Below, piece after piece: positions 1 to 64,000 of a stretch of DNA of 64,000 nucleotides; position 1 is the stretch's first letter; every line of letters begins with the position of its first letter. A program made the translations under genes and the position numbers. This DNA is from Methanogenium marinum. Its GTDB lineage: Archaea; Halobacteriota; Methanomicrobia; Methanomicrobiales; Methanomicrobiaceae. The notes under the pieces are model-generated. The model was not told where the DNA came from, made no database searches, and worked only from the letters and a program-made list of their open reading frames with translations. Location of the stretch: contig NZ_JAKELO010000002.1 in assembly GCF_028912405.1 (NCBI RefSeq), forward strand, positions 310,001-374,000. The letters are read 5' to 3'.

Positions 1-347
1 ACAACAATGAAACCTTTCTCAGGGCGGTATACATCCTTCGCCTTGGTGAGGGACGCGGATCTTCCTTTCGTAGATTATAATCGACGATTCGTTGCAGAAT
101 CATCGATTATAGTCTATGATATTGCCAGAAATCGTCGAACATACTGGATAATTTGCTCATACATTTTCAAAAAACAGGATTCTGATGAGTAAAATGGATC
201 TCAGAATTATGCACAGATGGCCGGGGAAAAACAGGAGCACGCCAAAAATACTTGGGAATATTCCCGGAAAAAATCCGAAATAGTTCGGGAACATCAGGAA
301 TATTTTCTAATCTCTTCTCACCGTCAACCGAAAACCACCAGACATTT
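1..347. other. Gene-free left edge with an imperfect 20-bp dyad
   Basis: No convincing gene is seen downstream of the minus-strand dehydrogenase. The notable structure is an inverted repeat at 71-116: arms 71-90 and 97-116 agree at 18 of 20 positions around the 6-base centre GTTGCA. On RNA it could form a long hairpin, so it may terminate a gene beyond the left edge; it could also be a protein-binding or recombination site. The short plus-strand reading frame at 7-192 crosses the dyad and resembles no protein. Confidence 0.5.
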
Positions 348-1796
348 TCAAACCCCAAAGGGATGCCCGTTCTTATCTCCTCTCCCAATCCCCTTATACA
401 CAAAACCTTCCGCAATCCATGCATCCGGATCAACAATATTCCGCCCGTCAACAACCACCGGATGCACCTGCCCCGAAAGCACACAGCACCGCACCGGATC
501 AAGCCCCCGATACTGCGAATGTCCGGTGAGAATCGCAACCACATCAGCACCCTCGAGCACCGCATCCACATCCTGTGAGATGGGAACACCCCGATACGTG
601 AGTACATAAGGATCATGGACAGCAACCTCAGCGCCTTCACCGAGGCAGAGATCCCGATACACCTCAGACGGCGTATTCCTCGCATCATCTGAATTGTTCA
701 GAAACGCCCAGCCTAACATCGCAATCTTTGCACCACGGATATCCTTTCCCACGCGGGCCAGTGCATCCTTTGTCAGGGTCAACATATGCGCAGGCATAAA
801 GTCATTAATCCCGCGGGCAAGCACAAAGAGCGACTCCCGCCCCTCCGGGTAGTCCAGCGGCTCTGCTGCAACGACAGAAACACCCCGTTCAAGATGATAC
901 GTGTCCTTCGTCAGACAGTGCCCGCCGACCCCAGCACCGGGCCAGAGGATGGCACGGGTAATGCCCTCGCCCTTGAGAGAGTCAACACCCGTCCGGACAT
1001 CATAGAAATTGATGCCCATCACCTCACAGTAGAGAGCTAACTGATTCGCTGCAGCAATCTGCAAATCGCGGAAAGTGTTCTCCGCAGTCTTTGTCACCTC
1101 TGCTGCAGTCGCACTCATCGGAATCAGGCTGCCTTTCGTTAAGACCGGGCCATAGAGTTCACCGGCACGCCGGGTGCACACGTCATCAATCCCGCCGACA
1201 ATCCGGTCATGCTCACGGATGTTTTTGAGCAACCGGCCCACCATCACCCGCTCCGGGGCATGGGCCAGGCCAAAGTCCTCGCCTGCGACAAGTCCTGACT
1301 CCTCCTCGAGAATCTCACGGGCCATCCCCATCGTCGTCCCCGGCGTGATCGTTGACTCGAGGACAACAAGGGTGCCCGGTGTAAGATATCGTCCCACATT
1401 CCGTATACCTTCAATCAGGGGGGTGAAGTTTGGGATGAGGTCCTTTGGATTTGCAAACGGCGTCTGGATGGCAAGCGTCACTGCATCACACGCTGCAATC
1501 TTCGAAAAATCTGCGGTGCATTCAAACTTCCGTGTACCGCCAACTTTACCCACAACCTTCGCAATCAATTCCTCAAGGCCCGGTTCCTCCCCTTTCAGGG
1601 GACTAACACCTGCGTTGAGCATCGCAATCTTATACCCGGAACTCTTCGAGTCCCGCTGGAACCCATACACAAAATCAAATTCCGATGCGTCCGCAAAGAG
1701 CACTGCCGCAGGAATTCCCACATAGCCCATGCCGATGACGCCGATTGTTTTGATGGGTCCACGCTCGTTGAATACCTGCTGAAGTTTCCCGTTCAT
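348..1796 (-). CDS. UDP-N-acetyl-hexosamine 6-dehydrogenase (WecC/WbpA-type)
   Basis: Member of the UDP-glucose/GDP-mannose dehydrogenase family, which oxidises the C6 hydroxyl of a UDP-sugar to a carboxylate with two NAD+. The 482-residue protein has the NAD-binding GMGYVG motif at residues 22-27, the catalytic cysteine in GVGGHC at Cys294, and the C-terminal DDARNTPS segment typical of the UDP-binding domain. Length is slightly above the usual 420-440. It is the last gene of a four-gene minus-strand cassette and its ATG overlaps the upstream oxidoreductase stop by 4 bp. With those partners it most likely makes UDP-GlcNAcA from UDP-GlcNAc as the entry to a 2,3-diacetamido-uronic acid. A ManNAc 6-dehydrogenase is an alternative that sequence alone cannot exclude. 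Confidence 0.9.
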   Translation of the reverse strand: MNGKLQQVFNERGPIKTIGVIGMGYVGIPAAVLFADASEFDFVYGFQRDSKSSGYKIAMLNAGVSPLKGEEPGLEELIAKVVGKVGGTRKFECTADFSKIAACDAVTLAIQTPFANPKDLIPNFTPLIEGIRNVGRYLTPGTLVVLESTITPGTTMGMAREILEEESGLVAGEDFGLAHAPERVMVGRLLKNIREHDRIVGGIDDVCTRRAGELYGPVLTKGSLIPMSATAAEVTKTAENTFRDLQIAAANQLALYCEVMGINFYDVRTGVDSLKGEGITRAILWPGAGVGGHCLTKDTYHLERGVSVVAAEPLDYPEGRESLFVLARGINDFMPAHMLTLTKDALARVGKDIRGAKIAMLGWAFLNNSDDARNTPSEVYRDLCLGEGAEVAVHDPYVLTYRGVPISQDVDAVLEGADVVAILTGHSQYRGLDPVRCCVLSGQVHPVVVDGRNIVDPDAWIAEGFVYKGIGRGDKNGHPFGV

Positions 1797-2704
1797 ATTC
1801 CCATCGTCCCAGTGATCTCCTCACAGACCCGGACATTCTCCACACCCTGCTCCGGTGACACGGGAAACGGCGTTCCCATCCGGGCACACTCAATAAAGGT
1901 CAGAAGTTCTGTTCTCAGAGGTTCAACCTTACCCACCATCACCTTCTCCGTGATATTCTCCTGCACATAGCGTTCGGCTTCCTGGTGATAATGCTCAGGC
2001 TTCCGGTAGACATAGACCTCCTGACTCATGAAGTCGCCTTCAATCGTAAAGTCCTCCTCCTCTATCCGGATAAGCCGGATCTTCTTTGAGGCCTTGCGTG
2101 AAGCGGAGAGATATACCGGTGTCTGCCCAAAATCAAACAGGGCTGCACAAACATCAAACGATCCGGAGGCATTCATCGTGTATTCACTGCCAAAGAGGGC
2201 ATTGAAAACAATATCAACGTCGTGGATCATCAAATCCTCCACCACAGACGACCCTGTCACGCGGGCAGATGCCGGGTTGTGCCGGTTAATTTCCACATAG
2301 AGAGGATCTTTGATGATGCGTTTTATTTCAGGAATGATTGGATTGAACCGCTCGATATGCCCGACACCTACCACACAGCCGTCCGGAATGCTCCCCAGAA
2401 GTTCAGCACCCTCTGCTGCAGTCAGGCATATCGGTTTTTCAACCAGCATATTGACACCCGCTGCAAGCACCTCTTTTGCTGTATTGCAGTGATACGGCGT
2501 CGGCACACAGAGACTCACCGCGTCCACCGAGCGGAGGAGTTCTGCCATTGATGTCGCATAATTCACATTGTTCTGCTCTGCCACATCCCGTGCCACAGCA
2601 GTGTTCAGATCATACACCCAGACCGAGTCTGCAGCCTTCAGTTCAGAATAAACACGGACATGATTTCTGCCCATGACACCGGTTCCAATTACACCAACAT
2701 CCAT
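1793..2704 (-). CDS. Gfo/Idh/MocA-family UDP-sugar 3-dehydrogenase (WlbA/WbpB-like)
   Basis: NAD(P)-dependent oxidoreductase of 303 residues. It has the Rossmann motif GTGVMG at residues 7-12, the family EKP motif near residues 89-91, and GHIERFNP near residue 115. By context it oxidises C3 of a UDP-HexNAc-uronic acid to the 3-keto sugar used by the adjacent aminotransferase. Only 3 bp separate it from the aminotransferase stop, and it overlaps the downstream 6-dehydrogenase by 4 bp, so the genes should be co-translated. The substrate is inferred from the neighbourhood; the family also contains inositol and other sugar dehydrogenases. Confidence 0.85.
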   Translation of the reverse strand: MDVGVIGTGVMGRNHVRVYSELKAADSVWVYDLNTAVARDVAEQNNVNYATSMAELLRSVDAVSLCVPTPYHCNTAKEVLAAGVNMLVEKPICLTAAEGAELLGSIPDGCVVGVGHIERFNPIIPEIKRIIKDPLYVEINRHNPASARVTGSSVVEDLMIHDVDIVFNALFGSEYTMNASGSFDVCAALFDFGQTPVYLSASRKASKKIRLIRIEEEDFTIEGDFMSQEVYVYRKPEHYHQEAERYVQENITEKVMVGKVEPLRTELLTFIECARMGTPFPVSPEQGVENVRVCEEITGTMGI

Positions 2705-2707
2705 GGA

Positions 2708-3796
2708 TTACCACTCCGCCCCGTTGATGGTTGCAACAATATAGGCACAGTTCTCTTCTGTTACACCCGGATGCACCGGCAGACTCAGCACCCGTCCGGA
2801 TAGATCCTCTGAAACAGGGCACCGAACACCGGGGTCACCTGCATAAAGTGGCTGACGGTGCACCGGCATCGGATAATGAACCGCAGATCCAATCCCCTTC
2901 TCCCGCAGATACGCCATCACCGTCTCACGGTCTGCCGGAAATGCATCCTTTAACTCAGTCACATACTGGTGAAATACATGGGCGCATCCCGCCCGGATTG
3001 CAGGCGTCTTCAGCCCGGGAGCATCCAGATATTTTGTGTAATACGCGGCATTGGCCTGCCGTTTACGGTTCATTTCATCCAGCTTTCTGAGCTGAACACG
3101 GCCAATCGCCGCACCAATGCTCGTCATCCGGTAGTTATAGCCGAGTTCGGTGTGGAGGTACTTGTCACTCTGGCCGTGGTTTGCAATCCTCCGGCACCGG
3201 TCTGCAAGCGCTGCATCATTTGTTGTCACCATCCCACCTTCCCCGGTGGTCATATTTTTGGTCGGATAGAACGAGAAGCACCCGGCAGCACCGAATCCGC
3301 CGACCTTCTTTCCCTTGCACAATGCCCCGTGTGCCTGAGCGCAATCCTCCACTAAAAGCACATCCGCATCCGCACATATTTCAGCGACCGGTTCCACAGC
3401 AAATGACTGACCAAAGAGATGAACACCAATAACCGCCTTTGTCTTTGCGTTCAGGTGCTCAGAGACTTCGTCAGGGTCAATGGTGTAGCAATGCTCGTCC
3501 ACATCCACCATCACCGGTTTTGCCCCGCACATACTCACGCTTGTCGCCGTGGCAATGAAAGTAAATGCAGGCACAATCACTTCATCACCGTGCCCGACAC
3601 CAAGAGCCTTCAGGGCCACATGAAGTGCCGCCGTCCCGGTATTCACACCAACTGCATGTTCCACATCACAGTAGCCGGCAAACTCCTCTTCAAACTGCGT
3701 TACTTCAGGCCCTGTTGCCAGCATGCCGGTCTTCATCACCGCTGCAACGGCAGCAATCTCATCATCCCCAACCGCGGGTTTTGCAACAGGAATCAC
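2708..3796 (-). CDS. DegT/DnrJ/EryC1-family nucleotide-sugar aminotransferase
   Basis: PLP-dependent sugar aminotransferase, 362 residues, close to the usual family length. The internal-aldimine lysine is Lys180 in SFYPTKN, followed by the TGEGG loop; the DCAQAHGA segment near residues 151-158 carries the Asp that contacts the PLP ring nitrogen. In the cassette it would aminate the 3-keto-uronic acid with glutamate as donor (WbpE/WlbC role). It overlaps the upstream acetyltransferase by 4 bp. Family assignment is firm; the exact sugar is inferred from neighbours. Confidence 0.92.
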
Positions 3797-4383
3797 TGCC
3801 GGGCCCCCGCTGGTAGTTCACGGAGCCGGGCAGGCGCCCCCACCGCAAGCATGCGGGGCGGCACGTCATGTGTTACAACCGCACCCGCCGCAACAAGCGC
3901 CCCTTCCCCGACAACAACCCCGGGAAGAAGAGTTGCGTTGGCACCGATGGATGCTCCTTTCCGTATCACCGGCCCCTTCAGGTTATCCCCCCCATGCGGC
4001 GGATACGGATCATTCGTCAAAACCGCATTCGGGCCGATGAAGACATTATCTTCTATCACGACCCCGGTCGGGATGTATACCAGACTCTGAAGACTTACAT
4101 TGTTCCCGATTGTAGTATTCCCCTCGATGATGGTATTCGTCCCAACGGAAACACCGTCACCAATAGTTGTCTTTTCCCGGATCATCACATTGTGTCCGGT
4201 TGAGAAATGATTCCCAACCACCACATCAGAATAGATAATTGTCCCTGACCTGATGACCCCATCTGCACCGATGGTCGTTCCCGGGAATTTCTCTTTACCC
4301 ATATACTCACGTGACGGAAATCCAAGCTCAACTCCGTCTGCAATTACGACATTTTCCCCAACAATATTTATTCCGTAGATCAT
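3793..4383 (-). CDS. Left-handed beta-helix sugar N-acetyltransferase (WbpD/WlbB-like)
   Basis: Protein of 196 residues built largely of hexapeptide repeats ([LIV]-G-x4 pattern, for example [22 protein letters not shown]), which fold as a left-handed beta-helix and use acetyl-CoA. The loop segment [10 protein letters not shown] is typical of the WbpD/WlbB branch, which acetylates the 3-amino group of UDP-GlcNAc(3NH2)A. It is the promoter-proximal gene of the cassette: the minus strand has a TATA box about 60 bp upstream and the next three genes follow with overlaps or a 3-bp gap. Confidence 0.9.
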
Positions 4384-4438
4384 GATACCCCCATCATGTC
4401 AAAAACACCCAACAAGTCGTGTAAATGCATCGTATACA

Positions 4439-4446
4439 TATATAAA
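4439..4446 (-). promoter_or_regulatory. TATA box of the sugar cassette
   Basis: TTTATATA on the minus strand, 56-63 bp upstream of the acetyltransferase ATG. Archaeal transcription would start roughly 25 bp downstream, leaving a leader of about 30 nt. The rest of the 4384-4638 gap is AT-rich and holds no gene. Confidence 0.5.
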
Positions 4447-4638
4447 TAACCACTGATTTCCCAACCTTTTGTCAGGCAATAAAGACCGGATCAAACATTT
4501 CGGCCTGAATAAAAGAATATTTGCCGCTGAATATTTGATTGCGATTTAGTCTGTCAAAAATTGCTGAAACGAAAAAAGAAATAACGTCCAATAAAAAAGA
4601 CGGGATAAATAGGGGCGGAAAATTATCTCAACACGCTT

Positions 4639-5586
4639 TCAGGCAGATGGCTCTTTCTGCGATGTAAGAGACCATTCAATCGTCTGTGAAAGACCATCAG
4701 CAAGACTGCATTCTGCGACCCTCCCAATGGTCACTTCAAGCTTCCCGGTATCCGCGAGTGACCGATGGATGTCTCCCTCCCGCGGTGCATCATACCGGAT
4801 ATCACAGACATTTCCGGTGCACTCCATAATCACTTTGGCAAGTTTGTTCAGGGATGTTTCCTCTCCCCCGGCAACATTCAGTACACCACAATAATGTGAT
4901 GCCATCGCCCGGATATTTGCCCGGACGACATCACCCACATAGATAAAGTCCCGCGTCTGCGTCCCGTCGCCGTAGACCGTGATGGGAACTCCTGCAGCGA
5001 TGCGGTTGATGAATATTGATATCACCCCTGAATACGGTGATGACGGGTCCTGCCGCGGGCCGTAAACATTGAAGTAACGCAGGCAGGTCGTTTCAAGCCC
5101 GTAGAGATCAGAAAAGAGGCGTGCATAGAATTCACCCATCATCTTCTGCGCCGCATACGGGGACTGCGGCCGTGGCTCTTCTGTTTCTTTCAGGGGAAGG
5201 TTCGGATTGTCACCGTAATTTGCAGCAGACGACGCAAGTACGACTTTCCGGACACCTGCGTCCCGTGCGGCAACAAGCACATTGAGGGTGCCGTCCACAT
5301 TGACCGCATTCGACCCCACCGGGTCTGCCACTGACTTTGGCACCGAGGCAATGGCCGCCTCATGGAAGACACCATCCGCACCGGCGCATGCCTCACGCAA
5401 AAGAGGGAGATCAGTGATGCTTCCTTCACAGACCGTCACCCGGTCAAGGCCCTCTGCCCACCGGAGATTCTCTGTTTTTCCGGTGGAAAAATCGTCCACA
5501 ATCACGACCGAATGGCCTTCATCTGCCAGTGCCTCTGCAAGGTGGGATCCGATAAACCCGGCCCCGCCGGTGACAACATACCGCAT
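4639..5586 (-). CDS. NAD-dependent sugar epimerase (extended SDR, GalE/WbpP-like)
   Basis: Extended short-chain dehydrogenase of 315 residues. The glycine motif TGGAGFIGSH covers residues 6-15; the active-site Tyr144 and Lys148 lie in SPYAAQK, with Ser119/Ser120 upstream in LASSA. LRYFNVYGPRQDP is the usual substrate-loop signature of UDP-hexose and UDP-HexNAc 4-epimerases. It would interconvert UDP-Glc/UDP-Gal or UDP-GlcNAc/UDP-GalNAc. A separate promoter is likely because 255 bp part it from the downstream cassette. RmlB-like dehydratase is unlikely because its extended catalytic Asp-Glu pair is not evident. Confidence 0.88.
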   Translation of the reverse strand: MRYVVTGGAGFIGSHLAEALADEGHSVVIVDDFSTGKTENLRWAEGLDRVTVCEGSITDLPLLREACAGADGVFHEAAIASVPKSVADPVGSNAVNVDGTLNVLVAARDAGVRKVVLASSAANYGDNPNLPLKETEEPRPQSPYAAQKMMGEFYARLFSDLYGLETTCLRYFNVYGPRQDPSSPYSGVISIFINRIAAGVPITVYGDGTQTRDFIYVGDVVRANIRAMASHYCGVLNVAGGEETSLNKLAKVIMECTGNVCDIRYDAPREGDIHRSLADTGKLEVTIGRVAECSLADGLSQTIEWSLTSQKEPSA

Positions 5587-5690
5587 ATAACTGTCCTATG
5601 TCATTCATCCTAAGAATATATGCCGGAACATCTCCTGCCCGACAGAGATACACCCCTTTTAATCCAAAAGGCATCCAATATATTTTTACT

Positions 5691-5873
5691 ATGTCCAAAG
5701 TAGTCCGTATCCAGGAGGACGCTATTGATATCGCCCTCTCCTACGGCCCCAGCATATCAGAGGGCATCCGTGCAATGGAGACACGGCTGAAACGGGCCGA
5801 ACGAAACCAGCTTGACATTGAGACAGTCCGTGCGGCCATCCGTGAAGAACTGGAATCGTTTGGCAGATACTAG
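5691..5873 (+). CDS. Small conserved-looking helical protein, 60 residues
   Basis: The frame is open from 5598, but the ATG at 5691 is preferred: the protein then begins MSKVVRIQEDA, and an AT-rich TATA-like stretch lies 15-30 bp upstream, consistent with a short leader. A short beta-strand (KVVRI) followed by helices with the SISEGIRAME pattern recalls ribbon-helix-helix or antitoxin-like small archaeal proteins. No toxin partner is adjacent. Function not recognised. Confidence 0.6.
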   Translation: MSKVVRIQEDAIDIALSYGPSISEGIRAMETRLKRAERNQLDIETVRAAIREELESFGRY

Positions 5874-6034
5874 AGAGGAGAAAAGGCCTGTTGCAGTGTA
5901 AAAACCACACACCAAAAATAGCTATACTCCAAAAATATTCAAAAATACTCTGGATTGCCAGAAAATAGCCCGGAAAAATTGATTGTACCATTCAATTCCG
6001 TCCTCCATATTCAACAAAAAAACAGCACATTCCC

Positions 6035-7285
6035 ATGAAACAGACACCCCCGGAACACACAATCGTCTGCCCGCTCTTTGCCGAGTGGAAACTCACGGAT
6101 GCAGTCCGTGAATTCAGAGAGACCATGGATATCTCGGGCACAGCTCCTGCCATACGAATACCCATGCCGAACTCTTTCATAGGTGACGTTACGGCCACTA
6201 TCACAACCACCACCAACGCGACCGCTGCACATACAACAGGCCCCCAACACATTCCCCTCATCATCACCGGCTGGCAGCGCACCCGAAAGGGCGGCCGCTT
6301 CTTCTTCGGGCTGGAAGTCACCACAACAGATGAATTCACCGGCAAAACCTCACCTCCTACAAACACCCCACAAACACCTGCCCCAGTCCCCGTCACTCCG
6401 CCGGCCGGATACCTCTCCACCCTCAAGAGAATGCACCGTCACGGCCTTTCCCTGAAGAGTTCTGAATCTTTCATCGCAGGAATTCTCACAACCGTGTTCG
6501 ACAGACGGCCACAGAAATACCACCGCTGCCGCCCACTCCTCCTCGCCACCGACGCAACCCGTATCATCCTCCCGGATGGGGGCATCTACGACCTCCCGCT
6601 CAGCCGTTGTCTCACGCCGGAAGAAGCAGCATCTGAACAGATCCTCAGGGAGTCATACGCTATATACCGGAGAACCCGTGGCTATGAATGCACTGCACCA
6701 ATACCATCCCCCACAGCGGAGCCGGAGATATATCTGACAGCAGACCTCCACCTTGGCCACCGCAATGCCATCCATTACTACTGCCGGCCGTTTCTCCCGG
6801 ATGACCCCGACACGATGGACCGTGTTCTCACCGAAAACTGGAACCACACCGTCCGTCCGGATGATTCCGTCATATTCGCCGGCGACTTTACCTACAAAGC
6901 AGAAACAGCAACGACAGAATACTACCGCTCGCACCTCAACGGCACCGTCACGTGGATAAAAGGAAACCACGACACAGACCTCGAAGATACCTGCCCGTCC
7001 CACACCATCAAGGCCGACGGACGCACCTTCCTTGTCATCCACAACCCAAAACACGTCCCCGCCACATACCGGGGCTGGGTCATACACGGCCATACGCACA
7101 ACGCCCGCCTCGGAAAATACCCCTTCATCAGTTTCACAAATAAAACGGTCAACATCTCAACAGACGTCACCGGTTACCGGCCGGTTCCCTTAATGGAGAT
7201 TCTCACCCTCATCCGGGAGGGGGAAAAATCAGGCAGATCTGAACCAATTCTCATCCGGGAAATGCCTCGTGCACAGGATCTGTGA
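6035..7285 (+). CDS. Calcineurin-like metallophosphoesterase with an unrecognised N-terminal half
   Basis: The C-terminal part, roughly residues 230-400 of 416, is a metallophosphoesterase: DLHLGH, GDF, GNHD and the final GHTH carry the expected metal-binding Asp, Asn and His residues. Such enzymes hydrolyse phosphomono- or diesters with two metal ions. Residues 1-225 are not recognised: a first block of about 95 residues rich in Thr, a Pro/Thr linker near residues 108-128, then a basic block. The stand-alone phosphoesterase is usually about 170-190 residues, so the fusion is unusual. No signal peptide is visible, so it should be cytoplasmic. Substrate unknown. Confidence 0.8.
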   Translation: MKQTPPEHTIVCPLFAEWKLTDAVREFRETMDISGTAPAIRIPMPNSFIGDVTATITTTTNATAAHTTGPQHIPLIITGWQRTRKGGRFFFGLEVTTTDEFTGKTSPPTNTPQTPAPVPVTPPAGYLSTLKRMHRHGLSLKSSESFIAGILTTVFDRRPQKYHRCRPLLLATDATRIILPDGGIYDLPLSRCLTPEEAASEQILRESYAIYRRTRGYECTAPIPSPTAEPEIYLTADLHLGHRNAIHYYCRPFLPDDPDTMDRVLTENWNHTVRPDDSVIFAGDFTYKAETATTEYYRSHLNGTVTWIKGNHDTDLEDTCPSHTIKADGRTFLVIHNPKHVPATYRGWVIHGHTHNARLGKYPFISFTNKTVNISTDVTGYRPVPLMEILTLIREGEKSGRSEPILIREMPRAQDL

Positions 7286-7336
7286 ATGTGACTCCATCCA
7301 CAACAGATAATACGACTCTTGCTCCATCCTCATATA

Positions 7337-9394
7337 ATGACTGACACCTCCCGGATTCTGAGCGAACCTGAGAGCTATGCACTCCTGAAAGAGTATGGCA
7401 TCACTGTCCCCCGCCATGCAGTGGTTCACACCGCTGATGCTGCGGTAACCGCAGCAGAGAGCATCGGGTATCCCTGTGTGGCAAAGGTTCTCTCCCCTGA
7501 TATCACACACAAGTCGGACGCCGGCGGTGTGCAGACAGACATACACACCCCGGAAGAACTGAGGGCAGCAATCGGGACCATCAGACACAATATCAGCGAA
7601 CGGGCACCGGATGCAGTAATCACCGGTTTTGTCATCGAAGAGCAGGCGCCTTCAGGCCTCGAACTCTATATCGGCGGGAAACGTGACCCGGCATTCGGGC
7701 CGGTTATCACCTTCGGCACCGGGGGAACTCTCGTCGAACTGGAGCACGACATCACGATGCGGGTCGCACCTGTCTCAGGGGAAGAGGCAGCAGGAATGAT
7801 CCGCTCAATACGCCATTACCCACAGATTGCAGGCTACCGTGGCACCGCACCCCTCGATGAGGCGACACTCACCGACACCATCCAAAAAATATCCACCCTC
7901 TTCACCAGCCGTGCGGAGGTGGCAGAACTCGATATCAACCCCATCATTCTCTATAAAGACCGCATATGTGCAGTGGATGCCAGAGTCCTTGTCAGCCCGC
8001 CGCGACCCGCACCGGGACCATCTCATCCACCACTCCCGAAAGACCTCTTTGTCGTCTCACGCATCGCCCTTGTCGGTGCCTCGGCAAACCCGGAGAAGAT
8101 TGGCTATGCGGTCCTCAGGAACCTCCTGACCTTTACCGGCACGGTCTATCCGGTGAACCCGAAAGGAGGGGAAATTCTCGGAAAGACTGTTTATCATTCA
8201 CTTGCAGATGTCCCTGAACGGCCGGACGCGGTAATAATCACCGTCCCAAACACCATCGTCCCACAGGTAATGAGAGATGCTGGCATTCGCGGTATACCAC
8301 TCGCTGTCATCATCACCTCAGGTTTCCGGGAGACAGGCAAAGATGGCGCCCTCCTGGAACAGGAGATAGAATCCATTGCACAGGAATACGGCATTCGTTA
8401 CACCGGCCCGAACTGCCTTGGCATGCAGGTACCCCGCCTCTCCCTGAACGCAACATTTGACCCGAAATCGCCCAAAACCGGACATACCGCCTTTATATCG
8501 CAGAGCGGCGCCATCATCACCACGCTCGTTGACTGGAGCCTGTCACGTGACATCGGCTTTTCTGCAGTATTTTCGGTCGGCAACCAGACCAATATTGACT
8601 TTGTCGACTACATCCGTCTTGCCGCAGAAGATGACTACACCCGCACCGTCGTCCTCTACATAGAAGAGATCCGCGACGGCAGACGCTTCTTTGAAGAAGC
8701 AGCGAAGGTCACCCGGAAAAAACCAATCATCGCAATCAAGGCAGGCCGTTCTGCCGTGGGACAGAAGGCCGCAGCTTCCCACACCGGATCGCTTGCCGGC
8801 AGTTACGAAGTCTACGAAGCCGCCTTCCGACAGGCAGGCATCATCTCAGCAGAGAACCTCTCGGACGCCTTCAGCCTCGCGATGCTGCTTGGTTCCGAAG
8901 GCTATCCGCAGGGGAACCGTGCCGTTGTAATATCCAGCGCAGGCGGGTTTTGTGTCCTTGCATCCGATTATGCTGAACAGCACAACATCCGGATGGTGCC
9001 TCTCTCTGAAACTCTCCTTTCTGAGATGAACGCCTTCATGCCCGAGGGCTGGAGCCATCAGAATCCGGTTGATATGGTCGGAGACGCCGGTGTCCACCGG
9101 TTTGCACGGGCATTTGACACCCTCATTCACCACCAGGATGAGTGGGACATTGCCTTTGTGGTATCAGTGCCCACCGCAATCATCGATCCCGCCCACCTTG
9201 CAACCGAAATGGCACGTTTCTCCCGGCACACCGACAAGATGGTCGTCGGATGCCTCTTAGGAGGAGAGAGCATGGCAGCAGGTGTGCGGCTCCTGCGGGA
9301 GGCGGGCATCCCGAACTTTGACGAACTGGAAGATGCATTTCGTGCTGCGGGTGCCGCTGTGAGACGGGAAGAAGAGCTGAAAAAACACCTGTAA
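7337..9394 (+). CDS. ADP-forming acyl-CoA (acetate-CoA) synthetase, fused beta-alpha
   Basis: Interconverts acyl-CoA + ADP + Pi with acid + CoA + ATP. From the ATG at 7337 (MTDTSRIL) the protein has 685 residues; the frame also opens six codons earlier. Residues 1-215 form an ATP-grasp (beta) domain with VAKVLSPDITHKSDAGGV and GPVITFGTGGT. A CoA-binding Rossmann domain follows (VGASANPEKIGYAV, NPKGGEI), then succinyl-CoA-ligase-like domains with FISQSGA and the HTGSLAGS segment. The beta-before-alpha order occurs in archaeal fused ACD enzymes. Physiological acid (acetate, aryl acid or other) cannot be told from sequence. It appears monocistronic. Confidence 0.9.
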   Translation: MTDTSRILSEPESYALLKEYGITVPRHAVVHTADAAVTAAESIGYPCVAKVLSPDITHKSDAGGVQTDIHTPEELRAAIGTIRHNISERAPDAVITGFVIEEQAPSGLELYIGGKRDPAFGPVITFGTGGTLVELEHDITMRVAPVSGEEAAGMIRSIRHYPQIAGYRGTAPLDEATLTDTIQKISTLFTSRAEVAELDINPIILYKDRICAVDARVLVSPPRPAPGPSHPPLPKDLFVVSRIALVGASANPEKIGYAVLRNLLTFTGTVYPVNPKGGEILGKTVYHSLADVPERPDAVIITVPNTIVPQVMRDAGIRGIPLAVIITSGFRETGKDGALLEQEIESIAQEYGIRYTGPNCLGMQVPRLSLNATFDPKSPKTGHTAFISQSGAIITTLVDWSLSRDIGFSAVFSVGNQTNIDFVDYIRLAAEDDYTRTVVLYIEEIRDGRRFFEEAAKVTRKKPIIAIKAGRSAVGQKAAASHTGSLAGSYEVYEAAFRQAGIISAENLSDAFSLAMLLGSEGYPQGNRAVVISSAGGFCVLASDYAEQHNIRMVPLSETLLSEMNAFMPEGWSHQNPVDMVGDAGVHRFARAFDTLIHHQDEWDIAFVVSVPTAIIDPAHLATEMARFSRHTDKMVVGCLLGGESMAAGVRLLREAGIPNFDELEDAFRAAGAAVRREEELKKHL

Positions 9395-9594
9395 TAGCGG
9401 CGTGATTGCGAGGCGGATCAGACCAGCCGGAATATGGTATATCCATTTTGATACCGGGGACAATACCAGGGAGGAACACAGAAAGAATGCCTTTAGAATC
9501 CGGGTGGCCCAATTGCTGATGAAATAAGGAGGGAAGGGGAAAAACCATTCCTTGCCCCAAAAAAACAGTCAACCCTTCACCAGTCCCCTCGCAA

Positions 9595-9882
9595 TTACTC
9601 CTTTAAAGCTGGGCCTGCGAAATACGATTTTACCTCCACCACCCGTGACTGCAGGGACGAGGGAGGGGGACTGAAGAAATCACAGATTTCCTCAACTATT
9701 AAGGACTGTTCTTCAACCTCTTCAATACGCCCCGCCTCCTCGCATGCAACATAGACAATGGATCCGCTCCAGAGTTCCGCAAAACCCCGCATGAGGGGAT
9801 TGTCTGGTTGGGAAACAAGGATACCCATGATACCCATCATGCACCGCTCATCAATGCTCTCGGACCTCCTTCCCAGAGACAT
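9595..9882 (-). CDS. Hypothetical acidic protein, up to 95 residues
   Basis: No family recognised. The central and C-terminal part (WSGSIVYVACEEAGRIEEV, then a Pro/Ser patch and VVEVKSYFAGP) looks protein-like. The start is uncertain: ATG at 9882, or internal ATGs about 14 codons later (MMGIMG). A GGAGGT sequence lies within the first codons, eight bases before an in-frame ATT. No membrane segment is seen. It could also be a chance open frame. Confidence 0.4.
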   Translation of the reverse strand: MSLGRRSESIDERCMMGIMGILVSQPDNPLMRGFAELWSGSIVYVACEEAGRIEEVEEQSLIVEEICDFFSPPPSSLQSRVVEVKSYFAGPALKE

Positions 9883-10226
9883 AAACCACCCACAGGATTG
9901 GGTTCAGGCATTGTTCCTCTCGCATATGCAGTGTTCCCGGGCATTCTGTATCTGTCCCGGGAAACAGGATGTGGACAGAATGCCAAAAAACATATGCCAT
10001 GGATGAGAGGGGAGGAATAATTATTGATACGTAATCATTCACACATTCGTGAAGACCCCATGCTATACCATCTTACCAGAGACAAGACGAACGGAGATTT
10101 CTTACAATCACAAAAAATACGGCCAAATTATCCCTTAAATCCACATTAATCCACTAAAACACAGGAATATGCAATTGTCACCGGTAGGGTTATTAATTGA
10201 CTGGACAAAGGCAGATATGAGGGAAT
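9883..10226. other. Intergenic region without a recognisable gene
   Basis: Short overlapping frames exist on both strands but none looks coding. AT-rich sequence from about 10120 to 10210 probably holds the promoter of the plus-strand coiled-coil gene, which also has a purine-rich GAGGGA ribosome site just before its ATG. Confidence 0.4.
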
Positions 10227-11030
10227 ATGCCGTTCATTTACTATGGTCAGGGTGTGTCCGGATATTATGGGGACTTTCTTGAGCGCCTGATGTCTCATCT
10301 CGCTCTTGAGGGAACTGAAATTATCGGAGAGTCACGCCGGGAAGAATCCGCACGGATGAGTGTCCGCCGGACCGGGGAGGAAGGTGAGCTTGAAATCAGA
10401 GCAGACGGGGAGAATGTCAAAATCATATATACCGTCACCCAGGAAAAACAGGGGGGAAAACGGGAGGTAAAACGCGGGCTGATGGGGGCCATTGCCGGGG
10501 CAGGGCTTGGAAGCATCCTCGGCGGTGTCCTCAACCGCGACAGGAAAGGCATCGACGATGCCGCCAGCGGTGCCCTGGGGGGGGCGGCCGCTGGCGGGGC
10601 ATATGAGGCATACCATGTGTCTGAGGACTCCCATCAAGAGAGAACCGCCTTTGCCGCTCTTCTTGCAGAGAAAGTCAAAGAAGTGGAAGATGAGCTCCAG
10701 TATACCATAGAGGGACACGAAAAGGAAAAAGAGGCACTCCATGAGCACAGCCGTGAGAGAAAGACCGAAGAGCAGGAGAAAGAAGAGGAGATGAGAACGT
10801 CCCTCGAGGATACCTGCGGGGATCTCCTCGCCCTCCGGGAAGAGGTCGACATCCTCGAAGAAGAGGGGCAGAATGTCGGGAAGGCAAAGAGCCGTGCAGA
10901 ACGTGCGGAAAAACTCTATCATGAGGCAGAAGAGGCATGTGATGCCAGGGAATATTCAAAATCCCGGACAAAACTGAAGGCCACCGTCTCGATGATCGAG
11001 AGTGCGCAGACGATGCTCAGCGAGGAGTAA
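10227..11030 (+). CDS. Glycine-zipper and coiled-coil protein of unknown function
   Basis: A 267-residue protein in three parts. Residues 1-80 form a compact start (MPFIYYGQGVSGYYGDFLERL and following). Residues 83-128 are a glycine/alanine-rich zipper (GLMGAIAGAGLGSILGGVL, then ASGALGGAAAGGA) like membrane-inserting glycine-zipper domains. From about residue 140 a highly charged Glu/Lys/Arg helix is predicted to form a coiled coil. No signal peptide. Similar glycine-zipper architectures occur in membrane-associated or stress proteins, but no function is assigned here. Confidence 0.75.
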   Translation: MPFIYYGQGVSGYYGDFLERLMSHLALEGTEIIGESRREESARMSVRRTGEEGELEIRADGENVKIIYTVTQEKQGGKREVKRGLMGAIAGAGLGSILGGVLNRDRKGIDDAASGALGGAAAGGAYEAYHVSEDSHQERTAFAALLAEKVKEVEDELQYTIEGHEKEKEALHEHSRERKTEEQEKEEEMRTSLEDTCGDLLALREEVDILEEEGQNVGKAKSRAERAEKLYHEAEEACDAREYSKSRTKLKATVSMIESAQTMLSEE

Positions 11031-11545
11031 TCCTCTCTTTTTTGTGTGCAATGTGACCAAAATTGTGTTTGGCCCATATCCCTCAGGATAGAGCGGCCAA
11101 ACAACCCTTATCCCGACAACGGGAGAGTGGTTCCGGTTTCATGCACCTTTTTTCCGGACATATCCACACGATTTTATTTGTGAAAATATGTCAGCAAATC
11201 CAAATTCATTTTAGGGCATATATTTCATTGATTGTTAAGATTGCCTTCTGAGCGCCTCAGTAAATCCCGTACAAGAGAGAGGTATTCATCCACCTTCTCA
11301 ATATGGTGCATATGGAAGACATCCTCAAATATTACCAGATATCCGGGCAGATAGTCAGGTAATCGGGTAATCATAAAAATAGATCATTTGTACTGAGGAA
11401 AAATCTCCAGAAATGGTGATGGTGAAGACAAATATTCTTCAGCAGTGGTGTGTTCTCTCCGATGCAAAAAGCAGAACGTCAGGCCAATGACCATATTTCC
11501 TTTCAAAATTCCCGGATATATTCACCACAGGAGATCGGGAGCAAC
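11031..11545. other. Intergenic region with one possible small gene
   Basis: Apart from the 49-residue minus-strand frame at 11225-11374 nothing coding is evident. The sequence is AT-rich from 11140 to 11420. Confidence 0.4.
11225..11374 (-). CDS. Possible 49-residue small protein
   Basis: The frame starts MITRLPDYLPGYLVIF and continues with an amphipathic, charged C-terminal helix (VDEYLSLVRDLLRR). Composition is protein-like for so AT-rich a stretch. There is no clear Shine-Dalgarno site; a T-rich run precedes the ATG. An in-frame stop lies four codons upstream, so this may be the remnant of a longer gene. Confidence 0.3.
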   Translation of the reverse strand: MITRLPDYLPGYLVIFEDVFHMHHIEKVDEYLSLVRDLLRRSEGNLNNQ

Positions 11546-11926
11546 CTATTCCCTACCGGCCGCGGCCACCGCCACCGCCTCTGCTGCGGCATCCCGGAAT
11601 GCCCGCGAAACATTCCCCGGCCCGAGTTTAATCCCGCCAAAAATGCGTGAGACAACAATCATATGTGACGCGAGCTCTTCCCGCTGCAGGAGATAAAGAA
11701 GCACCATCCCCGGCCGTCCCACCTCACCGTCACTCCCAAATGGTTCGAGGAGACCTTCCGGCAGATTCAGCCGGGCGGCATAACAGTGGTGTGCGGCCTT
11801 GCGGTACTTCTTTCGGTGCATCTCCCGGACGTCAGCAATATCCTCAACTGACGTTATCCGGTAGAGGTGAGCATAAAACCGGGACTTTTTTACCACGAGG
11901 AGCACCGCACCCTCTTCTTCCCACAT
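11546..11926 (-). CDS. YigZ/IMPACT N-terminal domain (UPF0029) protein
   Basis: A 126-residue protein matching the N-terminal domain of the YigZ/IMPACT family: KSRFYAHL near residue 14, HHCYAARL in the middle, SDGEVGRPG in place of the usual DGEPxGTAG, and RIFGGIKLGPGNVSRAF corresponding to the conserved RYFGGIKLG segment. The C-terminal domain of full-length YigZ (about 200 residues) is missing, as in other short archaeal members. The family is linked to translation control in eukaryotes; the archaeal role is unknown. It follows the ABC-class ATPase by 1 bp and is probably co-transcribed. Confidence 0.85.
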   Translation of the reverse strand: MWEEEGAVLLVVKKSRFYAHLYRITSVEDIADVREMHRKKYRKAAHHCYAARLNLPEGLLEPFGSDGEVGRPGMVLLYLLQREELASHMIVVSRIFGGIKLGPGNVSRAFRDAAAEAVAVAAAGRE

Positions 11927-11927
11927 C

Positions 11928-13652
11928 CTAATGCTCCAACTGTCTCGCTGAAAGCGTTCTCATGCGGTTGATTGCCATCAGGAGTTCATGGGAGCGAAAC
12001 GCCGCATAATCCCCCCGTTTACGTGAAGACAGCACATCAAGCCCCTCTGTTTCAATATCCTTCATCACCCGTTCAGCCACCTCTGCAGCGGTGGCAGACC
12101 CGTTCATGTAGCGGACAGCATACCATATGGCATCCGCAATCGCACGGGTCTGGCTCTCAGATACTATCTGTTCCACTGCCGAGCAGTCGATATCAGTCGT
12201 CCCGAAGACAATCGTTCCAATGCCTCGGGCCTGAATCCGCACATCCCTCTTTCCTTTGGCAGGGGAGAAGGAACGGGCATCATATATTCGTTCATGAAAG
12301 TGGGGAAAGGGCTGATCGGTCTCAGAAATACGTCCAGTCGGATTTTCTGTTGCCACCTCCCGGGCCTCCTCAGTGATCAGATACGGCCGGTAGGCATCCA
12401 TGCAGATGACCGTGTCTGCTACATCCAGATAGTCACCCGAACCACCGATGACAATCACCGAGGAAACACCAAATTCCGTCGAAAGCTCACGCACCCGGTC
12501 GATATACGGGGTAATCGGCTCATGCTCCTTTACGACAAGGGCCTGCATCCGGCGGTCACGGATCATGAAGTTTGTGGCACTCGTGTCCTCATCAATACAG
12601 AAGAGGCGGGCGCCGGCTTCGAGAGCCTCCATGATATTGGCCGCCTGCGACGTGCTGCCGCTCGCATCCTCTGAAGAGAAGGAACGGGTATCTTTTCCGC
12701 CGGGAATGCCGGTGATAAAGGGGGAGATATCCACTGCCTCCACCCGCCGCCCGTCTTCGGCACGAATCTTCACTGATGCTGGGTCACTCACCACATACTC
12801 ACGCCCGTCGCCGGGGATGTGGGTATACACTCCCGCCGTGAGGGCATCAAGGAGTGTGGATTTGCCGTGGTATCCACCGCCCACAATAAGGGTCACACCT
12901 GCAGGGATTCCCATTCCGATGAGGGGGCCTGCATTCGGGACATTGATTGTTACCCGCAGGAGGGGTGGGGTGGCAAACGGCACCACATCACCCGAATTCA
13001 TGGGCCGGTCAGAGGCCCCGCTCTCCCGCGGCAGCACAGCACCGTCTGCAACAAAGGCGACAAGATTCATCCCCTTCAGCTCACCACGAAGGACATCCGC
13101 ATCCTCTGCCACCCCAATATGATGATACAGGTGAGACATGTCATGAGCATGTGCAACCAGAGACGCCGCAACAATCGCCGGCAAACGCTCAAAAAATACT
13201 TTTTCAGCCTCCCGCCCGGCAATCCTGCGCCCAAAAGCGGGCAGTCCCACAACACAGCGCCCTTCAACGCCGGCATCACTGATATGAACCGATGTACGCT
13301 CCAGAATCTCCTGCCCGGGTTCATCCATTGCGATAAGGCCGCTCTTCCCGCTGCCGGACCGGCCACTGCTTTTCCCTGCAGCCTGACAGAAGGCCCGGGT
13401 GAGATAATCACAGAGTCCCCGGCGGCGTGGGGCCGTATCCCACATATCGGAGGCAAACCCTGCCGTTGCAGAATCAACCAGAACCCGCACACGGGATGGT
13501 GACGCGAACGGATCTTTCTGCACATGATCAATACAGAGCACAAAAGTATCAAACCGGTATTGGCCCCTGATGTCACCATAATACCCGTAGCCCTTTCCAT
13601 CAATCCGGCGAAGAAGGGAGCGAAGCGTTTCTGCAGGCTGAATCACTGTCAT
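11928..13652 (-). CDS. Predicted ATPase of the ABC class (ABC_ATPase family, MRB1590-like)
   Basis: From the ATG at 13652 the protein has 574 residues; the frame also has a TTG two codons earlier. Walker A is GGGYHGKSTLL about midway, and a Walker-B-like LFCIDEDTSATNFMIRDRRMQ segment follows. The N-terminal RRIDGKGYGYYGDIRG and the VGLPAFGRRIAG stretch are typical of this stand-alone family, which lacks membrane domains. The trypanosome homologue MRB1590 acts in mitochondrial RNA editing and binds RNA; the archaeal substrate is unknown. Head of a two-gene unit with the YigZ-like gene. Confidence 0.88.
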   Translation of the reverse strand: MTVIQPAETLRSLLRRIDGKGYGYYGDIRGQYRFDTFVLCIDHVQKDPFASPSRVRVLVDSATAGFASDMWDTAPRRRGLCDYLTRAFCQAAGKSSGRSGSGKSGLIAMDEPGQEILERTSVHISDAGVEGRCVVGLPAFGRRIAGREAEKVFFERLPAIVAASLVAHAHDMSHLYHHIGVAEDADVLRGELKGMNLVAFVADGAVLPRESGASDRPMNSGDVVPFATPPLLRVTINVPNAGPLIGMGIPAGVTLIVGGGYHGKSTLLDALTAGVYTHIPGDGREYVVSDPASVKIRAEDGRRVEAVDISPFITGIPGGKDTRSFSSEDASGSTSQAANIMEALEAGARLFCIDEDTSATNFMIRDRRMQALVVKEHEPITPYIDRVRELSTEFGVSSVIVIGGSGDYLDVADTVICMDAYRPYLITEEAREVATENPTGRISETDQPFPHFHERIYDARSFSPAKGKRDVRIQARGIGTIVFGTTDIDCSAVEQIVSESQTRAIADAIWYAVRYMNGSATAAEVAERVMKDIETEGLDVLSSRKRGDYAAFRSHELLMAINRMRTLSARQLEH

Positions 13653-13776
13653 ATACAAAAAATAGTTGTCAGGAGGAACAATAAGGACTTTCGTCTTCAG
13701 GCATCCCTGTCATGAGCAGTCTGAGTGGAGCATGCAGAATGCAGACAAGAAGAGAGAGAAACAGTATATATCTCTT

Positions 13777-14862
13777 TCACCGGGGCATCACGTGGACTGC
13801 TTCAGGATTGAAAGAGACACGGACATGGTCTCCCGGCTTTACTTTCACCCGGTCAGCAAACCGCCAGCTGACGACCAGCTCCAGCAAAATTCCACAGTCA
13901 ACCATCACATGATGCCGCGGCCCAACGAGAGCAATTCCGGTGACCGTTCCCCTGAGGTGGTTTCTTATGTTGTCCGTATGCCCCTCATACGCTACTTTCA
14001 TATGGAGGTGCATATCTTCCGTACGGATGCACCAGGTGACGGTGTCACCAACTGAAAACAGTGTTTCTCCGTATATTTCTGTAGTACCGGACCGGATTAC
14101 CGCCGTCCCGGCATCATTCTTCCTGATTTCACCATCAAATACATTCTCAAACCCGACAAACCGGGCGATATCCCCGTTTGCAGGCAGGGTAAAGATCTCT
14201 TTCGGGGTCCCCGCCTGCATGATTCTCCCATTCATCATCACCCCGATACGGTCCCCCATCCGCTGGCCCTGCAGCATATCATGGGTGTTCATAATGATGG
14301 TGGTATTGTAGGTATCACGGGTATAATGGATGATTTCCTCAATCTTTTCGGTGGTGATTGGATCAACATTTGACGTCGGTTCATCAAGGAGAATAATCTC
14401 AGGCCGGGTAACCATGGTGCGGGCAAAGGCAACACGCTGTTTTTCCCCGCCGGAAAGACTGCGGGCAACCCTCTTCTCATATCCTTCAAGCCCAACCTCA
14501 CGGAGTGTCTGTGAAACCCGTTCGTGCATATCTCTGGAAGATATTTTTCGAAACCGCAGGCCGTATGCCACATTCTCAAAGACCGTCCCCTGAAATATTG
14601 CAGGATTCTGAAAGACCATCCCTATCTTTTTTCGGATATCGTGGTGGCGGGAGTCTCCATTGCTGTAAAGCGACTCATCTCTGATTTTTATATCCCCGGA
14701 TGTAGGAATTTCAAGAGTGTCAATCGTTCTGAGCAGCGTGGATTTTCCCTGCCCTGAGGGACCAATGATGACAAATATTTCACCTTCAGACACATTGAGG
14801 TTTACCCCACGCAGTACCTGGGTGCTTCCAAAATCCTTCTTCAGGTTATCGACAGTGATCAT
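13777..14862 (-). CDS. tupC: Tungstate ABC transporter ATP-binding protein
   Basis: ATPase subunit of 361 residues: Walker A GPSGQGKST near residue 33, signature LSGGEKQ near residue 140, Walker B IILLDEPTSNVDP, and the H-loop TMIMNTHD-like stretch. After residue 240 a C-terminal regulatory TOBE/MOP-like domain is expected from length and from the oxyanion-transporter context. It is the last gene of tupA-tupB-tupC, 7 bp downstream of tupB. Molybdate or sulfate transport is possible, but the binding protein is TupA-like. Confidence 0.9.
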   Translation of the reverse strand: MITVDNLKKDFGSTQVLRGVNLNVSEGEIFVIIGPSGQGKSTLLRTIDTLEIPTSGDIKIRDESLYSNGDSRHHDIRKKIGMVFQNPAIFQGTVFENVAYGLRFRKISSRDMHERVSQTLREVGLEGYEKRVARSLSGGEKQRVAFARTMVTRPEIILLDEPTSNVDPITTEKIEEIIHYTRDTYNTTIIMNTHDMLQGQRMGDRIGVMMNGRIMQAGTPKEIFTLPANGDIARFVGFENVFDGEIRKNDAGTAVIRSGTTEIYGETLFSVGDTVTWCIRTEDMHLHMKVAYEGHTDNIRNHLRGTVTGIALVGPRHHVMVDCGILLELVVSWRFADRVKVKPGDHVRVSFNPEAVHVMPR

Positions 14863-14869
14863 GGGTATA

Positions 14870-15559
14870 TTAGTCCCCCCTCCGGATTGATGTCATGACA
14901 AAGTTCACGATAAGAGCGATAAATAAGAGAATGATTCCCAGTGCCATGGAGAGTTCAATATTTCCCATCGATGTCTCGAGTGAGATGGCCGTTGTGAGAA
15001 TCCGGGTAAATCCCTTAATATTTCCACCGATTATGATTGCTGCCCCCACTTCTGAGATGGCCCGCCCGAACGCCATTGCAATCGCAGCGTATATCACAAA
15101 CCGGACTTCCCGGAGAATCGAGACCAGAAACTGCATATAATCAGCACCCAGCGAGATGATGGTGTCTTTTACAATCGGATCAAGGGATGTGACAGCAGAG
15201 TAGGTGAGTCCCACAAGAATTGGTATTACAAGAATGACCTGCCCGATGATCATGCCCGCAGGAGTAAATAAGAGACCCAGAAACCCTAACGGCCCCTGAC
15301 GGGAGAGCATGAGAAATACCAGAAGACCAATGAGCACCGTCGGCAGGGCATAGAGCGTATGGATGAGATTAACAATACTTGTTTTTCCCCGGAAATCATG
15401 AAATGCCAGATACAGCGCAAGAGGAATTGAGATGACAGATGCGATGAGCGTAGCGGTAAACGTGATATAGATGCTTCTGAATGCGATTTCATATACTTCC
15501 GGATTGAGCGTCACAACGAGGGTGACTGCCGTTATAAATCCGTCAATAATCTCACTCAG
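14870..15559 (-). CDS. tupB: Tungstate ABC transporter permease, probable non-AUG start
   Basis: Inner-membrane permease with five or so hydrophobic segments and the EAA-type loop MAFGRAISEVGAAIIIGGN that docks the ATPase. The first conventional start is a GTG at 15514 (214 residues), which would remove part of the conserved N-terminus. The open frame runs further upstream with SEIIDGFITAVTLV, matching the usual TupB beginning. A GAGGTG ribosome site lies about 8 bases before an in-frame CTG at 15557-15559; starting there gives 229 residues, the usual size. No ATG, GTG or TTG exists between the upstream TAG and 15514. Confidence 0.82.
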   Translation of the reverse strand: MSEIIDGFITAVTLVVTLNPEVYEIAFRSIYITFTATLIASVISIPLALYLAFHDFRGKTSIVNLIHTLYALPTVLIGLLVFLMLSRQGPLGFLGLLFTPAGMIIGQVILVIPILVGLTYSAVTSLDPIVKDTIISLGADYMQFLVSILREVRFVIYAAIAMAFGRAISEVGAAIIIGGNIKGFTRILTTAISLETSMGNIELSMALGIILLFIALIVNFVMTSIRRGD

Positions 15560-15620
15560 AAATATCCACCTCTAGTCTCATTCATGCGTAAAAGAAGTTA
15601 AAGAATTCGTAAAAAAAGGG

Positions 15621-16622
15621 TTATGCAGGGATTGGATCCTCTGCTTCAGCCTGGCTGATACCCATTACTTCATAGTTTCCGAGTGACTCAAAGAAGAGCG
15701 GCTGACCATAGGTGTCAACACCAAATTCGCCGATGAACTCCTGTGTCTCCGGAGTAATAAGGAAATTGATCCATTCACGTGCCATGTCGCTGTTCACGTA
15801 GTCGTACATCTCAGGGTTGATCATCATTGCACTGTAGACATTCAGAAGAGAATCTCCCTCGTCAACAAGGGGCACCAGATCAAGGTCCGTCTTGTAGGAG
15901 AGGTATGTTCCGGAGTCAGAGAGTGTGTATGCCAGTTTCTCATTTGCATGAGTCAGTGTTGCACCCATTCCCTGGCCACCTTCAACATACCAGTCACCGA
16001 CGCCTTCAACGTCTGCAGTATAATTGTATCCTGCACTGGTCCAGATGGACTTCTCCTTGGAATGCGTTCCGGAGTTGTCACCACGTGAGATGAAGACCAC
16101 ATCAGCGTTTGTCGGTGCAGTTTCATAGATTGTTGTCAGTGCATCTTCCGGTGTCATGCCGGCAATACCTGCGGGGTCTGACTCGGGGCCTACAATCATG
16201 AAGTAATTGTATGCAATGCCGCGGCGGTTGATGCCATATCCCTCATCGATGAAGGTGTCTTCACGTGCGCGGTCATGAACCATCAGGACATCAACGTCTC
16301 CGCGCTGTCCGTACTCAAGTGCCTTGCCGGTACCTGCTGCAATTATTTGCAGAGTTACATCGTGGTTTTCTTCAAACCGCTCCTGGAGTGCCTCAAGAAG
16401 GCCGGTGTTATCCAGACTTGTTGTGGTTGCAATCTTTAAGAGTTCAGGATTTGCTGCCGTTGTTGTCCCTTCCGGCGCAGCTGTGCCTGCAGCGGTTGCT
16501 GCTGTGGTTTCAGTTGCCGTTGCTGCCGGAGTCGCAGTATCTGAGTCCGTCCCTGTGCATCCACAGATGAAGATTGCACTGAAGAGAACAAGTAAAACAA
16601 TAAAGGTTTTTTTAACGTCCAT
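15621..16622 (-). CDS. tupA: Tungstate-binding lipoprotein
   Basis: A 333-residue periplasm-side binding protein. Residues 1-22 are a lipoprotein signal with ICGC at the cleavage site (lipidated Cys22), then a Thr/Ala-rich linker to about residue 60. The mature domain starts IATTTSLDNTGLL, the oxyanion-binding TTTS signature of TupA, and contains AAGTGKALEYGQRGDVDVLMVHDR and FISRGDNSGTH, all typical of this family. Methanogens need tungstate for formylmethanofuran and formate dehydrogenases. First gene of the operon, controlled by the dyad and TATA box just upstream. Confidence 0.95.
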   Translation of the reverse strand: MDVKKTFIVLLVLFSAIFICGCTGTDSDTATPAATATETTAATAAGTAAPEGTTTAANPELLKIATTTSLDNTGLLEALQERFEENHDVTLQIIAAGTGKALEYGQRGDVDVLMVHDRAREDTFIDEGYGINRRGIAYNYFMIVGPESDPAGIAGMTPEDALTTIYETAPTNADVVFISRGDNSGTHSKEKSIWTSAGYNYTADVEGVGDWYVEGGQGMGATLTHANEKLAYTLSDSGTYLSYKTDLDLVPLVDEGDSLLNVYSAMMINPEMYDYVNSDMAREWINFLITPETQEFIGEFGVDTYGQPLFFESLGNYEVMGISQAEAEDPIPA

Positions 16623-16660
16623 GTTAATCCAAATTTAGATTAACTAATTTACCATATAAA
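16623..16660 (-). promoter_or_regulatory. tupA promoter with perfect dyad over the start region
   Basis: TATA box TTTATATG (minus strand) at 16653-16660 predicts a start of transcription near 16630. A perfect inverted repeat GTTAATC-N8-GATTAAC occupies 16623-16629 and 16638-16644, directly before the tupA ATG and over the predicted start site. This is the classic position of a repressor operator, plausibly for a tungstate/molybdate-responsive regulator not encoded here. Confidence 0.6.
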
Positions 16661-16699
16661 GATTGTCAAAAAGAAAGGATTATATAGAACATATGAGTA

Positions 16700-17179
16700 C
16701 TAAAGATTTTTTAATGCAACAATATCTGCCACTCCCGTGAGTTTCCAGATGTTTGAGCGCTCCTCATCGAGAATAGACTCAACCGGTTCTGACGGATCAT
16801 GACCGAACGCCGCAAGGATATTATGCGAGAGATGGTGATCACGAATCAGGTCTAAAAACATTTTCCGGACTTTCTTCTTTGCGATTGCATCCTCTTCCTG
16901 CACCAACCTTCCCTGCATGGTCACAAAGGTGTAACAGGACATATCCTCAGAGTAACGCTCCACCTCAACAGAGACATACGGACTCTTTTTGAAGAGATCG
17001 TTCTTTCTCCCGTACTTCGTTGAAAGGAAATAGAGGAAACGTCCATCAAACACGTACATAAATGGTGCAATGTAGGGATATTTCTCTCCCTGAAAAGCAA
17101 TTCTTGAAACGCATCCATCACGGATTATTTCGTCATATTCCTCTTTTTTCATCTGCGGAATTTTGATGATTTCCATCAT
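16700..17179 (-). CDS. Pyridoxamine 5'-phosphate oxidase-fold (flavin-binding split barrel) protein
   Basis: About 159 residues starting MMEIIKIPQM. A GAGGTG ribosome site lies just before the two adjacent ATGs (17179 and 17176). The YIAPFMYVFDGRFLYFLST segment and the following KNDLFKKSPYVSVEVE are typical of the small FMN-, F420- or heme-binding split-barrel proteins related to PNPOx. Such proteins are often annotated as nitroimidazole-resistance or flavin reductase-like. Cofactor and substrate unknown. Divergent from the pyrophosphatase. Confidence 0.8.
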   Translation of the reverse strand: MMEIIKIPQMKKEEYDEIIRDGCVSRIAFQGEKYPYIAPFMYVFDGRFLYFLSTKYGRKNDLFKKSPYVSVEVERYSEDMSCYTFVTMQGRLVQEEDAIAKKKVRKMFLDLIRDHHLSHNILAAFGHDPSEPVESILDEERSNIWKLTGVADIVALKNL

Positions 17180-17341
17180 ACACCTCACGACTTATACTTC
17201 GAAATTATGCATCCATAGCAATAAAGAGTTGCATTTAAATTCAAAACCCCGGAATTATGGTCCTCTCATGAACCCATCCACATAATACATATCTGTGTGC
17301 CGGTTAAATTACATTCAACGAACCTCTCCGGGGAGACGGGC

Positions 17342-18958
17342 ATGAACCAGGTTTACATCATTGGACACAAAAAACCAGACACAGACAGTATCTGCAGCGC
17401 TCTTGCATATGCAGCATACCTGAACAGAAAAGAGCCAGGCAAATACATTGCGGCACGTTGCGGGCCGATAAATCCGGAGACTGCCTTTGCACTGAAAAAA
17501 TTCGGTTTTAAATCACCGGAATACATGGAAAGCGTCGTCCCGATTGTATCGGATATGCCATTCACCTATACCATGAGTGCACCGGCGGATCTCCCTACAA
17601 TCGACATCGCAGATCTGATGACCACGCACGATGTGCGTAATTATCCGCTCACGGATGGGGAAGGACGATTTTTGGGCATTCTCAGTGAGTATGGTCTGGC
17701 ACGCACTTATGTCACCCGCCAGAAAATTGAACAACTCTCGTTTGCCCCAATCACTCTGGAAAATCTCAGCAAAATATTAAACGGCACCATTGTAGTTCCT
17801 TCTGAGGACCTCCTCGAGGGGAAGGTATACACCGCAATCGATGCCCTGCACGTCACCCTCTCACGGCTCCGGAAAAATGACATTGCAATTGTTGGTGACA
17901 ACGAACCCGTCCAGCTTGCCCTGATTGGAGCAGGCATCGCTGCCCTCATCGTTGCGGATAGTGCACCGGTAGGAGAACGGGCCATCCGGGACGCCAGCGA
18001 ACGGGGGGTTGCAGTCCTCTCAACCTCCCTCGACGCATTTGGTGTCGGAAAGATGATCAACCTCTCCCTTCCTGCACGCAATGTCATGGCAACCGACTGT
18101 CCCGTTATTACCCAGGACACAACAGTTGAGTATGCCAAACATCTGGTTTCGGAATCACGCTACCGGACGGCCTGCATTGTGGGTGAAGACAACCGGTATC
18201 TCGGTATGCTCTCGCGAAACACCTTCCTGCAGGAAGCGGCTAAACAGGTCATTCTTCTTGACCATAATGAATATGCCCAGGCAGTGGACGGCATTGAGTC
18301 GGCAGAGATTCTGGAGATAATCGACCACCACCGGATTGGCGCCATCACCACCCTCAGACCAATACGATTCTTTAACGACCCGGTTGGCTCAACCTGCACA
18401 ATCATTGCGGGAAAATACATGGAGTCAGGAACGGAACCCGACACCGCGACTGCAGGGATTCTCCTCTCCGGCATTCTCTCTGACACTCTCGTCCTGCGCC
18501 TCTCCACAACAACCGAACAGGACCATGCAGCGGTACGATATCTTGCAGATCTGACCGCAACTGACCCGGAGGAATACGGTACTGAACTTATAAGGAAAGC
18601 GATGGACTTTGGCGATGCTCCCGTGCGGGACCTTCTGACAGCCGACATGAAAGCCTATGAACTCTTCGGGAAGTCCATTGCCATCTCACAGGTGATGGTG
18701 CCAACCTATGAATTTCCGGTAATAAACGCTGAAGAAATTATGAAAGAGGCGGATTCCATCCGCTCAGCACAGAATCTCGACATGTTTCTGGCACTCTTTA
18801 CCAGTGTCTTTGAAGACGGAAGTATGGTCTTTGCATCGGCACCTGCTGCTGTTCTCGAAACTCTGGAGCTTGCACACAGTCCAGTAACGATGAAAGGAGT
18901 GATGTCACGCAAGAATGACTTCATCCCGTATCTCGGAACGTTGCTGAAAAATATCTGA
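17342..18958 (+). CDS. ppaC: Family II (manganese) inorganic pyrophosphatase with CBS and DRTGG domains
   Basis: Hydrolyses pyrophosphate, pulling biosynthetic reactions forward. From the ATG at 17342 the protein has 538 residues. GHKKPDTDS (residues 8-16) opens the DHH domain. An insert from about residue 60 to 300 holds two CBS halves (DVRNYPLTDGEGRFLGIL; CPVITQDTTVEYAKHLV) around a DRTGG domain. The catalytic core resumes with ILLDHNE and IDHH, and DHHA2 is at the C-terminus. Insert-bearing PPases are inhibited or activated by adenine nucleotides including diadenosine polyphosphates. The open frame extends 15 codons upstream, but homology begins at MNQVYIIGHKK. Confidence 0.95.
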   Translation: MNQVYIIGHKKPDTDSICSALAYAAYLNRKEPGKYIAARCGPINPETAFALKKFGFKSPEYMESVVPIVSDMPFTYTMSAPADLPTIDIADLMTTHDVRNYPLTDGEGRFLGILSEYGLARTYVTRQKIEQLSFAPITLENLSKILNGTIVVPSEDLLEGKVYTAIDALHVTLSRLRKNDIAIVGDNEPVQLALIGAGIAALIVADSAPVGERAIRDASERGVAVLSTSLDAFGVGKMINLSLPARNVMATDCPVITQDTTVEYAKHLVSESRYRTACIVGEDNRYLGMLSRNTFLQEAAKQVILLDHNEYAQAVDGIESAEILEIIDHHRIGAITTLRPIRFFNDPVGSTCTIIAGKYMESGTEPDTATAGILLSGILSDTLVLRLSTTTEQDHAAVRYLADLTATDPEEYGTELIRKAMDFGDAPVRDLLTADMKAYELFGKSIAISQVMVPTYEFPVINAEEIMKEADSIRSAQNLDMFLALFTSVFEDGSMVFASAPAAVLETLELAHSPVTMKGVMSRKNDFIPYLGTLLKNI

Positions 18959-18961
18959 ATG

Positions 18962-18968
18962 TTTTTTT
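18962..18968 (+). terminator. T-tract terminator after the pyrophosphatase gene
   Basis: Seven consecutive T residues begin 4 bases after the TGA. A second T-tract occurs near 19040. A small hairpin CCATCC-N5-GGATGG lies between them, around 18991-19007. Oligo-T runs are the usual archaeal termination signal. Confidence 0.5.
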
Positions 18969-19230
18969 CCAATTACAGTAAACGGACACCATCCAGAAAG
19001 GATGGAGAGAAAAAAAAACAGATCCAAACATTTTGACACTTTTTTTTGTTTTCTGGAAGGGTTCATATTCTGATTCGGGGATAACAAAACAGGATTACAG
19101 AACAAAATTACAAAACAGAATGGCTGAATGAGATACTACTGAACAGGATGACTGAACGATAGATTTCCACCTGTCACAAATGGATTCCAGGAGGGGACCT
19201 AACCCCATCATCCTGGTTCAGGAACCCCTC

Positions 19231-19236
19231 AAAAAA
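19231..19236 (-). terminator. T-tract terminator after the propeller gene
   Basis: Six T residues on the minus strand, three bases beyond the TAA. A GAGGGG/CCCCTC pair with a long loop follows. Confidence 0.4.
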
Positions 19237-19239
19237 TGA

Positions 19240-20580
19240 TTATTCGTCTGAACGACGCAGGAGAAGAACCGCAGCAAAAACCAGCCCTGCAAAAACCGGC
19301 AGAAATCCTGCAGGGACAGGTGTGGAAGGGGGCGTTGTGGCGGTCAACTGTGCAACCACATTGACGGTGTCCCCCGGAAGGAGATTTATCGTCGTTGTCC
19401 AGTCTTCATAGCCATCAAGACGTATCAGAATCGGATACTGGCCCGCCTTCATGGACAGGGTCGCCGGTGTAATCCCTTTTACGACATTATCGATGTAGAC
19501 CGTTGCACCCGATGGTGCTGACGAGAATGAGAAAATACCCTCTGCATCAGGGTCAATCACCGGAGTCGGGGTCACAGAGGGAGTGGCAGTCTCCACCGGA
19601 GTGACGGGAATGTCCGGCATCGGAAGAGAGTAGAGATACAGTTTGCCATCTGATGAGGCAACCGCACATGCACCGCCCAGAGGCGAGAGTGAGACTCCGT
19701 TTACACTGGCAGATGCAGACAACTGAGTGACCATCTTTCCCTCGATATTATAAATAGTCGTGATACTATCCCCACGTGCCAGTGCAAAGTATGCTCCCTG
19801 CAGGGTGGCAGAGACATCATTGACCTGGGATATCGGCCGCTCCTGTGACACGATTTTACCGGTATTATCGAAGACATAGGCATAGGCATCATTCCCTCCT
19901 GCAACGAGGTATTTGCCGTCAGGGGAGATATCGAGTCCAAATACCTGCCCGTTTATCTGGTAACTCCAGACATTCTGTCCCTCAGCATCCAGAACCCGTA
20001 TCTGGAACCCCTTACTCCCCGCTCCGATAAGGCTGCCATCCTCCGTCACAGAAACTGAAAGAACAGCCGAGTCCATTTTGTGTGCCCAGACTTCTGTTCC
20101 CATATTTGTGTAGCGGTAAACCTTTGCATCAGCACAGGCAACAGCGATCACCGAACCATCCGCAGAGATGTCGACATCGTTCACAATTCCCTTGAACCGT
20201 TTGGACCAGAGCAGAGTTCCTTCATTGTCATAGACCAGAAGGTCCCCGATATCGGTGCCTGCCACAACATATTCAGCACCACGGGAAACCGCCACACCCC
20301 AGACCGGAGAGGCTGTGTCAACCGTCCAGAGGTGCTCTCCTTCAATCGTAAGGAGCAGCACTTTATTGTTATAAGTCCCGCCTGCCACATACATGACATC
20401 CGGGGAGATGTCACAGTCATACATGTTCGTCGGCTGGGAATAGGCCCAGATTTCTGTTGCAGCAGGCGACGCTGCCGCTGCACTCCCGGTCATTGCCACA
20501 CACCCTGCGATGGCAATGAGCAGGATCATATATATTGGTGCATACCTGAAGGAAGACATCCACGCATCAAACAGTTTCAT
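19240..20580 (-). CDS. Secreted beta-propeller protein with PEGA domain and C-terminal anchor
   Basis: A 446-residue exported protein. Residues 5-40 contain a signal/anchor helix. Residues 45-325 consist of seven or eight repeats such as DISPDVMYVAGGTYNNKV and DISADGSVIAVACADAKV, a WD40/PQQ-like propeller. After a Pro/Thr linker, residues 345-415 are a PEGA domain (SSAPSGATVYIDNVVKGITPATL). The end (PAGFLPVFAGLVFAAVLLLRRSDE) is a hydrophobic helix plus basic tail resembling archaeosortase-type or simple tail anchors. ATG at 20580 is chosen because GGTG lies 9 bases upstream. Likely displayed on the cell surface. The upstream region carries a strong operator-like array. Confidence 0.85.
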   Translation of the reverse strand: MKLFDAWMSSFRYAPIYMILLIAIAGCVAMTGSAAAASPAATEIWAYSQPTNMYDCDISPDVMYVAGGTYNNKVLLLTIEGEHLWTVDTASPVWGVAVSRGAEYVVAGTDIGDLLVYDNEGTLLWSKRFKGIVNDVDISADGSVIAVACADAKVYRYTNMGTEVWAHKMDSAVLSVSVTEDGSLIGAGSKGFQIRVLDAEGQNVWSYQINGQVFGLDISPDGKYLVAGGNDAYAYVFDNTGKIVSQERPISQVNDVSATLQGAYFALARGDSITTIYNIEGKMVTQLSASASVNGVSLSPLGGACAVASSDGKLYLYSLPMPDIPVTPVETATPSVTPTPVIDPDAEGIFSFSSAPSGATVYIDNVVKGITPATLSMKAGQYPILIRLDGYEDWTTTINLLPGDTVNVVAQLTATTPPSTPVPAGFLPVFAGLVFAAVLLLRRSDE

Positions 20581-20592
20581 ATCATTCACCAT

Positions 20593-20689
20593 TGATACAA
20601 GAGCGTATCATTTTCAACGATACGTTGTAGTGTATCATTTACCAATGTGATACAACACAACGTATCATATACCTGAGGCTTCGTGATAC
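20593..20689. promoter_or_regulatory. Array of seven alternating GATAC/GTATC half-sites
   Basis: Half-sites GATAC at 20594, 20619, 20649 and 20685 alternate strictly with GTATC at 20605, 20632 and 20662. They form three dyads: TGATAC-N6-GTATCA (20593-20610), CGATAC-N8-GTATCA (20618-20637) and TGATAC-N8-GTATCA (20648-20667), plus one extra half-site. The array fills the region just upstream of the propeller/PEGA gene start and downstream of the mutY-like gene. This is a probable multi-site operator for that surface protein. The regulator is not evident in the window. Confidence 0.75.
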
Positions 20690-20722
20690 GACTATTTAAG
20701 GGTGTTTGACGCAGGACGCACC

Positions 20723-21619
20723 CTATGCAATCCTCAAAAGCCCCGATTCTTCAGAAAGAAGGCATTCACCCACCATTTTCAAAATAATTTTATGCGTCCG
20801 TTCGGCATCATCGCCACAGGCGGCAACCACAGCATCACGGGATGACGGCCCTTCATCCAGGAGATACCGCAGAACCCGCCCCCGGATCTGCCGATCGGAA
20901 CCGTCAAAAGCTGCCTGCACGGTATATCCATGACTCCTTCGGTTCGGATTTTCCACCGCCTGTTTTGCCATTGCACCATAATCCATCAGTGCATAATACC
21001 ATTCCCGGGGATTTATCCAGTCAAGGGTCTGCCTCACAAGCGGCCGGATTCTGTCGTCATGGACCTTATCCTCTGTCGGGAAGAAGAAGTGGATAAAGAC
21101 CCGCCTGATATTGGTCTCGATAAAGACGACCGGTGCGTTATAGGCAAACGCAGCGATGGATGCGGCAGTCGCAGGACCAATACCCGGGAGCGTGACCAAT
21201 TCTTCAGGCGTCTTTGGAAGGCAGCCGCCGAACTCCTCCATCACCATCACAGCTGCATCCCGCAGCATCTTCGCACGCCTGTTATACCCCATTCCCTGCC
21301 AGACACGCAGCACCTTTTCAAGCGGTGCTGCCGCAAGAGAGGCAAAATCAGGGAATGCTGCCATGAATTCAGGATATTTTGCCCGTACCCGTGCCACCTG
21401 TGTCTGCTGGAGCATCACCTCTGAGACAAAGATGGCATACGGGTCTGTTGTGTCTCTCCATGCCATTTCACGCCGGTTTGCCTCATAATACTGCCAGATA
21501 ATCTTTCGAAACGCCGATACGGCCTCCGGAGAGAGAAGGGTATAATCTGATTCAGCGGAAAACGGTGTGGAATTGCGGGAAAAAAAAGGAGAATTTAGTT
21601 GATTATCCGGATCAACCAT
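20723..21619 (-). CDS. MutY-like DNA glycosylase lacking the Fe-S cluster
   Basis: HhH-GPD base-excision glycosylase of about 298 residues from ATG 21619. The frame also opens at a TTG at 21640. WRDTTDPYAIFVSEVMLQQTQVARV and LPGIGPATAASIAAFAYN are MutY signatures, the second being the helix-hairpin-helix. At the catalytic Asp position the motif reads FIETNIRRVF, giving Glu instead of Asp. After EN-P-NRRSHG the four-cysteine Fe-S cluster loop is absent and a winged-helix-like C-terminus takes its place. This describes a known cluster-less subfamily often mislabelled as HesB. The ATGGTTGA junction overlaps the carB stop by 8 bp, so translation is probably coupled. Confidence 0.82.
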   Translation of the reverse strand: MVDPDNQLNSPFFSRNSTPFSAESDYTLLSPEAVSAFRKIIWQYYEANRREMAWRDTTDPYAIFVSEVMLQQTQVARVRAKYPEFMAAFPDFASLAAAPLEKVLRVWQGMGYNRRAKMLRDAAVMVMEEFGGCLPKTPEELVTLPGIGPATAASIAAFAYNAPVVFIETNIRRVFIHFFFPTEDKVHDDRIRPLVRQTLDWINPREWYYALMDYGAMAKQAVENPNRRSHGYTVQAAFDGSDRQIRGRVLRYLLDEGPSSRDAVVAACGDDAERTHKIILKMVGECLLSEESGLLRIA

Positions 21620-24600
21620 GATAGTGGGAGAGTGGCTCAATCGTAATTGAATCCTTCTTCAAACTGCGGATTGCCTGTGCTGCAGCATTGGCCGCCTGAA
21701 TGGTCGTAATATATGGAATATTGTAGTCAAGCGCCGCCCGCATGATACGGACATGATCCTGACGGGAATATTTTCCGGAGGGGGTATTAATAATCAGCCG
21801 CAGGTCTCCTCTGCGCATCACATCGATGACATTCGGGGAACCTTCCTGCACTTTTCTCACAAGGTTTGCCGGTATGCCATGGGATTCAAGGAATGCAACC
21901 GTTCCTGCAGTGCCAAATATCTTCAGACCCAGTTCATGCATATTCTTTGCTGCGGGAAGGATGCCTTCCTTGTCCTCTGTGCCGACTGAGATGAATACGT
22001 TGCCTTCCAGCGGCAGTTCATTGTCTGCTGAAAGACAGGCCTTGTAGTAGGCACGACCGAAGTCGTAATCGATGCCCATCACTTCACCGGTGGACTTCAT
22101 CTCCGGGCCAAGGACCGTGTCCACACCGGGGAGTTTGTTGAAGGGTAAAAGGACCTCTTTTACTGCAACATGCGACATCACCGGTTCAGAAACACCTAAA
22201 TCTGCCAGTTTCTGACCATACATCACCTTTGCAGCAATCTTTGCAAGCGGCATGCCGGTCGCCTTTGAGACAAAGGGAACTGTCCGGCTGGCCCGGGGAT
22301 TAGCCTCAAGGATATACACAACCGTGTCTTTGACAGCAAACTGGATGTTGATGAGTCCAACCACGCCAATGCCGATAGCAATGCTTTTGGTATACTTCCG
22401 CACCGTCTCAATCACATCAGCTGTGAGAGACTGGGGTGGAATAACACATGCAGAATCACCGGAGTGGACACCGGCTTCTTCGATGTGTTCCATAATACCG
22501 CCTATCAGGACATCCGTTCCGTCACAGACAGCATCCACATCGATTTCGATTGCGTTCTGCAGGAATGAGTCGAGGAGAACCGGGTGCTGCCGGCTGACCC
22601 GCACTGCCTCACGGATATAGGTCTGCAGTTCAATCTCGTCATGCACGAGCTCCATTGCCCGCCCGCCAAGGACATAGGACGGCCGCACCAAAAGCGGGAA
22701 CCCAATTGTCTCTGCGATGGTGAATGCCTCCTCTTCAGAGTAGGCGGAACCATTCGCAGGCGATGGTACATTAAGCTCTTCCAGAAGTTTGCTGAACCGC
22801 TCCCGGTCCTCTGCCATGTCCATCGCATCAGGAGAGGTGCCAAAGATTTTGGTCTTCAGGTTTCCGGACGCGACAGCCCGCTCCAGCGGCAGAGCAAGGT
22901 TAACAGAGTTCTGGCCGCCGAACTGCACCATTACACCGGCATAATTGTCCGATTTCAGGATGTTTGTCACATCCTCAAGTGTCATCGGCTCAAAGAAGAG
23001 CCGGTCTGAGGTGTCGTAGTCAGTGGAGACAGTCTCAGGATTGTTGTTGACGATATGCACCTCAACCCCTTCTTCCCGGAGAGCCTTCACCGCATGCACC
23101 GTGCAGTAGTCAAACTCAATACCCTGCCCGATACGGATGGGACCGGAACCAAGGATGAGGACTTTCTCCTTTTCATCGGGGACAATCTCGGTCTCATCCT
23201 CCCAGGTTGAGTAGAAGTAGGGTGTCGTCGCAGGGAACTCTGCAGCACAGGTATCAACCATCTTATAGGTGGGCATACCACCCACATCCCCCACCATCTC
23301 TTCGGAGATACCTGAGAGGGTGGAGATTTCTTCTGAGGAAAAACCGGACCGCCGTGCCGCCCGGATAGTTTCAGGTGTTGGATTGCCTGCCGCGAGTGTC
23401 TCTTCCATCAAAATGATATTGCGCATCTTCTCAAGGAAGAAGGGTGCAATATAGGTCAGTTCTGCGACTTCATCAACAGAAAAACCAGCCCGGAACGCAT
23501 CAAAGATACACCCGAACCGTTCATCTGTCGGGTTTGCAAGGAGCATACGAATTTCAGACTCTGATGTATGCGAGTACACGTCTGTGTCAAGGGACCGCAT
23601 TGCCTTTTTAAAGGCCTCTTCAAGCGTGCGTCCGATGGCCATCACTTCACCGGTGGACTTCATCGCGGTGGTGAGGGTACGGTCTGCGTTCGGGAATTTA
23701 TCAAACGGCCACCGTGGCACCTTCACAACCACGTAGTCTATTGCCGGCTCAAACGATGCCGGGGTGCATCCGGTGACGGTGTTTGTGATCTCGTCTAAGT
23801 TCAGACCGATTGCGATTTTTGACGCCACACGGGCAATCGGGTATCCGGTGGCTTTGGATGCCAGTGCTGAAGAACGGGATACCCGCGGGTTTACCTCAAT
23901 TACACGGTAGTCGCCGTCCTGATATGCGAGCTGAACATTACAGCCGCCCTGGATGTCGAGTGCCCGGATAATTTTTATGGATGCTGTCCGTAGTTTCTGG
24001 AACTCATCGTCCCTGAGGGTCAGAATCGGTGCAACGACCACACTTTCACCAGTGTGGATACCCATCGCATCGACATTCTCCATTCCACAGATGATGATAC
24101 AGGTATCAGCAGCGTCACGCATAACCTCAAACTCAATTTCCTTCCAGCCAATGACACTCTCTTCAATGAGCACCTGATGGATACGGGAGCGCTGCAGGCC
24201 CAGTTCCACGATTCTCTTCAAATCGTCTGCGGAGTATGCAACACCGCCGCCGGCACCACCAAGGGTGTAGGCAGGGCGGATAATAGCAGGAAGACCAACA
24301 ATTTCCAGCGCCTCATCAAGCTGGCCCATATCGGTGAGGATCATACTCCGGGGCACTGGTTCACCAATCTCATCCATCAGGTCACGGAACTGTTCCCGGT
24401 CTTCACCGCGATAGATGGCTTCAAGAGGTGTGCCAAGTATCTGTACACCTTCCAGAGCGCCCATCTCGGCCAGTTCTGCCGTCATATTGAGGCCGGTCTG
24501 ACCGCCCATCCCGGAAAGAATGCCGTCCGGCTTCTCTTTTGCAATTATTTTTGCAATTATATCAGCCCGGATTGGCTCAATGTAGATAATATCTGCCGTT

Positions 24601-24776
24601 TCCGGGTCGGTCTGAATCGTTGCCGGGTTGGAGTTGACGAGCACAACCTCCACCCCTTCCTCACGGAGTGCACGGCATGCCTGCGTCCCGGAGAAATCAA
24701 ACTCTGCGGCCTGTCCAATCTGAATCGGACCCGAGCCTATAAGGAGCACTTTTTTAATTTCAGGTTTCAGCGGCAT
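21612..24776 (-). CDS. carB: Carbamoyl-phosphate synthase large subunit
   Basis: Makes carbamoyl phosphate from bicarbonate, ammonia (from CarA) and two ATP for pyrimidines and arginine. The 1054 residues are full length. The N-terminal carboxyphosphate half starts LIGSGPIQIGQAAEFDFSG; the homologous carbamate half starts LILGSGPIRIGQGIEFDYC near residue 540. Each half carries an ATP-grasp domain with ENPRxSRSSA- or EANPRASRTVPF-type motifs. The C-terminal MGS-like regulatory domain (KNMHELGLKIFGTAGTVAFL) is present. The start overlaps the carA stop by one base. Confidence 0.97.
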   Translation of the reverse strand: MPLKPEIKKVLLIGSGPIQIGQAAEFDFSGTQACRALREEGVEVVLVNSNPATIQTDPETADIIYIEPIRADIIAKIIAKEKPDGILSGMGGQTGLNMTAELAEMGALEGVQILGTPLEAIYRGEDREQFRDLMDEIGEPVPRSMILTDMGQLDEALEIVGLPAIIRPAYTLGGAGGGVAYSADDLKRIVELGLQRSRIHQVLIEESVIGWKEIEFEVMRDAADTCIIICGMENVDAMGIHTGESVVVAPILTLRDDEFQKLRTASIKIIRALDIQGGCNVQLAYQDGDYRVIEVNPRVSRSSALASKATGYPIARVASKIAIGLNLDEITNTVTGCTPASFEPAIDYVVVKVPRWPFDKFPNADRTLTTAMKSTGEVMAIGRTLEEAFKKAMRSLDTDVYSHTSESEIRMLLANPTDERFGCIFDAFRAGFSVDEVAELTYIAPFFLEKMRNIILMEETLAAGNPTPETIRAARRSGFSSEEISTLSGISEEMVGDVGGMPTYKMVDTCAAEFPATTPYFYSTWEDETEIVPDEKEKVLILGSGPIRIGQGIEFDYCTVHAVKALREEGVEVHIVNNNPETVSTDYDTSDRLFFEPMTLEDVTNILKSDNYAGVMVQFGGQNSVNLALPLERAVASGNLKTKIFGTSPDAMDMAEDRERFSKLLEELNVPSPANGSAYSEEEAFTIAETIGFPLLVRPSYVLGGRAMELVHDEIELQTYIREAVRVSRQHPVLLDSFLQNAIEIDVDAVCDGTDVLIGGIMEHIEEAGVHSGDSACVIPPQSLTADVIETVRKYTKSIAIGIGVVGLINIQFAVKDTVVYILEANPRASRTVPFVSKATGMPLAKIAAKVMYGQKLADLGVSEPVMSHVAVKEVLLPFNKLPGVDTVLGPEMKSTGEVMGIDYDFGRAYYKACLSADNELPLEGNVFISVGTEDKEGILPAAKNMHELGLKIFGTAGTVAFLESHGIPANLVRKVQEGSPNVIDVMRRGDLRLIINTPSGKYSRQDHVRIMRAALDYNIPYITTIQAANAAAQAIRSLKKDSITIEPLSHYHG

Positions 24777-25831
24777 CAGGGAATCCTCCGGTACATCATA
24801 TCAAATATGAGTTCCTCAGTATCATAGGGGCCCGCATGGGCCTCCGGATGGAACTGGACTGTGAATATATTCAGGTCTTCAGAACAGAATCCCTCTACAC
24901 TCCCGTCATTGACATTAGTAAAGAGCCTCTCACAACCTTCCGGAAGGGAATCTCCATCCACCGCAAACCCATGGTTCTGCGTGGTGATGAAAATTCTGCC
25001 GTCACGGTAACGAACCGGCTGATTTGACCCCCGGTGCCCGAACTTCATCTTGTAGGTCTTCCCTCCAAGTGCAAGGGCTGTCACCTGGTTGCCCATGCAG
25101 ATCCCGAAAATGGGGATCTTACCGATAAAATACTGGATTGTTTTTATGGCGTCCGTTGCACGCATCGGATCGCCGGGGCCGTTTGTGATAAAAAGGGCCT
25201 GGGGGTTTATTGCCTCAATGACATCAGGGCGTGTGTTATGGGGGAATACATAAAGATCAGCACCACGCCTCTTCAGACTTGCAAGCATATTGTTCTTCAC
25301 ACCGAGGTCAAGGACAGCAATACGCTTCCCTTTCCCTTCGAGGCGGTATGCCTTTTTGCAGGATACCTGCGGTATGAGTTCAATGTCTGTAATCGGACGC
25401 TGATTTTGCGCACATTCGACTGCATATTCACCATTGTCGTCTCCAACAATCAGTGCCGCACCCAGTGTGCCGTTCACCCGTGTTTCAATGGTCAGTTTCC
25501 GTGTATCAACACCGGAAATTCCCAACAGACCATTGTCTGCAAAATAGTCACCCAGGGATGGCATGGCAGCAGGGGCCTTACACAGCTCCCGCACCACACA
25601 CCCGAGGGCATGAACATTACTGCTCTGGAAATTATTGGGGTGCACCCCGTAATTTCCTATGAGGGGATATGTGAACATCAAAATCTGACCCTTATAACTC
25701 GGGTCGGACAGTGCTTCCATATAACCGCCCATTTGAGTAGTAAATACTAATTCACCGGTAGAGGATCCTTCGACACCGAAGCCCTCCCCGACATAATATT
25801 TCCCGTTTTCAAGACCCAGAACCGCCTTCAT
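24776..25831 (-). CDS. carA: Carbamoyl-phosphate synthase small (glutaminase) subunit
   Basis: Hydrolyses glutamine and channels ammonia to CarB. The 351 residues comprise the N-terminal CPSase domain (GEGFGVEGSSTGELVFTTQMGGYMEAL, TYPLIGNYGV) and a class I glutamine amidotransferase domain with the nucleophile in GICMGNQ and the His/Glu pair in FHPEAHAGPYDTEELI. First gene of carA-carB-mutY-like. On the minus strand a T/A-rich element near 25862-25870 is the likely TATA box. Confidence 0.97.
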   Translation of the reverse strand: MKAVLGLENGKYYVGEGFGVEGSSTGELVFTTQMGGYMEALSDPSYKGQILMFTYPLIGNYGVHPNNFQSSNVHALGCVVRELCKAPAAMPSLGDYFADNGLLGISGVDTRKLTIETRVNGTLGAALIVGDDNGEYAVECAQNQRPITDIELIPQVSCKKAYRLEGKGKRIAVLDLGVKNNMLASLKRRGADLYVFPHNTRPDVIEAINPQALFITNGPGDPMRATDAIKTIQYFIGKIPIFGICMGNQVTALALGGKTYKMKFGHRGSNQPVRYRDGRIFITTQNHGFAVDGDSLPEGCERLFTNVNDGSVEGFCSEDLNIFTVQFHPEAHAGPYDTEELIFDMMYRRIP

Positions 25832-26008
25832 TGAATAACCATACGTATTGAGTGGGATTCCTTATTAAAAACTCGTAAGGGTCTATGGAGCCATGTGAGA
25901 TATTCTGTGAAGAAAATATGACTGACATTATTTGGAAAATGGATATTGATGAACCATGCCAAACCCGTTCATTTCCGCAGAAAATAAAAGGACGAAGGAA
26001 GATACGTT

Positions 26009-26353
26009 ATGGCAATGGCAGAGACGAGTGAAATTGAGGTCATCGGGTTTTCAGAAGGTTCATGCGGGCCGTTTCCCTGTGATGATACACGCACCTGCGA
26101 GCTTTTTGCATGTGCCCCCTCAGAAAATCTGGTGAAGGCATTTGAAGCACTGAAAACAGAGCTTGAATCACGCTACCCGGGCATCACCCTAAAACTGACA
26201 CTCCTTGATGATGGAGTTCCGGAATATGTGGTGAAAATTATTGAAGAGCACCATCCTCTTCTTCCAATCGTTCTTATTAACGGCACCGTTACACCGGTCG
26301 GCCGGATTTCACTGCCTCTTATTACAGAGCAGTTAGAACGCCTCACCCGCTAA
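26009..26353 (+). CDS. Small thioredoxin-fold-like protein with CGPFPC motif
   Basis: Protein of 114 residues (112 if the second ATG is used). A GGAAG ribosome site precedes the first ATG. The N-terminus has a beta-strand and the SCGPFPCDDTRTCELFAC cysteine cluster. VEVIGFSEGSCGP-like starts and the C-terminal PIVLINGTVTPVGRISLPLI resemble thioredoxin-fold proteins, where the Pro-preceded strand NGTVTP would face the active site. A role in thiol-disulfide or metal chemistry is inference only. Confidence 0.7.
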   Translation: MAMAETSEIEVIGFSEGSCGPFPCDDTRTCELFACAPSENLVKAFEALKTELESRYPGITLKLTLLDDGVPEYVVKIIEEHHPLLPIVLINGTVTPVGRISLPLITEQLERLTR

Positions 26354-26630
26354 ATTCAACTGCGGAAGTGGGACATATCTTTTTTTTGCCTTCAGACAGG
26401 GAAAACCGGAATACCGCATCTCGCACAACGAAAAAATCCTGAAGAGATTCGGCCATACTCTTTTGCGTCATTACGAGATCGGGAGTGACTGTGTGCAGGA
26501 AATACTCCACCAGATCTGTTAGCAGTACTCACGGGCATAGACTCCAGACACCAGAGAGAGAAATCTGCCACCGGCTATTACCCTCCAATTCCGCCGAACT
26601 ATTTATTACCGAAGAGCCGGAGTATAGTCC

Positions 26631-26951
26631 ATGCCACCGAGGAAGAAATACCGAAGCCCGGATGCAATCTCCCTTGCCGACAGATCGGTTTACAACATCA
26701 GCCAGGACATGGAAAGAAAACGCAAATTTAACCGCCACCACCCGTATGACCACCAGCACCCCCACCCACCGCACCATGCATGGGAACGCCCCCCCTTCGC
26801 ACCTGACCACGATACACATACCCATCCACACGAGGAAGATCTTGGCCCCCATACCAATCAGCCCGGCCCGATCCGGTTTTCCCAAAAATTAACACAGACA
26901 GGTCGTAAAGCACTGATCTCAAAAGAGCACAAACCTGTCGAGAGACGGTAA
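26631..26951 (+). CDS. Possible histidine-rich small protein, 106 residues
   Basis: The frame starts MPPRKKYRSPDAISLAD and has a His/Pro-rich centre (HHPYDHQHPHPPHH, then DHDTHTHPH). A TATA-like tatttatta lies about 25 bp upstream of the ATG, as expected for a leaderless transcript, and GGAG lies 7-10 bases before it. The His cluster could bind Ni, Co or Zn. It may also be an artefact of CAC/CCA-rich DNA, since long frames appear on both strands here. Confidence 0.4.
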   Translation: MPPRKKYRSPDAISLADRSVYNISQDMERKRKFNRHHPYDHQHPHPPHHAWERPPFAPDHDTHTHPHEEDLGPHTNQPGPIRFSQKLTQTGRKALISKEHKPVERR

Positions 26952-27021
26952 AGCAGAGATGAAAGGGAAGCCCAATCCTTCACCAGAGAGCGGTCACATA
27001 AAAAATGAGGGTAAAAATTAA

Positions 27022-28671
27022 TTAGTATTTTTTCAGGACTGCACCACGGTCTGCCTGGCAGACCGCCTCTGCATACCTGCTGAGAACACCAGACAGTGGT
27101 TTTACCGGAATTATCAGATGTTTCCTGCGTTCGTCCAGCACATCAGGAGAAACGTCCAGGTCAATCCGGTTTTGGAAGAGGTTAATTGTGATATTGTCAC
27201 CCTCCTCAACAAGCCCAATCGGACCGCCTGCCGCAGCTTCCGGGGCGACATGGCCAAAACATGGGCCTCGTGTCCCGCCGGAGAACCGTCCGTCGGTGAT
27301 GAGGACAACACGCGTGAGCCCACGGCCCATAATCGCTGAGGTGGGGGAGAGCATCTCTGGCATGCCGGGTGCACCCGCAGGGCCTTCGTAGCGTATGACG
27401 ACCACATCGTCTTCTACAATAATTCCTGCGAGAATGGCTTCCATTGACGCATCTTCTGAGTCAAAGACACGGGCAGGACCGGTGTGCTGCCACATCTCGT
27501 CACTGACGCCTGCTGCTTTTATCACCGCACCGTTGGGCGCAAGGGTTCCTTTGACTATTTTCAGACCACCGAAGGCATGAATCGGGTCGGAAAGCGGACG
27601 GATGATTGCAGGGTCGCCCGCCGGGGCGTTTGCCGCAAGCTCTGCGACACGGGTACCAGTGACGGTCAGTGCGTCTTCAAGGAGGGGTGCAAGTTCGTGC
27701 AGGACTGCGGGAATGCCGCCTGCATAATAGAGTGTCTCCATCGAGTGGGGCCCTGATGGCTGCATATAGCAGATATGCGGCACTGCGGCACTAATTTCAT
27801 TGAAGTCATCCAGCGTGAGGGGTACACCTGCCTCCTCTGCGACTGCCATCAAATGGAGGACAGTATTTGTGGAGCCGCCCAATGCCATGTCCACCCGGAT
27901 TGCATTGCGCATGCTCTCGCGGGTGATGATATCGCAGGGTTTTGTGCCTTCCCGGACCAGGCCGACCACCCGCTCACCGCTCATCCGGGCAATGGCAAGT
28001 TTCTCTGCATGCACCGCGGGTGTTGCGGCACACCGCGGAAGAGACATCCCAAGGGCTTCTGTCATGCAGGCCATCGTATTTGCGGTGTAGAGACCCTGGC
28101 AACTGCCGCAGCCGGGCATCGCACACTTTTCAAGGGCGATAAGTTCGTCTTCATCCATAGTGCCTGCTGCCACTTTGCCGACACCTTCAAAGACATCGAT
28201 GAGGGAGAGTTCCTTCCCGCCACATTTCCCGCTCAGCATTGGCCCACCGGTGACGACAATCGCCGGGATATTGCACCGGGCGGCAGCCATCAGCATGCCG
28301 GGGACGATTTTATCGCAGGTACATATACAGACAAGCCCGTCAAAGCGGTGGGCCTGAATGACGAGTTCAACAGAGTCTGCTATTGTCTCTCGTGATGGCA
28401 GGGAATACCGCATCCCCTCATGCCCCATTGCAATGCCGTCACAGATGCCAATAGTATTGAACTCAAAGGGCACACCGCCGCCTGCAGCAACACCCTCCCG
28501 TACCCGTTCTGCCACCTGCCTGAGGTTGAGATGGCCCGGCACGATGGTATTCCAGGAGTTGGCAATACCTATGAACGGCTTCGTCATCTCGTCGTCTGTA
28601 ATACCGAGAGCCCGCAGAAGAGATCTGTTCGGCGCACGGACATACCCTTGTTTCACTTCATCGCTGCGCAT
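27022..28671 (-). CDS. ilvD: Dihydroxy-acid dehydratase
   Basis: Converts 2,3-dihydroxy-isovalerate and -methylvalerate to the 2-oxo acids of valine and isoleucine synthesis. The 549 residues are full length. Fe-S ligand cysteines appear in [11 protein letters not shown] and in [32 protein letters not shown]-like and FGHVAPEA segments near the C-terminus are typical. Single gene, divergent from the ROK kinase, with a T-rich TATA-like element about 35 bp upstream on the minus strand. Confidence 0.97.
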
Positions 28672-28740
28672 GGATACTCATACAATTGATGAACCTGTAG
28701 GAATAAAAATGAGATGTGCAGGACAATCAGGTTCATATAT

Positions 28741-28773
28741 CTGGTGCACCTGTCGGGCACCAGACAGGTGCAC
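28741..28773. promoter_or_regulatory. Overlapping inverted repeats between ilvD and the ROK kinase
   Basis: A perfect 11-bp dyad GTGCACCTGTC (28744-28754) / GACAGGTGCAC (28763-28773) has an 8-base spacer. Overlapping it, CTGGTG (28741-28746) pairs with CACCAG (28758-28763). The two pairings exclude each other in RNA. The element ends 18 bp before the kinase ATG, so it may be an operator or a structured leader. Confidence 0.5.
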
Positions 28774-28791
28774 ACATCATGGAATGAGACG

Positions 28792-29784
28792 ATGAAACAC
28801 GAAACGAGAGTATGTATCGCAGCAGCAGACATCGGTGCGACGCATGTCAGGAGTACGGTCTTTCTCGATGAGGGAAGATGCATCGCCCATCGGAAGGAAC
28901 CGCTCTGCCGAGACGGGGCGGATGGCATAGCCGTAACGAAGCAGGTTATTCGTATGATAGAAGATGTCTGCGCAGAGGCAGGCTCTCTGCCGGATGCGGT
29001 TGGCATCAGCACCGCCGGGCCTCTTTCAGCGGGGAAAGAGAGCATTCAGTCAAGCCCGAATATGCCGTATGCAGATATTCCACTCAGGGCACCTCTTGAG
29101 GCAGCCTTCTCCTGCCCGGTTACCATTCTCAATGATGGATCTGCCGGTGCATACCATGAATACAGGATCAGTGCCGGACAGGGATGCAATAATCTGGTGT
29201 ATCTGACCATTTCCACCGGCATCGGCTGTGGCATCATCTCCGACGGTCACCTTCTGGAAGGGGCAGGCGGCAATGCCGGAGAAATCGGCCACATCTGTGT
29301 GGACACGGTTTACAATCTGCCCTGCGGATGTGGAGGGCAGGGCCACTGGGAGGCGTATGCCTCGGGGAGCGGGATGCCGCAGTTCTTCCGGGCATGGTGC
29401 GGGCGGCAAGCTCCCAATCTGTCTGAGGAGCCAGACGTAACAGCCGAAGCACTCTGTGCAGCTGCCCGTGCCGGTGATCGGGAGGCAATGGCATTCTTCC
29501 GGGAGTTGGCTGTGATCAACGGACGCGGTCTCTCCACCATCATCGCCGCCTACGCCCCGGAGAAGATTATTGTGGGAGGGCCGGTTGCGACTGAGAACCC
29601 GGACATCATTTTTGCACCGGCACTTCGGCATATCGATTCATATCTCCCCCGTCCCGAGATTACACTCGGCAGAGCGGATGGGATGGCCCCCTTAAGAGGG
29701 GCAGCGCTTTTCGCCGGGAGCGTACGAACAGCGAAAGGACATCTGTTCCAGGATGTAGTATATCGTAACCTGTCCACGTTGTGA
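28792..29784 (+). CDS. ROK-family sugar kinase (glucokinase-like)
   Basis: From ATG 28792 (MKHETRVC) the protein has 330 residues; the frame is open 26 codons further but through the leader dyad. It has the phosphate-1 motif ADIGATHVR, the catalytic-base segment LNDGSAGAYHEY, TISTGIGCGII for phosphate-2, and the zinc-site motif GHICVD...CGCGGQGHWE. The last Cys of the bacterial CxCGxxGC motif is His here. Probably phosphorylates glucose or an N-acetylhexosamine with ATP. The ROK family also includes repressors, but no N-terminal DNA-binding domain is present. Confidence 0.88.
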   Translation: MKHETRVCIAAADIGATHVRSTVFLDEGRCIAHRKEPLCRDGADGIAVTKQVIRMIEDVCAEAGSLPDAVGISTAGPLSAGKESIQSSPNMPYADIPLRAPLEAAFSCPVTILNDGSAGAYHEYRISAGQGCNNLVYLTISTGIGCGIISDGHLLEGAGGNAGEIGHICVDTVYNLPCGCGGQGHWEAYASGSGMPQFFRAWCGRQAPNLSEEPDVTAEALCAAARAGDREAMAFFRELAVINGRGLSTIIAAYAPEKIIVGGPVATENPDIIFAPALRHIDSYLPRPEITLGRADGMAPLRGAALFAGSVRTAKGHLFQDVVYRNLSTL

Positions 29785-31022
29785 CAAATTCGGATTAGCC
29801 CTGGTGGCCATAATCCATTCTCTGTTTATTTATTCCGGCTACATTTTTACAGAGCCTTCATATTGTTTTTTGAAACTGAATTTTTCTAAAGGACCTAATA
29901 TTTTGGCACATTCCGTCCAGATGGCCTTAGATAAGATGATAGTATGGTATCCTGGCCTTTGATCAAAAATTCATACGACGATATCAGTAGATCACACAAC
30001 CATTGATGATCAGATGGCTCCGCCCTCCCATATAGCATCATACGGTTTATTGATGAATTATGGTGGACATATTTAATTTGCCTGGAACGAAAAAAATTGA
30101 AAAAATACCTGATTTTTAGCCACAATAATCAAACAGACATACCCCAGAGAAAAACAGAACCAGAATTTCGTTATAGCCATGCAAAAAACAATCAAACCAG
30201 GCAAAGAGATGAAGACAGGACAAATAATTCATCATATCAGGGTATTCACAACCCCCGAAGGCACTTCAAAAGTCCCATTTCTTCCACCCAATTCATCTAA
30301 ATCAGTATGAAATAGGCACATCCAACAACATTGCAGGACAAACCCCTTCTTCTATTAAACACCGGTAACAACAACCAGACAATGAAAAATCGAATCTATC
30401 AGGCAATGAGCAAAAGACAGAAATCAGCGGATAAAAATCCCCTGATTAGAAAACGCACAAATATTTAACACATCTTTTGTCTTTGTCGAATCAGGATACA
30501 GTGTCGCCTACACCCTCTTCTTAGAACAAGCATACAAACAATATTCATAGCACTTCAATCAGGCATCTCACACCCCAATATCGGGCAGGAACATATCAAA
30601 AATGAGAATCGTATTTGATCGTTTCACACAATTTTATTATTTCTCACCTTCATCCACAATCAATTTCACCCAACACCATTGCAGGATTGCCCCCTCAGTC
30701 ACCCATGAGATAGAAAAAAACCATTCGCAGAACAGAAGAGGCGTCTATATGCATCTCCTGCAACATCTCGCATATAGAAGAGGATTACAAAGAGAAAGAT
30801 CCGATGTTCTTAATCAAATGAAACAATAGTAAAACCAAAGGATCGTTCCAGGACAATACCTTCCGCGAGATAATGTTTCAGCCCCCTATTTATGTAATCA
30901 AATAAAACAGCGACAAACACGTCATTTTTTTCGCTAAATATCGTCACCTGTCAACGCCAAATTTAAAATCCACACGTGTGCCAGTTTACAAAACAACAAA
31001 ACCACACTCAAAAAAATAAATA
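29785..31022. other. AT-rich region without recognisable genes
   Basis: About 1.2 kb with dense stops in all frames and only short unconvincing frames (for example 29895-30125 minus and 30602-30829 plus). It contains the left copy of the 23-bp inverted repeat (30033-30055) and two similar stretches CCAACAnCATTGCAGGA at about 30322 and 30669. Base composition is clearly more AT-rich than the flanking genes. Confidence 0.6.
30033..30055 (-). repeat. Left copy of 23-bp long-range inverted repeat
   Basis: Reads TATAGCATCA...TTTATTGA on the plus strand; its exact reverse complement is at 34773-34795. The match stops at both ends. The pair brackets 4.76 kb including xerA. Confidence 0.85.
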
Positions 31023-31940
31023 TTAATCCTGTCTTGAGAGTGGGAAATACTCCCGATAGACAGCCCTTCTTTCATCAACATCAGTGTGCAGATAGATTTC
31101 TGTAGTCTGAATAGATGAATGACCAAGGTTCTCCTGTACAACCCTCAGATTTTTGGATCTCCGATATAATTCAGAAGCATATGAGTGACGAATTTTATGA
31201 GGAGTGATCCCTTTGGGGGCCCATTTATTGAATATATACTGGACAGTGCGGGGAGAAATCGCATGTCCCATCTGCCCCACAAACAGAGGGCCATCTATCC
31301 GACCTCCAATAAATTTCAGAATTTCTTCCATGGTATCATCATCGACAAATACCGTCCGTATTTTACCACCTTTTCCCATAACACGGATAGTAAAATCATC
31401 GAAATCGATATCAGAGAGCGTCATCCCACACAGTTCAGAAACACGGACTCCGGTAGCATATATCAGCCGAATTATGAGTTTATCACGGGGATCAGTATCA
31501 GGAATTGACTCCAACAATCGCATCACCTGATTATGCTTGAGATATTTGAGTTCTCTTTCCTTAATCCGGGGACGGTCCACTGCGGGCAGAGGGTTTGATT
31601 CGACGACACTCTGAGCATACAGATAACGGTAAAACGACGAAAGTGACGAAAGAATCCGGTGCAGGGTTTTGGCCTTATAATCACGCAGTGATGTTAAAAA
31701 AGCCAGATAGTCATCAATAATTATTGGAGTGGTATTCACCGTTGTATCAAGGCGCCCATGGACAAGATCCTGCCAGTATTCCACAAGTTTTTCTGCACCT
31801 TTGGTTCGAGAGATCCAGAGATAATATCCAAATTTTCGTATAACCTGCCCATAACTTGCTATCGTACCAGGTGAATAATTCCTCATTCTGAGGTGGTGTA
31901 AGAACCGCGGAAGCCACTCTGAAAAACAATCTTCCTGCAT
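31023..31940 (-). CDS. xerA: Tyrosine recombinase, XerA type
   Basis: Site-specific recombinase of 305 residues. The N-terminal SAM-like core-binding domain occupies residues 1-115. The catalytic domain has every expected residue: Arg166 (ATGVRVSEL), Lys190 (MGKGGK), His248 and Arg251 (HKIRHSYAS), His274 (LGHSS) and the nucleophile Tyr283 (TEIYLHT). It resembles archaeal XerA, which resolves chromosome dimers at dif; an integrase of a mobile element is the alternative. A TATA box at about 31962-31969 (minus) would give a leaderless message. It is the only clear gene in 5.6 kb of AT-rich DNA. Confidence 0.93.
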   Translation of the reverse strand: MQEDCFSEWLPRFLHHLRMRNYSPGTIASYGQVIRKFGYYLWISRTKGAEKLVEYWQDLVHGRLDTTVNTTPIIIDDYLAFLTSLRDYKAKTLHRILSSLSSFYRYLYAQSVVESNPLPAVDRPRIKERELKYLKHNQVMRLLESIPDTDPRDKLIIRLIYATGVRVSELCGMTLSDIDFDDFTIRVMGKGGKIRTVFVDDDTMEEILKFIGGRIDGPLFVGQMGHAISPRTVQYIFNKWAPKGITPHKIRHSYASELYRRSKNLRVVQENLGHSSIQTTEIYLHTDVDERRAVYREYFPLSRQD

Positions 31941-31971
31941 GGATATTTCTTTATTTTAACCATTTATATGC

Positions 31972-32003
31972 TTTTTGCGCAGAATAGTCATTTCGCGCAA
32001 AAA
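31972..32003. promoter_or_regulatory. Perfect 9-bp dyad upstream of xerA
   Basis: TTTTTGCGC (31972-31980), 14-base spacer, GCGCAAAAA (31995-32003). It abuts the upstream side of the xerA TATA box, suiting an autoregulatory operator or a recombinase-binding site. Confidence 0.55.
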
Positions 32004-32077
32004 ATACACCCAAAAATACCGTCAAAAATTGCACAAAAAACAGATATCAAGAATACACAAATCAGCAGATTTTTGAT

Positions 32078-32445
32078 TCATATTTTGATTCAATTTTTCT
32101 GAATTGAAAGTCTTCAAAATCGATGAAATATACATAAAATCACGACTCTCATCCCAGTAACAATATGTAACATATCATTTTTTTAATGGAATTGAAAGTC
32201 CATTTTAGTCATAAAAATTCCAATTACATTCATTCAGACAGACAGAAAAGTAAATCCCAAACAACAGAATAGCAGTCCTAATTGAAATTTTTTCGATAAT
32301 TGCATTCATTTCAGACACTCATATTTTGATTAAATCCTCGGAGCAAGCTAAAAAGACCAGAAATATTACAAAAACATCTTGGCCCCACCCCTGTAACAAA
32401 ATGTAACACGACCCCCATCCACGAAAATTGAAAGCTTATTTCAAT
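32078..32445. repeat. Two degenerate copies of a roughly 240-bp unit
   Basis: Three blocks recur in the same order at a constant offset of 236-241 bp: TCATATTTTGATT at 32078 and 32319 (identical); GTAACAnnATGTAACA at 32157 and 32393 (15 of 16 bases alike); ATTGAAAG at 32191 and 32427 (identical). Two dyads sit in it: TTCAATT-N6-AATTGAA (32089-32108) and ATTGAAA-N5-TTTCAAT (32427-32445). Confidence 0.65.
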
Positions 32446-32586
32446 CACCCATATTTGAATAACACCCATACAAAAAACCAGACAATCCGGAGTACCACAG
32501 GAATAATGAGCAAACAAAATATCACACAATCCACGTTAAAAAATTGAATTGAAAAAGGGAGGAAAACAGGTAGGAACGTGAATATT

Positions 32587-33000
32587 TTAATTTGCCGCAA
32601 TCTGTGCAGAATAATCTGATACCTCCCAAAACATGGAGCACACAACATTTGCCATCTGACGGGCCAGGAAATGGCCACATATAGGCCCCTGTGTTGCCAC
32701 TTCACCATAGAACATACCATTGACGCACCCCCAAAAACACACCAATTCTAAGCCCTTATTTCCACTATCGAAATTATACCCCCAACACGAAACGGCAATA
32801 CCACGAGATTCTTCACCATCACATCCAAACCAGTTTTTCGTTGACTTTTTTGTCCACCACCTACCATGGCGAACTCCACCCCCTGACAAAAGAAGACCTG
32901 TTGTTTTGATGAGTCGTAACCGGGCCATGTTTTCAATCTGGCCAGGCACACCCACCTCTCCAGAACATTCCAATTTCCCCCAGCCTAAGAGTTCTGACAT
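32587..33000 (-). CDS. Uncertain 137-residue frame, possible gene remnant
   Basis: The longest open frame of the AT-rich region besides xerA, beginning MSELLGWGKLECSG. The C-terminal half (CWGYNF, then CFWGCVNGMFYGEV and GPICGHFLARQMANVV) has evenly spaced cysteines and a V4R-like look, but the middle is Gly/Lys/Trp-rich and unconvincing. A stop lies 10 codons upstream. No ribosome site or TATA box is evident. No family recognised. Confidence 0.3.
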   Translation of the reverse strand: MSELLGWGKLECSGEVGVPGQIENMARLRLIKTTGLLLSGGGVRHGRWWTKKSTKNWFGCDGEESRGIAVSCWGYNFDSGNKGLELVCFWGCVNGMFYGEVATQGPICGHFLARQMANVVCSMFWEVSDYSAQIAAN

Positions 33001-34772
33001 TGAGTCGAAAATAGGCAGACCACTATGTGTTCATTGCCAGTGCTGCGAGGCATGAAATCTTCTTTAAAATTACTTCAATGAATCCCCAAAAACACCACAT
33101 CCTTCAGGATCCAAAAACAGCTTTTCAGTGAATTGTGAGGGTAGACATCTCAATAATACTTCTTTTCGTAGGTGAGAACACAAATGCAGCACACATAAAA
33201 TACCTCAGGTAAAACCCGGAACAGGAGGGATGAACCCACCCACTCCATTCTTCTTCAGAAACAGGAAATAACAAAAATCAGATGTCATCGACAAGACTCT
33301 GATTCAGGTGATGAATGGATTCAACTCATTTTTAAGAACCCACATAAACAGCAATGAAACAAAAAAAACACATCAGCGACCTCCTATCCCACACACATAA
33401 TTTCAGAGAAATTTTTGTTTTATCAGTAGACATTCCCCCGACATCTGTTCGTTACCAGGACAAACCATCTGGATTTTTGGCGTTTATGTTTCACAAAGCG
33501 GGCCGTGTGTTTCATTTTGTAACAACCATTACAACAGAGAAACACCAATTCTCCAGCCTTATGTCTACGCCTTTACCTATCAGCCGTTCTGAAAATGGCA
33601 CAGGATTCAGGTTCCCTGAATTGATACTCCAGACGTTCCGTTCCCAGCCACTTCTCTCCTGCAATTCGGGTATCCGATTCCGAACGAGACCAATTCGATT
33701 TCTGGATGATACGAGCAGATTCCCAAAAAATTCACCACCATAATATTGGTCTTCCATAAAAGACGAGAACGTAATATCTTAATTTTGCAGTTCTGTTACG
33801 CCTGTATTTGTAACTGGCACTCCACTGATCCGGAATCTGCGGTGCCCTGAACCATGCAAAATTTTTTGTTAATAATCACACCAGCTATAGAGATTATCTC
33901 ACCTAAGTTCAAGTTCTTCTGTAATGTTTCAACGATACCTTTGCCCATCCCTTTATCTGGATTTCATTCCTGGAAAACGATGGAAAAAAGAGCGGCACCC
34001 CATGTTGATTTGATACCATCACCCGGAAATACCATTTGATATCCGCCACCCCCTGGATGAACATAGGTGACATACAGACCTTCTTTTAAGGTGAAATCGG
34101 GCAATCCTATACCCCCCTTATTTACGATTGAAGGAGAGCACCTCCATGGAGATATACTGCATGAGCGTCTGGCAGAAATATCATTCTCCTACAATCTCGT
34201 TTAAGTGCTGCATAGAATCAGAATCTGCACTTTCATTCCCCTGTTTTGCTGAATAATTCATCAGTGTTTATCAGTTCCCGGGATATCCACACAATGAGGT
34301 AGTTCAACCGTGATATACTCCAAATAAAAAAACAGAAAAGAAGGGAGAAAACATCACTCAGGAAAACCAAAACCATTGATTTCCATTGCTTTTATACCCC
34401 CAAAATGGATGAAATTGTGAAGACATATTTTTTTGGCCTGCCCTATTCACCCCGATATATATCCCACGAAAACAAGGCACTCACCACAATGTCATAATGA
34501 CCAACAGAAAGGATTGATTCGTCCCCACATCCGTACATGATGAATATATTGGAGAGATTTCATTCCCATTTCGTTTATAATGCCGGGGATTTTTTTTCAA
34601 TTGTCTCTTTTTTTCATTCTCCCACCCCAACCACAGTTTCTGAACGGAGCACCGTTCATCCAATACAAACGGCACAGATAAAATACCTAATTATGCCACA
34701 ATAAGATCCCAATTTGCATAATATTGACAAATTGTCGAGTTATTTTGAATCACACATCATTGGCAGATCACG

Positions 34773-34795
34773 TCAATAAACCGTATGATGCTATA
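34773..34795 (+). repeat. Right copy of 23-bp long-range inverted repeat
   Basis: Reads TCAATAAACC...ATGCTATA on the plus strand, exact reverse complement of 30033-30055. Confidence 0.85.
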
Positions 34796-35395
34796 CATAA
34801 GCGATGCCCAATTTCATTTCATTCAGACATCCATCCCTGCAAATGGAATAATAAAAAATATACGTAACTCCTCCTGACCACTCAATACGGATTCCAGCAC
34901 CAAAAAACAGATACGACCATGAAATAATGCCAGCCACGCAGACATCAGAACCCTGGACCAGGGATGCAATTTCACCCCTCAGCCGCACCAATGGAAAACA
35001 ATGTACTGAATTTGCTTCTGTTCCACATCTCACATCCAGGTGCAGGACAAATCTCTCTCACAAAAAGATCAAAGGAAGGTACAATCCCTACCCAATTTTG
35101 AAAATACCAAAACCATTCTTTCATCTCCAAATCGTAGGAATTGCTATGTGAAGCAATTCAACACATGCAATTTCCAGCCAAACCAGAGCAATTTAGATCA
35201 GACATACACCAGAAAATATTCAAAACAAACAGTATCTTCGATAAAAAATGAGCAAACCAAAAAATATTCAGAGAAACCGTAAGAGCCACAATGGTTAGTA
35301 CACAATCCCAAAAGACCCATATGATGCAATATATTTACCAAATAAACAGGAATGATCCCATAAGGTTGATGAATGGAACAATCCCATATTAATTG

Positions 35396-36310
35396 ATGGT
35401 TGTTGAAGGGAATTTGCCGGAAAATGGAGACGGGCAGAATGATTCTTCCGAACCAGAAGAAGTGACTCCCCGGGAAGAACAGCACGAACCAGTCGCATTA
35501 ACCAATACAAACAGTGTAAAGTCCACAGAAAACTCAGATGAACGAATTACGGGCAATGAAAATATAAGGGACACTCCGGAAGAACCAACTGAAACAATCC
35601 CTCCCGAAGCCACACCCACCCCTGAAGAAATAGTGGATGATCCCACCTCTGTAATGTCGGACCAGTCTTACCTGGATATACAGGAAAAAGTGCAGGCCAT
35701 CCTCGGCTTTAACGCTGATATGCCTGCCCTGATGCCGGGACGACCACCCCTTTCTCCTGAAGATGAAGAGCGGATTAACAAATACCGCAAGTTTCAGAAG
35801 GTAGACGGTGCAGCATATCGAAGGGTAAACCAGTTTCTCCGGAAACACACCTATGTGACTGCACGTGAATGGGCAATTGCCCGTCTTTGTGCTGACTTTT
35901 CCACACGGGGCGGTGCAGAGATGACGTTTATCGGGGAGAATCTTCCAGACCTTGTCCCCTTTATGACAGACACATATTCACCACAGGCAGTCAATCAGGC
36001 ACGTAGTTCATTCAAACGAAAAGTCAGGAAATCAGGCGCCACATTTTTTTATGGAGCGCTCTGTGGCTTCTTTACCGCAGATGAACTCGACGATATTCTC
36101 TTTGAATCCTCAGAAGTGGCCCGCTTCCTCCTGGAAGTCGAAGGCACATCCATCGACATCGATGATGAAATCGATATTGAAGATCGCATCACCGACGTTA
36201 TGCGGGAGGTTGCAGAAGCAGCATCCATGATCAGAAATCGTGAACCTCCCATTCCTGATGAAGAGAAAGAACAGAAAAAAGAAACACAGACAGACGGAGA
36301 AGACATATGA
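35396..36310 (+). CDS. DUF5806-like conserved archaeal protein
   Basis: About 304 residues from ATG 35396 (a TTG precedes it). Residues 1-90 are an acidic, Thr/Pro/Glu-rich and probably disordered tail. Residues 115-270 closely resemble a domain I know from haloarchaea (FxKxDGAxYxRVNxFLRxxTYxTAREWAIARLCADF, then GENLPxLVPFMTDTYxPQAVNQARSSF), named DUF5806 from memory. The C-terminus is again charged and acidic. Function unknown; the strong conservation between methanogens and halophiles argues for a core archaeal role. Its stop overlaps mobB by 4 bp (ATGA). Confidence 0.85.
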   Translation: MVVEGNLPENGDGQNDSSEPEEVTPREEQHEPVALTNTNSVKSTENSDERITGNENIRDTPEEPTETIPPEATPTPEEIVDDPTSVMSDQSYLDIQEKVQAILGFNADMPALMPGRPPLSPEDEERINKYRKFQKVDGAAYRRVNQFLRKHTYVTAREWAIARLCADFSTRGGAEMTFIGENLPDLVPFMTDTYSPQAVNQARSSFKRKVRKSGATFFYGALCGFFTADELDDILFESSEVARFLLEVEGTSIDIDDEIDIEDRITDVMREVAEAASMIRNREPPIPDEEKEQKKETQTDGEDI

Positions 36311-37098
36311 GAATCATACATGTGGTTGGCAGATCAAACAGCGGGAAGACCACCTTTATTCATACACTCATTCCCCTGCTTAAAAAGCACGGGAAAACAG
36401 CAGTGATAAAACACCTTCATTCGCACTATTTTGAACAGCCTCCCGGCAAAGACACAACAACCCACTATGAACACGGGGCAGACATTGTCATAGGGACAGA
36501 TCCGGAAAAAGCAATCGCTGCGATACGGAACGGGTCACTTTATGATATGCTGAACCTTCTTTCCGATCAGGGAGTGGCGTTCACCATCATTGAAGGGCAT
36601 AAAGCAGAATCATTTCAAAAGGTGGTCATAGGCGATCTAAAAATCGATAACTGCATACTCAGAAATCCAAAACCAGAAGATGTCCTCACCCATATCGACG
36701 AGTTTTCTGAAGTTTTTACCCTTCAGGGACTGGTGGAAGAGCTGAAACGTGACTGCATGTCTGATGACACCGGATGTATTGCTGCATTTAATGGAATTGT
36801 GCGAAGAGTTACCGGCACTGAAATAACAGAATCTCTGGACTTTTCAGACAAAAAAACCATCCATACACTATCAGAAGATATACGAAACGATATGGAACAG
36901 ATTCCCGGTGTCCTTGGTGTGCGCTTCCACCACCAGACAGGCATCATTCCTGCAGGTGATGACCTCACCTATATTGCCGTTATCGCCCGTCACCGCCCGG
37001 AAGCCTTTGCCGCACTGATGCATGGAATCGACCGAATGAAACATGAATTACATGATGCAGGAAAAACACTTATTGGAGAATACCATGGAAACGCCTGA
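36307..37098 (+). CDS. mobB: MobB-type GTP-binding protein fused to a MoaE-like domain
   Basis: Residues 1-145 match MobB, the molybdopterin-guanine-dinucleotide accessory GTPase: P-loop GRSNSGKTT at residues 8-16, then KHLHSHYFE and IIEGHKAE. Residues 150-263 resemble MoaE, the large subunit of molybdopterin synthase (TGCIAAFNGIVRRVTG; LTYIAVIARHRPEAFAAL), but the catalytic PxWKKE lysine segment is replaced by TLIGEYHG. The MoaE part may therefore be structural or regulatory. Fits the need for tungsto/molybdopterin enzymes and the tup operon nearby. Confidence 0.87.
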   Translation: MRIIHVVGRSNSGKTTFIHTLIPLLKKHGKTAVIKHLHSHYFEQPPGKDTTTHYEHGADIVIGTDPEKAIAAIRNGSLYDMLNLLSDQGVAFTIIEGHKAESFQKVVIGDLKIDNCILRNPKPEDVLTHIDEFSEVFTLQGLVEELKRDCMSDDTGCIAAFNGIVRRVTGTEITESLDFSDKKTIHTLSEDIRNDMEQIPGVLGVRFHHQTGIIPAGDDLTYIAVIARHRPEAFAALMHGIDRMKHELHDAGKTLIGEYHGNA

Positions 37099-38434
37099 AA
37101 AACAACTGTTCGGAACAAACGGAGTCCGGGGTATCATCGGTGAAGAGATGAACCCTGAACTGGTGATGAAGATTGGAATGGCACTTGGGACGATGAGAAA
37201 AGGGCGTATCGGCGTGGGACGCGACACACGCACATCAGGCCCTGCACTATCCCGTGCAATGATAGCAGGACTCCTTGCAACCGGGCATGATGTGGTTGAC
37301 CTTGGGGTACTCCCTACCCCTGCGGTTCAGTATCTTGTGCGTGAACACTTTGATGCCGGCGCTGTCATCACTGCATCCCACAATCCACCTGAATATAACG
37401 GCGTGAAAATAATCGAAGGTGACGGTACAGAGATGGATGATACCCAGACCATCTGTCTCGAAGGGCATCTCTTTGCTGAAAAATTCACCCTCGCAGGATG
37501 GGATAACATGGGCATTCTCACTTCCTCACCGGAAATGGTAAACGAGTATATCGATGCCATTGCAGGATACTGGAAAGATATCAATGCCGACGGGATGACT
37601 GTCGTTGCCGACCCTGGCTCAGGCCCTGCCTGTGAGAGCACCCCCCGTGTTCTCACAAAGATGGGATGTCGTGTAGTCACCATAAACGGCATGATGGACG
37701 GAACATTTCCGGGAAGAATGCCGGAACCATCACCGGAAGGTCTGCAGCCTCTTTCAGAACTGGTTCGGGAAACAGGTGCTGCCTTTGGTGTCGCCCATGA
37801 TGGTGATGCAGACCGTGCAGTCTTTGTCGATGAAACCGGAGAATTCCTGGAAGAAAATGAACAGTTCGCCCTTGTTGAACGGTTCATCTGTTCAGACAGA
37901 CCCGGCATTGTCGTAACACCGGTCAGTACATCATTCCTTGCAGAACGTATCGCAGAAGAGACCGGATCAGTCGTTGAGTACACACGGGTTGGAAGCATCT
38001 CTGTTGCACGGCGGATGCTTGCCCTGTCAGCAGAGGGAAAAACGGTTGTCTTTGGCGGGGAAGGAAACGGTGGCCTTATTCTTCCGGGCAATCAGCACTG
38101 CCGTGACGGTGCTATGACTGCTGCAACGATGGTGGCACTCCTGAAATCGAGCGGGAAAAAACTCAGTGAACTCAAGGCATCCCTTCCTCCCCATGCAATG
38201 CTGAAAGACAAGATTCACACAGAGTCACCAAAAGAACTTCTGAAAAAAGCTGAAAGTGCTTTTTCAGATGATAATCTTGATTTAACAGATGGTGTCAGAA
38301 TCAACCGGAAGGGAATGTGGGCCCTTCTCCGGCCTTCAGGCACAGAACCCTTTATGCGCCTCTATGTTGAGGCCGAAACAGAGAAGGAAGCTGAGGCATT
38401 CAGGGATGAGATTACGAAAATCATCTCACCCTGA
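37085..38434 (+). CDS. glmM: Phosphoglucosamine mutase / phosphomannomutase family
   Basis: Alpha-D-phosphohexomutase of 449 residues from ATG 37085 (METPEKQLFGTNGVRG), which has a GGAG ribosome site 5 bases upstream and overlaps mobB by 14 bp; the frame also opens at 37043. The phosphoserine loop is TASHNPPEYNG, the metal loop DGDADR, the sugar loop GGEGNGG, and the phosphate loop RPSGTEPFMR. Likely converts glucosamine-6-P to glucosamine-1-P for UDP-GlcNAc, the precursor of the sugar cassette at the left end. Phosphomannomutase activity is also possible. Confidence 0.92.
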   Translation: METPEKQLFGTNGVRGIIGEEMNPELVMKIGMALGTMRKGRIGVGRDTRTSGPALSRAMIAGLLATGHDVVDLGVLPTPAVQYLVREHFDAGAVITASHNPPEYNGVKIIEGDGTEMDDTQTICLEGHLFAEKFTLAGWDNMGILTSSPEMVNEYIDAIAGYWKDINADGMTVVADPGSGPACESTPRVLTKMGCRVVTINGMMDGTFPGRMPEPSPEGLQPLSELVRETGAAFGVAHDGDADRAVFVDETGEFLEENEQFALVERFICSDRPGIVVTPVSTSFLAERIAEETGSVVEYTRVGSISVARRMLALSAEGKTVVFGGEGNGGLILPGNQHCRDGAMTAATMVALLKSSGKKLSELKASLPPHAMLKDKIHTESPKELLKKAESAFSDDNLDLTDGVRINRKGMWALLRPSGTEPFMRLYVEAETEKEAEAFRDEITKIISP

Positions 38435-38449
38435 ATTCTGCCCGAACTT

Positions 38450-39052
38450 TCATTCATATTTTTTCTGAAATCCTTCTGCTGCCTTAACCGCACGGATAAA
38501 AGCATGAATTTTTGTATGGTCTTTAATGCCGGGTGATATTTCAATACCGGTCGCCACATCCACACCATCAGGACGGACAGACCTCACTGCCTCACCGACA
38601 TTTTCCGGTGTCAGGCCTCCTGCGAGATAGACCGGAACCTTAGCCTGTTTTCTCACTAAAACTGAATATTCTGAATTATACCGCTTTCCCTTCCCCATAC
38701 TTGCATCGACAATCACTGCATCACAATCATCCGGAACAGGCATACCGGGCGATATGACCCGGACAACACGAATCGAACGGGGTACCAATGAACGGGGAAA
38801 CGGATGGGTTATCTGAATCTCATTCGGGTGGAGTGCACAGACAGCCCGGAGTTCATCCAGGTCAGCCGTATGCGTGACAATGGCACAGATGCAATCTGTG
38901 CCCACTGCTGAAAATATTTCTTTCACTCCTGTATCCGAAAGGTTGCGCCGTGATTCAGGGGAATGGGAGATCACCCCCACAGCATCCGCACCGGCAGCTA
39001 CAGCCACCTTTGCATCTTCTTTCGTAGTGATACCACAGATTTTTATCCGCAT
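38450..39052 (-). CDS. trpF: Phosphoribosylanthranilate isomerase
   Basis: Third step of tryptophan synthesis (Amadori rearrangement). The 200-residue TIM barrel has the general-base cysteine in KICGIT (Cys6) and the general-acid Asp in VIVDASMGKGK. LAGGLTPENV and GVDVATGIE form the phosphate site. The usual VQLHG strand reads IQITH. Stand-alone gene, convergent with glmM (15 bp apart), not within a trp operon here. Confidence 0.93.
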   Translation of the reverse strand: MRIKICGITTKEDAKVAVAAGADAVGVISHSPESRRNLSDTGVKEIFSAVGTDCICAIVTHTADLDELRAVCALHPNEIQITHPFPRSLVPRSIRVVRVISPGMPVPDDCDAVIVDASMGKGKRYNSEYSVLVRKQAKVPVYLAGGLTPENVGEAVRSVRPDGVDVATGIEISPGIKDHTKIHAFIRAVKAAEGFQKKYE

Positions 39053-39508
39053 AAATGTGTGACCTCTGCTGTACTTCCCATCCGGGAGATGAATAATCCT
39101 TCTTTCTTCAACAAAAAAATAATCACGAACACTCCGGAACCAGAAGAAGACTCACTTCACTGTCAGCCTCTGTGTCTATTTTTTTCGTATGGCTGGTGAC
39201 TATTTCACCAGAGAGACAGGTTCCGTTCTCTTCTCAGCCGGAAACCGGTCACTGAATGTCAGGGAAGAAAGAAACCATCCAACAAGGACGGGAAGACATA
39301 AGGAGGGTCGGACGTAGGATTGCAATGAGGGGGTTTTACCCACAGATTACTCCTGAAGTACCCAATCTCAACATCCGTCCGCCAGTGACAGCAAATGTTG
39401 CCTGAAGAAGTTCTGATACCAATCGGTTATCGTTTCCGGGGCGATTTTAAGGCATTAAAACCTGAATACTTTCTCTGACCGTGCCCATCTCCTGCTGCTC
39501 TGAAAAGT
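39053..39508. other. Intergenic region with hairpins, no gene
   Basis: No coding frame is credible. A perfect hairpin CTGGTGA-N5-TCACCAG lies at 39193-39211 next to a T-tract. TTTTAA-N4-TTAAAA occurs near 39447-39464, just beyond the regulator gene end. Confidence 0.4.
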
Positions 39509-40261
39509 TTAGTTATCTTCAGGGATGAGAGAGGAATACATCTCAGTGATTCCTTCCATCACCCTGAACCCTTTGGCTGTGATCATATAATCCCCCCTCT
39601 CATGCTGCTGGATTATCATCCCGCCATCTGAGAGTTTCTGGAGATGAAACAACAGGTTGCCTCCGCGAAGGCCGGTCAGTTTGGAAAGGAGAGAAAAACT
39701 CATTGACTGGCCGGAGACCGCTTTTAGTATCTCTAACCGTTTGGGATGACAGAGAGGTTCGAGTATGCCATCAATCACAGACTGTGTAGGGATATGTGAT
39801 ATGACCTGTTTTGTGTCCTTCTTTGTTTCGTATATCCTCAACGACTGCATGAGGTGGACCTGTTTTTCAAACTGGTCTAAGACCTCAGAGAAGCAAATTT
39901 CACATTTATCGTAGGGCATATCGTTCCGTAAATTTTTGATCTCGGCACGTTTGGCATCAATATATTCACCAGCTACTGAGGGTTGCCTGATGAGTAATGC
40001 ATTTTTCTGTAACAGATCAGTGAAAACAGCTCTGCACTGTTCAAGGTTGTCACATTTTCCCACCATATTTTTTGAAAGTCCGGCCTCTGCATCGGCAACA
40101 AGATGTTTTTCCAGGACATCGGAATAATCACTTCTGACAAATGCCAGAACAGATTCCAGGTGCTGCCTGTTGGAATCTTCGATAAAAGTCCTGACATCCC
40201 GGTGAATTTCATCGAGCTTGACTCTGATATCGCCAATATCAGAATCACAATCTTCACTCAT
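39509..40261 (-). CDS. ArsR-like winged-helix regulator with a long N-terminal domain
   Basis: From ATG 40261 (MSEDCDSD) the protein has 250 residues. Residues 165-250 are a winged helix: CHPKRLEILKAVSG, LSKLTGLRGGNLLFHLQKLSDGGMI (recognition helix) and the wing QQHERGDYMITAKG. The N-terminal 160 residues are helical, possibly coiled coil, with a KCEIC motif that could bind metal or sense redox. A TATA box near 40285-40292 (minus) lies about 25 bp upstream, suggesting a leaderless message. Divergent from the MTH865 and flavoprotein genes, which it may control through the dyad between them. Confidence 0.85.
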   Translation of the reverse strand: MSEDCDSDIGDIRVKLDEIHRDVRTFIEDSNRQHLESVLAFVRSDYSDVLEKHLVADAEAGLSKNMVGKCDNLEQCRAVFTDLLQKNALLIRQPSVAGEYIDAKRAEIKNLRNDMPYDKCEICFSEVLDQFEKQVHLMQSLRIYETKKDTKQVISHIPTQSVIDGILEPLCHPKRLEILKAVSGQSMSFSLLSKLTGLRGGNLLFHLQKLSDGGMIIQQHERGDYMITAKGFRVMEGITEMYSSLIPEDN

Positions 40262-40329
40262 AGTAGAAAATGTATGCACATCCCAATAAAAGTATCTGGC
40301 AAGACCTTAAAAGTCTCTGGAGTTACCCA

Positions 40330-40346
40330 AATGCACTAGGTGCATT
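40330..40346. promoter_or_regulatory. Operator-like dyad between regulator and MTH865 gene
   Basis: AATGCAC-TAG-GTGCATT, perfect 7-bp arms. It lies between the TATA box of the ArsR-like gene (about 40285) and the probable TATA of the MTH865 gene (AAGTATATTA near 40359), a good position for autoregulation. Confidence 0.6.
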
Positions 40347-40455
40347 CCAGTGCAGATTAAGTATATTAAAATGACCAACCCATCTAGTATTGTGGTTCAA
40401 TGTTTTCGAAAGTCATTCAACCATTCATGCAACACAAACAAAGGAGAGAGACAAA

Positions 40456-40695
40456 ATGAGCATAAAAGAAGATATCCATTCCCAGATTGAAGGTGCACTT
40501 GCAAACGCAGCCTTCCCAATTAACACACCAGAAGAACTTCTTGCAGCAATGCCTGCCGGTGCAGACACCACCTGTAAGTCAGGAGATTTTAAAGTAACCG
40601 CAGGAGAGGCAGGATCACTTCTCACCGCAGAGGACTTCCCCTTTACCAGTGCAAAGCAGGTCGCAGACATCCTCGTTGGAAAGGCAGGATTATAA
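40456..40695 (+). CDS. MTH865-family small protein
   Basis: 79 residues starting MSIKEDIHSQ, with GGAGAGA directly upstream; the open frame begins earlier but homology starts here. Similarity to the MTH865 family runs end to end (ALAxAxFPINxPEELxAAxPxGxDTTCKSGD; LTAxDFPFxSAxxVAD). The structure of the family is EF-hand-like helical without obvious metal binding. Function unknown, confined to methanogens. It precedes the flavoprotein by 82 bp and is probably co-transcribed. Confidence 0.9.
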   Translation: MSIKEDIHSQIEGALANAAFPINTPEELLAAMPAGADTTCKSGDFKVTAGEAGSLLTAEDFPFTSAKQVADILVGKAGL

Positions 40696-40777
40696 TCAAT
40701 TATAATCAATTCCCTTTTTAAAGATGAGACAAATTGAAAAGTAAGTAAAATGGAATGTACCAATTTGGAGAATTATT

Positions 40778-41461
40778 ATGAAAGTTATAGGAGTTTCCGG
40801 GTCACCAATACCGAACAGTAATACTGACAGAGCCATAAAAGCAGTACTTGATGCCACAGGCATGGAAACAGAGTTCGTAAAACTCAGCAATCATAAATTC
40901 GAAGGATGCCGTGGCTGTTTGAAATGCGTTTCCACCAATGTTTGTGTCCTCAATGATGATATAACCGAACTGGCACAACGGGTTAAAGACGCCGATGCCC
41001 TCGTAGTCGGAGGATATACTCCGTATAGTTCACTTGACGGACGGACAAAGTCCTTCCTTGAACGCCTCTATTGCCTGCACCACCAAAAAGGCCTTCAGAG
41101 AGGCAAGCCCGCAGGTATCGTAATAACATCCGCAGTCCCGCAGCACGAACCATATCCTCCGGTTGCAGAGATGGGAGTTATGTCGGTGAAAAACTTCATG
41201 CAAGAAGCAGGAATGAATGTTGTCGGTGATGTGAAGATAGTCGGCAGTGTACCCTGTATGAAATGTGGTAACGGCGATACGTGTGAATTCAGCGGCGTTA
41301 AAGTCATGTTTGGCCCTGATGCTACCGTTGAGACTGTTGGATTCCACGGTTTTGAAACGCAGCCGGAAGCAGTGAAGGCAGCAGAGGAGCTGGGGAAAAG
41401 GATTGCACAGGAACTCTCAGGAAAGAGTAATTTTGAAAGCAAGTCATATTCATTTACCTGA
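40778..41461 (+). CDS. Iron-sulfur flavoprotein (NADPH-dependent FMN reductase-like)
   Basis: Flavodoxin-fold protein of 227 residues. GSPIPNSNTDRA at the N-terminus binds the FMN phosphate. The compact cysteine motif GCRGCLKCVSTNVC (residues 48-61) resembles the 4Fe-4S site of methanogen iron-sulfur flavoproteins (Isf), and a second Cys group PCMKCGNGDTC follows near residue 160. Isf proteins pass electrons from ferredoxin to O2 or H2O2 in Methanosarcina. A similar oxidative-stress role with the ArsR-like Cys-bearing regulator is inference. Confidence 0.82.
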   Translation: MKVIGVSGSPIPNSNTDRAIKAVLDATGMETEFVKLSNHKFEGCRGCLKCVSTNVCVLNDDITELAQRVKDADALVVGGYTPYSSLDGRTKSFLERLYCLHHQKGLQRGKPAGIVITSAVPQHEPYPPVAEMGVMSVKNFMQEAGMNVVGDVKIVGSVPCMKCGNGDTCEFSGVKVMFGPDATVETVGFHGFETQPEAVKAAEELGKRIAQELSGKSNFESKSYSFT

Positions 41462-41640
41462 AAACAAACCCATGAGTTCGGGATTCCGGGCTGCATAATT
41501 ATTATTTCCCGGCTTTTCTTTTTGCAGATTTTGTATATATTTCCTCAGAAATCAAAGGAATGAAGGGATAAATCGATTTTTATAATTCAATAGATTAACA
41601 CACTCCGAAAGAGAGAGCAATTACGTGTGTTTTCTTTTCT

Positions 41641-42864
41641 TCACACTGCCAGCAAATATTCCACGAAGAGCGTCATCGCCTTTCGTGTCCCCTCCCTCGC
41701 CCGTTCGCTATCCTGATACCCCATAGTAACAGTCATCTGCCCCTTAAACGTGCTGGTAATAAAACAGGTGGTGGGCATGTAGCATCCGGGATAACAGACA
41801 TAGGCATCGGTGAGCCCTTCCACATCCGGGAGGGTTAATGGCCCCGGATTCGAGACGAAGATATCCGCGTGACCGGATTCCTGGAGGGCCACCATCTCCT
41901 CCACCATTCTGTGAATCTGTCTGCCTTCCAGGTCGCAGGCCATGTCCATCAGGATCTGTTCACGGATGCCGATGGTATTTCCCTTCAGGAGTTTCGTCTC
42001 CCTCGTTACACGGGGAAGAATCTCTTCCATCCCCTCTCCCTCTTTTCGATGAAGAGCAACACAGACATTGGCGGCCTGGTTGCTCATCACCCGTGACCCG
42101 TCATTTTGGTGTTGGCGCAGGTTGACGGGGAAAAAAATATCAACCGGACCCATATGGCCCGTGAGGTCACTCATGGAGAGGAAGTAGGCTGCAATTATTA
42201 GATCATTGATGCTGCCCCCGAGCGCCTTTGCACGGGTGCGAATTGCCTCCAGTTCCGGGGCACTGATACATTCCCGGTGAAATGCTGAAGGCTCAGAGGA
42301 TGTGCCGAACGGATCGGGCCACAACGGGTTAATCACTTTCATATCCGGTGATTCCAGCATTCCCTGCAGTTCGACACTCTGGGTCCAGAGCGTGTCACGT
42401 TCCGGGATCTCCCCTTCTGCGGGACGGATGCTGCCGGGTGTCTGGTATTCCTGCAGCAACTGTGACATGAGTGTAGCAAGACCAAACGCATCTGCGGCAG
42501 CATGAGCGAGGTTCGTCACGACCAAATCCCCCGTTGGTCTTCGCAGCAGCCGTACGCGAAACTGCAGCGGTTCGTAGGGATCAACCGGGCCCGCGACACG
42601 GGAATGATAATCCCCATCACATTCTTCCACCTGCACAGGAGGAATACGCACACCATCCACCATCTCCCAGACTGCCGGGCCATCTCCCCGGACAAGCCGG
42701 CTGTGAAGAACGGGATGGGCCATGAGACACTCCTGGGCAGCTTCCTGAAGACGGACAGGGTCAAGGGTTCTGTCAAATTCCATAATCGCACACAGGGTGG
42801 CATCTCCCATAAGCCGGATAGAATCGGTGAAAAGGTCGAGGGACGAGGCCTCACGGGTGTACAT
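41641..42864 (-). CDS. Condensation/wax-ester-synthase-like acyltransferase
   Basis: From ATG 42864 (MYTREASSLDLF) about 407 residues; the open frame starts 19 codons earlier. The fold is that of chloramphenicol acetyltransferase/NRPS condensation domains. The active-site HHxxxD motif reads LAHAAADAFG, so the second His is preceded by Ala. NDLIIAAYFLSM and DIFFPVNLRQH match the structural DFG-region strands of the family. Single gene without NRPS modules. It may acylate a lipid or cofactor; substrate unknown. Confidence 0.75.
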   Translation of the reverse strand: MYTREASSLDLFTDSIRLMGDATLCAIMEFDRTLDPVRLQEAAQECLMAHPVLHSRLVRGDGPAVWEMVDGVRIPPVQVEECDGDYHSRVAGPVDPYEPLQFRVRLLRRPTGDLVVTNLAHAAADAFGLATLMSQLLQEYQTPGSIRPAEGEIPERDTLWTQSVELQGMLESPDMKVINPLWPDPFGTSSEPSAFHRECISAPELEAIRTRAKALGGSINDLIIAAYFLSMSDLTGHMGPVDIFFPVNLRQHQNDGSRVMSNQAANVCVALHRKEGEGMEEILPRVTRETKLLKGNTIGIREQILMDMACDLEGRQIHRMVEEMVALQESGHADIFVSNPGPLTLPDVEGLTDAYVCYPGCYMPTTCFITSTFKGQMTVTMGYQDSERAREGTRKAMTLFVEYLLAV

Positions 42865-42948
42865 GCTCAAACGTGGAATCTTCGGATGTATAAATTTACA
42901 ACATAAGACATTACGCTGCAATCTGACGAACCAATCATCTCGTACTCC

Positions 42949-43225
42949 TCAATCGTTCGAATCGAAAATGTACTCTTTGCTTCTGAGAGAATTATGGCAG
43001 CAAAGTGATCCAACTGGAATATATCTAATTCGATTCCTATTTGGATCGTAGTGCAATTTCCTAAAACGTATCCATTGGATTACAATCCAGCAGTTCTGAT
43101 GCAGAAATCCAATCAACGCAAAAAAGAACATGATTACCAGATCTTTGCTGGTGGTTTTTACTTTAGTAATATTACACATCCTGTAAGAAGATTTGAGACT
43201 GAATCGATGAACCCGATATCGTTGT
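42949..43225 (-). pseudogene. C-terminal remnant of a DDE transposase
   Basis: The minus-strand frame reads YRVHRFSLKSSYRM then TTSKDLVIMFFFALIG and NCWIVIQW. This matches the conserved end of IS4/ISH-type transposases (YRxRFGIExSYRM, then RTTSKxPxxRxFYF, then NxWI). The part before YRVHRF, with the catalytic DDE residues, is not found. The end continues to a TGA at 42949. No flanking inverted repeats recognised. Confidence 0.5.
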
Positions 43226-43359
43226 GAACCATCACAATGATGGCGCGGGAATGGCCGATACGGAAAGGAATGGTCCCTGAGAGAGTGAAACTGTCACAAA
43301 AAACCTCCGATTTATTCATGAATACACATCTTTATCGGGGGAAAAACGCAACAAAAAAT

Positions 43360-43902
43360 ATGCACAAAACGTCAATTTCATTCCTCTTCATGCTTGTTCT
43401 TGGCCTGTTTCTTTTAACAGCCGGTTGCACACAGGAACAGCCTATTATCGCGACTCCACCGCAGGAAAATACCGATACCCTCCCACAGGATACCTACACC
43501 TCCAATGAAACGCTCATCGCCTTCGTTGACAGTGCAGCCGCCTATGCAAAAACAAACGGCAAAGAGAAAGCCCTTGCAGAATTTAACAACCCAAATGGTT
43601 CGTTTATCGATGGCGAACTCTATATCTACGCCTATACCTTCAACGGTACAACCCTTGCCCATCCGGTCAGTCCGGAGAAGGTCGGATTATACCGTCTGGA
43701 TGAGGGAGACACGGGAATTTTCCTCAGGGGATACATCGAATCGGTGAAAAACGGAAGCGGTTTTTACCAGCTCAATTATGTCAATCCCACACACGACAAG
43801 ACGCTCGAATCAAAACTGGTGTATGGTGTGAAAATCGATGATGACTGGTGGCTGGGCTCCGGGATATACACCGGCCCGGCATACCCTTCACCAGAGCAGT
43901 AA
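43360..43902 (+). CDS. Lipoprotein with a single Cache domain
   Basis: From ATG 43360 (MHKTSISF) 180 residues. Residues 1-23 are a lipoprotein signal ending LLTAGC. After a Thr/Pro/Gln linker the rest is a Cache-type sensor domain: FVDSAAAYAKTNGKEKALAEFNNPNGSF, LYIYAYTFNGTTLAHPVSPEKVG, GFYQLNYVNP and VKIDDDWWLGSGIY are typical. Usually a ligand-binding module of signal transducers; here it stands alone at the surface. Other ATGs exist upstream in frame (43318) but give no signal peptide. Confidence 0.88.
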   Translation: MHKTSISFLFMLVLGLFLLTAGCTQEQPIIATPPQENTDTLPQDTYTSNETLIAFVDSAAAYAKTNGKEKALAEFNNPNGSFIDGELYIYAYTFNGTTLAHPVSPEKVGLYRLDEGDTGIFLRGYIESVKNGSGFYQLNYVNPTHDKTLESKLVYGVKIDDDWWLGSGIYTGPAYPSPEQ

Positions 43903-44316
43903 TTCTTCTTCCCGCAAATAATACCGACATTGCCCCGGACAGATTGTCTGTGTCCGGGACAGTATTACAACCGGGATATCTATTTTTAACTTTGATTACG
44001 GCCTCTGCTTCCGGATAATAACACCGAATATTCTCATGCAGCATCCCCGGCCGGCAATCATTGTGATTTTCAGCAGAAGCACTGCGGGAGTCGCACTATT
44101 CAGCACAGCAGGTTACCCAATCGGTACACACATACCCGACTCCAGCACTGTGTTATATGTGATCGCGGGTCACGGGGACTGAACCGACAAAGACCACATG
44201 ATAGGGGAAAGCTCACACAATTAATACAGAAGGAGAGCCCGCAGGGATGTGAAAAATCTGTTCTCTGAATCCAATGGATACCAACATCTTTCAAAGAAAA
44301 CAACGGATAATTCTGG
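43903..44316. other. Intergenic region with a terminator hairpin, no gene
   Basis: Apart from the hairpin at 43934-43958 nothing coding is seen. A TATATG element near 44150 may belong to the promoter of the Kelch/PKD gene, but the leader would be long. Confidence 0.4.
43934..43958 (+). terminator. Hairpin after the Cache lipoprotein gene
   Basis: CCCGGACA (43934-43941) and TGTCCGGG (43951-43958) form a perfect 8-bp stem with a 9-base loop, 32 bp beyond the stop. No long T-run follows directly, so termination is plausible but unproved. Confidence 0.4.
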
Positions 44317-45582
44317 ATGAGATCCTTTCACGTCACTCTTGCCATTCTCGCAATTCTTGTAGCAGCGATGTGCATTGCCGGGTGTACGACCAGTACACAG
44401 CAGGCAGTCCCACAAGCGGCGTTCAGCGGCACCCCAATATCAGGCACAGCACCCCTGACCGTAGACTTCACTGACGAATCGACCGGCAGCCCAACCGGCT
44501 GGGTATGGTTCTTCGGCGATGAATCGTATTCGCAGCCGTGGACAAAAGAGACCGGGGATTCCCAATGGTCGGGAAGAGGCGGGCCCGGCATGGTAGCAAT
44601 GCCGGACGGCAGCATCATCCTCATGGGAGGGATTAACGATCTCGACTACACGAAAGAGGCATCCCTTAAGAACGATACGTGGCGGTCGACTGATTACGGG
44701 AACACATGGACACTTCAGAACGCATATTCCGGGTGGGCCGCACGATACGGCCACAACAGTGTTGTGACTCCGGACGGCAGTATCCTGCTCATGGGCGGAC
44801 TGGCCGGTTATGAGAATGTCACCATGTTCAACGACACGTGGCAATCGGCCGATTACGGGGAAACATGGACACAGGTGAATACAGATGCCGGGTGGTCAGA
44901 ACGATACTTTTCTGCCAGCGTGGCAATGCCGGATGGCACTATTGTCCTCATGGGCGGCCGGGATGACTCCGGCACGCTAAAAAATGACGTGTGGCAGTCA
45001 GTTGATAACGGCAAAACATGGACTCTGGTGAACGCAAATCCCGGGTGGTCAGAGCGTTCTGCCCATACAGCGGTTGCAATGCCGGATGAGAGTATCATAC
45101 TCATGGGTGGCTGGGATGACACCTCTGCACTGAACGACATCTGGCAGTCAGATGATAATGGCGCAACCTGGACACTGGTGAATGCAAGCTCCGGATGGCC
45201 GGCACGGCAGGCCCCGGTGTCAGTCATGATGCCGGATGGCAGTATCCTCTTAATGGGTGGAATCATTGACGACGATCATTATCTGAACGACATGTGGCGG
45301 TCGACAGATTCCGGCACAACATGGACACTGGTGAACGCAGATCCCGGGTGGACGGCACGAGTTCATCCCTCCGGCGTCGCGATGTCGGACGGCTCCATTG
45401 TGCTGATGGGTGGCTGGAATGACGACATAATATATAGCGACACCTGGCGGCTCCAGCCCGCAGGATCAACCGATCAAAACCCCACACACACGTATACGGC
45501 TGCGGGCACCTATCCGGTAACATTGCAGGCGTTCAATGCCGATGGGTATACACGGACAAACAGGAACATTACCATCACTTAA
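44317..45582 (+). CDS. Lipoprotein with a Kelch-like propeller nested inside a PKD domain
   Basis: 421 residues. A lipoprotein signal ends IAGC (lipidated Cys near 23). Residues 34-67 are the first half of a PKD domain (FSGTPISGTAPLTVDFTD, then PTGWVWFFGDE). Then come six propeller repeats of about 52 residues, each with MPDGSIILMGG and NDTWRSTDYGNTWT-type segments. The protein closes with the second half of the same PKD domain (DQNPTHTYTAAGTYPVTLQAF). The propeller thus replaces the loop after FGD. The TAA at 45580-45582 cuts off an in-frame tail (next entry). Surface adhesion or sugar binding is likely but inferred. Confidence 0.85.
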   Translation: MRSFHVTLAILAILVAAMCIAGCTTSTQQAVPQAAFSGTPISGTAPLTVDFTDESTGSPTGWVWFFGDESYSQPWTKETGDSQWSGRGGPGMVAMPDGSIILMGGINDLDYTKEASLKNDTWRSTDYGNTWTLQNAYSGWAARYGHNSVVTPDGSILLMGGLAGYENVTMFNDTWQSADYGETWTQVNTDAGWSERYFSASVAMPDGTIVLMGGRDDSGTLKNDVWQSVDNGKTWTLVNANPGWSERSAHTAVAMPDESIILMGGWDDTSALNDIWQSDDNGATWTLVNASSGWPARQAPVSVMMPDGSILLMGGIIDDDHYLNDMWRSTDSGTTWTLVNADPGWTARVHPSGVAMSDGSIVLMGGWNDDIIYSDTWRLQPAGSTDQNPTHTYTAAGTYPVTLQAFNADGYTRTNRNITIT

Positions 45583-45687
45583 CCGGCACCCAGCCTCCCG
45601 CCTGCGACAATCGCTATTGGTGGTGTGGTCATACTGTCGCTGATCGGCGTCGGGTATCTGGTCAGGCGTTGGTGGATTCAGCGGTAA
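45583..45687 (+). pseudogene. Orphaned C-terminal membrane anchor of the Kelch/PKD protein
   Basis: Reading on in frame after the TAA gives 34 residues starting PAPSLPP, then the hydrophobic helix TIAIGGVVILSLIGVGYLV and the basic tail RRWWIQR, before the next TAA. This is the type of tail expected for an archaeal anchored PKD protein. Skipping one base after WWIQR gives NAAVQEF and a stop, which resembles the further extension seen in such tails. So the gene seems to have suffered a nonsense change and perhaps a 1-base shift; stop readthrough is an alternative. Confidence 0.6.
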
Positions 45688-45901
45688 CGCCGCTGTTCAG
45701 GAATTCTGATTGAAAAAGACAACAGACAACTCAACTATTTTTGGGGGGGAGAGACTCTCTGCAGATTGATTAAATGGGTTCTATTTTTATGAATCAGATT
45801 TTCCGCTCATTTCAGGCCCGGATTGATTATTTTCCTGTGATGTGGTGCCCTGCACAGGGCCCGACTCCTTATCTCCATCCCCCGCCAATCTTTCTCTCAC
45901 T

Positions 45902-46546
45902 ATGGAGAAGAGAGAGTTTGAGACAATACGGGCCTATGTCGAGACATTCTTCAGGCAGTCGGGAGTCCACGATCTTGACCACGTCCTCCGCGTCACCCGC
46001 CTCTCTCGGGAGATAGGGGAGGACGAAGGTGCGGATATGCGGGTTCTTATCCCGGCCGCCCTCTTCCACGATGTTGCCCGCCCCATCGAGGATGAAACAG
46101 GCATCCCCCACCAGGAAGAAGGGGCACGTATCGCAGAAAAATACCTCCGGGAGGTTGGTTACGACGCGGAACGCATCCCGGCAATTGTCCATGCGATACG
46201 CACCCACCGATTCAGCACCGGCCCCGAACCTGAGACGCTGGAGGCAAAAATTCTCTCTGACGCTGACAAACTCGATGCCATGGGAGCGGTTGGGATTGCT
46301 CGGACGTTTATGCGGGCAGGCGAACACGGGGACAGCATTGAGGGTGCCGTCGGTCACATCCATGAAAAACTGCTGAAGCTTCAGGGGCTGATGTATACGG
46401 ACGGTGCACGGGAGATTGCTGAAGGGAGGCATGACCTTTTGCAGCGGTTTGTTGAGAGTCTGGAGGACGAAATTGGATCCGGCGACCTCACCTCTCCGGC
46501 AGAACCTCCCGTGCAATCGGGCAATACATCCTCTCATAGAACCTGA
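45902..46546 (+). CDS. HD-domain phosphohydrolase (YedJ/YpgQ-like)
   Basis: From ATG 45902 (MEKREFETIR) 214 residues. The metal ligands are His in DLDHVLRV, the HD pair in ALFHDVARP, and Asp in LSDADKLDAMGAVG, all typical of the small HD hydrolases that act on nucleotides. The open frame extends 20 codons upstream without protein-like sequence. The C-terminal 20 residues are Pro/Ser-rich. Substrate unknown. Confidence 0.88.
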   Translation: MEKREFETIRAYVETFFRQSGVHDLDHVLRVTRLSREIGEDEGADMRVLIPAALFHDVARPIEDETGIPHQEEGARIAEKYLREVGYDAERIPAIVHAIRTHRFSTGPEPETLEAKILSDADKLDAMGAVGIARTFMRAGEHGDSIEGAVGHIHEKLLKLQGLMYTDGAREIAEGRHDLLQRFVESLEDEIGSGDLTSPAEPPVQSGNTSSHRT

Positions 46547-46633
46547 CAATATTCCGGGAGACCTCCGCCTCAGGAGCGGGCAAAATGGTCTCATCTCACA
46601 ATACATATCGTGTCATCCGGGCGAGTATAATGC

Positions 46634-48694
46634 ATGGATATCAATAGGCTCGAAAGGGCCACACTTCTCTGTCTGGTGATTGCCGCCCTTTTTGCAACAA
46701 TCGCGGCCCCGGTTGTTGCAGCAGCTGCATCACATCCCTTCACGGCGAGTGATCTGGTTACGCTCCAGAGAACCGGTGCACCGGCCCCGTCACCGGATGG
46801 TACTTGGATCGTTTTCCCCCTGCGCAGCACCGATTTTGCCGGGAACAGAGGGCTTAGCAGCCTCTGGATGGTACGGCCCGACGGAACTGATCAACACCAG
46901 CTGACATTCCCCCCGGGAAATGATGCGGAACCCTGCTGGGCGCCGGACGGCTCGGCAGTGTATTATCTCTCGACGTGCTCAGGGAGTTCGCAGGTCTGGA
47001 AGACATCACTTTCCATAGGAGATGCCGTTCAGATAACAGATCTCCCGCTGGATCTTGCGAACCTGAAGTGCTCTCCTGATGGGAAGTCTCTTGCATTTTC
47101 CATGGAGGTTTTTCCCAATACCAGCGATGAAGAAACAGCTCGACACCTGAAAGCAATAGAAGAACTAAATTCATCCGGGAACGTGTATGATACCCTTCCG
47201 GTCCGTCACTGGGATACCTTTGAAGACGGGCGGCGGAACCATATCTTCGTGATGCCCTTCTCCACCGGCATACCGGTCGATATCATGAAGGCAATGGAGG
47301 CCGACAGCCCCTCAGTACCCTTTGGCGGTGCAGAGGAGTACACGTTCACGCCGGATAACTCGGGTATTGTCTTTAGTACAGCCGATACCGGCAGGGAAGA
47401 GATGTGGAGTACCGAACACAATCTCTATCGGGCCTCCATCTCCGGCACGAATCTGCCCGTCAATCTCACTCCTGCTAACAAGGCGTGGGTAACGCAGCCA
47501 GTCTTCTCGCCGGATGGCAGCACGCTTGCATATCTTGCCATGAGCCGTCCCGGATATGAGTCCGACCGGTACCGGATCATGCTCCGCTCATGGCCTGACG
47601 GAGAGGAACGGGAAGTTGCCTCATCATGGAATCGTTCTCCCACCTCCCTCATCTGGTCACCGGACGGGGAAACACTCTATGTGACCGCCATGGATTTGGG
47701 GAACAGCGCATTGTTTGCAATTGACCCGGCAACAGGGGATGTTGAGACACTGGTCGGGAACGGGTATGTCTCTTCGGTCAGCACTATCGGTAACAGCCTC
47801 GTTTACAATCTGGCAAACCATACCTCTCCGGCCGACATCTGGACAATCAACTCTGACGGAAGTCATGCAAAGCAGATAACACAGGTCAACCGGGACCAGC
47901 TGGTAGAGGTGCGGATGGGGGAGTCCGAGCAGTTCTCCTTTTCCGGCTGGAACAATGAGACCGTATACGGCTACGTGGTAAAACCTGTGGATTTCGATCC
48001 GGCAAAGAAATACCCGGTTGCTCTGCTTATTCATGGCGGTCCCGAGAGTTCATTTGCGGACACCTTCCATTACCGCTGGAATCCCCAGGTCTATGCCGGA
48101 AGAGGCTACGCCGCAGTGATGATCGATTTCCACGGGTCAGTCGGATACGGACAGGCATTCACCGATTCGATACAGGAAGACTGGGGTGGAAAACCGCTGG
48201 TGGATCTCCAAAAAGGACTGAATGCAACGCTTGAGAAATATCCCTGGATGGACGGGGAGCGGGTCTCAGCGCTCGGCGGCTCGTATGGAGGGTTCATGGT
48301 TGACTGGATAGAAGGAGCCTGGCCCGACCGGTTCCGGTGCCTGGTGATGCATGACGGCGTATTCGACACCCGGTCCATGTATTTCAGCACCGATGAACTC
48401 TGGTTCGAAGAATGGGAAAACAACGGCACTCCCTGGCAGAACCCGGAGGCGTATTCACGGTTCAATCCGGCTGAGCATGTGGCTGACTGGAAGACTCCCA
48501 TGCTGGTGGTCCAGGGCGGGTGTGATTACCGCATACCCGAGACGCAGGGATTCGGGGCGTTCACCGCCCTTCAGCGAAAAAACATCCCGAGCAAACTTCT
48601 GTACTTCCCCGATGAAAACCACTTTGTGTTACAACCGCAGAACAGTATCCTGTGGCATGACACGGTTCTCGACTGGCTGGACCAGTGGACCTGA
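46634..48694 (+). CDS. Exported S9-family (acylaminoacyl/dipeptidyl) peptidase
   Basis: A 686-residue serine peptidase. Residues 1-35 are a signal peptide (ATLLCLVIAALFATIAAPVVAAAA). Residues 40-420 form a TolB-like beta-propeller with repeats such as PSPDGTWIVF, CSPDGKSLAF and FSPDGSTLAYLAM. The alpha/beta hydrolase domain has the oxyanion segment LLIHGGPESSF, the nucleophile in GGSYGGF, the Asp in GGCDYRIP and the His in DENHFV. Probably degrades peptides outside the cell membrane. The RBS is weak. Confidence 0.93.
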   Translation: MDINRLERATLLCLVIAALFATIAAPVVAAAASHPFTASDLVTLQRTGAPAPSPDGTWIVFPLRSTDFAGNRGLSSLWMVRPDGTDQHQLTFPPGNDAEPCWAPDGSAVYYLSTCSGSSQVWKTSLSIGDAVQITDLPLDLANLKCSPDGKSLAFSMEVFPNTSDEETARHLKAIEELNSSGNVYDTLPVRHWDTFEDGRRNHIFVMPFSTGIPVDIMKAMEADSPSVPFGGAEEYTFTPDNSGIVFSTADTGREEMWSTEHNLYRASISGTNLPVNLTPANKAWVTQPVFSPDGSTLAYLAMSRPGYESDRYRIMLRSWPDGEEREVASSWNRSPTSLIWSPDGETLYVTAMDLGNSALFAIDPATGDVETLVGNGYVSSVSTIGNSLVYNLANHTSPADIWTINSDGSHAKQITQVNRDQLVEVRMGESEQFSFSGWNNETVYGYVVKPVDFDPAKKYPVALLIHGGPESSFADTFHYRWNPQVYAGRGYAAVMIDFHGSVGYGQAFTDSIQEDWGGKPLVDLQKGLNATLEKYPWMDGERVSALGGSYGGFMVDWIEGAWPDRFRCLVMHDGVFDTRSMYFSTDELWFEEWENNGTPWQNPEAYSRFNPAEHVADWKTPMLVVQGGCDYRIPETQGFGAFTALQRKNIPSKLLYFPDENHFVLQPQNSILWHDTVLDWLDQWT

Positions 48695-49149
48695 AATACC
48701 CTGATCAAAAATGAAGGACTATATAAATATCCGCCAAATCCGACCTGTCCACCAAAAATATCCATCCACACAGACGGGCAGAGCGGGCCGATCTTAACTG
48801 GAGACAGCCCATACACCCTCTCAAAATATTCGTGAACTGCCACCCCACATTAGCCCATAATAATTGGTATTTTCAGCAAATAAAAGGCATTAAGGTCGTA
48901 TTTTATGGTGGCGAAAAAAGTATGAAAAATACGTCCGTTTCGGCCCTCAATTATCTAAATCGGGGGTCAGAAAAGGGGTACAAGGGTTACAAAAATAGTG
49001 TAGACAAAGAGCTACAAGAAAGGGGATGATATGACACTTGCAGTGTTCTGGATCTTCGCCGAAATAAGATAAATTTCCGATTTTTTGCGTTACGCCTTCT
49101 CGACCTGAACAATGGGTTCAACAATCCGGATTTTCCTTCCCGGGAAAGT
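48695..49149. other. Intergenic region, possible 35-residue frame
   Basis: No firm gene. A plus-strand frame at 48922-49029 (MKNTSVSALN, ending VDKELQERG) has GGTGG about 10 bases upstream but no recognisable family. A TATA-like ACTATATAAATA occurs at about 48717. Confidence 0.35.
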
Positions 49150-49704
49150 TTATTCAAAAAATTTTGTTTTTTCATAATATCGTTCTGATTCCTTTAGGAT
49201 TACGTGGTTTTTTGCGATCTCCTGGATCAGCAGATTATCCGGGTCCCAGGGTCCGTATTTTATACTGAGCCGCGAGTTGCTCCATTCCAACTCCTTTTTG
49301 ACCTCTCTATCGTCCGTCTCGATATACACATCGATATCCCTCTTCCGGTCCGCAGTCCCCTTCGCATAACTGCCAAAGAGTATGGCAAGCGGAATGTCCT
49401 GTCTCTCCTCAATTGTCCTGATAACAGATCTCAGATGGGGGGCCTCTTTGATCAGATTTCCGAGTGCGTTCCACTCCATCATGAAAATATGCACCCGTGC
49501 TTCAAGGGTTTTTTTCAGGAAATATACCCTGTTTTTCCCCTCTGTCCTGAAGTCAACGACATTCCCGTCTAAAAGAACCCTGAGTTTCCGCAGCACCGTA
49601 GTGTGCGAGATGCCCAGATCTTTTGCGAGTTTGCGGGGATGTGAATCACCTCTGAGCAGGAGAGCAATGATCTGAATGGACACATTTTGTTCCACATGGA
49701 ACAT
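49150..49704 (-). CDS. HTH domain fused to a minimal nucleotidyltransferase
   Basis: From ATG 49704 (MFHVEQNV) 184 residues. Residues 10-65 form a winged helix (PRKLAKDLGISHTTVLRKLRVLLDGNVV). Residues 85-184 are a MNT-type nucleotidyltransferase with GSYAKGTADRKRDIDVYI, in which GSxxxG and the DxD pair are intact. Such HTH-NTase proteins are widespread in methanogens and some act with HEPN partners as toxin-antitoxin pairs; no HEPN gene lies next to it. The start codon sits in a 16-bp palindrome, suggesting autoregulation. The frame opens 17 codons further upstream. Confidence 0.82.
   Translation of the reverse strand: MFHVEQNVSIQIIALLLRGDSHPRKLAKDLGISHTTVLRKLRVLLDGNVVDFRTEGKNRVYFLKKTLEARVHIFMMEWNALGNLIKEAPHLRSVIRTIEERQDIPLAILFGSYAKGTADRKRDIDVYIETDDREVKKELEWSNSRLSIKYGPWDPDNLLIQEIAKNHVILKESERYYEKTKFFE
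49688..49703. promoter_or_regulatory. parS-like palindrome over the HTH-nucleotidyltransferase start
   Basis: TGTTCC-ACAT-GGAACA, perfect 6-bp arms, covering the first codons of the gene. It differs at one base from the bacterial ParB site TGTTCCACGTGGAACA. In an archaeon it is more likely an operator for the adjacent HTH protein. Confidence 0.5.
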
Positions 49705-49782
49705 ATTTGAACAAATTGATGGAAAAGGTAGTGCATGTCCCGGACGATCAGACATATATTGTTACTTGCCGAATGTCCGGAT

Positions 49783-49956
49783 ATGACAAATGTCGGCGAA
49801 AAATACCTATGTGAAAACTGCGGTGGTGTTGTTTTGGTTATTGAACCAGGCTTACCTCTCTACTGCTGCGGACAAATGATGAATAGAGTAAACAAAGACG
49901 GTACGGTAGAAGCTTCAAAGCAGATACCCATCATATCTGAAGTTGATTTATACTAA
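49783..49956 (+). CDS. Desulforedoxin-like small iron protein
   Basis: 57 residues from ATG 49783. LCENCGGVV and LYCCGQMMNRV supply the CxxC and adjacent CC ligands of a desulforedoxin-type Fe(Cys)4 centre, as in the N-terminal domain of desulfoferrodoxin. The catalytic superoxide reductase domain is absent. The tail (SKQIPIISEVDLY) is short. Likely a redox carrier or regulator in oxygen defence. The frame opens 16 codons upstream, but those overlap the promoter of the divergent gene. Confidence 0.78.
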   Translation: MTNVGEKYLCENCGGVVLVIEPGLPLYCCGQMMNRVNKDGTVEASKQIPIISEVDLY

Positions 49957-50033
49957 CATTCATACCAGCATTCTCATTGATATTTCTCAGAGGTGTCTGC
50001 TATTTCTCTGATTAATCTGCAAAGGGAAAAGGG

Positions 50034-50813
50034 CTATATCACATATTTTATTCTTGTAACATTCTGAAGGAGCGTTGTAATCATAAATTCTTTATGCAGA
50101 ATATCCTGCGAATAAAAACCATTCATCCGCTCGTCATTATTACAGATAATGAACATATTGCGCCTATCGATAAAAATCTGCAAAAGGATTGAATTTTGAT
50201 TATCTGACCCCATCGAATAAAACAGACTCTTATCCACGGTATCCTTCACCATATAACAGGGCAAAGATAGTTTTTTTGCCATCTCCGGTTTTGACACAAT
50301 CACCTCCACATCCACTTTTTTTCGAACCCTGTGCAGATCACCTGAAAACCGCTTTAACAGTTCAGCATCATTACAGAGAATCACAATTTCTGACTTCGCC
50401 CGCCTGTACATCATACGAAATTGTTCTTCAATACCTTCCTCAGTCAGAATGGGTACCATATTCAGGGGGAATCTCACCGGGTGGTGTAAGGCATCCAGTT
50501 CGAGGAGGGACGAATAGAGTATTTCACTTTTAGAAGTCTGGTCATTCTGGAACACAGAAAATGTCCGGTGAATATCCTCCACCCTATACATCGTTGGATT
50601 TGACCCTGAAGAACAGACAAATTGTTTCTCCTCGAGATATGTCAGAGTCTCATACACACGTCCCCGGGGAATTTTGGTGAATTCATGCAGTTCTGTTGCA
50701 CTTGCCACCCCCATGCCAAACAAGGCAACATATATTTTTGCGCTATATTCACGAAGCCCGCATTCAATAAGTCGATTGTACAGATCTTCATCGGCCTGAA
50801 TACGAAATTCCAT
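50034..50813 (-). CDS. TrmB-family transcriptional regulator
   Basis: 259 residues. The N-terminal winged helix (CGLREYSAKIYVALFGMGVASATELHEFTKIPRGRVYETLTYLEEKQFV) is the TrmB signature, where GRVYETL is the recognition helix. Residues 115-259 form a TrmB/PLD-like effector domain (RAKSEIVILCND, VDVEVIVSK). Divergent from the monooxygenase with a dyad in between. By position it might also control the alcohol dehydrogenase further on; that is inference. Confidence 0.88.
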   Translation of the reverse strand: MEFRIQADEDLYNRLIECGLREYSAKIYVALFGMGVASATELHEFTKIPRGRVYETLTYLEEKQFVCSSGSNPTMYRVEDIHRTFSVFQNDQTSKSEILYSSLLELDALHHPVRFPLNMVPILTEEGIEEQFRMMYRRAKSEIVILCNDAELLKRFSGDLHRVRKKVDVEVIVSKPEMAKKLSLPCYMVKDTVDKSLFYSMGSDNQNSILLQIFIDRRNMFIICNNDERMNGFYSQDILHKEFMITTLLQNVTRIKYVI

Positions 50814-50899
50814 ACAACGTAATCTACATCATATAATAGATATTTTGCTCCTCATTTGGGGAACATGAATTTTAAGCATGCTTGGTGGTAAATAACCAA

Positions 50900-50921
50900 T
50901 TCCTGAAAGAAATATCAGGAA
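50900..50921. promoter_or_regulatory. Dyad between the TrmB-type gene and the monooxygenase
   Basis: TTCCTGA (50900-50906), 8-base spacer, TCAGGAA (50915-50921). The 10-bp palindrome AAGCATGCTT lies at 50874-50883. A GGAGGA ribosome site follows before the monooxygenase ATG. Likely binding site for the divergent TrmB-type regulator. Confidence 0.5.
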
Positions 50922-50949
50922 CTGCTACATAACACACGGAGGAAAAAAT

Positions 50950-51237
50950 ATGATCTCGATAATCGCCAAATGTCAGGTAAAACCGGAAACGGTAAATGAA
51001 CTCAAAAAACTTGCGCTTGATCTGGTCGCAGTAAGCAGAAAGGAGGAAGGGAATATCTCCTATAATTTCTACGCAGAAATCTCTGATTCGAGCAGATTCA
51101 CCTTCATTGAGGAATGGAAAGACCAGGAAGCAATTGATATTCACATGAAGACTGCACATTTCCAGGATTTCGGCGCAAAAGCAGGGCCGCTGTTTGCAGG
51201 ACCGCTTGATATCGCTCTCTATAATAAACTCTCATAA
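50950..51237 (+). CDS. ABM-family (YgiN-like) monooxygenase
   Basis: 95-residue dimeric ferredoxin-like alpha/beta barrel protein. ISIIAKCQVKPETVNELKKLA, SRKEEGNISYNFYAE and FTFIEEWKDQEAIDIHMKTAHFQDF are typical of the antibiotic-biosynthesis-monooxygenase family including quinol monooxygenase YgiN. A strong GGAGGA lies 9 bases before the ATG. Substrate unknown, plausibly a quinone-like or electrophilic compound. Confidence 0.88.
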   Translation: MISIIAKCQVKPETVNELKKLALDLVAVSRKEEGNISYNFYAEISDSSRFTFIEEWKDQEAIDIHMKTAHFQDFGAKAGPLFAGPLDIALYNKLS

Positions 51238-51722
51238 AACTGAATAAATCACGATTTTCCGCCATTTTTGGAGAATCACTCCTCAGGTATGTTACTATTC
51301 TTCGTTTAGATATGACAGGACTCTTTGCCACTGCAATCCCCCGTATCAGGAAAGATGGAGATTGGCATCTTTCTTTTTAGGCTGACCAGACCTTCTGCCA
51401 GTCGTTCATCTTCATGCGCGGGTCCGTTGAATCACATTCAGGAGGTTTGGGAAACACAGCAAACCATCGTTTTCACCAAATTATTTGGAATTCATGCCGT
51501 AAATAATAAAGAACATAATATCAGGATTTATATCCTCAAAATGCATCCATCTCATTTTGCACATATATACTGTTACAACGAATTTCATTCATTTTTCAAC
51601 AGATTCACCTATCTTTCAGAAGATGTCCATATTTTGAGGAGCAGAATATATTTGAGAGACCATATCATTTCATCCAATATCGGCTGCTGTTTTTGCAGTC
51701 GGAAACAAAAGGACTGAAAAAT
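51238..51722. other. Leader region of the alcohol dehydrogenase gene, no gene
   Basis: A 485-bp gap. The frame at 51325-51717 does not look coding. A small dyad AGGAT-TTAT-ATCCT lies at about 51527-51540, with ATATCAGG as its left side, slightly resembling the TrmB-type site. AT-rich sequence from 51640 may contain the promoter. Confidence 0.4.
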
Positions 51723-52793
51723 ATGGCGAAGCAGATTAAAGGACTCGCAATGAAGCGGATCGGAGAGATCGGCTGGATAGAAAAGGATGCACCAAAGTGC
51801 GGCCCGTTGGACGCACTGGTAAAACCACTGGCACTTGCACCATGTACCTCTGATATTCACACTGTCTGGGAGGGTGCAATCGGCGAGCGTACAGACATGA
51901 TTCTCGGACACGAGGGTACCGGGGAAATCGTTGAAGTGGGTTCCCACGTCAGGGACTTCAAGCCCGGAGACCGTGTCCTTATCCCGGCAATCACTCCTGA
52001 CTGGGGTAGCGTTGAAGCACAGGCAGGGTTCGCCATGCACTCCGGCGGCATGCTCGCAGGCTGGAAATTCTCTAACTTCAAAGACGGTATGTTTGGAGAA
52101 TTGTTCCACGTTAACGAGGCGGACGCCAACCTGGCACATCTCCCGGACTCCATTGATGTTGCCCAGGCGGCCATGATCTCTGATATGGTCCCAACCGGTT
52201 TCCACGCAGCCGAACTTGCTGACATCAGACTTGGCGACACCGTCTGCTGTATCGGGATCGGCCCTGTCGGACTGATGGCGGTCGCCGGTGCAAACCACAT
52301 GGGTGCCTCACACATCCTTGCCGTCGGAAGCAGACCAGACTGTATCAATGCCGCCAAAGGATATGGTGCGACTGATATCATCAACTACAAGAAAGGTGAC
52401 ACCGTCGAACAGGTCATGGAATTAACCGACGGCAAGGGTGTTGACAAGGTCTGCATTGCAGGTGGTACGGTCAGGACCATGGAAGAGGCAGTCACCATGG
52501 TAAAAGCCGGCGGAAAGATTGGCAACGTCAACTACCTCGGCTCAGGCGAATTCGTCACCATCCCGCGTGTTGAATGGGGCTTCGGAATGAGCCACAAGTT
52601 CATCCACTGCGGGTTAATGCCCGGCGGCAGACTGAGAATGGAGAAACTCGCAAGCCTCGTAGAAGTCGGCAAGCTCGACCTCAATCCACTGATGACCCAC
52701 AGATTCACCGGATTCGAGAAAATTGAGGAAGCACTGCTCCTGATGAAGGAAAAGCCGCCCGACCTGATCAAACCTGTCGTTGTGTGCGAGTAA
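51723..52793 (+). CDS. NADP-dependent secondary alcohol dehydrogenase
   Basis: Zinc medium-chain dehydrogenase of 356 residues, closely similar over its whole length to Thermoanaerobacter brockii ADH (numbering offset of 4). Zinc ligands are Cys41 (APCTSDIHT), His63 (ILGHEG) and Asp154 (SDMVPTGFH). The NADP fold has GIGPVGLMAVAGA and, after the second strand, GSRP, the Ser-Arg pair that selects NADP over NAD. The enzyme oxidises 2-propanol and related secondary alcohols, feeding electrons to CO2 reduction in alcohol-using methanogens. ATG 51723 is chosen by alignment; the frame opens 10 codons earlier. Confidence 0.92.
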   Translation: MAKQIKGLAMKRIGEIGWIEKDAPKCGPLDALVKPLALAPCTSDIHTVWEGAIGERTDMILGHEGTGEIVEVGSHVRDFKPGDRVLIPAITPDWGSVEAQAGFAMHSGGMLAGWKFSNFKDGMFGELFHVNEADANLAHLPDSIDVAQAAMISDMVPTGFHAAELADIRLGDTVCCIGIGPVGLMAVAGANHMGASHILAVGSRPDCINAAKGYGATDIINYKKGDTVEQVMELTDGKGVDKVCIAGGTVRTMEEAVTMVKAGGKIGNVNYLGSGEFVTIPRVEWGFGMSHKFIHCGLMPGGRLRMEKLASLVEVGKLDLNPLMTHRFTGFEKIEEALLLMKEKPPDLIKPVVVCE

Positions 52794-52808
52794 ATCTCAC
52801 ACAAACTG

Positions 52809-52816
52809 TTTTTTTT
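52809..52816 (+). terminator. T-tract terminator after the alcohol dehydrogenase gene
   Basis: Eight T residues begin 16 bp after the TAA. The remaining 200 bp to the convergent cobA gene hold no recognisable gene. Confidence 0.5.
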
Positions 52817-53024
52817 GGGATGCATACCCGCGACCCTGCAAAAGCGGAGGTCCCTTCTGGGAAGTCATGGATGCACTCAATGAGCGTGGTATAAAAAAGA
52901 TTCAGCACGTACCGGAGGGGACAACCCCACACATATTACTCATTTCATTGGATAATCAGGCCCGGAAGAACAATACCACATTCTTCCAGACAATATGGAT
53001 TAACTGTTTTTGCTTTTCGGTGTG

Positions 53025-53786
53025 TCACACACCGGTAATATGCATCCGCCCTTCAGACCCGTCCCGATACAACGTCGCCACTTCTCCGATAACAACAACC
53101 GCAGGGGCCTTCACTCCGGCCTCTATTGCAACCTTAGCGATCTCCTCAAGAGGAGCACAGGTCACCCGCTGGTCGGGCCGGAGTCCACGCTCAATAATGG
53201 CCACCGGCTTTTCCGGGTTCATGCCACCTGCCACAAGGGCCTCGGCAATCTTCGGGAGATTTTTCACGCCCATTAAGACAACAATCGTCCCGGTTGTCTG
53301 TGCCAGCCAGTGCCAGTTGAGAGCAGACTCCCCTTTTGTGGGGTCTTCATGCCCGGTGAGAATCGTGACCTGACTTGCCCACTTCCGGTGGGTAACAGGA
53401 ATTCCCACACATTCAGGGACGGCGATGGCACTCGTAACACCGGGCACCACCTCAACCGGGATGCCATGTTCACGCATCGTCTCCATCTCCTCACCACCAC
53501 GGCCGAAGAGGAAGGGGTCGCCTCCCTTCAGGCGGACAACACTCCGACCCTTTTTGGCATACTCCACCATCAGGGCTTCAATATCATCCTGTTCGAGGGT
53601 GTGTGATGAGCCGTATTTCCCGACATCAACACACTCAGCAGATTCAGGCAGGGAGGCAAGCACCTCAGCGCCGGGGAGCTGATCATAGAGAATGACATCT
53701 GCTGCATCGAGCACCTCACGTGCCCGCACCGTCATCATGCCCAGCCCTCCGGGGCCGGACCCGATAAGATATACTGTTCCGTTCAT
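53025..53786 (-). CDS. cobA: Uroporphyrinogen-III C-methyltransferase (SUMT)
   Basis: Uses two S-adenosylmethionine molecules to make precorrin-2 from uroporphyrinogen III. From ATG 53786 (MNGTVYLIGSGPGG) 253 residues. VYLIGSGPGGLGMMT, VVRLKGGDPFLFGRGGEE and VVPGVTSAIAVPECVGIPVTHR are the SUMT signatures. In-frame starts exist upstream (53831) overlapping hemC. Last gene of the minus-strand tetrapyrrole cluster, leading to siroheme, cobamide and coenzyme F430. Confidence 0.95.
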   Translation of the reverse strand: MNGTVYLIGSGPGGLGMMTVRAREVLDAADVILYDQLPGAEVLASLPESAECVDVGKYGSSHTLEQDDIEALMVEYAKKGRSVVRLKGGDPFLFGRGGEEMETMREHGIPVEVVPGVTSAIAVPECVGIPVTHRKWASQVTILTGHEDPTKGESALNWHWLAQTTGTIVVLMGVKNLPKIAEALVAGGMNPEKPVAIIERGLRPDQRVTCAPLEEIAKVAIEAGVKAPAVVVIGEVATLYRDGSEGRMHITGV

Positions 53787-53832
53787 CATTGTTCCACTCA
53801 TGATTGTTGTGTTCCTGACTGTTCCACCCATA

Positions 53833-54723
53833 TCATTCTGTTTCCTGGAGTCCCAGCGTCTGCCGGGCCTCTTCAATCAGGTCCCAGCTAATATTTTTGA
53901 GTTTTTTGCCGATGAGACGGCCTTCTGCAACCGAATCGCCGTTGTCCTCCACCCGTTCGTAGCGGCTGCCGTCAAGAGAAAGAACTTCCGCGAGAAGGAA
54001 ACCGTCCTCACAAAAGACACCCTGCGGCGTGAAACAACCGCCGCCTATTTCCTCCATCACGGCTCGTTCAACCTCAGTATCCAGCCGTGTCTGCGGGTGA
54101 TCGATGACAGAGAGCTGTTCAGTCAGCGCCGGGTCATCCCGGCATACCACCGCAATCGTCCCCTGATTGGGTGACGGCACAAACCACTGCGGCAGAAGCC
54201 GTGTGCCAGGAAGATCCATATCGAGGCGTTGCATCCCTGCTTCCGCAAGGACAATCGCGTCATACTGGCCCTCATGCAATTTCCGCAGGCGGGTATCAAC
54301 ATTGCCGCGGAGTTCACGGACTTCGACATCCAGACTACTCCTCATGATCTGTGCACGCCTGCGGGTGGATGATGTTCCCACCACACGGATGTCTTCGATG
54401 TCACACTCATGAACGAGGAAGTCTGCCGGGGAGTCACGTTTAAGAATTGCCGCAGTACAGAGCCCTTCCGGCCGGTATGCCGGTATATCCTTCATACTGT
54501 GAACCGCAAAGTCAATCTCGCCTGCAAGGATGGCATCGTCCAGGGCCCGGACAAAGATGCCCTGTCCCCCCACCTGATGCATCGGCACCTGGGTGCGGGC
54601 GTCGCCGACCGTCTTTATCTCGGTGACCGTAGTCTCAATGCCCCGTTCTGCAAGCATCCCGCAGACACGATCCGTCTGTGCCATCGCAAGGCGGGAACCA
54701 CGTGTCCCTACTATGAGAGACAT
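53833..54723 (-). CDS. hemC: Porphobilinogen deaminase (hydroxymethylbilane synthase)
   Basis: Condenses four porphobilinogen units. 296 residues. [15 protein letters not shown] near the N-terminus, [10 protein letters not shown], and the STRRRAQIM arginine cluster hold the substrate carboxylates. The dipyrromethane cofactor attaches to the cysteine in GGGCFTPQG near residue 227. Overlaps hemL by 13 bp. HemD, the following enzyme, is not in the cluster. Confidence 0.96.
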
Positions 54724-55955
54724 TCAGAATACGCCCCGGCAATTGTTGCCACATCTTCCTCCGTGTGCGCAATCGAGAGGAAATTGGTCTCAAACTGTGA
54801 CGGAGGCAGGAAGATGCCCTTCTTTATCATCTTATTCCAGAAGACTGAGAATGCCTCCGTGTCGCTCTCCTTTGCCTCGCGGTAATCACGGGGCGGCGTC
54901 TTACGGAAGAAGAGTTTAAACATCGAACCCAGATTCACAAACCCGTCAGACTTTGCGGATGGAATGGACTCACCAATAGCCCGTGCGTTCTCTGCGAGCG
55001 TGGAATACACGCCGGGGTTATCACGCAGCTGCTGCAGGCAGGCAATACCTGCCGAAAGCGAGAGCGGATTGCCGGAAAATGTCCCTGCCTGATAGACCGG
55101 GCCTGCCGGTGCCGTCATCGCCATGATATCACGCCGGCCGGAGAAACAGCCGATGGGAAGACCCCCGCCGATGATTTTGCCGAAGGTTGTCAGGTCAGGA
55201 GTAATGCCGTACTTTACCTGTGCACCACCAATGCCCAGCCGGTAGCCGGTGATGACCTCATCGAGGATTAAGAGGACATCATGTTCCTCGGTTATTTTGC
55301 GCACCTCTGAAAGGTAGTTTTCATCCGGGAGTACCGGCCCAACGTTGCCGAGCACCGGTTCGAGGATGAATGCCGCCACATTGTCGTTATTTTCCAGAAG
55401 GGAAGAGAGCGCTTCGGTGTCATTGTAGGGCACCTGCAACGTGTGGCGCACCACATCCGGGATGACTCCTGCAGAATCAGGCACGCCCATTGTGGTCGCA
55501 CCGGATCCTGCCTTGATGAGCACACCATCATGGGCGCCGTGGAACCCGCCCTCTATTTTGATGATATCCTCACGATTGGTAAACCCGCGTGCAAGACGAA
55601 TCGCTGCCATCGTTGCCTCCGAACCACTGGAAACAAAACGCACCATATCAACCGACGGGTGATCGGCAACAATCATCCGTGCAAGAATCAGTTCCTTTTC
55701 TGCAGGAGTGCCATAGAGCCAGCCGCCTTCGGTGCAGGAGCAGATGGCTTCACGCACCGCCGGGTGGGCATGCCCAAGAATCAGGGGCCCATAGCCAAGA
55801 CAGCAGTCGACTAAATTCTCTCCATCTTCAGTTAAGAGGTGCGAACCGGAGGCACTGCGGGTATAGAACGGATACGGCTTTATCGCACGCACCGGACTTG
55901 AAACACCGCCGGGCATCAGGGTCTGGGCCTCAGCAAAAAGCTCTTCACTTCTCAT
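54711..55955 (-). CDS. hemL: Glutamate-1-semialdehyde 2,1-aminomutase
   Basis: PLP enzyme making 5-aminolevulinate. From ATG 55955 ([10 protein letters not shown]) 414 residues; a GAGGTGG site lies 6 bases upstream, and a GTG three codons earlier is less likely. [52 protein letters not shown] and the PLP lysine in [12 protein letters not shown] are diagnostic. Overlaps the hemB stop by 4 bp. Confidence 0.97.
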
Positions 55956-56926
55956 TTGAGCCACCTCGCTGCATCCATCGCATAGTAGGTGATGATGAGA
56001 TCAGCACCGGCACGTTTTATCGCAAGAAGGCTCTCCAGTGCAACCGCTTTCTCATCAATCCAGCCATTTTCTGCTGCCGCCTTGATCATCGAGTACTCAC
56101 CGCTCACCTGATAGGCGGCAACCGGCAGACCAAGGGAGGCAACCGACTGGAGGATATCAAGATAGAATGACGCCGGTTTAACCATCAGGATATCAGCACC
56201 CTCTTTCAGGTCCATCTCTGACTCGAGAAATGCTTCACGTGGGTTTGCCGGGCTCATCTGGTAGGTCGTCCGATCGCCAAAGGAGAATCCGGAGTCTGCC
56301 GCATCACGGAACGGTCCGTAGAGGGCACTCGAAAATTTCGTGGAATACGACATGATTGCCGTATCCTCATATCCCTCACAGTCAAGCTCTTCACGGATTG
56401 CCATTACCATCCCATCAAGCATACAGGACGGGGCAACAATATCAGCACCGGCTTTTGCGTGGGATACCGCAATCTGCGCCATCAGTTCAAGGGACGGATC
56501 ATTCAGGAGGTCAGGCCCGCATGGGGTTTCCCCGACGATACCACAGTGCCCGTGATCCGTATATTCACAGGCACAGACATCGGTGATGACAACCAGATCA
56601 GGCACTGTCGATTTTATTGCCCGAACCGCCTCCTGAATGACACCCTCAGGGTTGTATGCCTCTGTTCCTCCGGCATCCTTTCGTGCAGGGATACCGAAGA
56701 GTATGACCGCACGGATACCCGCTGCAGCAATTCCTCTTGCCACCTCTGCTATCATCGGAAGAGGATAGCGATACTGCCCCGGCATTGAGGAAATCTCAGT
56801 CGGTGTTAACGCAGCCTCGTCAACAAAAAGCGGGGCCACCAGATCATCTGTACTCAACACAGTCTCCTGAAACAGGGGCTGCATCGTCCGTTTTCTCAGT
56901 CTTCGCAATCGTCTTTCCGGAAACAT
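55952..56926 (-). CDS. hemB: Delta-aminolevulinic acid dehydratase (porphobilinogen synthase)
   Basis: Condenses two 5-aminolevulinates. 324 residues starting [12 protein letters not shown], as usual for the family. The zinc-type cysteine site is [11 protein letters not shown]. Schiff-base lysines lie in [16 protein letters not shown] and [24 protein letters not shown] is the conserved helix. Overlaps the hemA gene by 31 bp. Confidence 0.97.
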
Positions 56927-58179
56927 TCGTTATCTCCTGCAGTTACTGCATGCACCAGTGCCTGTGCCGTTTCAATCTCACCACTCTCTGCGCACCTTCT
57001 CACGGAGAAGGTTACATCATTCAGGAGTTTCTTCACAAGCACCCGTGACAGATCATCAAGTATCTCTTCAGCAGATGCACCCGATGACCGGAGGCGTACA
57101 GCTGCTTTATCGCGTTCACGGCACCGGATCATCTCTGCCCATGAGTGAAGGTGGGCAAGGAGATCACTCGCGCCGGCCCGGTTGAGGAGGGTCACAAACT
57201 GTGTCAGTTCAGCATCCAGAAACGCATGCGCCTCTTTTGCCTCCTCTTTCCGGTTATTCATATTCTTCTCACTCACCGTTCGGAGATCATCAATAGTGAA
57301 GAGATAGACACCATCGATGTCACCGACTGATTCCTCCACATCCCGCGGTTGGGCTATGTCAATTATTACCAGCGGGGATTTTTCTTCATCAAGCGGCCAG
57401 ACACGGTCCCGCATGGCATCACACACCGCATCATACCGGATGATGGGATGCGGTGCTGCCGTACAGGATATGATGACATCGGCAAGAGACGCATACCGGA
57501 AGAGTTCATCCAGACGCACTGCCTTCCCTCCAACGAGATTCGCCAGTTCTTCTGCACGGGCAAACGTCCGGTTGGTCACATAGATGGCGGTCAGATCTTT
57601 TTCCGCGAGCGCCTGAGTGACAAGTGTTCCCATCTCACCGCCGCCCACCACAAGGATATGACGTCCGTTAAGACTCCCCAGAAGGTCCTCTGCCAGTTCA
57701 ACGGCTGCAGAACCGATGGAAACTGCCCCCTTGTTAATGTTCGTGCGCTGGCGTACCTCTACGCCAACGTGTGCTGCCTTGGTGATACAACGCTCAATAA
57801 GCGGACTACATGCATCATTCTCGCGGGAAAGAGCAAGGGCTGTTTTCAGCTGTCCTAATATCTGATCTTCCCCGACAACCATGGAGTCCATCCCTGCAGA
57901 GAGACGAAGGAGATGGCGCAGTGCATCCTCTCCTTCGAGCGTCCGGAATCCATCCCGCCCCTGTTCATGTAGAAATGCTTCCGCCATCGCGGCATCCCCT
58001 TCCACCAGAAACTCAATCCTGTTGCATGTCTGGAGCAAAAGTGCCCCTTTAAACCATCCTTGTGCTTCTGTTAGAAGTGCCGCCTCATCGGGAAATCGAA
58101 ATGACTCCATTTCTGCAATATCGCTCCCGTGATGGCTGATGCCTGCAATGGCAACTGATGGGATAAGTCCGTTTTTCAT
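56896..58179 (-). CDS. hemA: Glutamyl-tRNA reductase
   Basis: Reduces glutamyl-tRNA with NADPH to glutamate-1-semialdehyde, the committed step. From ATG 58179 (MKNGLIPSVAIAG) 427 residues; earlier frame is open into sirC. The catalytic Cys52 is in LQTCNRIEF; GEDQILGQLKTAL and the NADPH motif VVGGGEMGTLV follow, then a C-terminal helical dimerisation domain (LNRAGASDLLAHLHSWAE). ATGA overlap with the sirC stop. Confidence 0.97.
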   Translation of the reverse strand: MKNGLIPSVAIAGISHHGSDIAEMESFRFPDEAALLTEAQGWFKGALLLQTCNRIEFLVEGDAAMAEAFLHEQGRDGFRTLEGEDALRHLLRLSAGMDSMVVGEDQILGQLKTALALSRENDACSPLIERCITKAAHVGVEVRQRTNINKGAVSIGSAAVELAEDLLGSLNGRHILVVGGGEMGTLVTQALAEKDLTAIYVTNRTFARAEELANLVGGKAVRLDELFRYASLADVIISCTAAPHPIIRYDAVCDAMRDRVWPLDEEKSPLVIIDIAQPRDVEESVGDIDGVYLFTIDDLRTVSEKNMNNRKEEAKEAHAFLDAELTQFVTLLNRAGASDLLAHLHSWAEMIRCRERDKAAVRLRSSGASAEEILDDLSRVLVKKLLNDVTFSVRRCAESGEIETAQALVHAVTAGDNECFRKDDCED

Positions 58180-58796
58180 AAATATTTCCTGAGAGCCTCT
58201 TCTTTTGCCTGCTCTGTACCGTCCGGGAGGGCATCCCACATTGCGGGGTTATCCAGTACGGCATTGAGAATCCGCGACCGTGACGGCTGATCATTAACCA
58301 ACTGTTTCAGGTCTTCCCGCAGCGCTTCCTGCAGACGGACCATGCCGTCGATGTCTCCACCGTGCTCTTCAATGCAGAGGCGGAGATGGCGTGCCATGGC
58401 AGGACTGCGCCCAAAGGTGGATATCCCGATACAGTAGGTATCTCCCCGCACCACAGACGGGATGATGACATCACCCTCCTCTCCTCTGGCATCATTCAGA
58501 TGCGCACCGCACCGGCGGGCCAGCAAACCGATTCGCTGGTTTATGTCTGCGCGTTCAAGGGCAGTTATCACCAGAAAACTGCCAGAAAGGAGGGAAATTA
58601 TTTCATCGTCATGCATCTCAGCCAGATCACACTCCACCGTCTCAGCAGGTATCTCTGCAAAATCCGGATGAAATGATCGACTGAGGACCACTACGTGCGC
58701 CTCATGAGCAAAAAAACGTGCTTTGCGGGCGCCGACTGCACCGCCACCCGCAATCACAACCTTCGCACCCCTGAGGTCCATCATCAGTGGAATCAT
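58176..58796 (-). CDS. sirC: Precorrin-2 dehydrogenase / sirohydrochlorin ferrochelatase-type (SirC/CysG-N)
   Basis: Converts precorrin-2 to sirohydrochlorin with NAD. From ATG 58796 (MIPLMMDLRG) 206 residues. VVIAGGGAVGARKARFF is the NAD site; LVITALERADINQRIG and NDARGEEGDVIIPSVVRGD are the usual active-site strands. The helical C-terminus (MARHLRLCIEE) is present. First gene of the tetrapyrrole cluster; no cobA domain is fused to it. Confidence 0.9.
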   Translation of the reverse strand: MIPLMMDLRGAKVVIAGGGAVGARKARFFAHEAHVVVLSRSFHPDFAEIPAETVECDLAEMHDDEIISLLSGSFLVITALERADINQRIGLLARRCGAHLNDARGEEGDVIIPSVVRGDTYCIGISTFGRSPAMARHLRLCIEEHGGDIDGMVRLQEALREDLKQLVNDQPSRSRILNAVLDNPAMWDALPDGTEQAKEEALRKYL

Positions 58797-59073
58797 GCCG
58801 GATAAAGATTGATGCTGCACGCATTTAACGGTATCACCTTTCATTTTTTAGCATGGAGTAAACCGGAGAAATCACCGGGATTTAGCTCCACATACTATTT
58901 CACAGGAAAATACATGGAAATAATTGAAACCAAATAGAAAATGCTATAAAATTCCTCGAAAACAGGCAGGAATTGGTAAACAGAGAGTGCAAAAAACGCA
59001 AATCGATACCATTATATTCTCCGGAAGAGTATATTGTAGAGCACTGAGACGCGCTAGCATCACAGGGTAAATT

Positions 59074-59145
59074 GTGCCGATAGTGTAGTGGTTATCACTA
59101 GGCGTTGCCAACGCCTAAACCCGGGTTCGAGTCCCGGTCGGCGCA
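59074..59145 (+). tRNA. tRNA-Gly (anticodon GCC)
   Basis: 72-nt cloverleaf. The acceptor stem GTGCCGA pairs with TCGGCGC (one G-T pair), discriminator A. The anticodon arm is GGCG-ttGCCaa-CGCC, anticodon GCC. The T arm CCGGG-TTCGAGT-CCCGG is perfect. No CCA is encoded. A TATA-like ATTATATT lies about 60 bp upstream. Confidence 0.95.
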
Positions 59146-59359
59146 CTCGTTTTTACAGCATTCATTCATCAGAGTGAAGCGTTTGTTTTTCAGAAGTTGT
59201 TTCACACAGGAGAGAGGCATCTCCCCTTCACATCCGTGAGAACAAATTCTCTGTCTGGTTATTCCGGACAAAATAATATCAAAATTGATTCAGTATACTT
59301 TTCCAGCCTCATAAAGCTTTGATTGCCAAAAAATATTTGGCCAGTTTCCAACGGCCCGC

Positions 59360-60013
59360 TCATCCACACCGGGACATCAGGAAAAGCACACCCGCACCAA
59401 GAACGGCGCCTGCCACCGGAAACGGTGTCTGGGTCGGTTCTGAACCGGTTCCCGCATTTGCCTGTGCAAAGTGAAGGTTCCCCTGTGCCCGGATATCCGA
59501 GGGATTTATTTCAAGCGCTCTTTCTGAAACAGCAATCTCCTTTTCATACTCACCCATCTGTCCGTAGGCAGTCCCCTGAATGATGTAGGATTCAATCATC
59601 TCCGGGTCAAGTGCAATCGCCTTCTCTGCTGCGGCAACCGCCTCTTCATAGCGCCCGAGGTTCACGAGGGCGTCAGCACTGACGACCCATGCTTCAGTCT
59701 GGTTCTCGTTCAGTGCAATTGCTGCTTCACCTGCCACGAGTGCTCCTGCATAGTCACGCTGTGCTGAACTGATACCTGCCTTTGTTATCCAGGCAAGGGT
59801 GAAGTTGCCATCAATTGCGAGTGCCTCATCGATATAAGTCATTGCTGCCGTATAATTTCCGGCACCTGCTTCGTCCACAGCCAGGTTGTAGAGATCAATC
59901 TTCTCAACAGCAACCGTATCCAGTGCGACATCTTCTGCAGACACAGCCGGGATACCTGCTGTGATGAGAAGTGCTACTGCTATAAGGATACCTATAGTGC
60001 TTCTTCCTGTCAT
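59360..60013 (-). CDS. Exported TPR-repeat protein with C-terminal hydrophobic anchor
   Basis: 217 residues. Signal peptide 1-26 (IGILIAVALLITAGIPAVSAED). Four or so tetratricopeptide repeats follow from residue 38 (AVDEAGAGNYTAAMTYIDEALAIDG; ALVNLGRYEEAVAAAEKAIALDP; AYGQMGEYEKEIAVSERALEINP). A Thr/Pro linker and a hydrophobic C-terminus (FPVAGAVLGAGVLFLMSRCG) suggest membrane anchoring with TPRs outside. Probably a protein-interaction scaffold. Confidence 0.85.
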   Translation of the reverse strand: MTGRSTIGILIAVALLITAGIPAVSAEDVALDTVAVEKIDLYNLAVDEAGAGNYTAAMTYIDEALAIDGNFTLAWITKAGISSAQRDYAGALVAGEAAIALNENQTEAWVVSADALVNLGRYEEAVAAAEKAIALDPEMIESYIIQGTAYGQMGEYEKEIAVSERALEINPSDIRAQGNLHFAQANAGTGSEPTQTPFPVAGAVLGAGVLFLMSRCG

Positions 60014-60090
60014 CGCCTCAGAGGTTTCTTTCAGAGTCTATAATCAGTTGCGGTCAACCCTATCTGACTCCCCGTTGAATTGATCCCATT

Positions 60091-60585
60091 ATGCCGTTTC
60101 GCCTCCCACATACTGCTGTGAAAATGCTCTTTGGAGTCGGAAATACCATGCTGGGTGATGACGGCATCGGCCCGTGGGTGGCAGAGCGTATGAAAGACTG
60201 CCCCGACTGGCACGCGGAGGACTGCGGGACAGCGCCGGAAAACTTTACCGGCGTCGTCCGTAAGATGCAGCCCCACCTCCTCGTCATCGTCGATGCCGCA
60301 GATATGAGCCTTACTCCCGGAGAGTTCCGAAGAATTCCCGCCGAAGCTGTAGGCCAGGCAGGGTTTGATACCCACTCCCTCCCCCTCACCCACATCATCG
60401 GATACCTGAGGGAAAGTATGCCTGAAATGCCCCGGATTATTCTCATCGGTATCCAGCCAGGACCTGTTGAATTCCACGAAGGAATATCCGCACCCGTCAT
60501 CCACGGAGGAGAAGAGATGGCAAAGATGCTCTGCAACGGTGAAGAGGAGCAGATTCCTGAATATATCCCCGCCAACACCAAATAA
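60091..60585 (+). CDS. Hydrogenase maturation protease (HycI type)
   Basis: Cleaves the C-terminal tail of [NiFe]-hydrogenase large subunits after Ni insertion. 164 residues from ATG 60091. The motif FGVGNTMLGDDGIGPW carries the nickel-sensing Asp; VIVDAADMS is the second metal site and THSLPLTHIIGYL the third. Its close neighbourhood to the Mbh-type hydrogenase genes supports that target. A start at MLFGVGN (60124) is possible. Confidence 0.9.
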   Translation: MPFRLPHTAVKMLFGVGNTMLGDDGIGPWVAERMKDCPDWHAEDCGTAPENFTGVVRKMQPHLLVIVDAADMSLTPGEFRRIPAEAVGQAGFDTHSLPLTHIIGYLRESMPEMPRIILIGIQPGPVEFHEGISAPVIHGGEEMAKMLCNGEEEQIPEYIPANTK

Positions 60586-60620
60586 AATACCAAATAAAAA
60601 GGAGACAGGTGAAGAATCAG

Positions 60621-60887
60621 ATGATACGATGCCCACGATGCAACAGCAAAGAAATTTACTCTGTTGCCGGCGGATATGGCGGCAACTACTACCGCTGCAA
60701 GAAGTGCGGCTATTCGGGAGCGCTTGTCGTAGAATATGACGATGATATAGCACCCGAAGAGGAGCATGAACTGCAGGCGGAGTATCATGAGGAAATGCGT
60801 GAGTATGAAAAGAGACGCCAACCCCTCGTATGGATTCTCATCGCCCTCATCATTTTTGCCATTATTTATTACATCCGGTTCCGCTGA
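60621..60887 (+). CDS. Zinc-ribbon membrane protein
   Basis: 88 residues from ATG 60621, preceded by GGTGA; a GTG four codons earlier is less likely. CPRCNSKEI and CKKCGYSGA form a zinc ribbon (residues 4-30). An acidic/charged helix follows, then a single transmembrane segment at the C-terminus (PLVWILIALIIFAIIYYI). The ribbon should lie in the cytoplasm. Function unknown. Confidence 0.75.
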   Translation: MIRCPRCNSKEIYSVAGGYGGNYYRCKKCGYSGALVVEYDDDIAPEEEHELQAEYHEEMREYEKRRQPLVWILIALIIFAIIYYIRFR

Positions 60888-60895
60888 CGCCGGGA

Positions 60896-61708
60896 CTAAA
60901 AGACACCAAACATCTTCGCCGCACTTAAAAGCAACAGACCGACAAAAAGCCACTCAAGATGGCGTGCGGAGATGCTGTGCGAGAGGCTGACGCCGACAAA
61001 GGACGCAGGAATGGAGGTCACGACAAGTATCACCCACTGGTGGAGGTCGACATACCCCAGAGAGGGAGAGGGAATGCCTGTTACCCCCCATCCAAATATA
61101 ATATAGGCGAGCACCCCTCCTGCGGAGGCGAAAATGAGAAACGCTGTTGAAGTCCCGACCGCACGGTGAATTTCATAGCCTGAGACAAGAGTTAAAAAGA
61201 GCACGATCAGGTAGCCACCGCCAATACCGAGGAGACCGGAAAGAAACCCGAAGAGGGCCCCTGCAAAGATAAACAGCCAGACAGCAGTGTCACGCTCATC
61301 ATCTGCTGTATAGGTTGGTTTCAGTGCCATCTTGACTGCCGCTCCGAGGAGAAGGGCAGCAAAAATATACCGCAGCCAGTCGCCGTGCACCGATGTAGCC
61401 ACATATGCCCCTGCGATAGCCGCAAAAAAGCCGGGAACACACATCTGTTTCACCGCATCCCACGCCACCGCCCCCTTTTTTGAATGCCCGGATGAGGTGG
61501 CAATCGCTGTCGGAAGGACAACCGCAAGACTCGTTGCAAAGGCCACCCTGGTTGCAAGCGTGGAGTCAGTCCCGAGGAGATCGACTAAAACCCAGTACTG
61601 CACCGGGACCATCACAAAGCCCCCGCCGACGCCAAGGATACCTGCCCCAAGCCCGGCAAGGGTTCCTGTCAGCCCGAGAATCAGCACTGTCTGAAGAAAA
61701 ATATCCAT
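60896..61708 (-). CDS. TauE/SafE-family anion exporter/permease
   Basis: From ATG 61708 (MDIFLQTVLI) 270 residues with about eight transmembrane helices. The two family repeats are visible as GLGAGILGVGGGFVMVPV and FGFLSGLLGIGGGYLIVLF. Family members move sulfite, sulfoacetate or other organosulfur anions. Substrate not predictable. The frame opens six codons earlier. Its end lies 8 bp from the zinc-ribbon gene (convergent). Confidence 0.88.
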   Translation of the reverse strand: MDIFLQTVLILGLTGTLAGLGAGILGVGGGFVMVPVQYWVLVDLLGTDSTLATRVAFATSLAVVLPTAIATSSGHSKKGAVAWDAVKQMCVPGFFAAIAGAYVATSVHGDWLRYIFAALLLGAAVKMALKPTYTADDERDTAVWLFIFAGALFGFLSGLLGIGGGYLIVLFLTLVSGYEIHRAVGTSTAFLIFASAGGVLAYIIFGWGVTGIPSPSLGYVDLHQWVILVVTSIPASFVGVSLSHSISARHLEWLFVGLLLLSAAKMFGVF

Positions 61709-61808
61709 AATCTCTCCCGATGCCACCGGTATGAGTCACCGGTACGATGATTACTCTCCAGAAATGAGTTGAACGCATAAAAAATAACCGATGAAAGTAA
61801 CCACAGAG

Positions 61809-62213
61809 TTACTCTACAATCAGATTTTCCGAGTAACGGTCCGCGTCTGCCACCATGAACTCGTCGCTCATGTGCAGGCACGATACCGGGCATGCATCAT
61901 TGCACTGGGAACAGAAGATGCACTGGGTGACAAAGATGCGCACCGTCTTTGTCTCCGGGATGAATTCAATCGCGTGTGCCGGGCATACCCGGATGCAGAG
62001 TTTGCACCCAATACAGGCGTCGCGGTCATAGGCGATCTTCCCCCGGAAGTTCTTTGGAACGGCAACCGGCGGATTAATCGTAGCCTCACCCGCAGCGACT
62101 TTCCCCAGAAAACCGGTGATGCTCTTTGGGAGATACCGGGCCGGGAAGAGATTGGTTGCCGGTTTCTTCAGGAACTGGCGCAGCGCTTCAGGGAACATAG
62201 GGAGGCGGCTCAT
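61809..62213 (-). CDS. Energy-converting hydrogenase ferredoxin subunit (MbhN/EchF-like)
   Basis: 134 residues, homologous to complex I NuoI. Two 4Fe-4S motifs CIGCKLCIRVCP and CIFCSQCNDACP occupy the middle. The N-terminus (MSRLPMFPEALRQFLKKPATN) is typical for NuoI/EchF/MbhN. Relays electrons between ferredoxin and the small subunit. Overlaps the upstream membrane subunit by 4 bp. Confidence 0.9.
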   Translation of the reverse strand: MSRLPMFPEALRQFLKKPATNLFPARYLPKSITGFLGKVAAGEATINPPVAVPKNFRGKIAYDRDACIGCKLCIRVCPAHAIEFIPETKTVRIFVTQCIFCSQCNDACPVSCLHMSDEFMVADADRYSENLIVE

Positions 62214-63220
62214 GCAACGACCCCCATGCCTAAGACAGCATCAAGAACCAGGAGAAGCAGGCCGGCAAACCCAATGAGGGTGATATACCCCCAGTAGAAA
62301 GTCACCAGATGGTTGATACGGAATCGGGCCATGCCCACCCGTATCAGACTCACTGAGAAGAAGACCACTAAAAGCACCTTCACCACAAAGAATACCAGAT
62401 CCGCGATAATTCCTGCGGCACCCGTGAGGGGGACAAACCAGGTGAGATTCCACGGCAGAAAGAGCACGACAGCAAGCGTTGCCATCGCAACCGTCTTGAC
62501 AGCTCCGGAGAGCGTGAAGAGAGCGAGATTTTTCCCGGAGTACTCCACAAGGATACCGCCACAAAGTTCTGTTTCAGCCTCCGGGGTATCACAGGGAACC
62601 CGTGAAAGTTCAGCAGGGGTGACCCATGCCATGGCAACCATCAGAAGGAGCATGCCAATTATACCGGGGATGCCCACGACACTCCAGACCGGTGTCTGTG
62701 CAATGGTTGCAAGGGAGAATGGATCTACCACGCCCGCTGCATTGAGGCGCCATGCAATCGCGATGATGGCAATTGCAAGCGGCAGTTCGTATGCGATCAT
62801 CGTCACCATCTCACGCTGGGAGCCGACGGTTGCATACGGAGACCCGGATGCAAGACCACCTGCGACCATCGCAAGACCAGGCACGGTCAGGAGATAGAGC
62901 ACAAGGATGATGTCTCCCCACCCACCGAGAACCGGCGCAATACTGCCGATGGGAAGGTAGAGGAGAATCGTAATTGATGCCGCAAGCGCAATGACGGGAG
63001 CCGCGTTGAAGACCGACGTCACCGCATTTTTTGGGATGATATTGTCCTTGCAGAGGAGTTTTGCAATATCAATGAACGGCTGGTGAAGGGGCGGACCGTA
63101 GCGTGCCTGCATCCGTGCCGCACACTTCCGGTCAACACCCTGCAGGACGAGACCGAAAAGGAGACCGTAGACGGTGATACCGATACACCCGACAACAGCT
63201 GCAGTGATCATGCCAATCAT
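62210..63220 (-). CDS. Energy-converting hydrogenase membrane subunit (MbhM/EchB, NuoH-like)
   Basis: 336 residues with eight transmembrane segments, homologous to complex I NuoH, which links the hydrophilic module to ion pumping. GVDRKCAARMQARYGPPLHQPFIDIAKLLCKDN is the conserved first loop; TPAELSRVPCDTPEAETELCGGILVEYSG is the NuoH quinone-loop equivalent with its acidic residues. Overlaps large and ferredoxin subunits by 4 bp each. Confidence 0.93.
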   Translation of the reverse strand: MIGMITAAVVGCIGITVYGLLFGLVLQGVDRKCAARMQARYGPPLHQPFIDIAKLLCKDNIIPKNAVTSVFNAAPVIALAASITILLYLPIGSIAPVLGGWGDIILVLYLLTVPGLAMVAGGLASGSPYATVGSQREMVTMIAYELPLAIAIIAIAWRLNAAGVVDPFSLATIAQTPVWSVVGIPGIIGMLLLMVAMAWVTPAELSRVPCDTPEAETELCGGILVEYSGKNLALFTLSGAVKTVAMATLAVVLFLPWNLTWFVPLTGAAGIIADLVFFVVKVLLVVFFSVSLIRVGMARFRINHLVTFYWGYITLIGFAGLLLLVLDAVLGMGVVA

Positions 63221-64000
63221 TCCTGCATCCTCCGCGTCTTCTCCACCGAGAGGTGGTGCAGGTCATCTCCTGTCATGACACCCTGCCGGCCGTCACGAAT
63301 GACCGATACACGGTCGGTGCACGACATGCACGGGTCAATGGATGCCACAATGATAGGAATGTCTGCTATCTGTTCGCCCATAAGAATCTTCAGCCACGAC
63401 ATCTGATTCGAATACGTGGACGCCTTCACTTTCCATGCTTCCGGCGTCTCGGAACGGTTCATTCTGACATAATGGAAGCACTCACCACGGGGTGCCTCCA
63501 CCCGTCCGATGGCCTCACCCTCTGCCTTTTTGCAGGTGGCGAGAATTTTCGCGTATTTCGTTTCCCAGAGAACCGGCCCTGTGGGCATCTGGTCCATGAG
63601 GTCCCGGATGATGCGGACCGAGTCCACCACCTCAAAGAGACGGACCACAATCCGGTCATACACATCGCCTTTGATGGCATCCGCGTAGACGTCCGGAAGA
63701 ATGGGTTTCACATCGATGTCGCCGTATGCCGCATAGGGGGCGTCAGCACGCACATCAATTGCGAGACCGGATGCACGGGCAGTCGGGCCCACGGTGCAGA
63801 GTTCAAGGGCATCGCGTTCGGAAAGAACACCGCAGTTCATGCACCGCAGTTTGATTGTGGTGTCCTCTAAAAAGAGGGTCACGAGTTTCCCGACAAGCCC
63901 TTCATAGGTTTCCAGAGCCTGATAGATGCGGGGGAACTGATCGTCCGTAAAGTCACGCCGGACACCGCCCACCTGAACGATGCCGTAATTCACCCGGTTT
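63217..64000 (-). CDS. Energy-converting [NiFe]-hydrogenase large subunit (MbhL/EchE), 5' end outside the window
   Basis: About 261 residues of the C-terminal part are present; the frame continues past 64000, so the N-terminal roughly 100 residues with the first CxxC are missing here. The C-terminal Ni ligands are in DPCMSCTDR. A 30-residue tail follows, the usual substrate of a HycI-type protease, which is encoded 2.6 kb away. The order large subunit, NuoH-like, ferredoxin is that of mbhLMN rather than echABCDEF. Reduces protons with ferredoxin or drives reverse electron flow for CO2 reduction. Confidence 0.9.
   Translation of the reverse strand, partial: NRVNYGIVQVGGVRRDFTDDQFPRIYQALETYEGLVGKLVTLFLEDTTIKLRCMNCGVLSERDALELCTVGPTARASGLAIDVRADAPYAAYGDIDVKPILPDVYADAIKGDVYDRIVVRLFEVVDSVRIIRDLMDQMPTGPVLWETKYAKILATCKKAEGEAIGRVEAPRGECFHYVRMNRSETPEAWKVKASTYSNQMSWLKILMGEQIADIPIIVASIDPCMSCTDRVSVIRDGRQGVMTGDDLHHLSVEKTRRMQE

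Follow-up and report, generated by a model that had tools for sequence, protein, structure and literature searches.

Which role, if any, should be assigned to the dense array of short half-sites that separates a gene for a predicted propeller protein from a mutY-like gene in Methanogenium marinum, which of the two genes would it serve, and would it act as DNA or as RNA? In the window, the whole stretch of 64,000 nucleotides analysed here, positions 20593-20689 contain seven GATAC/GTATC half-sites that alternate strictly as +-+-+-+, with the 5-mers starting at 20594, 20605, 20619, 20632, 20649, 20662 and 20685. This arrangement, already described in an earlier note on this DNA, holds in full and is the strongest cluster of any alternating 5-mer pair on contig C2. 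Of the three TGATAC-N6/8-GTATCA dyads claimed in that note, two are exact, namely TGATAC-N6-GTATCA at 20593-20610 and TGATAC-N8-GTATCA at 20648-20667 (none expected from shuffles), whereas the third, CGATAC-N8-GTATCA at 20618-20637, is one outer base off (C for T).

The 2.17-Mb contig C2 carries 5,762 GATAC/GTATC sites (2.65 per kb), and the array is the sole place on it with more than four sites per 100 bp; the possible objection that the motif might be just as dense in coding DNA does not hold. Among all 512 5-mer pairs, the longest alternating cluster on this contig is the GATAC/GTATC array, the only one whose sites alternate seven times in a row. TGACA/TGTCA near 1179700 is the runner-up and reflects an ordinary tandem repeat with a period of about 50 bp. 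A Poisson estimate yields approximately 0.0014 seven-site clusters per contig, or about 2e-5 when strict alternation is added. The estimate used the observed GATAC density because GATAC is enriched about 1.8-fold in the window over dinucleotide shuffles. These cluster statistics cover contig C2, with the 62-kb contig C1 outside their scope, and for practical purposes they exclude a chance origin of the array. The excess of GATAC is general, with 169 occurrences in window positions 1-64000 against 91 expected from dinucleotide shuffles. The region of the runner-up (G000:C2:1179699-1179900, outside the window) consists of about five tandem copies of a unit of about 50 bp with TGTCAAGT.GACTTGACA-like palindromes, located between two ORFs.

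The locus was compared across seven Methanogenium genomes, including that of the window (G000), M. cariaci (G001) and Methanogenium sp. MK-MG (G003). On the minus strand, the TATA box is followed by half-site 1, the predicted transcription start, half-sites 2-7 within the leader, the ribosome-binding site and the start codon, in the arrangement TTAAATA-GTC-GTATCA(1)-16 bp-TGATAC(2)-8 bp-GTATCA(3)-10 bp-TGATAC(4)-8 bp-GTATCG(5)-7 bp-TGATAC(6)-6 bp-GTATCA(7), then GGTGA and the ATG at 20580. The features are as follows.

20723..21640, minus strand: upstream gene of the MutY/HhH-GPD family (HhH-GPD 1e-15), not the target of the array
20693..20699, minus strand: TATA box TTAAATA of the propeller gene; AAATAGTC in six genomes, TATATAGTC in G005
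20684..20689, minus strand: half-site 1, GTATCA, at about -20 to -15; GTATC invariant in all seven genomes
20666..20670, minus strand: predicted transcription start region, about 27 nt from the TATA centre, placed by the archaeal TATA rule
20662..20667, minus strand: half-site 2, TGATAC, exactly 16 bp from half-site 1; GATAC and the N16 spacing identical in all seven genomes
20648..20653, minus strand: half-site 3, GTATCA, forming the N8 dyad 20648-20667 with half-site 2
20632..20637, minus strand: half-site 4, TGATAC, part of the lineage-specific expansion
20618..20623, minus strand: half-site 5, GTATCG, imperfect, forming the second N8 dyad with half-site 4
20605..20610, minus strand: half-site 6, TGATAC, first arm of the terminal N6 dyad
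20593..20598, minus strand: half-site 7, GTATCA, abutting the ribosome-binding region; GTATC retained in all seven genomes
20586..20590, minus strand: Shine-Dalgarno-like GGTGA; GTG of GGTGGTGA invariant in the alignment
19240..20580, minus strand: target gene, encoding a predicted secreted beta-propeller and PEGA protein with a hydrophobic C-terminal tail

Under the -26/-27 rule for archaeal TATA boxes (PMC4158304), transcription is predicted to start near 20666-20670, so that half-site 1 would precede the start and half-sites 2-7 would coincide with it or follow it. The array, which had been assigned to the promoter, does adjoin it but sits downstream of the TATA box and mostly within the predicted 5' leader. 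The ORF is open from ATG 20592, which had been taken as the gene start; this codon is not conserved, whereas ATGAAA at 20580 is invariant across the seven genomes and is probably the true start of the gene.

The product of the target gene matches Pfam PEGA (6e-16) as well as WD40 and PQQ_2 above their cut-offs, with no NCBIfam model matched at cut-off, and its domain content and hydrophobic ends suggest a surface protein. It has 33 matching stretches in its own genome, and orthologs 71-87% identical are present in all seven Methanogenium genomes. Given that this class has many relatives in these genomes, the array could serve as a lead to when a methanogen makes such a propeller/PEGA surface protein. 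The gene is surrounded by mutY, carAB-like genes and genes for a DHH/CBS protein and a pyridoxamine oxidase-like protein, and none of these neighbouring genes encodes a regulator. In MK-MG, a pair of small genes, the first of which possibly encodes a DNA-binding protein, is located between the DHH/CBS gene and the propeller gene (L219, 6448-7322) and is missing from the other neighbourhoods compared.

The choice between the two flanking genes is decided by the fate of mutY, which is mostly deleted in M. cariaci and G005 (draft assembly errors being possible in both), while both retain the core of the array; hence the core serves the propeller gene and not mutY. The mutY remnants are found at L220 (G005) and L224 (M. 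cariaci), and in G005 an internal deletion seems to join the two ends of the gene.

The core, TATA-GTC-GTATC-N17-GATAC with a third half-site downstream, is kept in all seven genomes, and in each of them the TATA box is 3 bp ahead of half-site 1 and the hexamers of half-sites 1 and 2 are separated by N16, including G004, the genome in which the spacer changed most. In the aligned block, none of the 10 core positions of half-sites 1 and 2 varies, compared to 8 of the 16 spacer positions (Fisher p ~0.008), although identity over the block is 92-100% among five of the seven genomes and this conservation therefore does not amount to seven independent observations. The alignment reveals no conservation in the intergenic DNA upstream of the TATA box, as far as it is covered (the MK-MG contig stops within the TATA box). 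The third GTATC is found 6 or 7 bp further on in five genomes and 8 bp further on in G000; in G005, a degenerate half-site, GTATT, directly follows half-site 2, and the intact third one belongs to the terminal N6 dyad further on. All seven genomes have a terminal N6 or N7 dyad beside the ribosome-binding site. Outside Methanogenium, the two nearest sister-genus orthologs (L014, L015) have a mutY-like end upstream and an AT-rich TATA-like box but no GATAC motif. Thus, absence of the array where the gene is kept, which according to the earlier note would count against its role, does not occur within Methanogenium but is seen outside it, and the element appears genus-specific among the genomes examined. 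Taken together, the conservation of half-sites and promoter position across the genus and the survival of the core after mutY loss make a regulatory site for the propeller/PEGA gene well supported at the sequence level, in agreement with the regulation originally proposed.

We consider it reasonably probable that the array acts as a DNA operator through which a sequence-specific transcription regulator controls this single gene. The functional part would be the three-half-site block common to the genus, in which the inverted half-sites 1 and 2 frame the DNA from immediately behind the TATA box up to the predicted transcription start. These two half-sites are exactly 16 bp apart, about two helical turns centre to centre, and would therefore lie on one face of the DNA, and the third follows 6-8 bp downstream of half-site 2 in most genomes. 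The operator would overlap the promoter, and a protein bound to the core would most likely block recruitment or escape of RNA polymerase, that is, act as a repressor. Here, an inverted repeat is indeed conserved in the interval from the TATA box to the (predicted) start or across the latter. The sites of the archaeal repressors TrmBL1/Tgr, MDR1 and Phr likewise lie downstream of the TATA box and mostly overlap the start (PMC4158304). The MDR1 and Phr sites described there resemble the array in the proposed interference with polymerase recruitment after the TATA box and differ from it in motif and in that, for the array, no adjacent or autoregulated regulator gene was found. Against an operator stands the spacing of the third half-site, which at 6, 7 or 8 bp would be unusual if a rigid dimer binds; a fixed distance from TATA box to start could in part account for the strict 16-bp spacing, and activation instead of repression is possible.

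The position of half-sites 2-7 in the predicted leader, with the last one abutting the ribosome-binding site, would also fit an RNA element whose hairpins, with TGATAC/GTATCA arms, control translation or mRNA stability. The G000 leader indeed folds far better than shuffled sequences (z about -3.8 to -4.0), forming one long hairpin and another of 6 bp, but any row of inverted repeats necessarily folds well, and a stable fold is not shared by the relatives: the leader fragments of four single-dyad genomes, whose ends differ slightly, gave z of -0.94, -0.63, +0.48 and -1.38. Nor did we detect compensatory base changes in ten dyads, all of which have the same core, with arm cores fixed save for one broken half-site and an outer pair that is T-A, T-G or an unpaired C-C. 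In the downstream dyads, the loops between the arms vary while the arm cores are perfect in 19 of 20 cases. Because the cores are conserved as sequence, the loops are variable, compensation is absent and half-site 1 is conserved despite its place upstream of the predicted start, DNA is favoured as the level of action, and an RNA element seems unlikely. If the array acts as DNA, two known regulators come close to its half-sites. The E. coli NikR operator, GTATGA-N16-TCATAC (PMC7055735), has the same 16-bp gap as the conserved pair GTATCA-N16-TGATAC and half-sites that differ from it by one base, and each of the seven genomes encodes one NikR. However, GTATCA/TGATAC dyads are absent upstream of nikR (six of the seven genomes, those recovered) and of cbiM (G000), a search of G000 for further intergenic N16 dyads, one mismatch allowed, gave none, and, unlike the NikR operator, the array includes a third half-site and extra dyads at a gene that is not a nickel importer. 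We regard NikR as a very improbable binder. The cbiM upstream region (L256) contains two GTAATACT elements, conceivably a site for a metal regulator.

A protein of the TrmB family related to TrmBL1/Tgr is a slightly more probable binder, if still quite improbable. The Thermococcales glycolytic motif bound by TrmBL1/Tgr, TATCAC-N5-GTGATA, is likewise an inverted repeat that, in the case of repression, lies downstream of the TATA box and mostly overlaps the start (PMC4158304, PMC4706686); it has the half-site TATCA in common with the array, and three TrmB-family matches are above the Pfam cut-off in G000. In contrast, the facing half-sites of the array, counted from TATCA to TGATA, are 16, 10 and 7 bp apart, the glycolytic spacing is present only in the last pair, which is imperfect and not conserved, and the 200 bp ahead of each of the two strongest TrmB genes contain no half-sites. 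Furthermore, TrmBL1/Tgr serves a sugar regulon, compared to one promoter found per genome and several half-sites per leader in the case of the array. No published motif resembling the array was found in the literature searched, which is weak evidence given that subscription papers were mostly outside the search. Overall, the sequence comparison points to a promoter operator that is conserved across the genus, serves one propeller/PEGA gene and probably binds a repressor; if this is real, the array could be used as bait to fish out a new archaeal regulator.

The number of half-sites differs among close relatives, with three in G001, G002, G003, G004 and G006, five (one of them degenerate) in G005 and seven in G000. 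The density from which cooperative binding had been deduced is not the conserved feature, as most of the genus has three half-sites; the seven-fold density is a lineage-specific elaboration of the three-half-site core. The two N8 units of G000 are near-inverted copies of each other (17/20), G005 has a comparable N8 dyad with one arm degenerate (GTATT), and the loop of M. cariaci, TTCAGC, exactly inverts GCTGAA, the loop of G003 and G006, all of which suggests template switching or inverted duplication at palindromes as the source of growth. A tandem-repeat origin was rejected, the direct-repeat copies being short and unevenly spaced. The extra dyads of G000, probably added to the leader by such inverted or template-switched duplication, may strengthen occupancy, or they may be drift. 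The latter version, in which the core alone is functional and the increase from three to seven half-sites is neutral palindrome expansion, is compatible with an operator and has only slightly less than an even chance of being correct: the inverted copies, the variable unit number and the GTATT half-site of G005 are in its favour, but in G000 the 5-bp core is intact in all seven half-sites and the full hexamer in six of the seven, more than would be expected after long drift. It is also conceivable, if rather unlikely, that a genus-specific regulator serves this single surface-protein gene through an operator enlarged by inverted duplication of entire dyads, with the number of half-sites (3, 5, 7) tuning repression strength between species. 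If the array is a real operator, this species series would represent a natural experiment on operator growth.

The dedicated regulator postulated in the earlier note is compatible with a motif confined to one promoter, but neither such a regulator nor the regulon and autoregulated gene that a genome scan for the dyads was expected to reveal were found in G000, where the motif does not recur at several promoters including a regulator's own. There is no other exact intergenic dyad with the array spacings in this genome, and all other exact dyads lie inside ORFs. The other exact N6 dyads are located in two formate dehydrogenase alpha-subunit-like genes and cannot be taken as a regulon; these genes (L003, L004; G000:C2:488164 and 491549) are about 3.4 kb apart and near-identical over the compared stretch. 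The two other exact N16 dyads also fall within ORFs, in a gene for a PEGA protein and in a ribosomal protein region. One-mismatch dyads between genes are scattered, and a group of relaxed intergenic dyads at C2:1482110-1482166 that looks like a degenerate array is absent upstream of the relatives' orthologs. A DtxR-family-like gene (C2:1275833) has half-sites upstream, located within the end of the ORF before it or close to that end.

Across 232 genomes of the order, a composite pattern of the element matched within the genus only at the propeller gene, and among the matches outside Methanogenium that were listed and examined, all are in ORFs except L076. A TATA-linked version of the pattern gave no convincing similar promoter in the three non-genus matches that were opened, and most of the others share one coding-like sequence. 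The second near-copy of the dyad in M. cariaci (C25:1132) is inside an ORF. In a sister genus, GTATCATAC-N10-GTATGATAC follows an AT-rich stretch at about position 1508 of L261 and precedes a winged-helix-like ORF, with an integrase-like ORF nearby.
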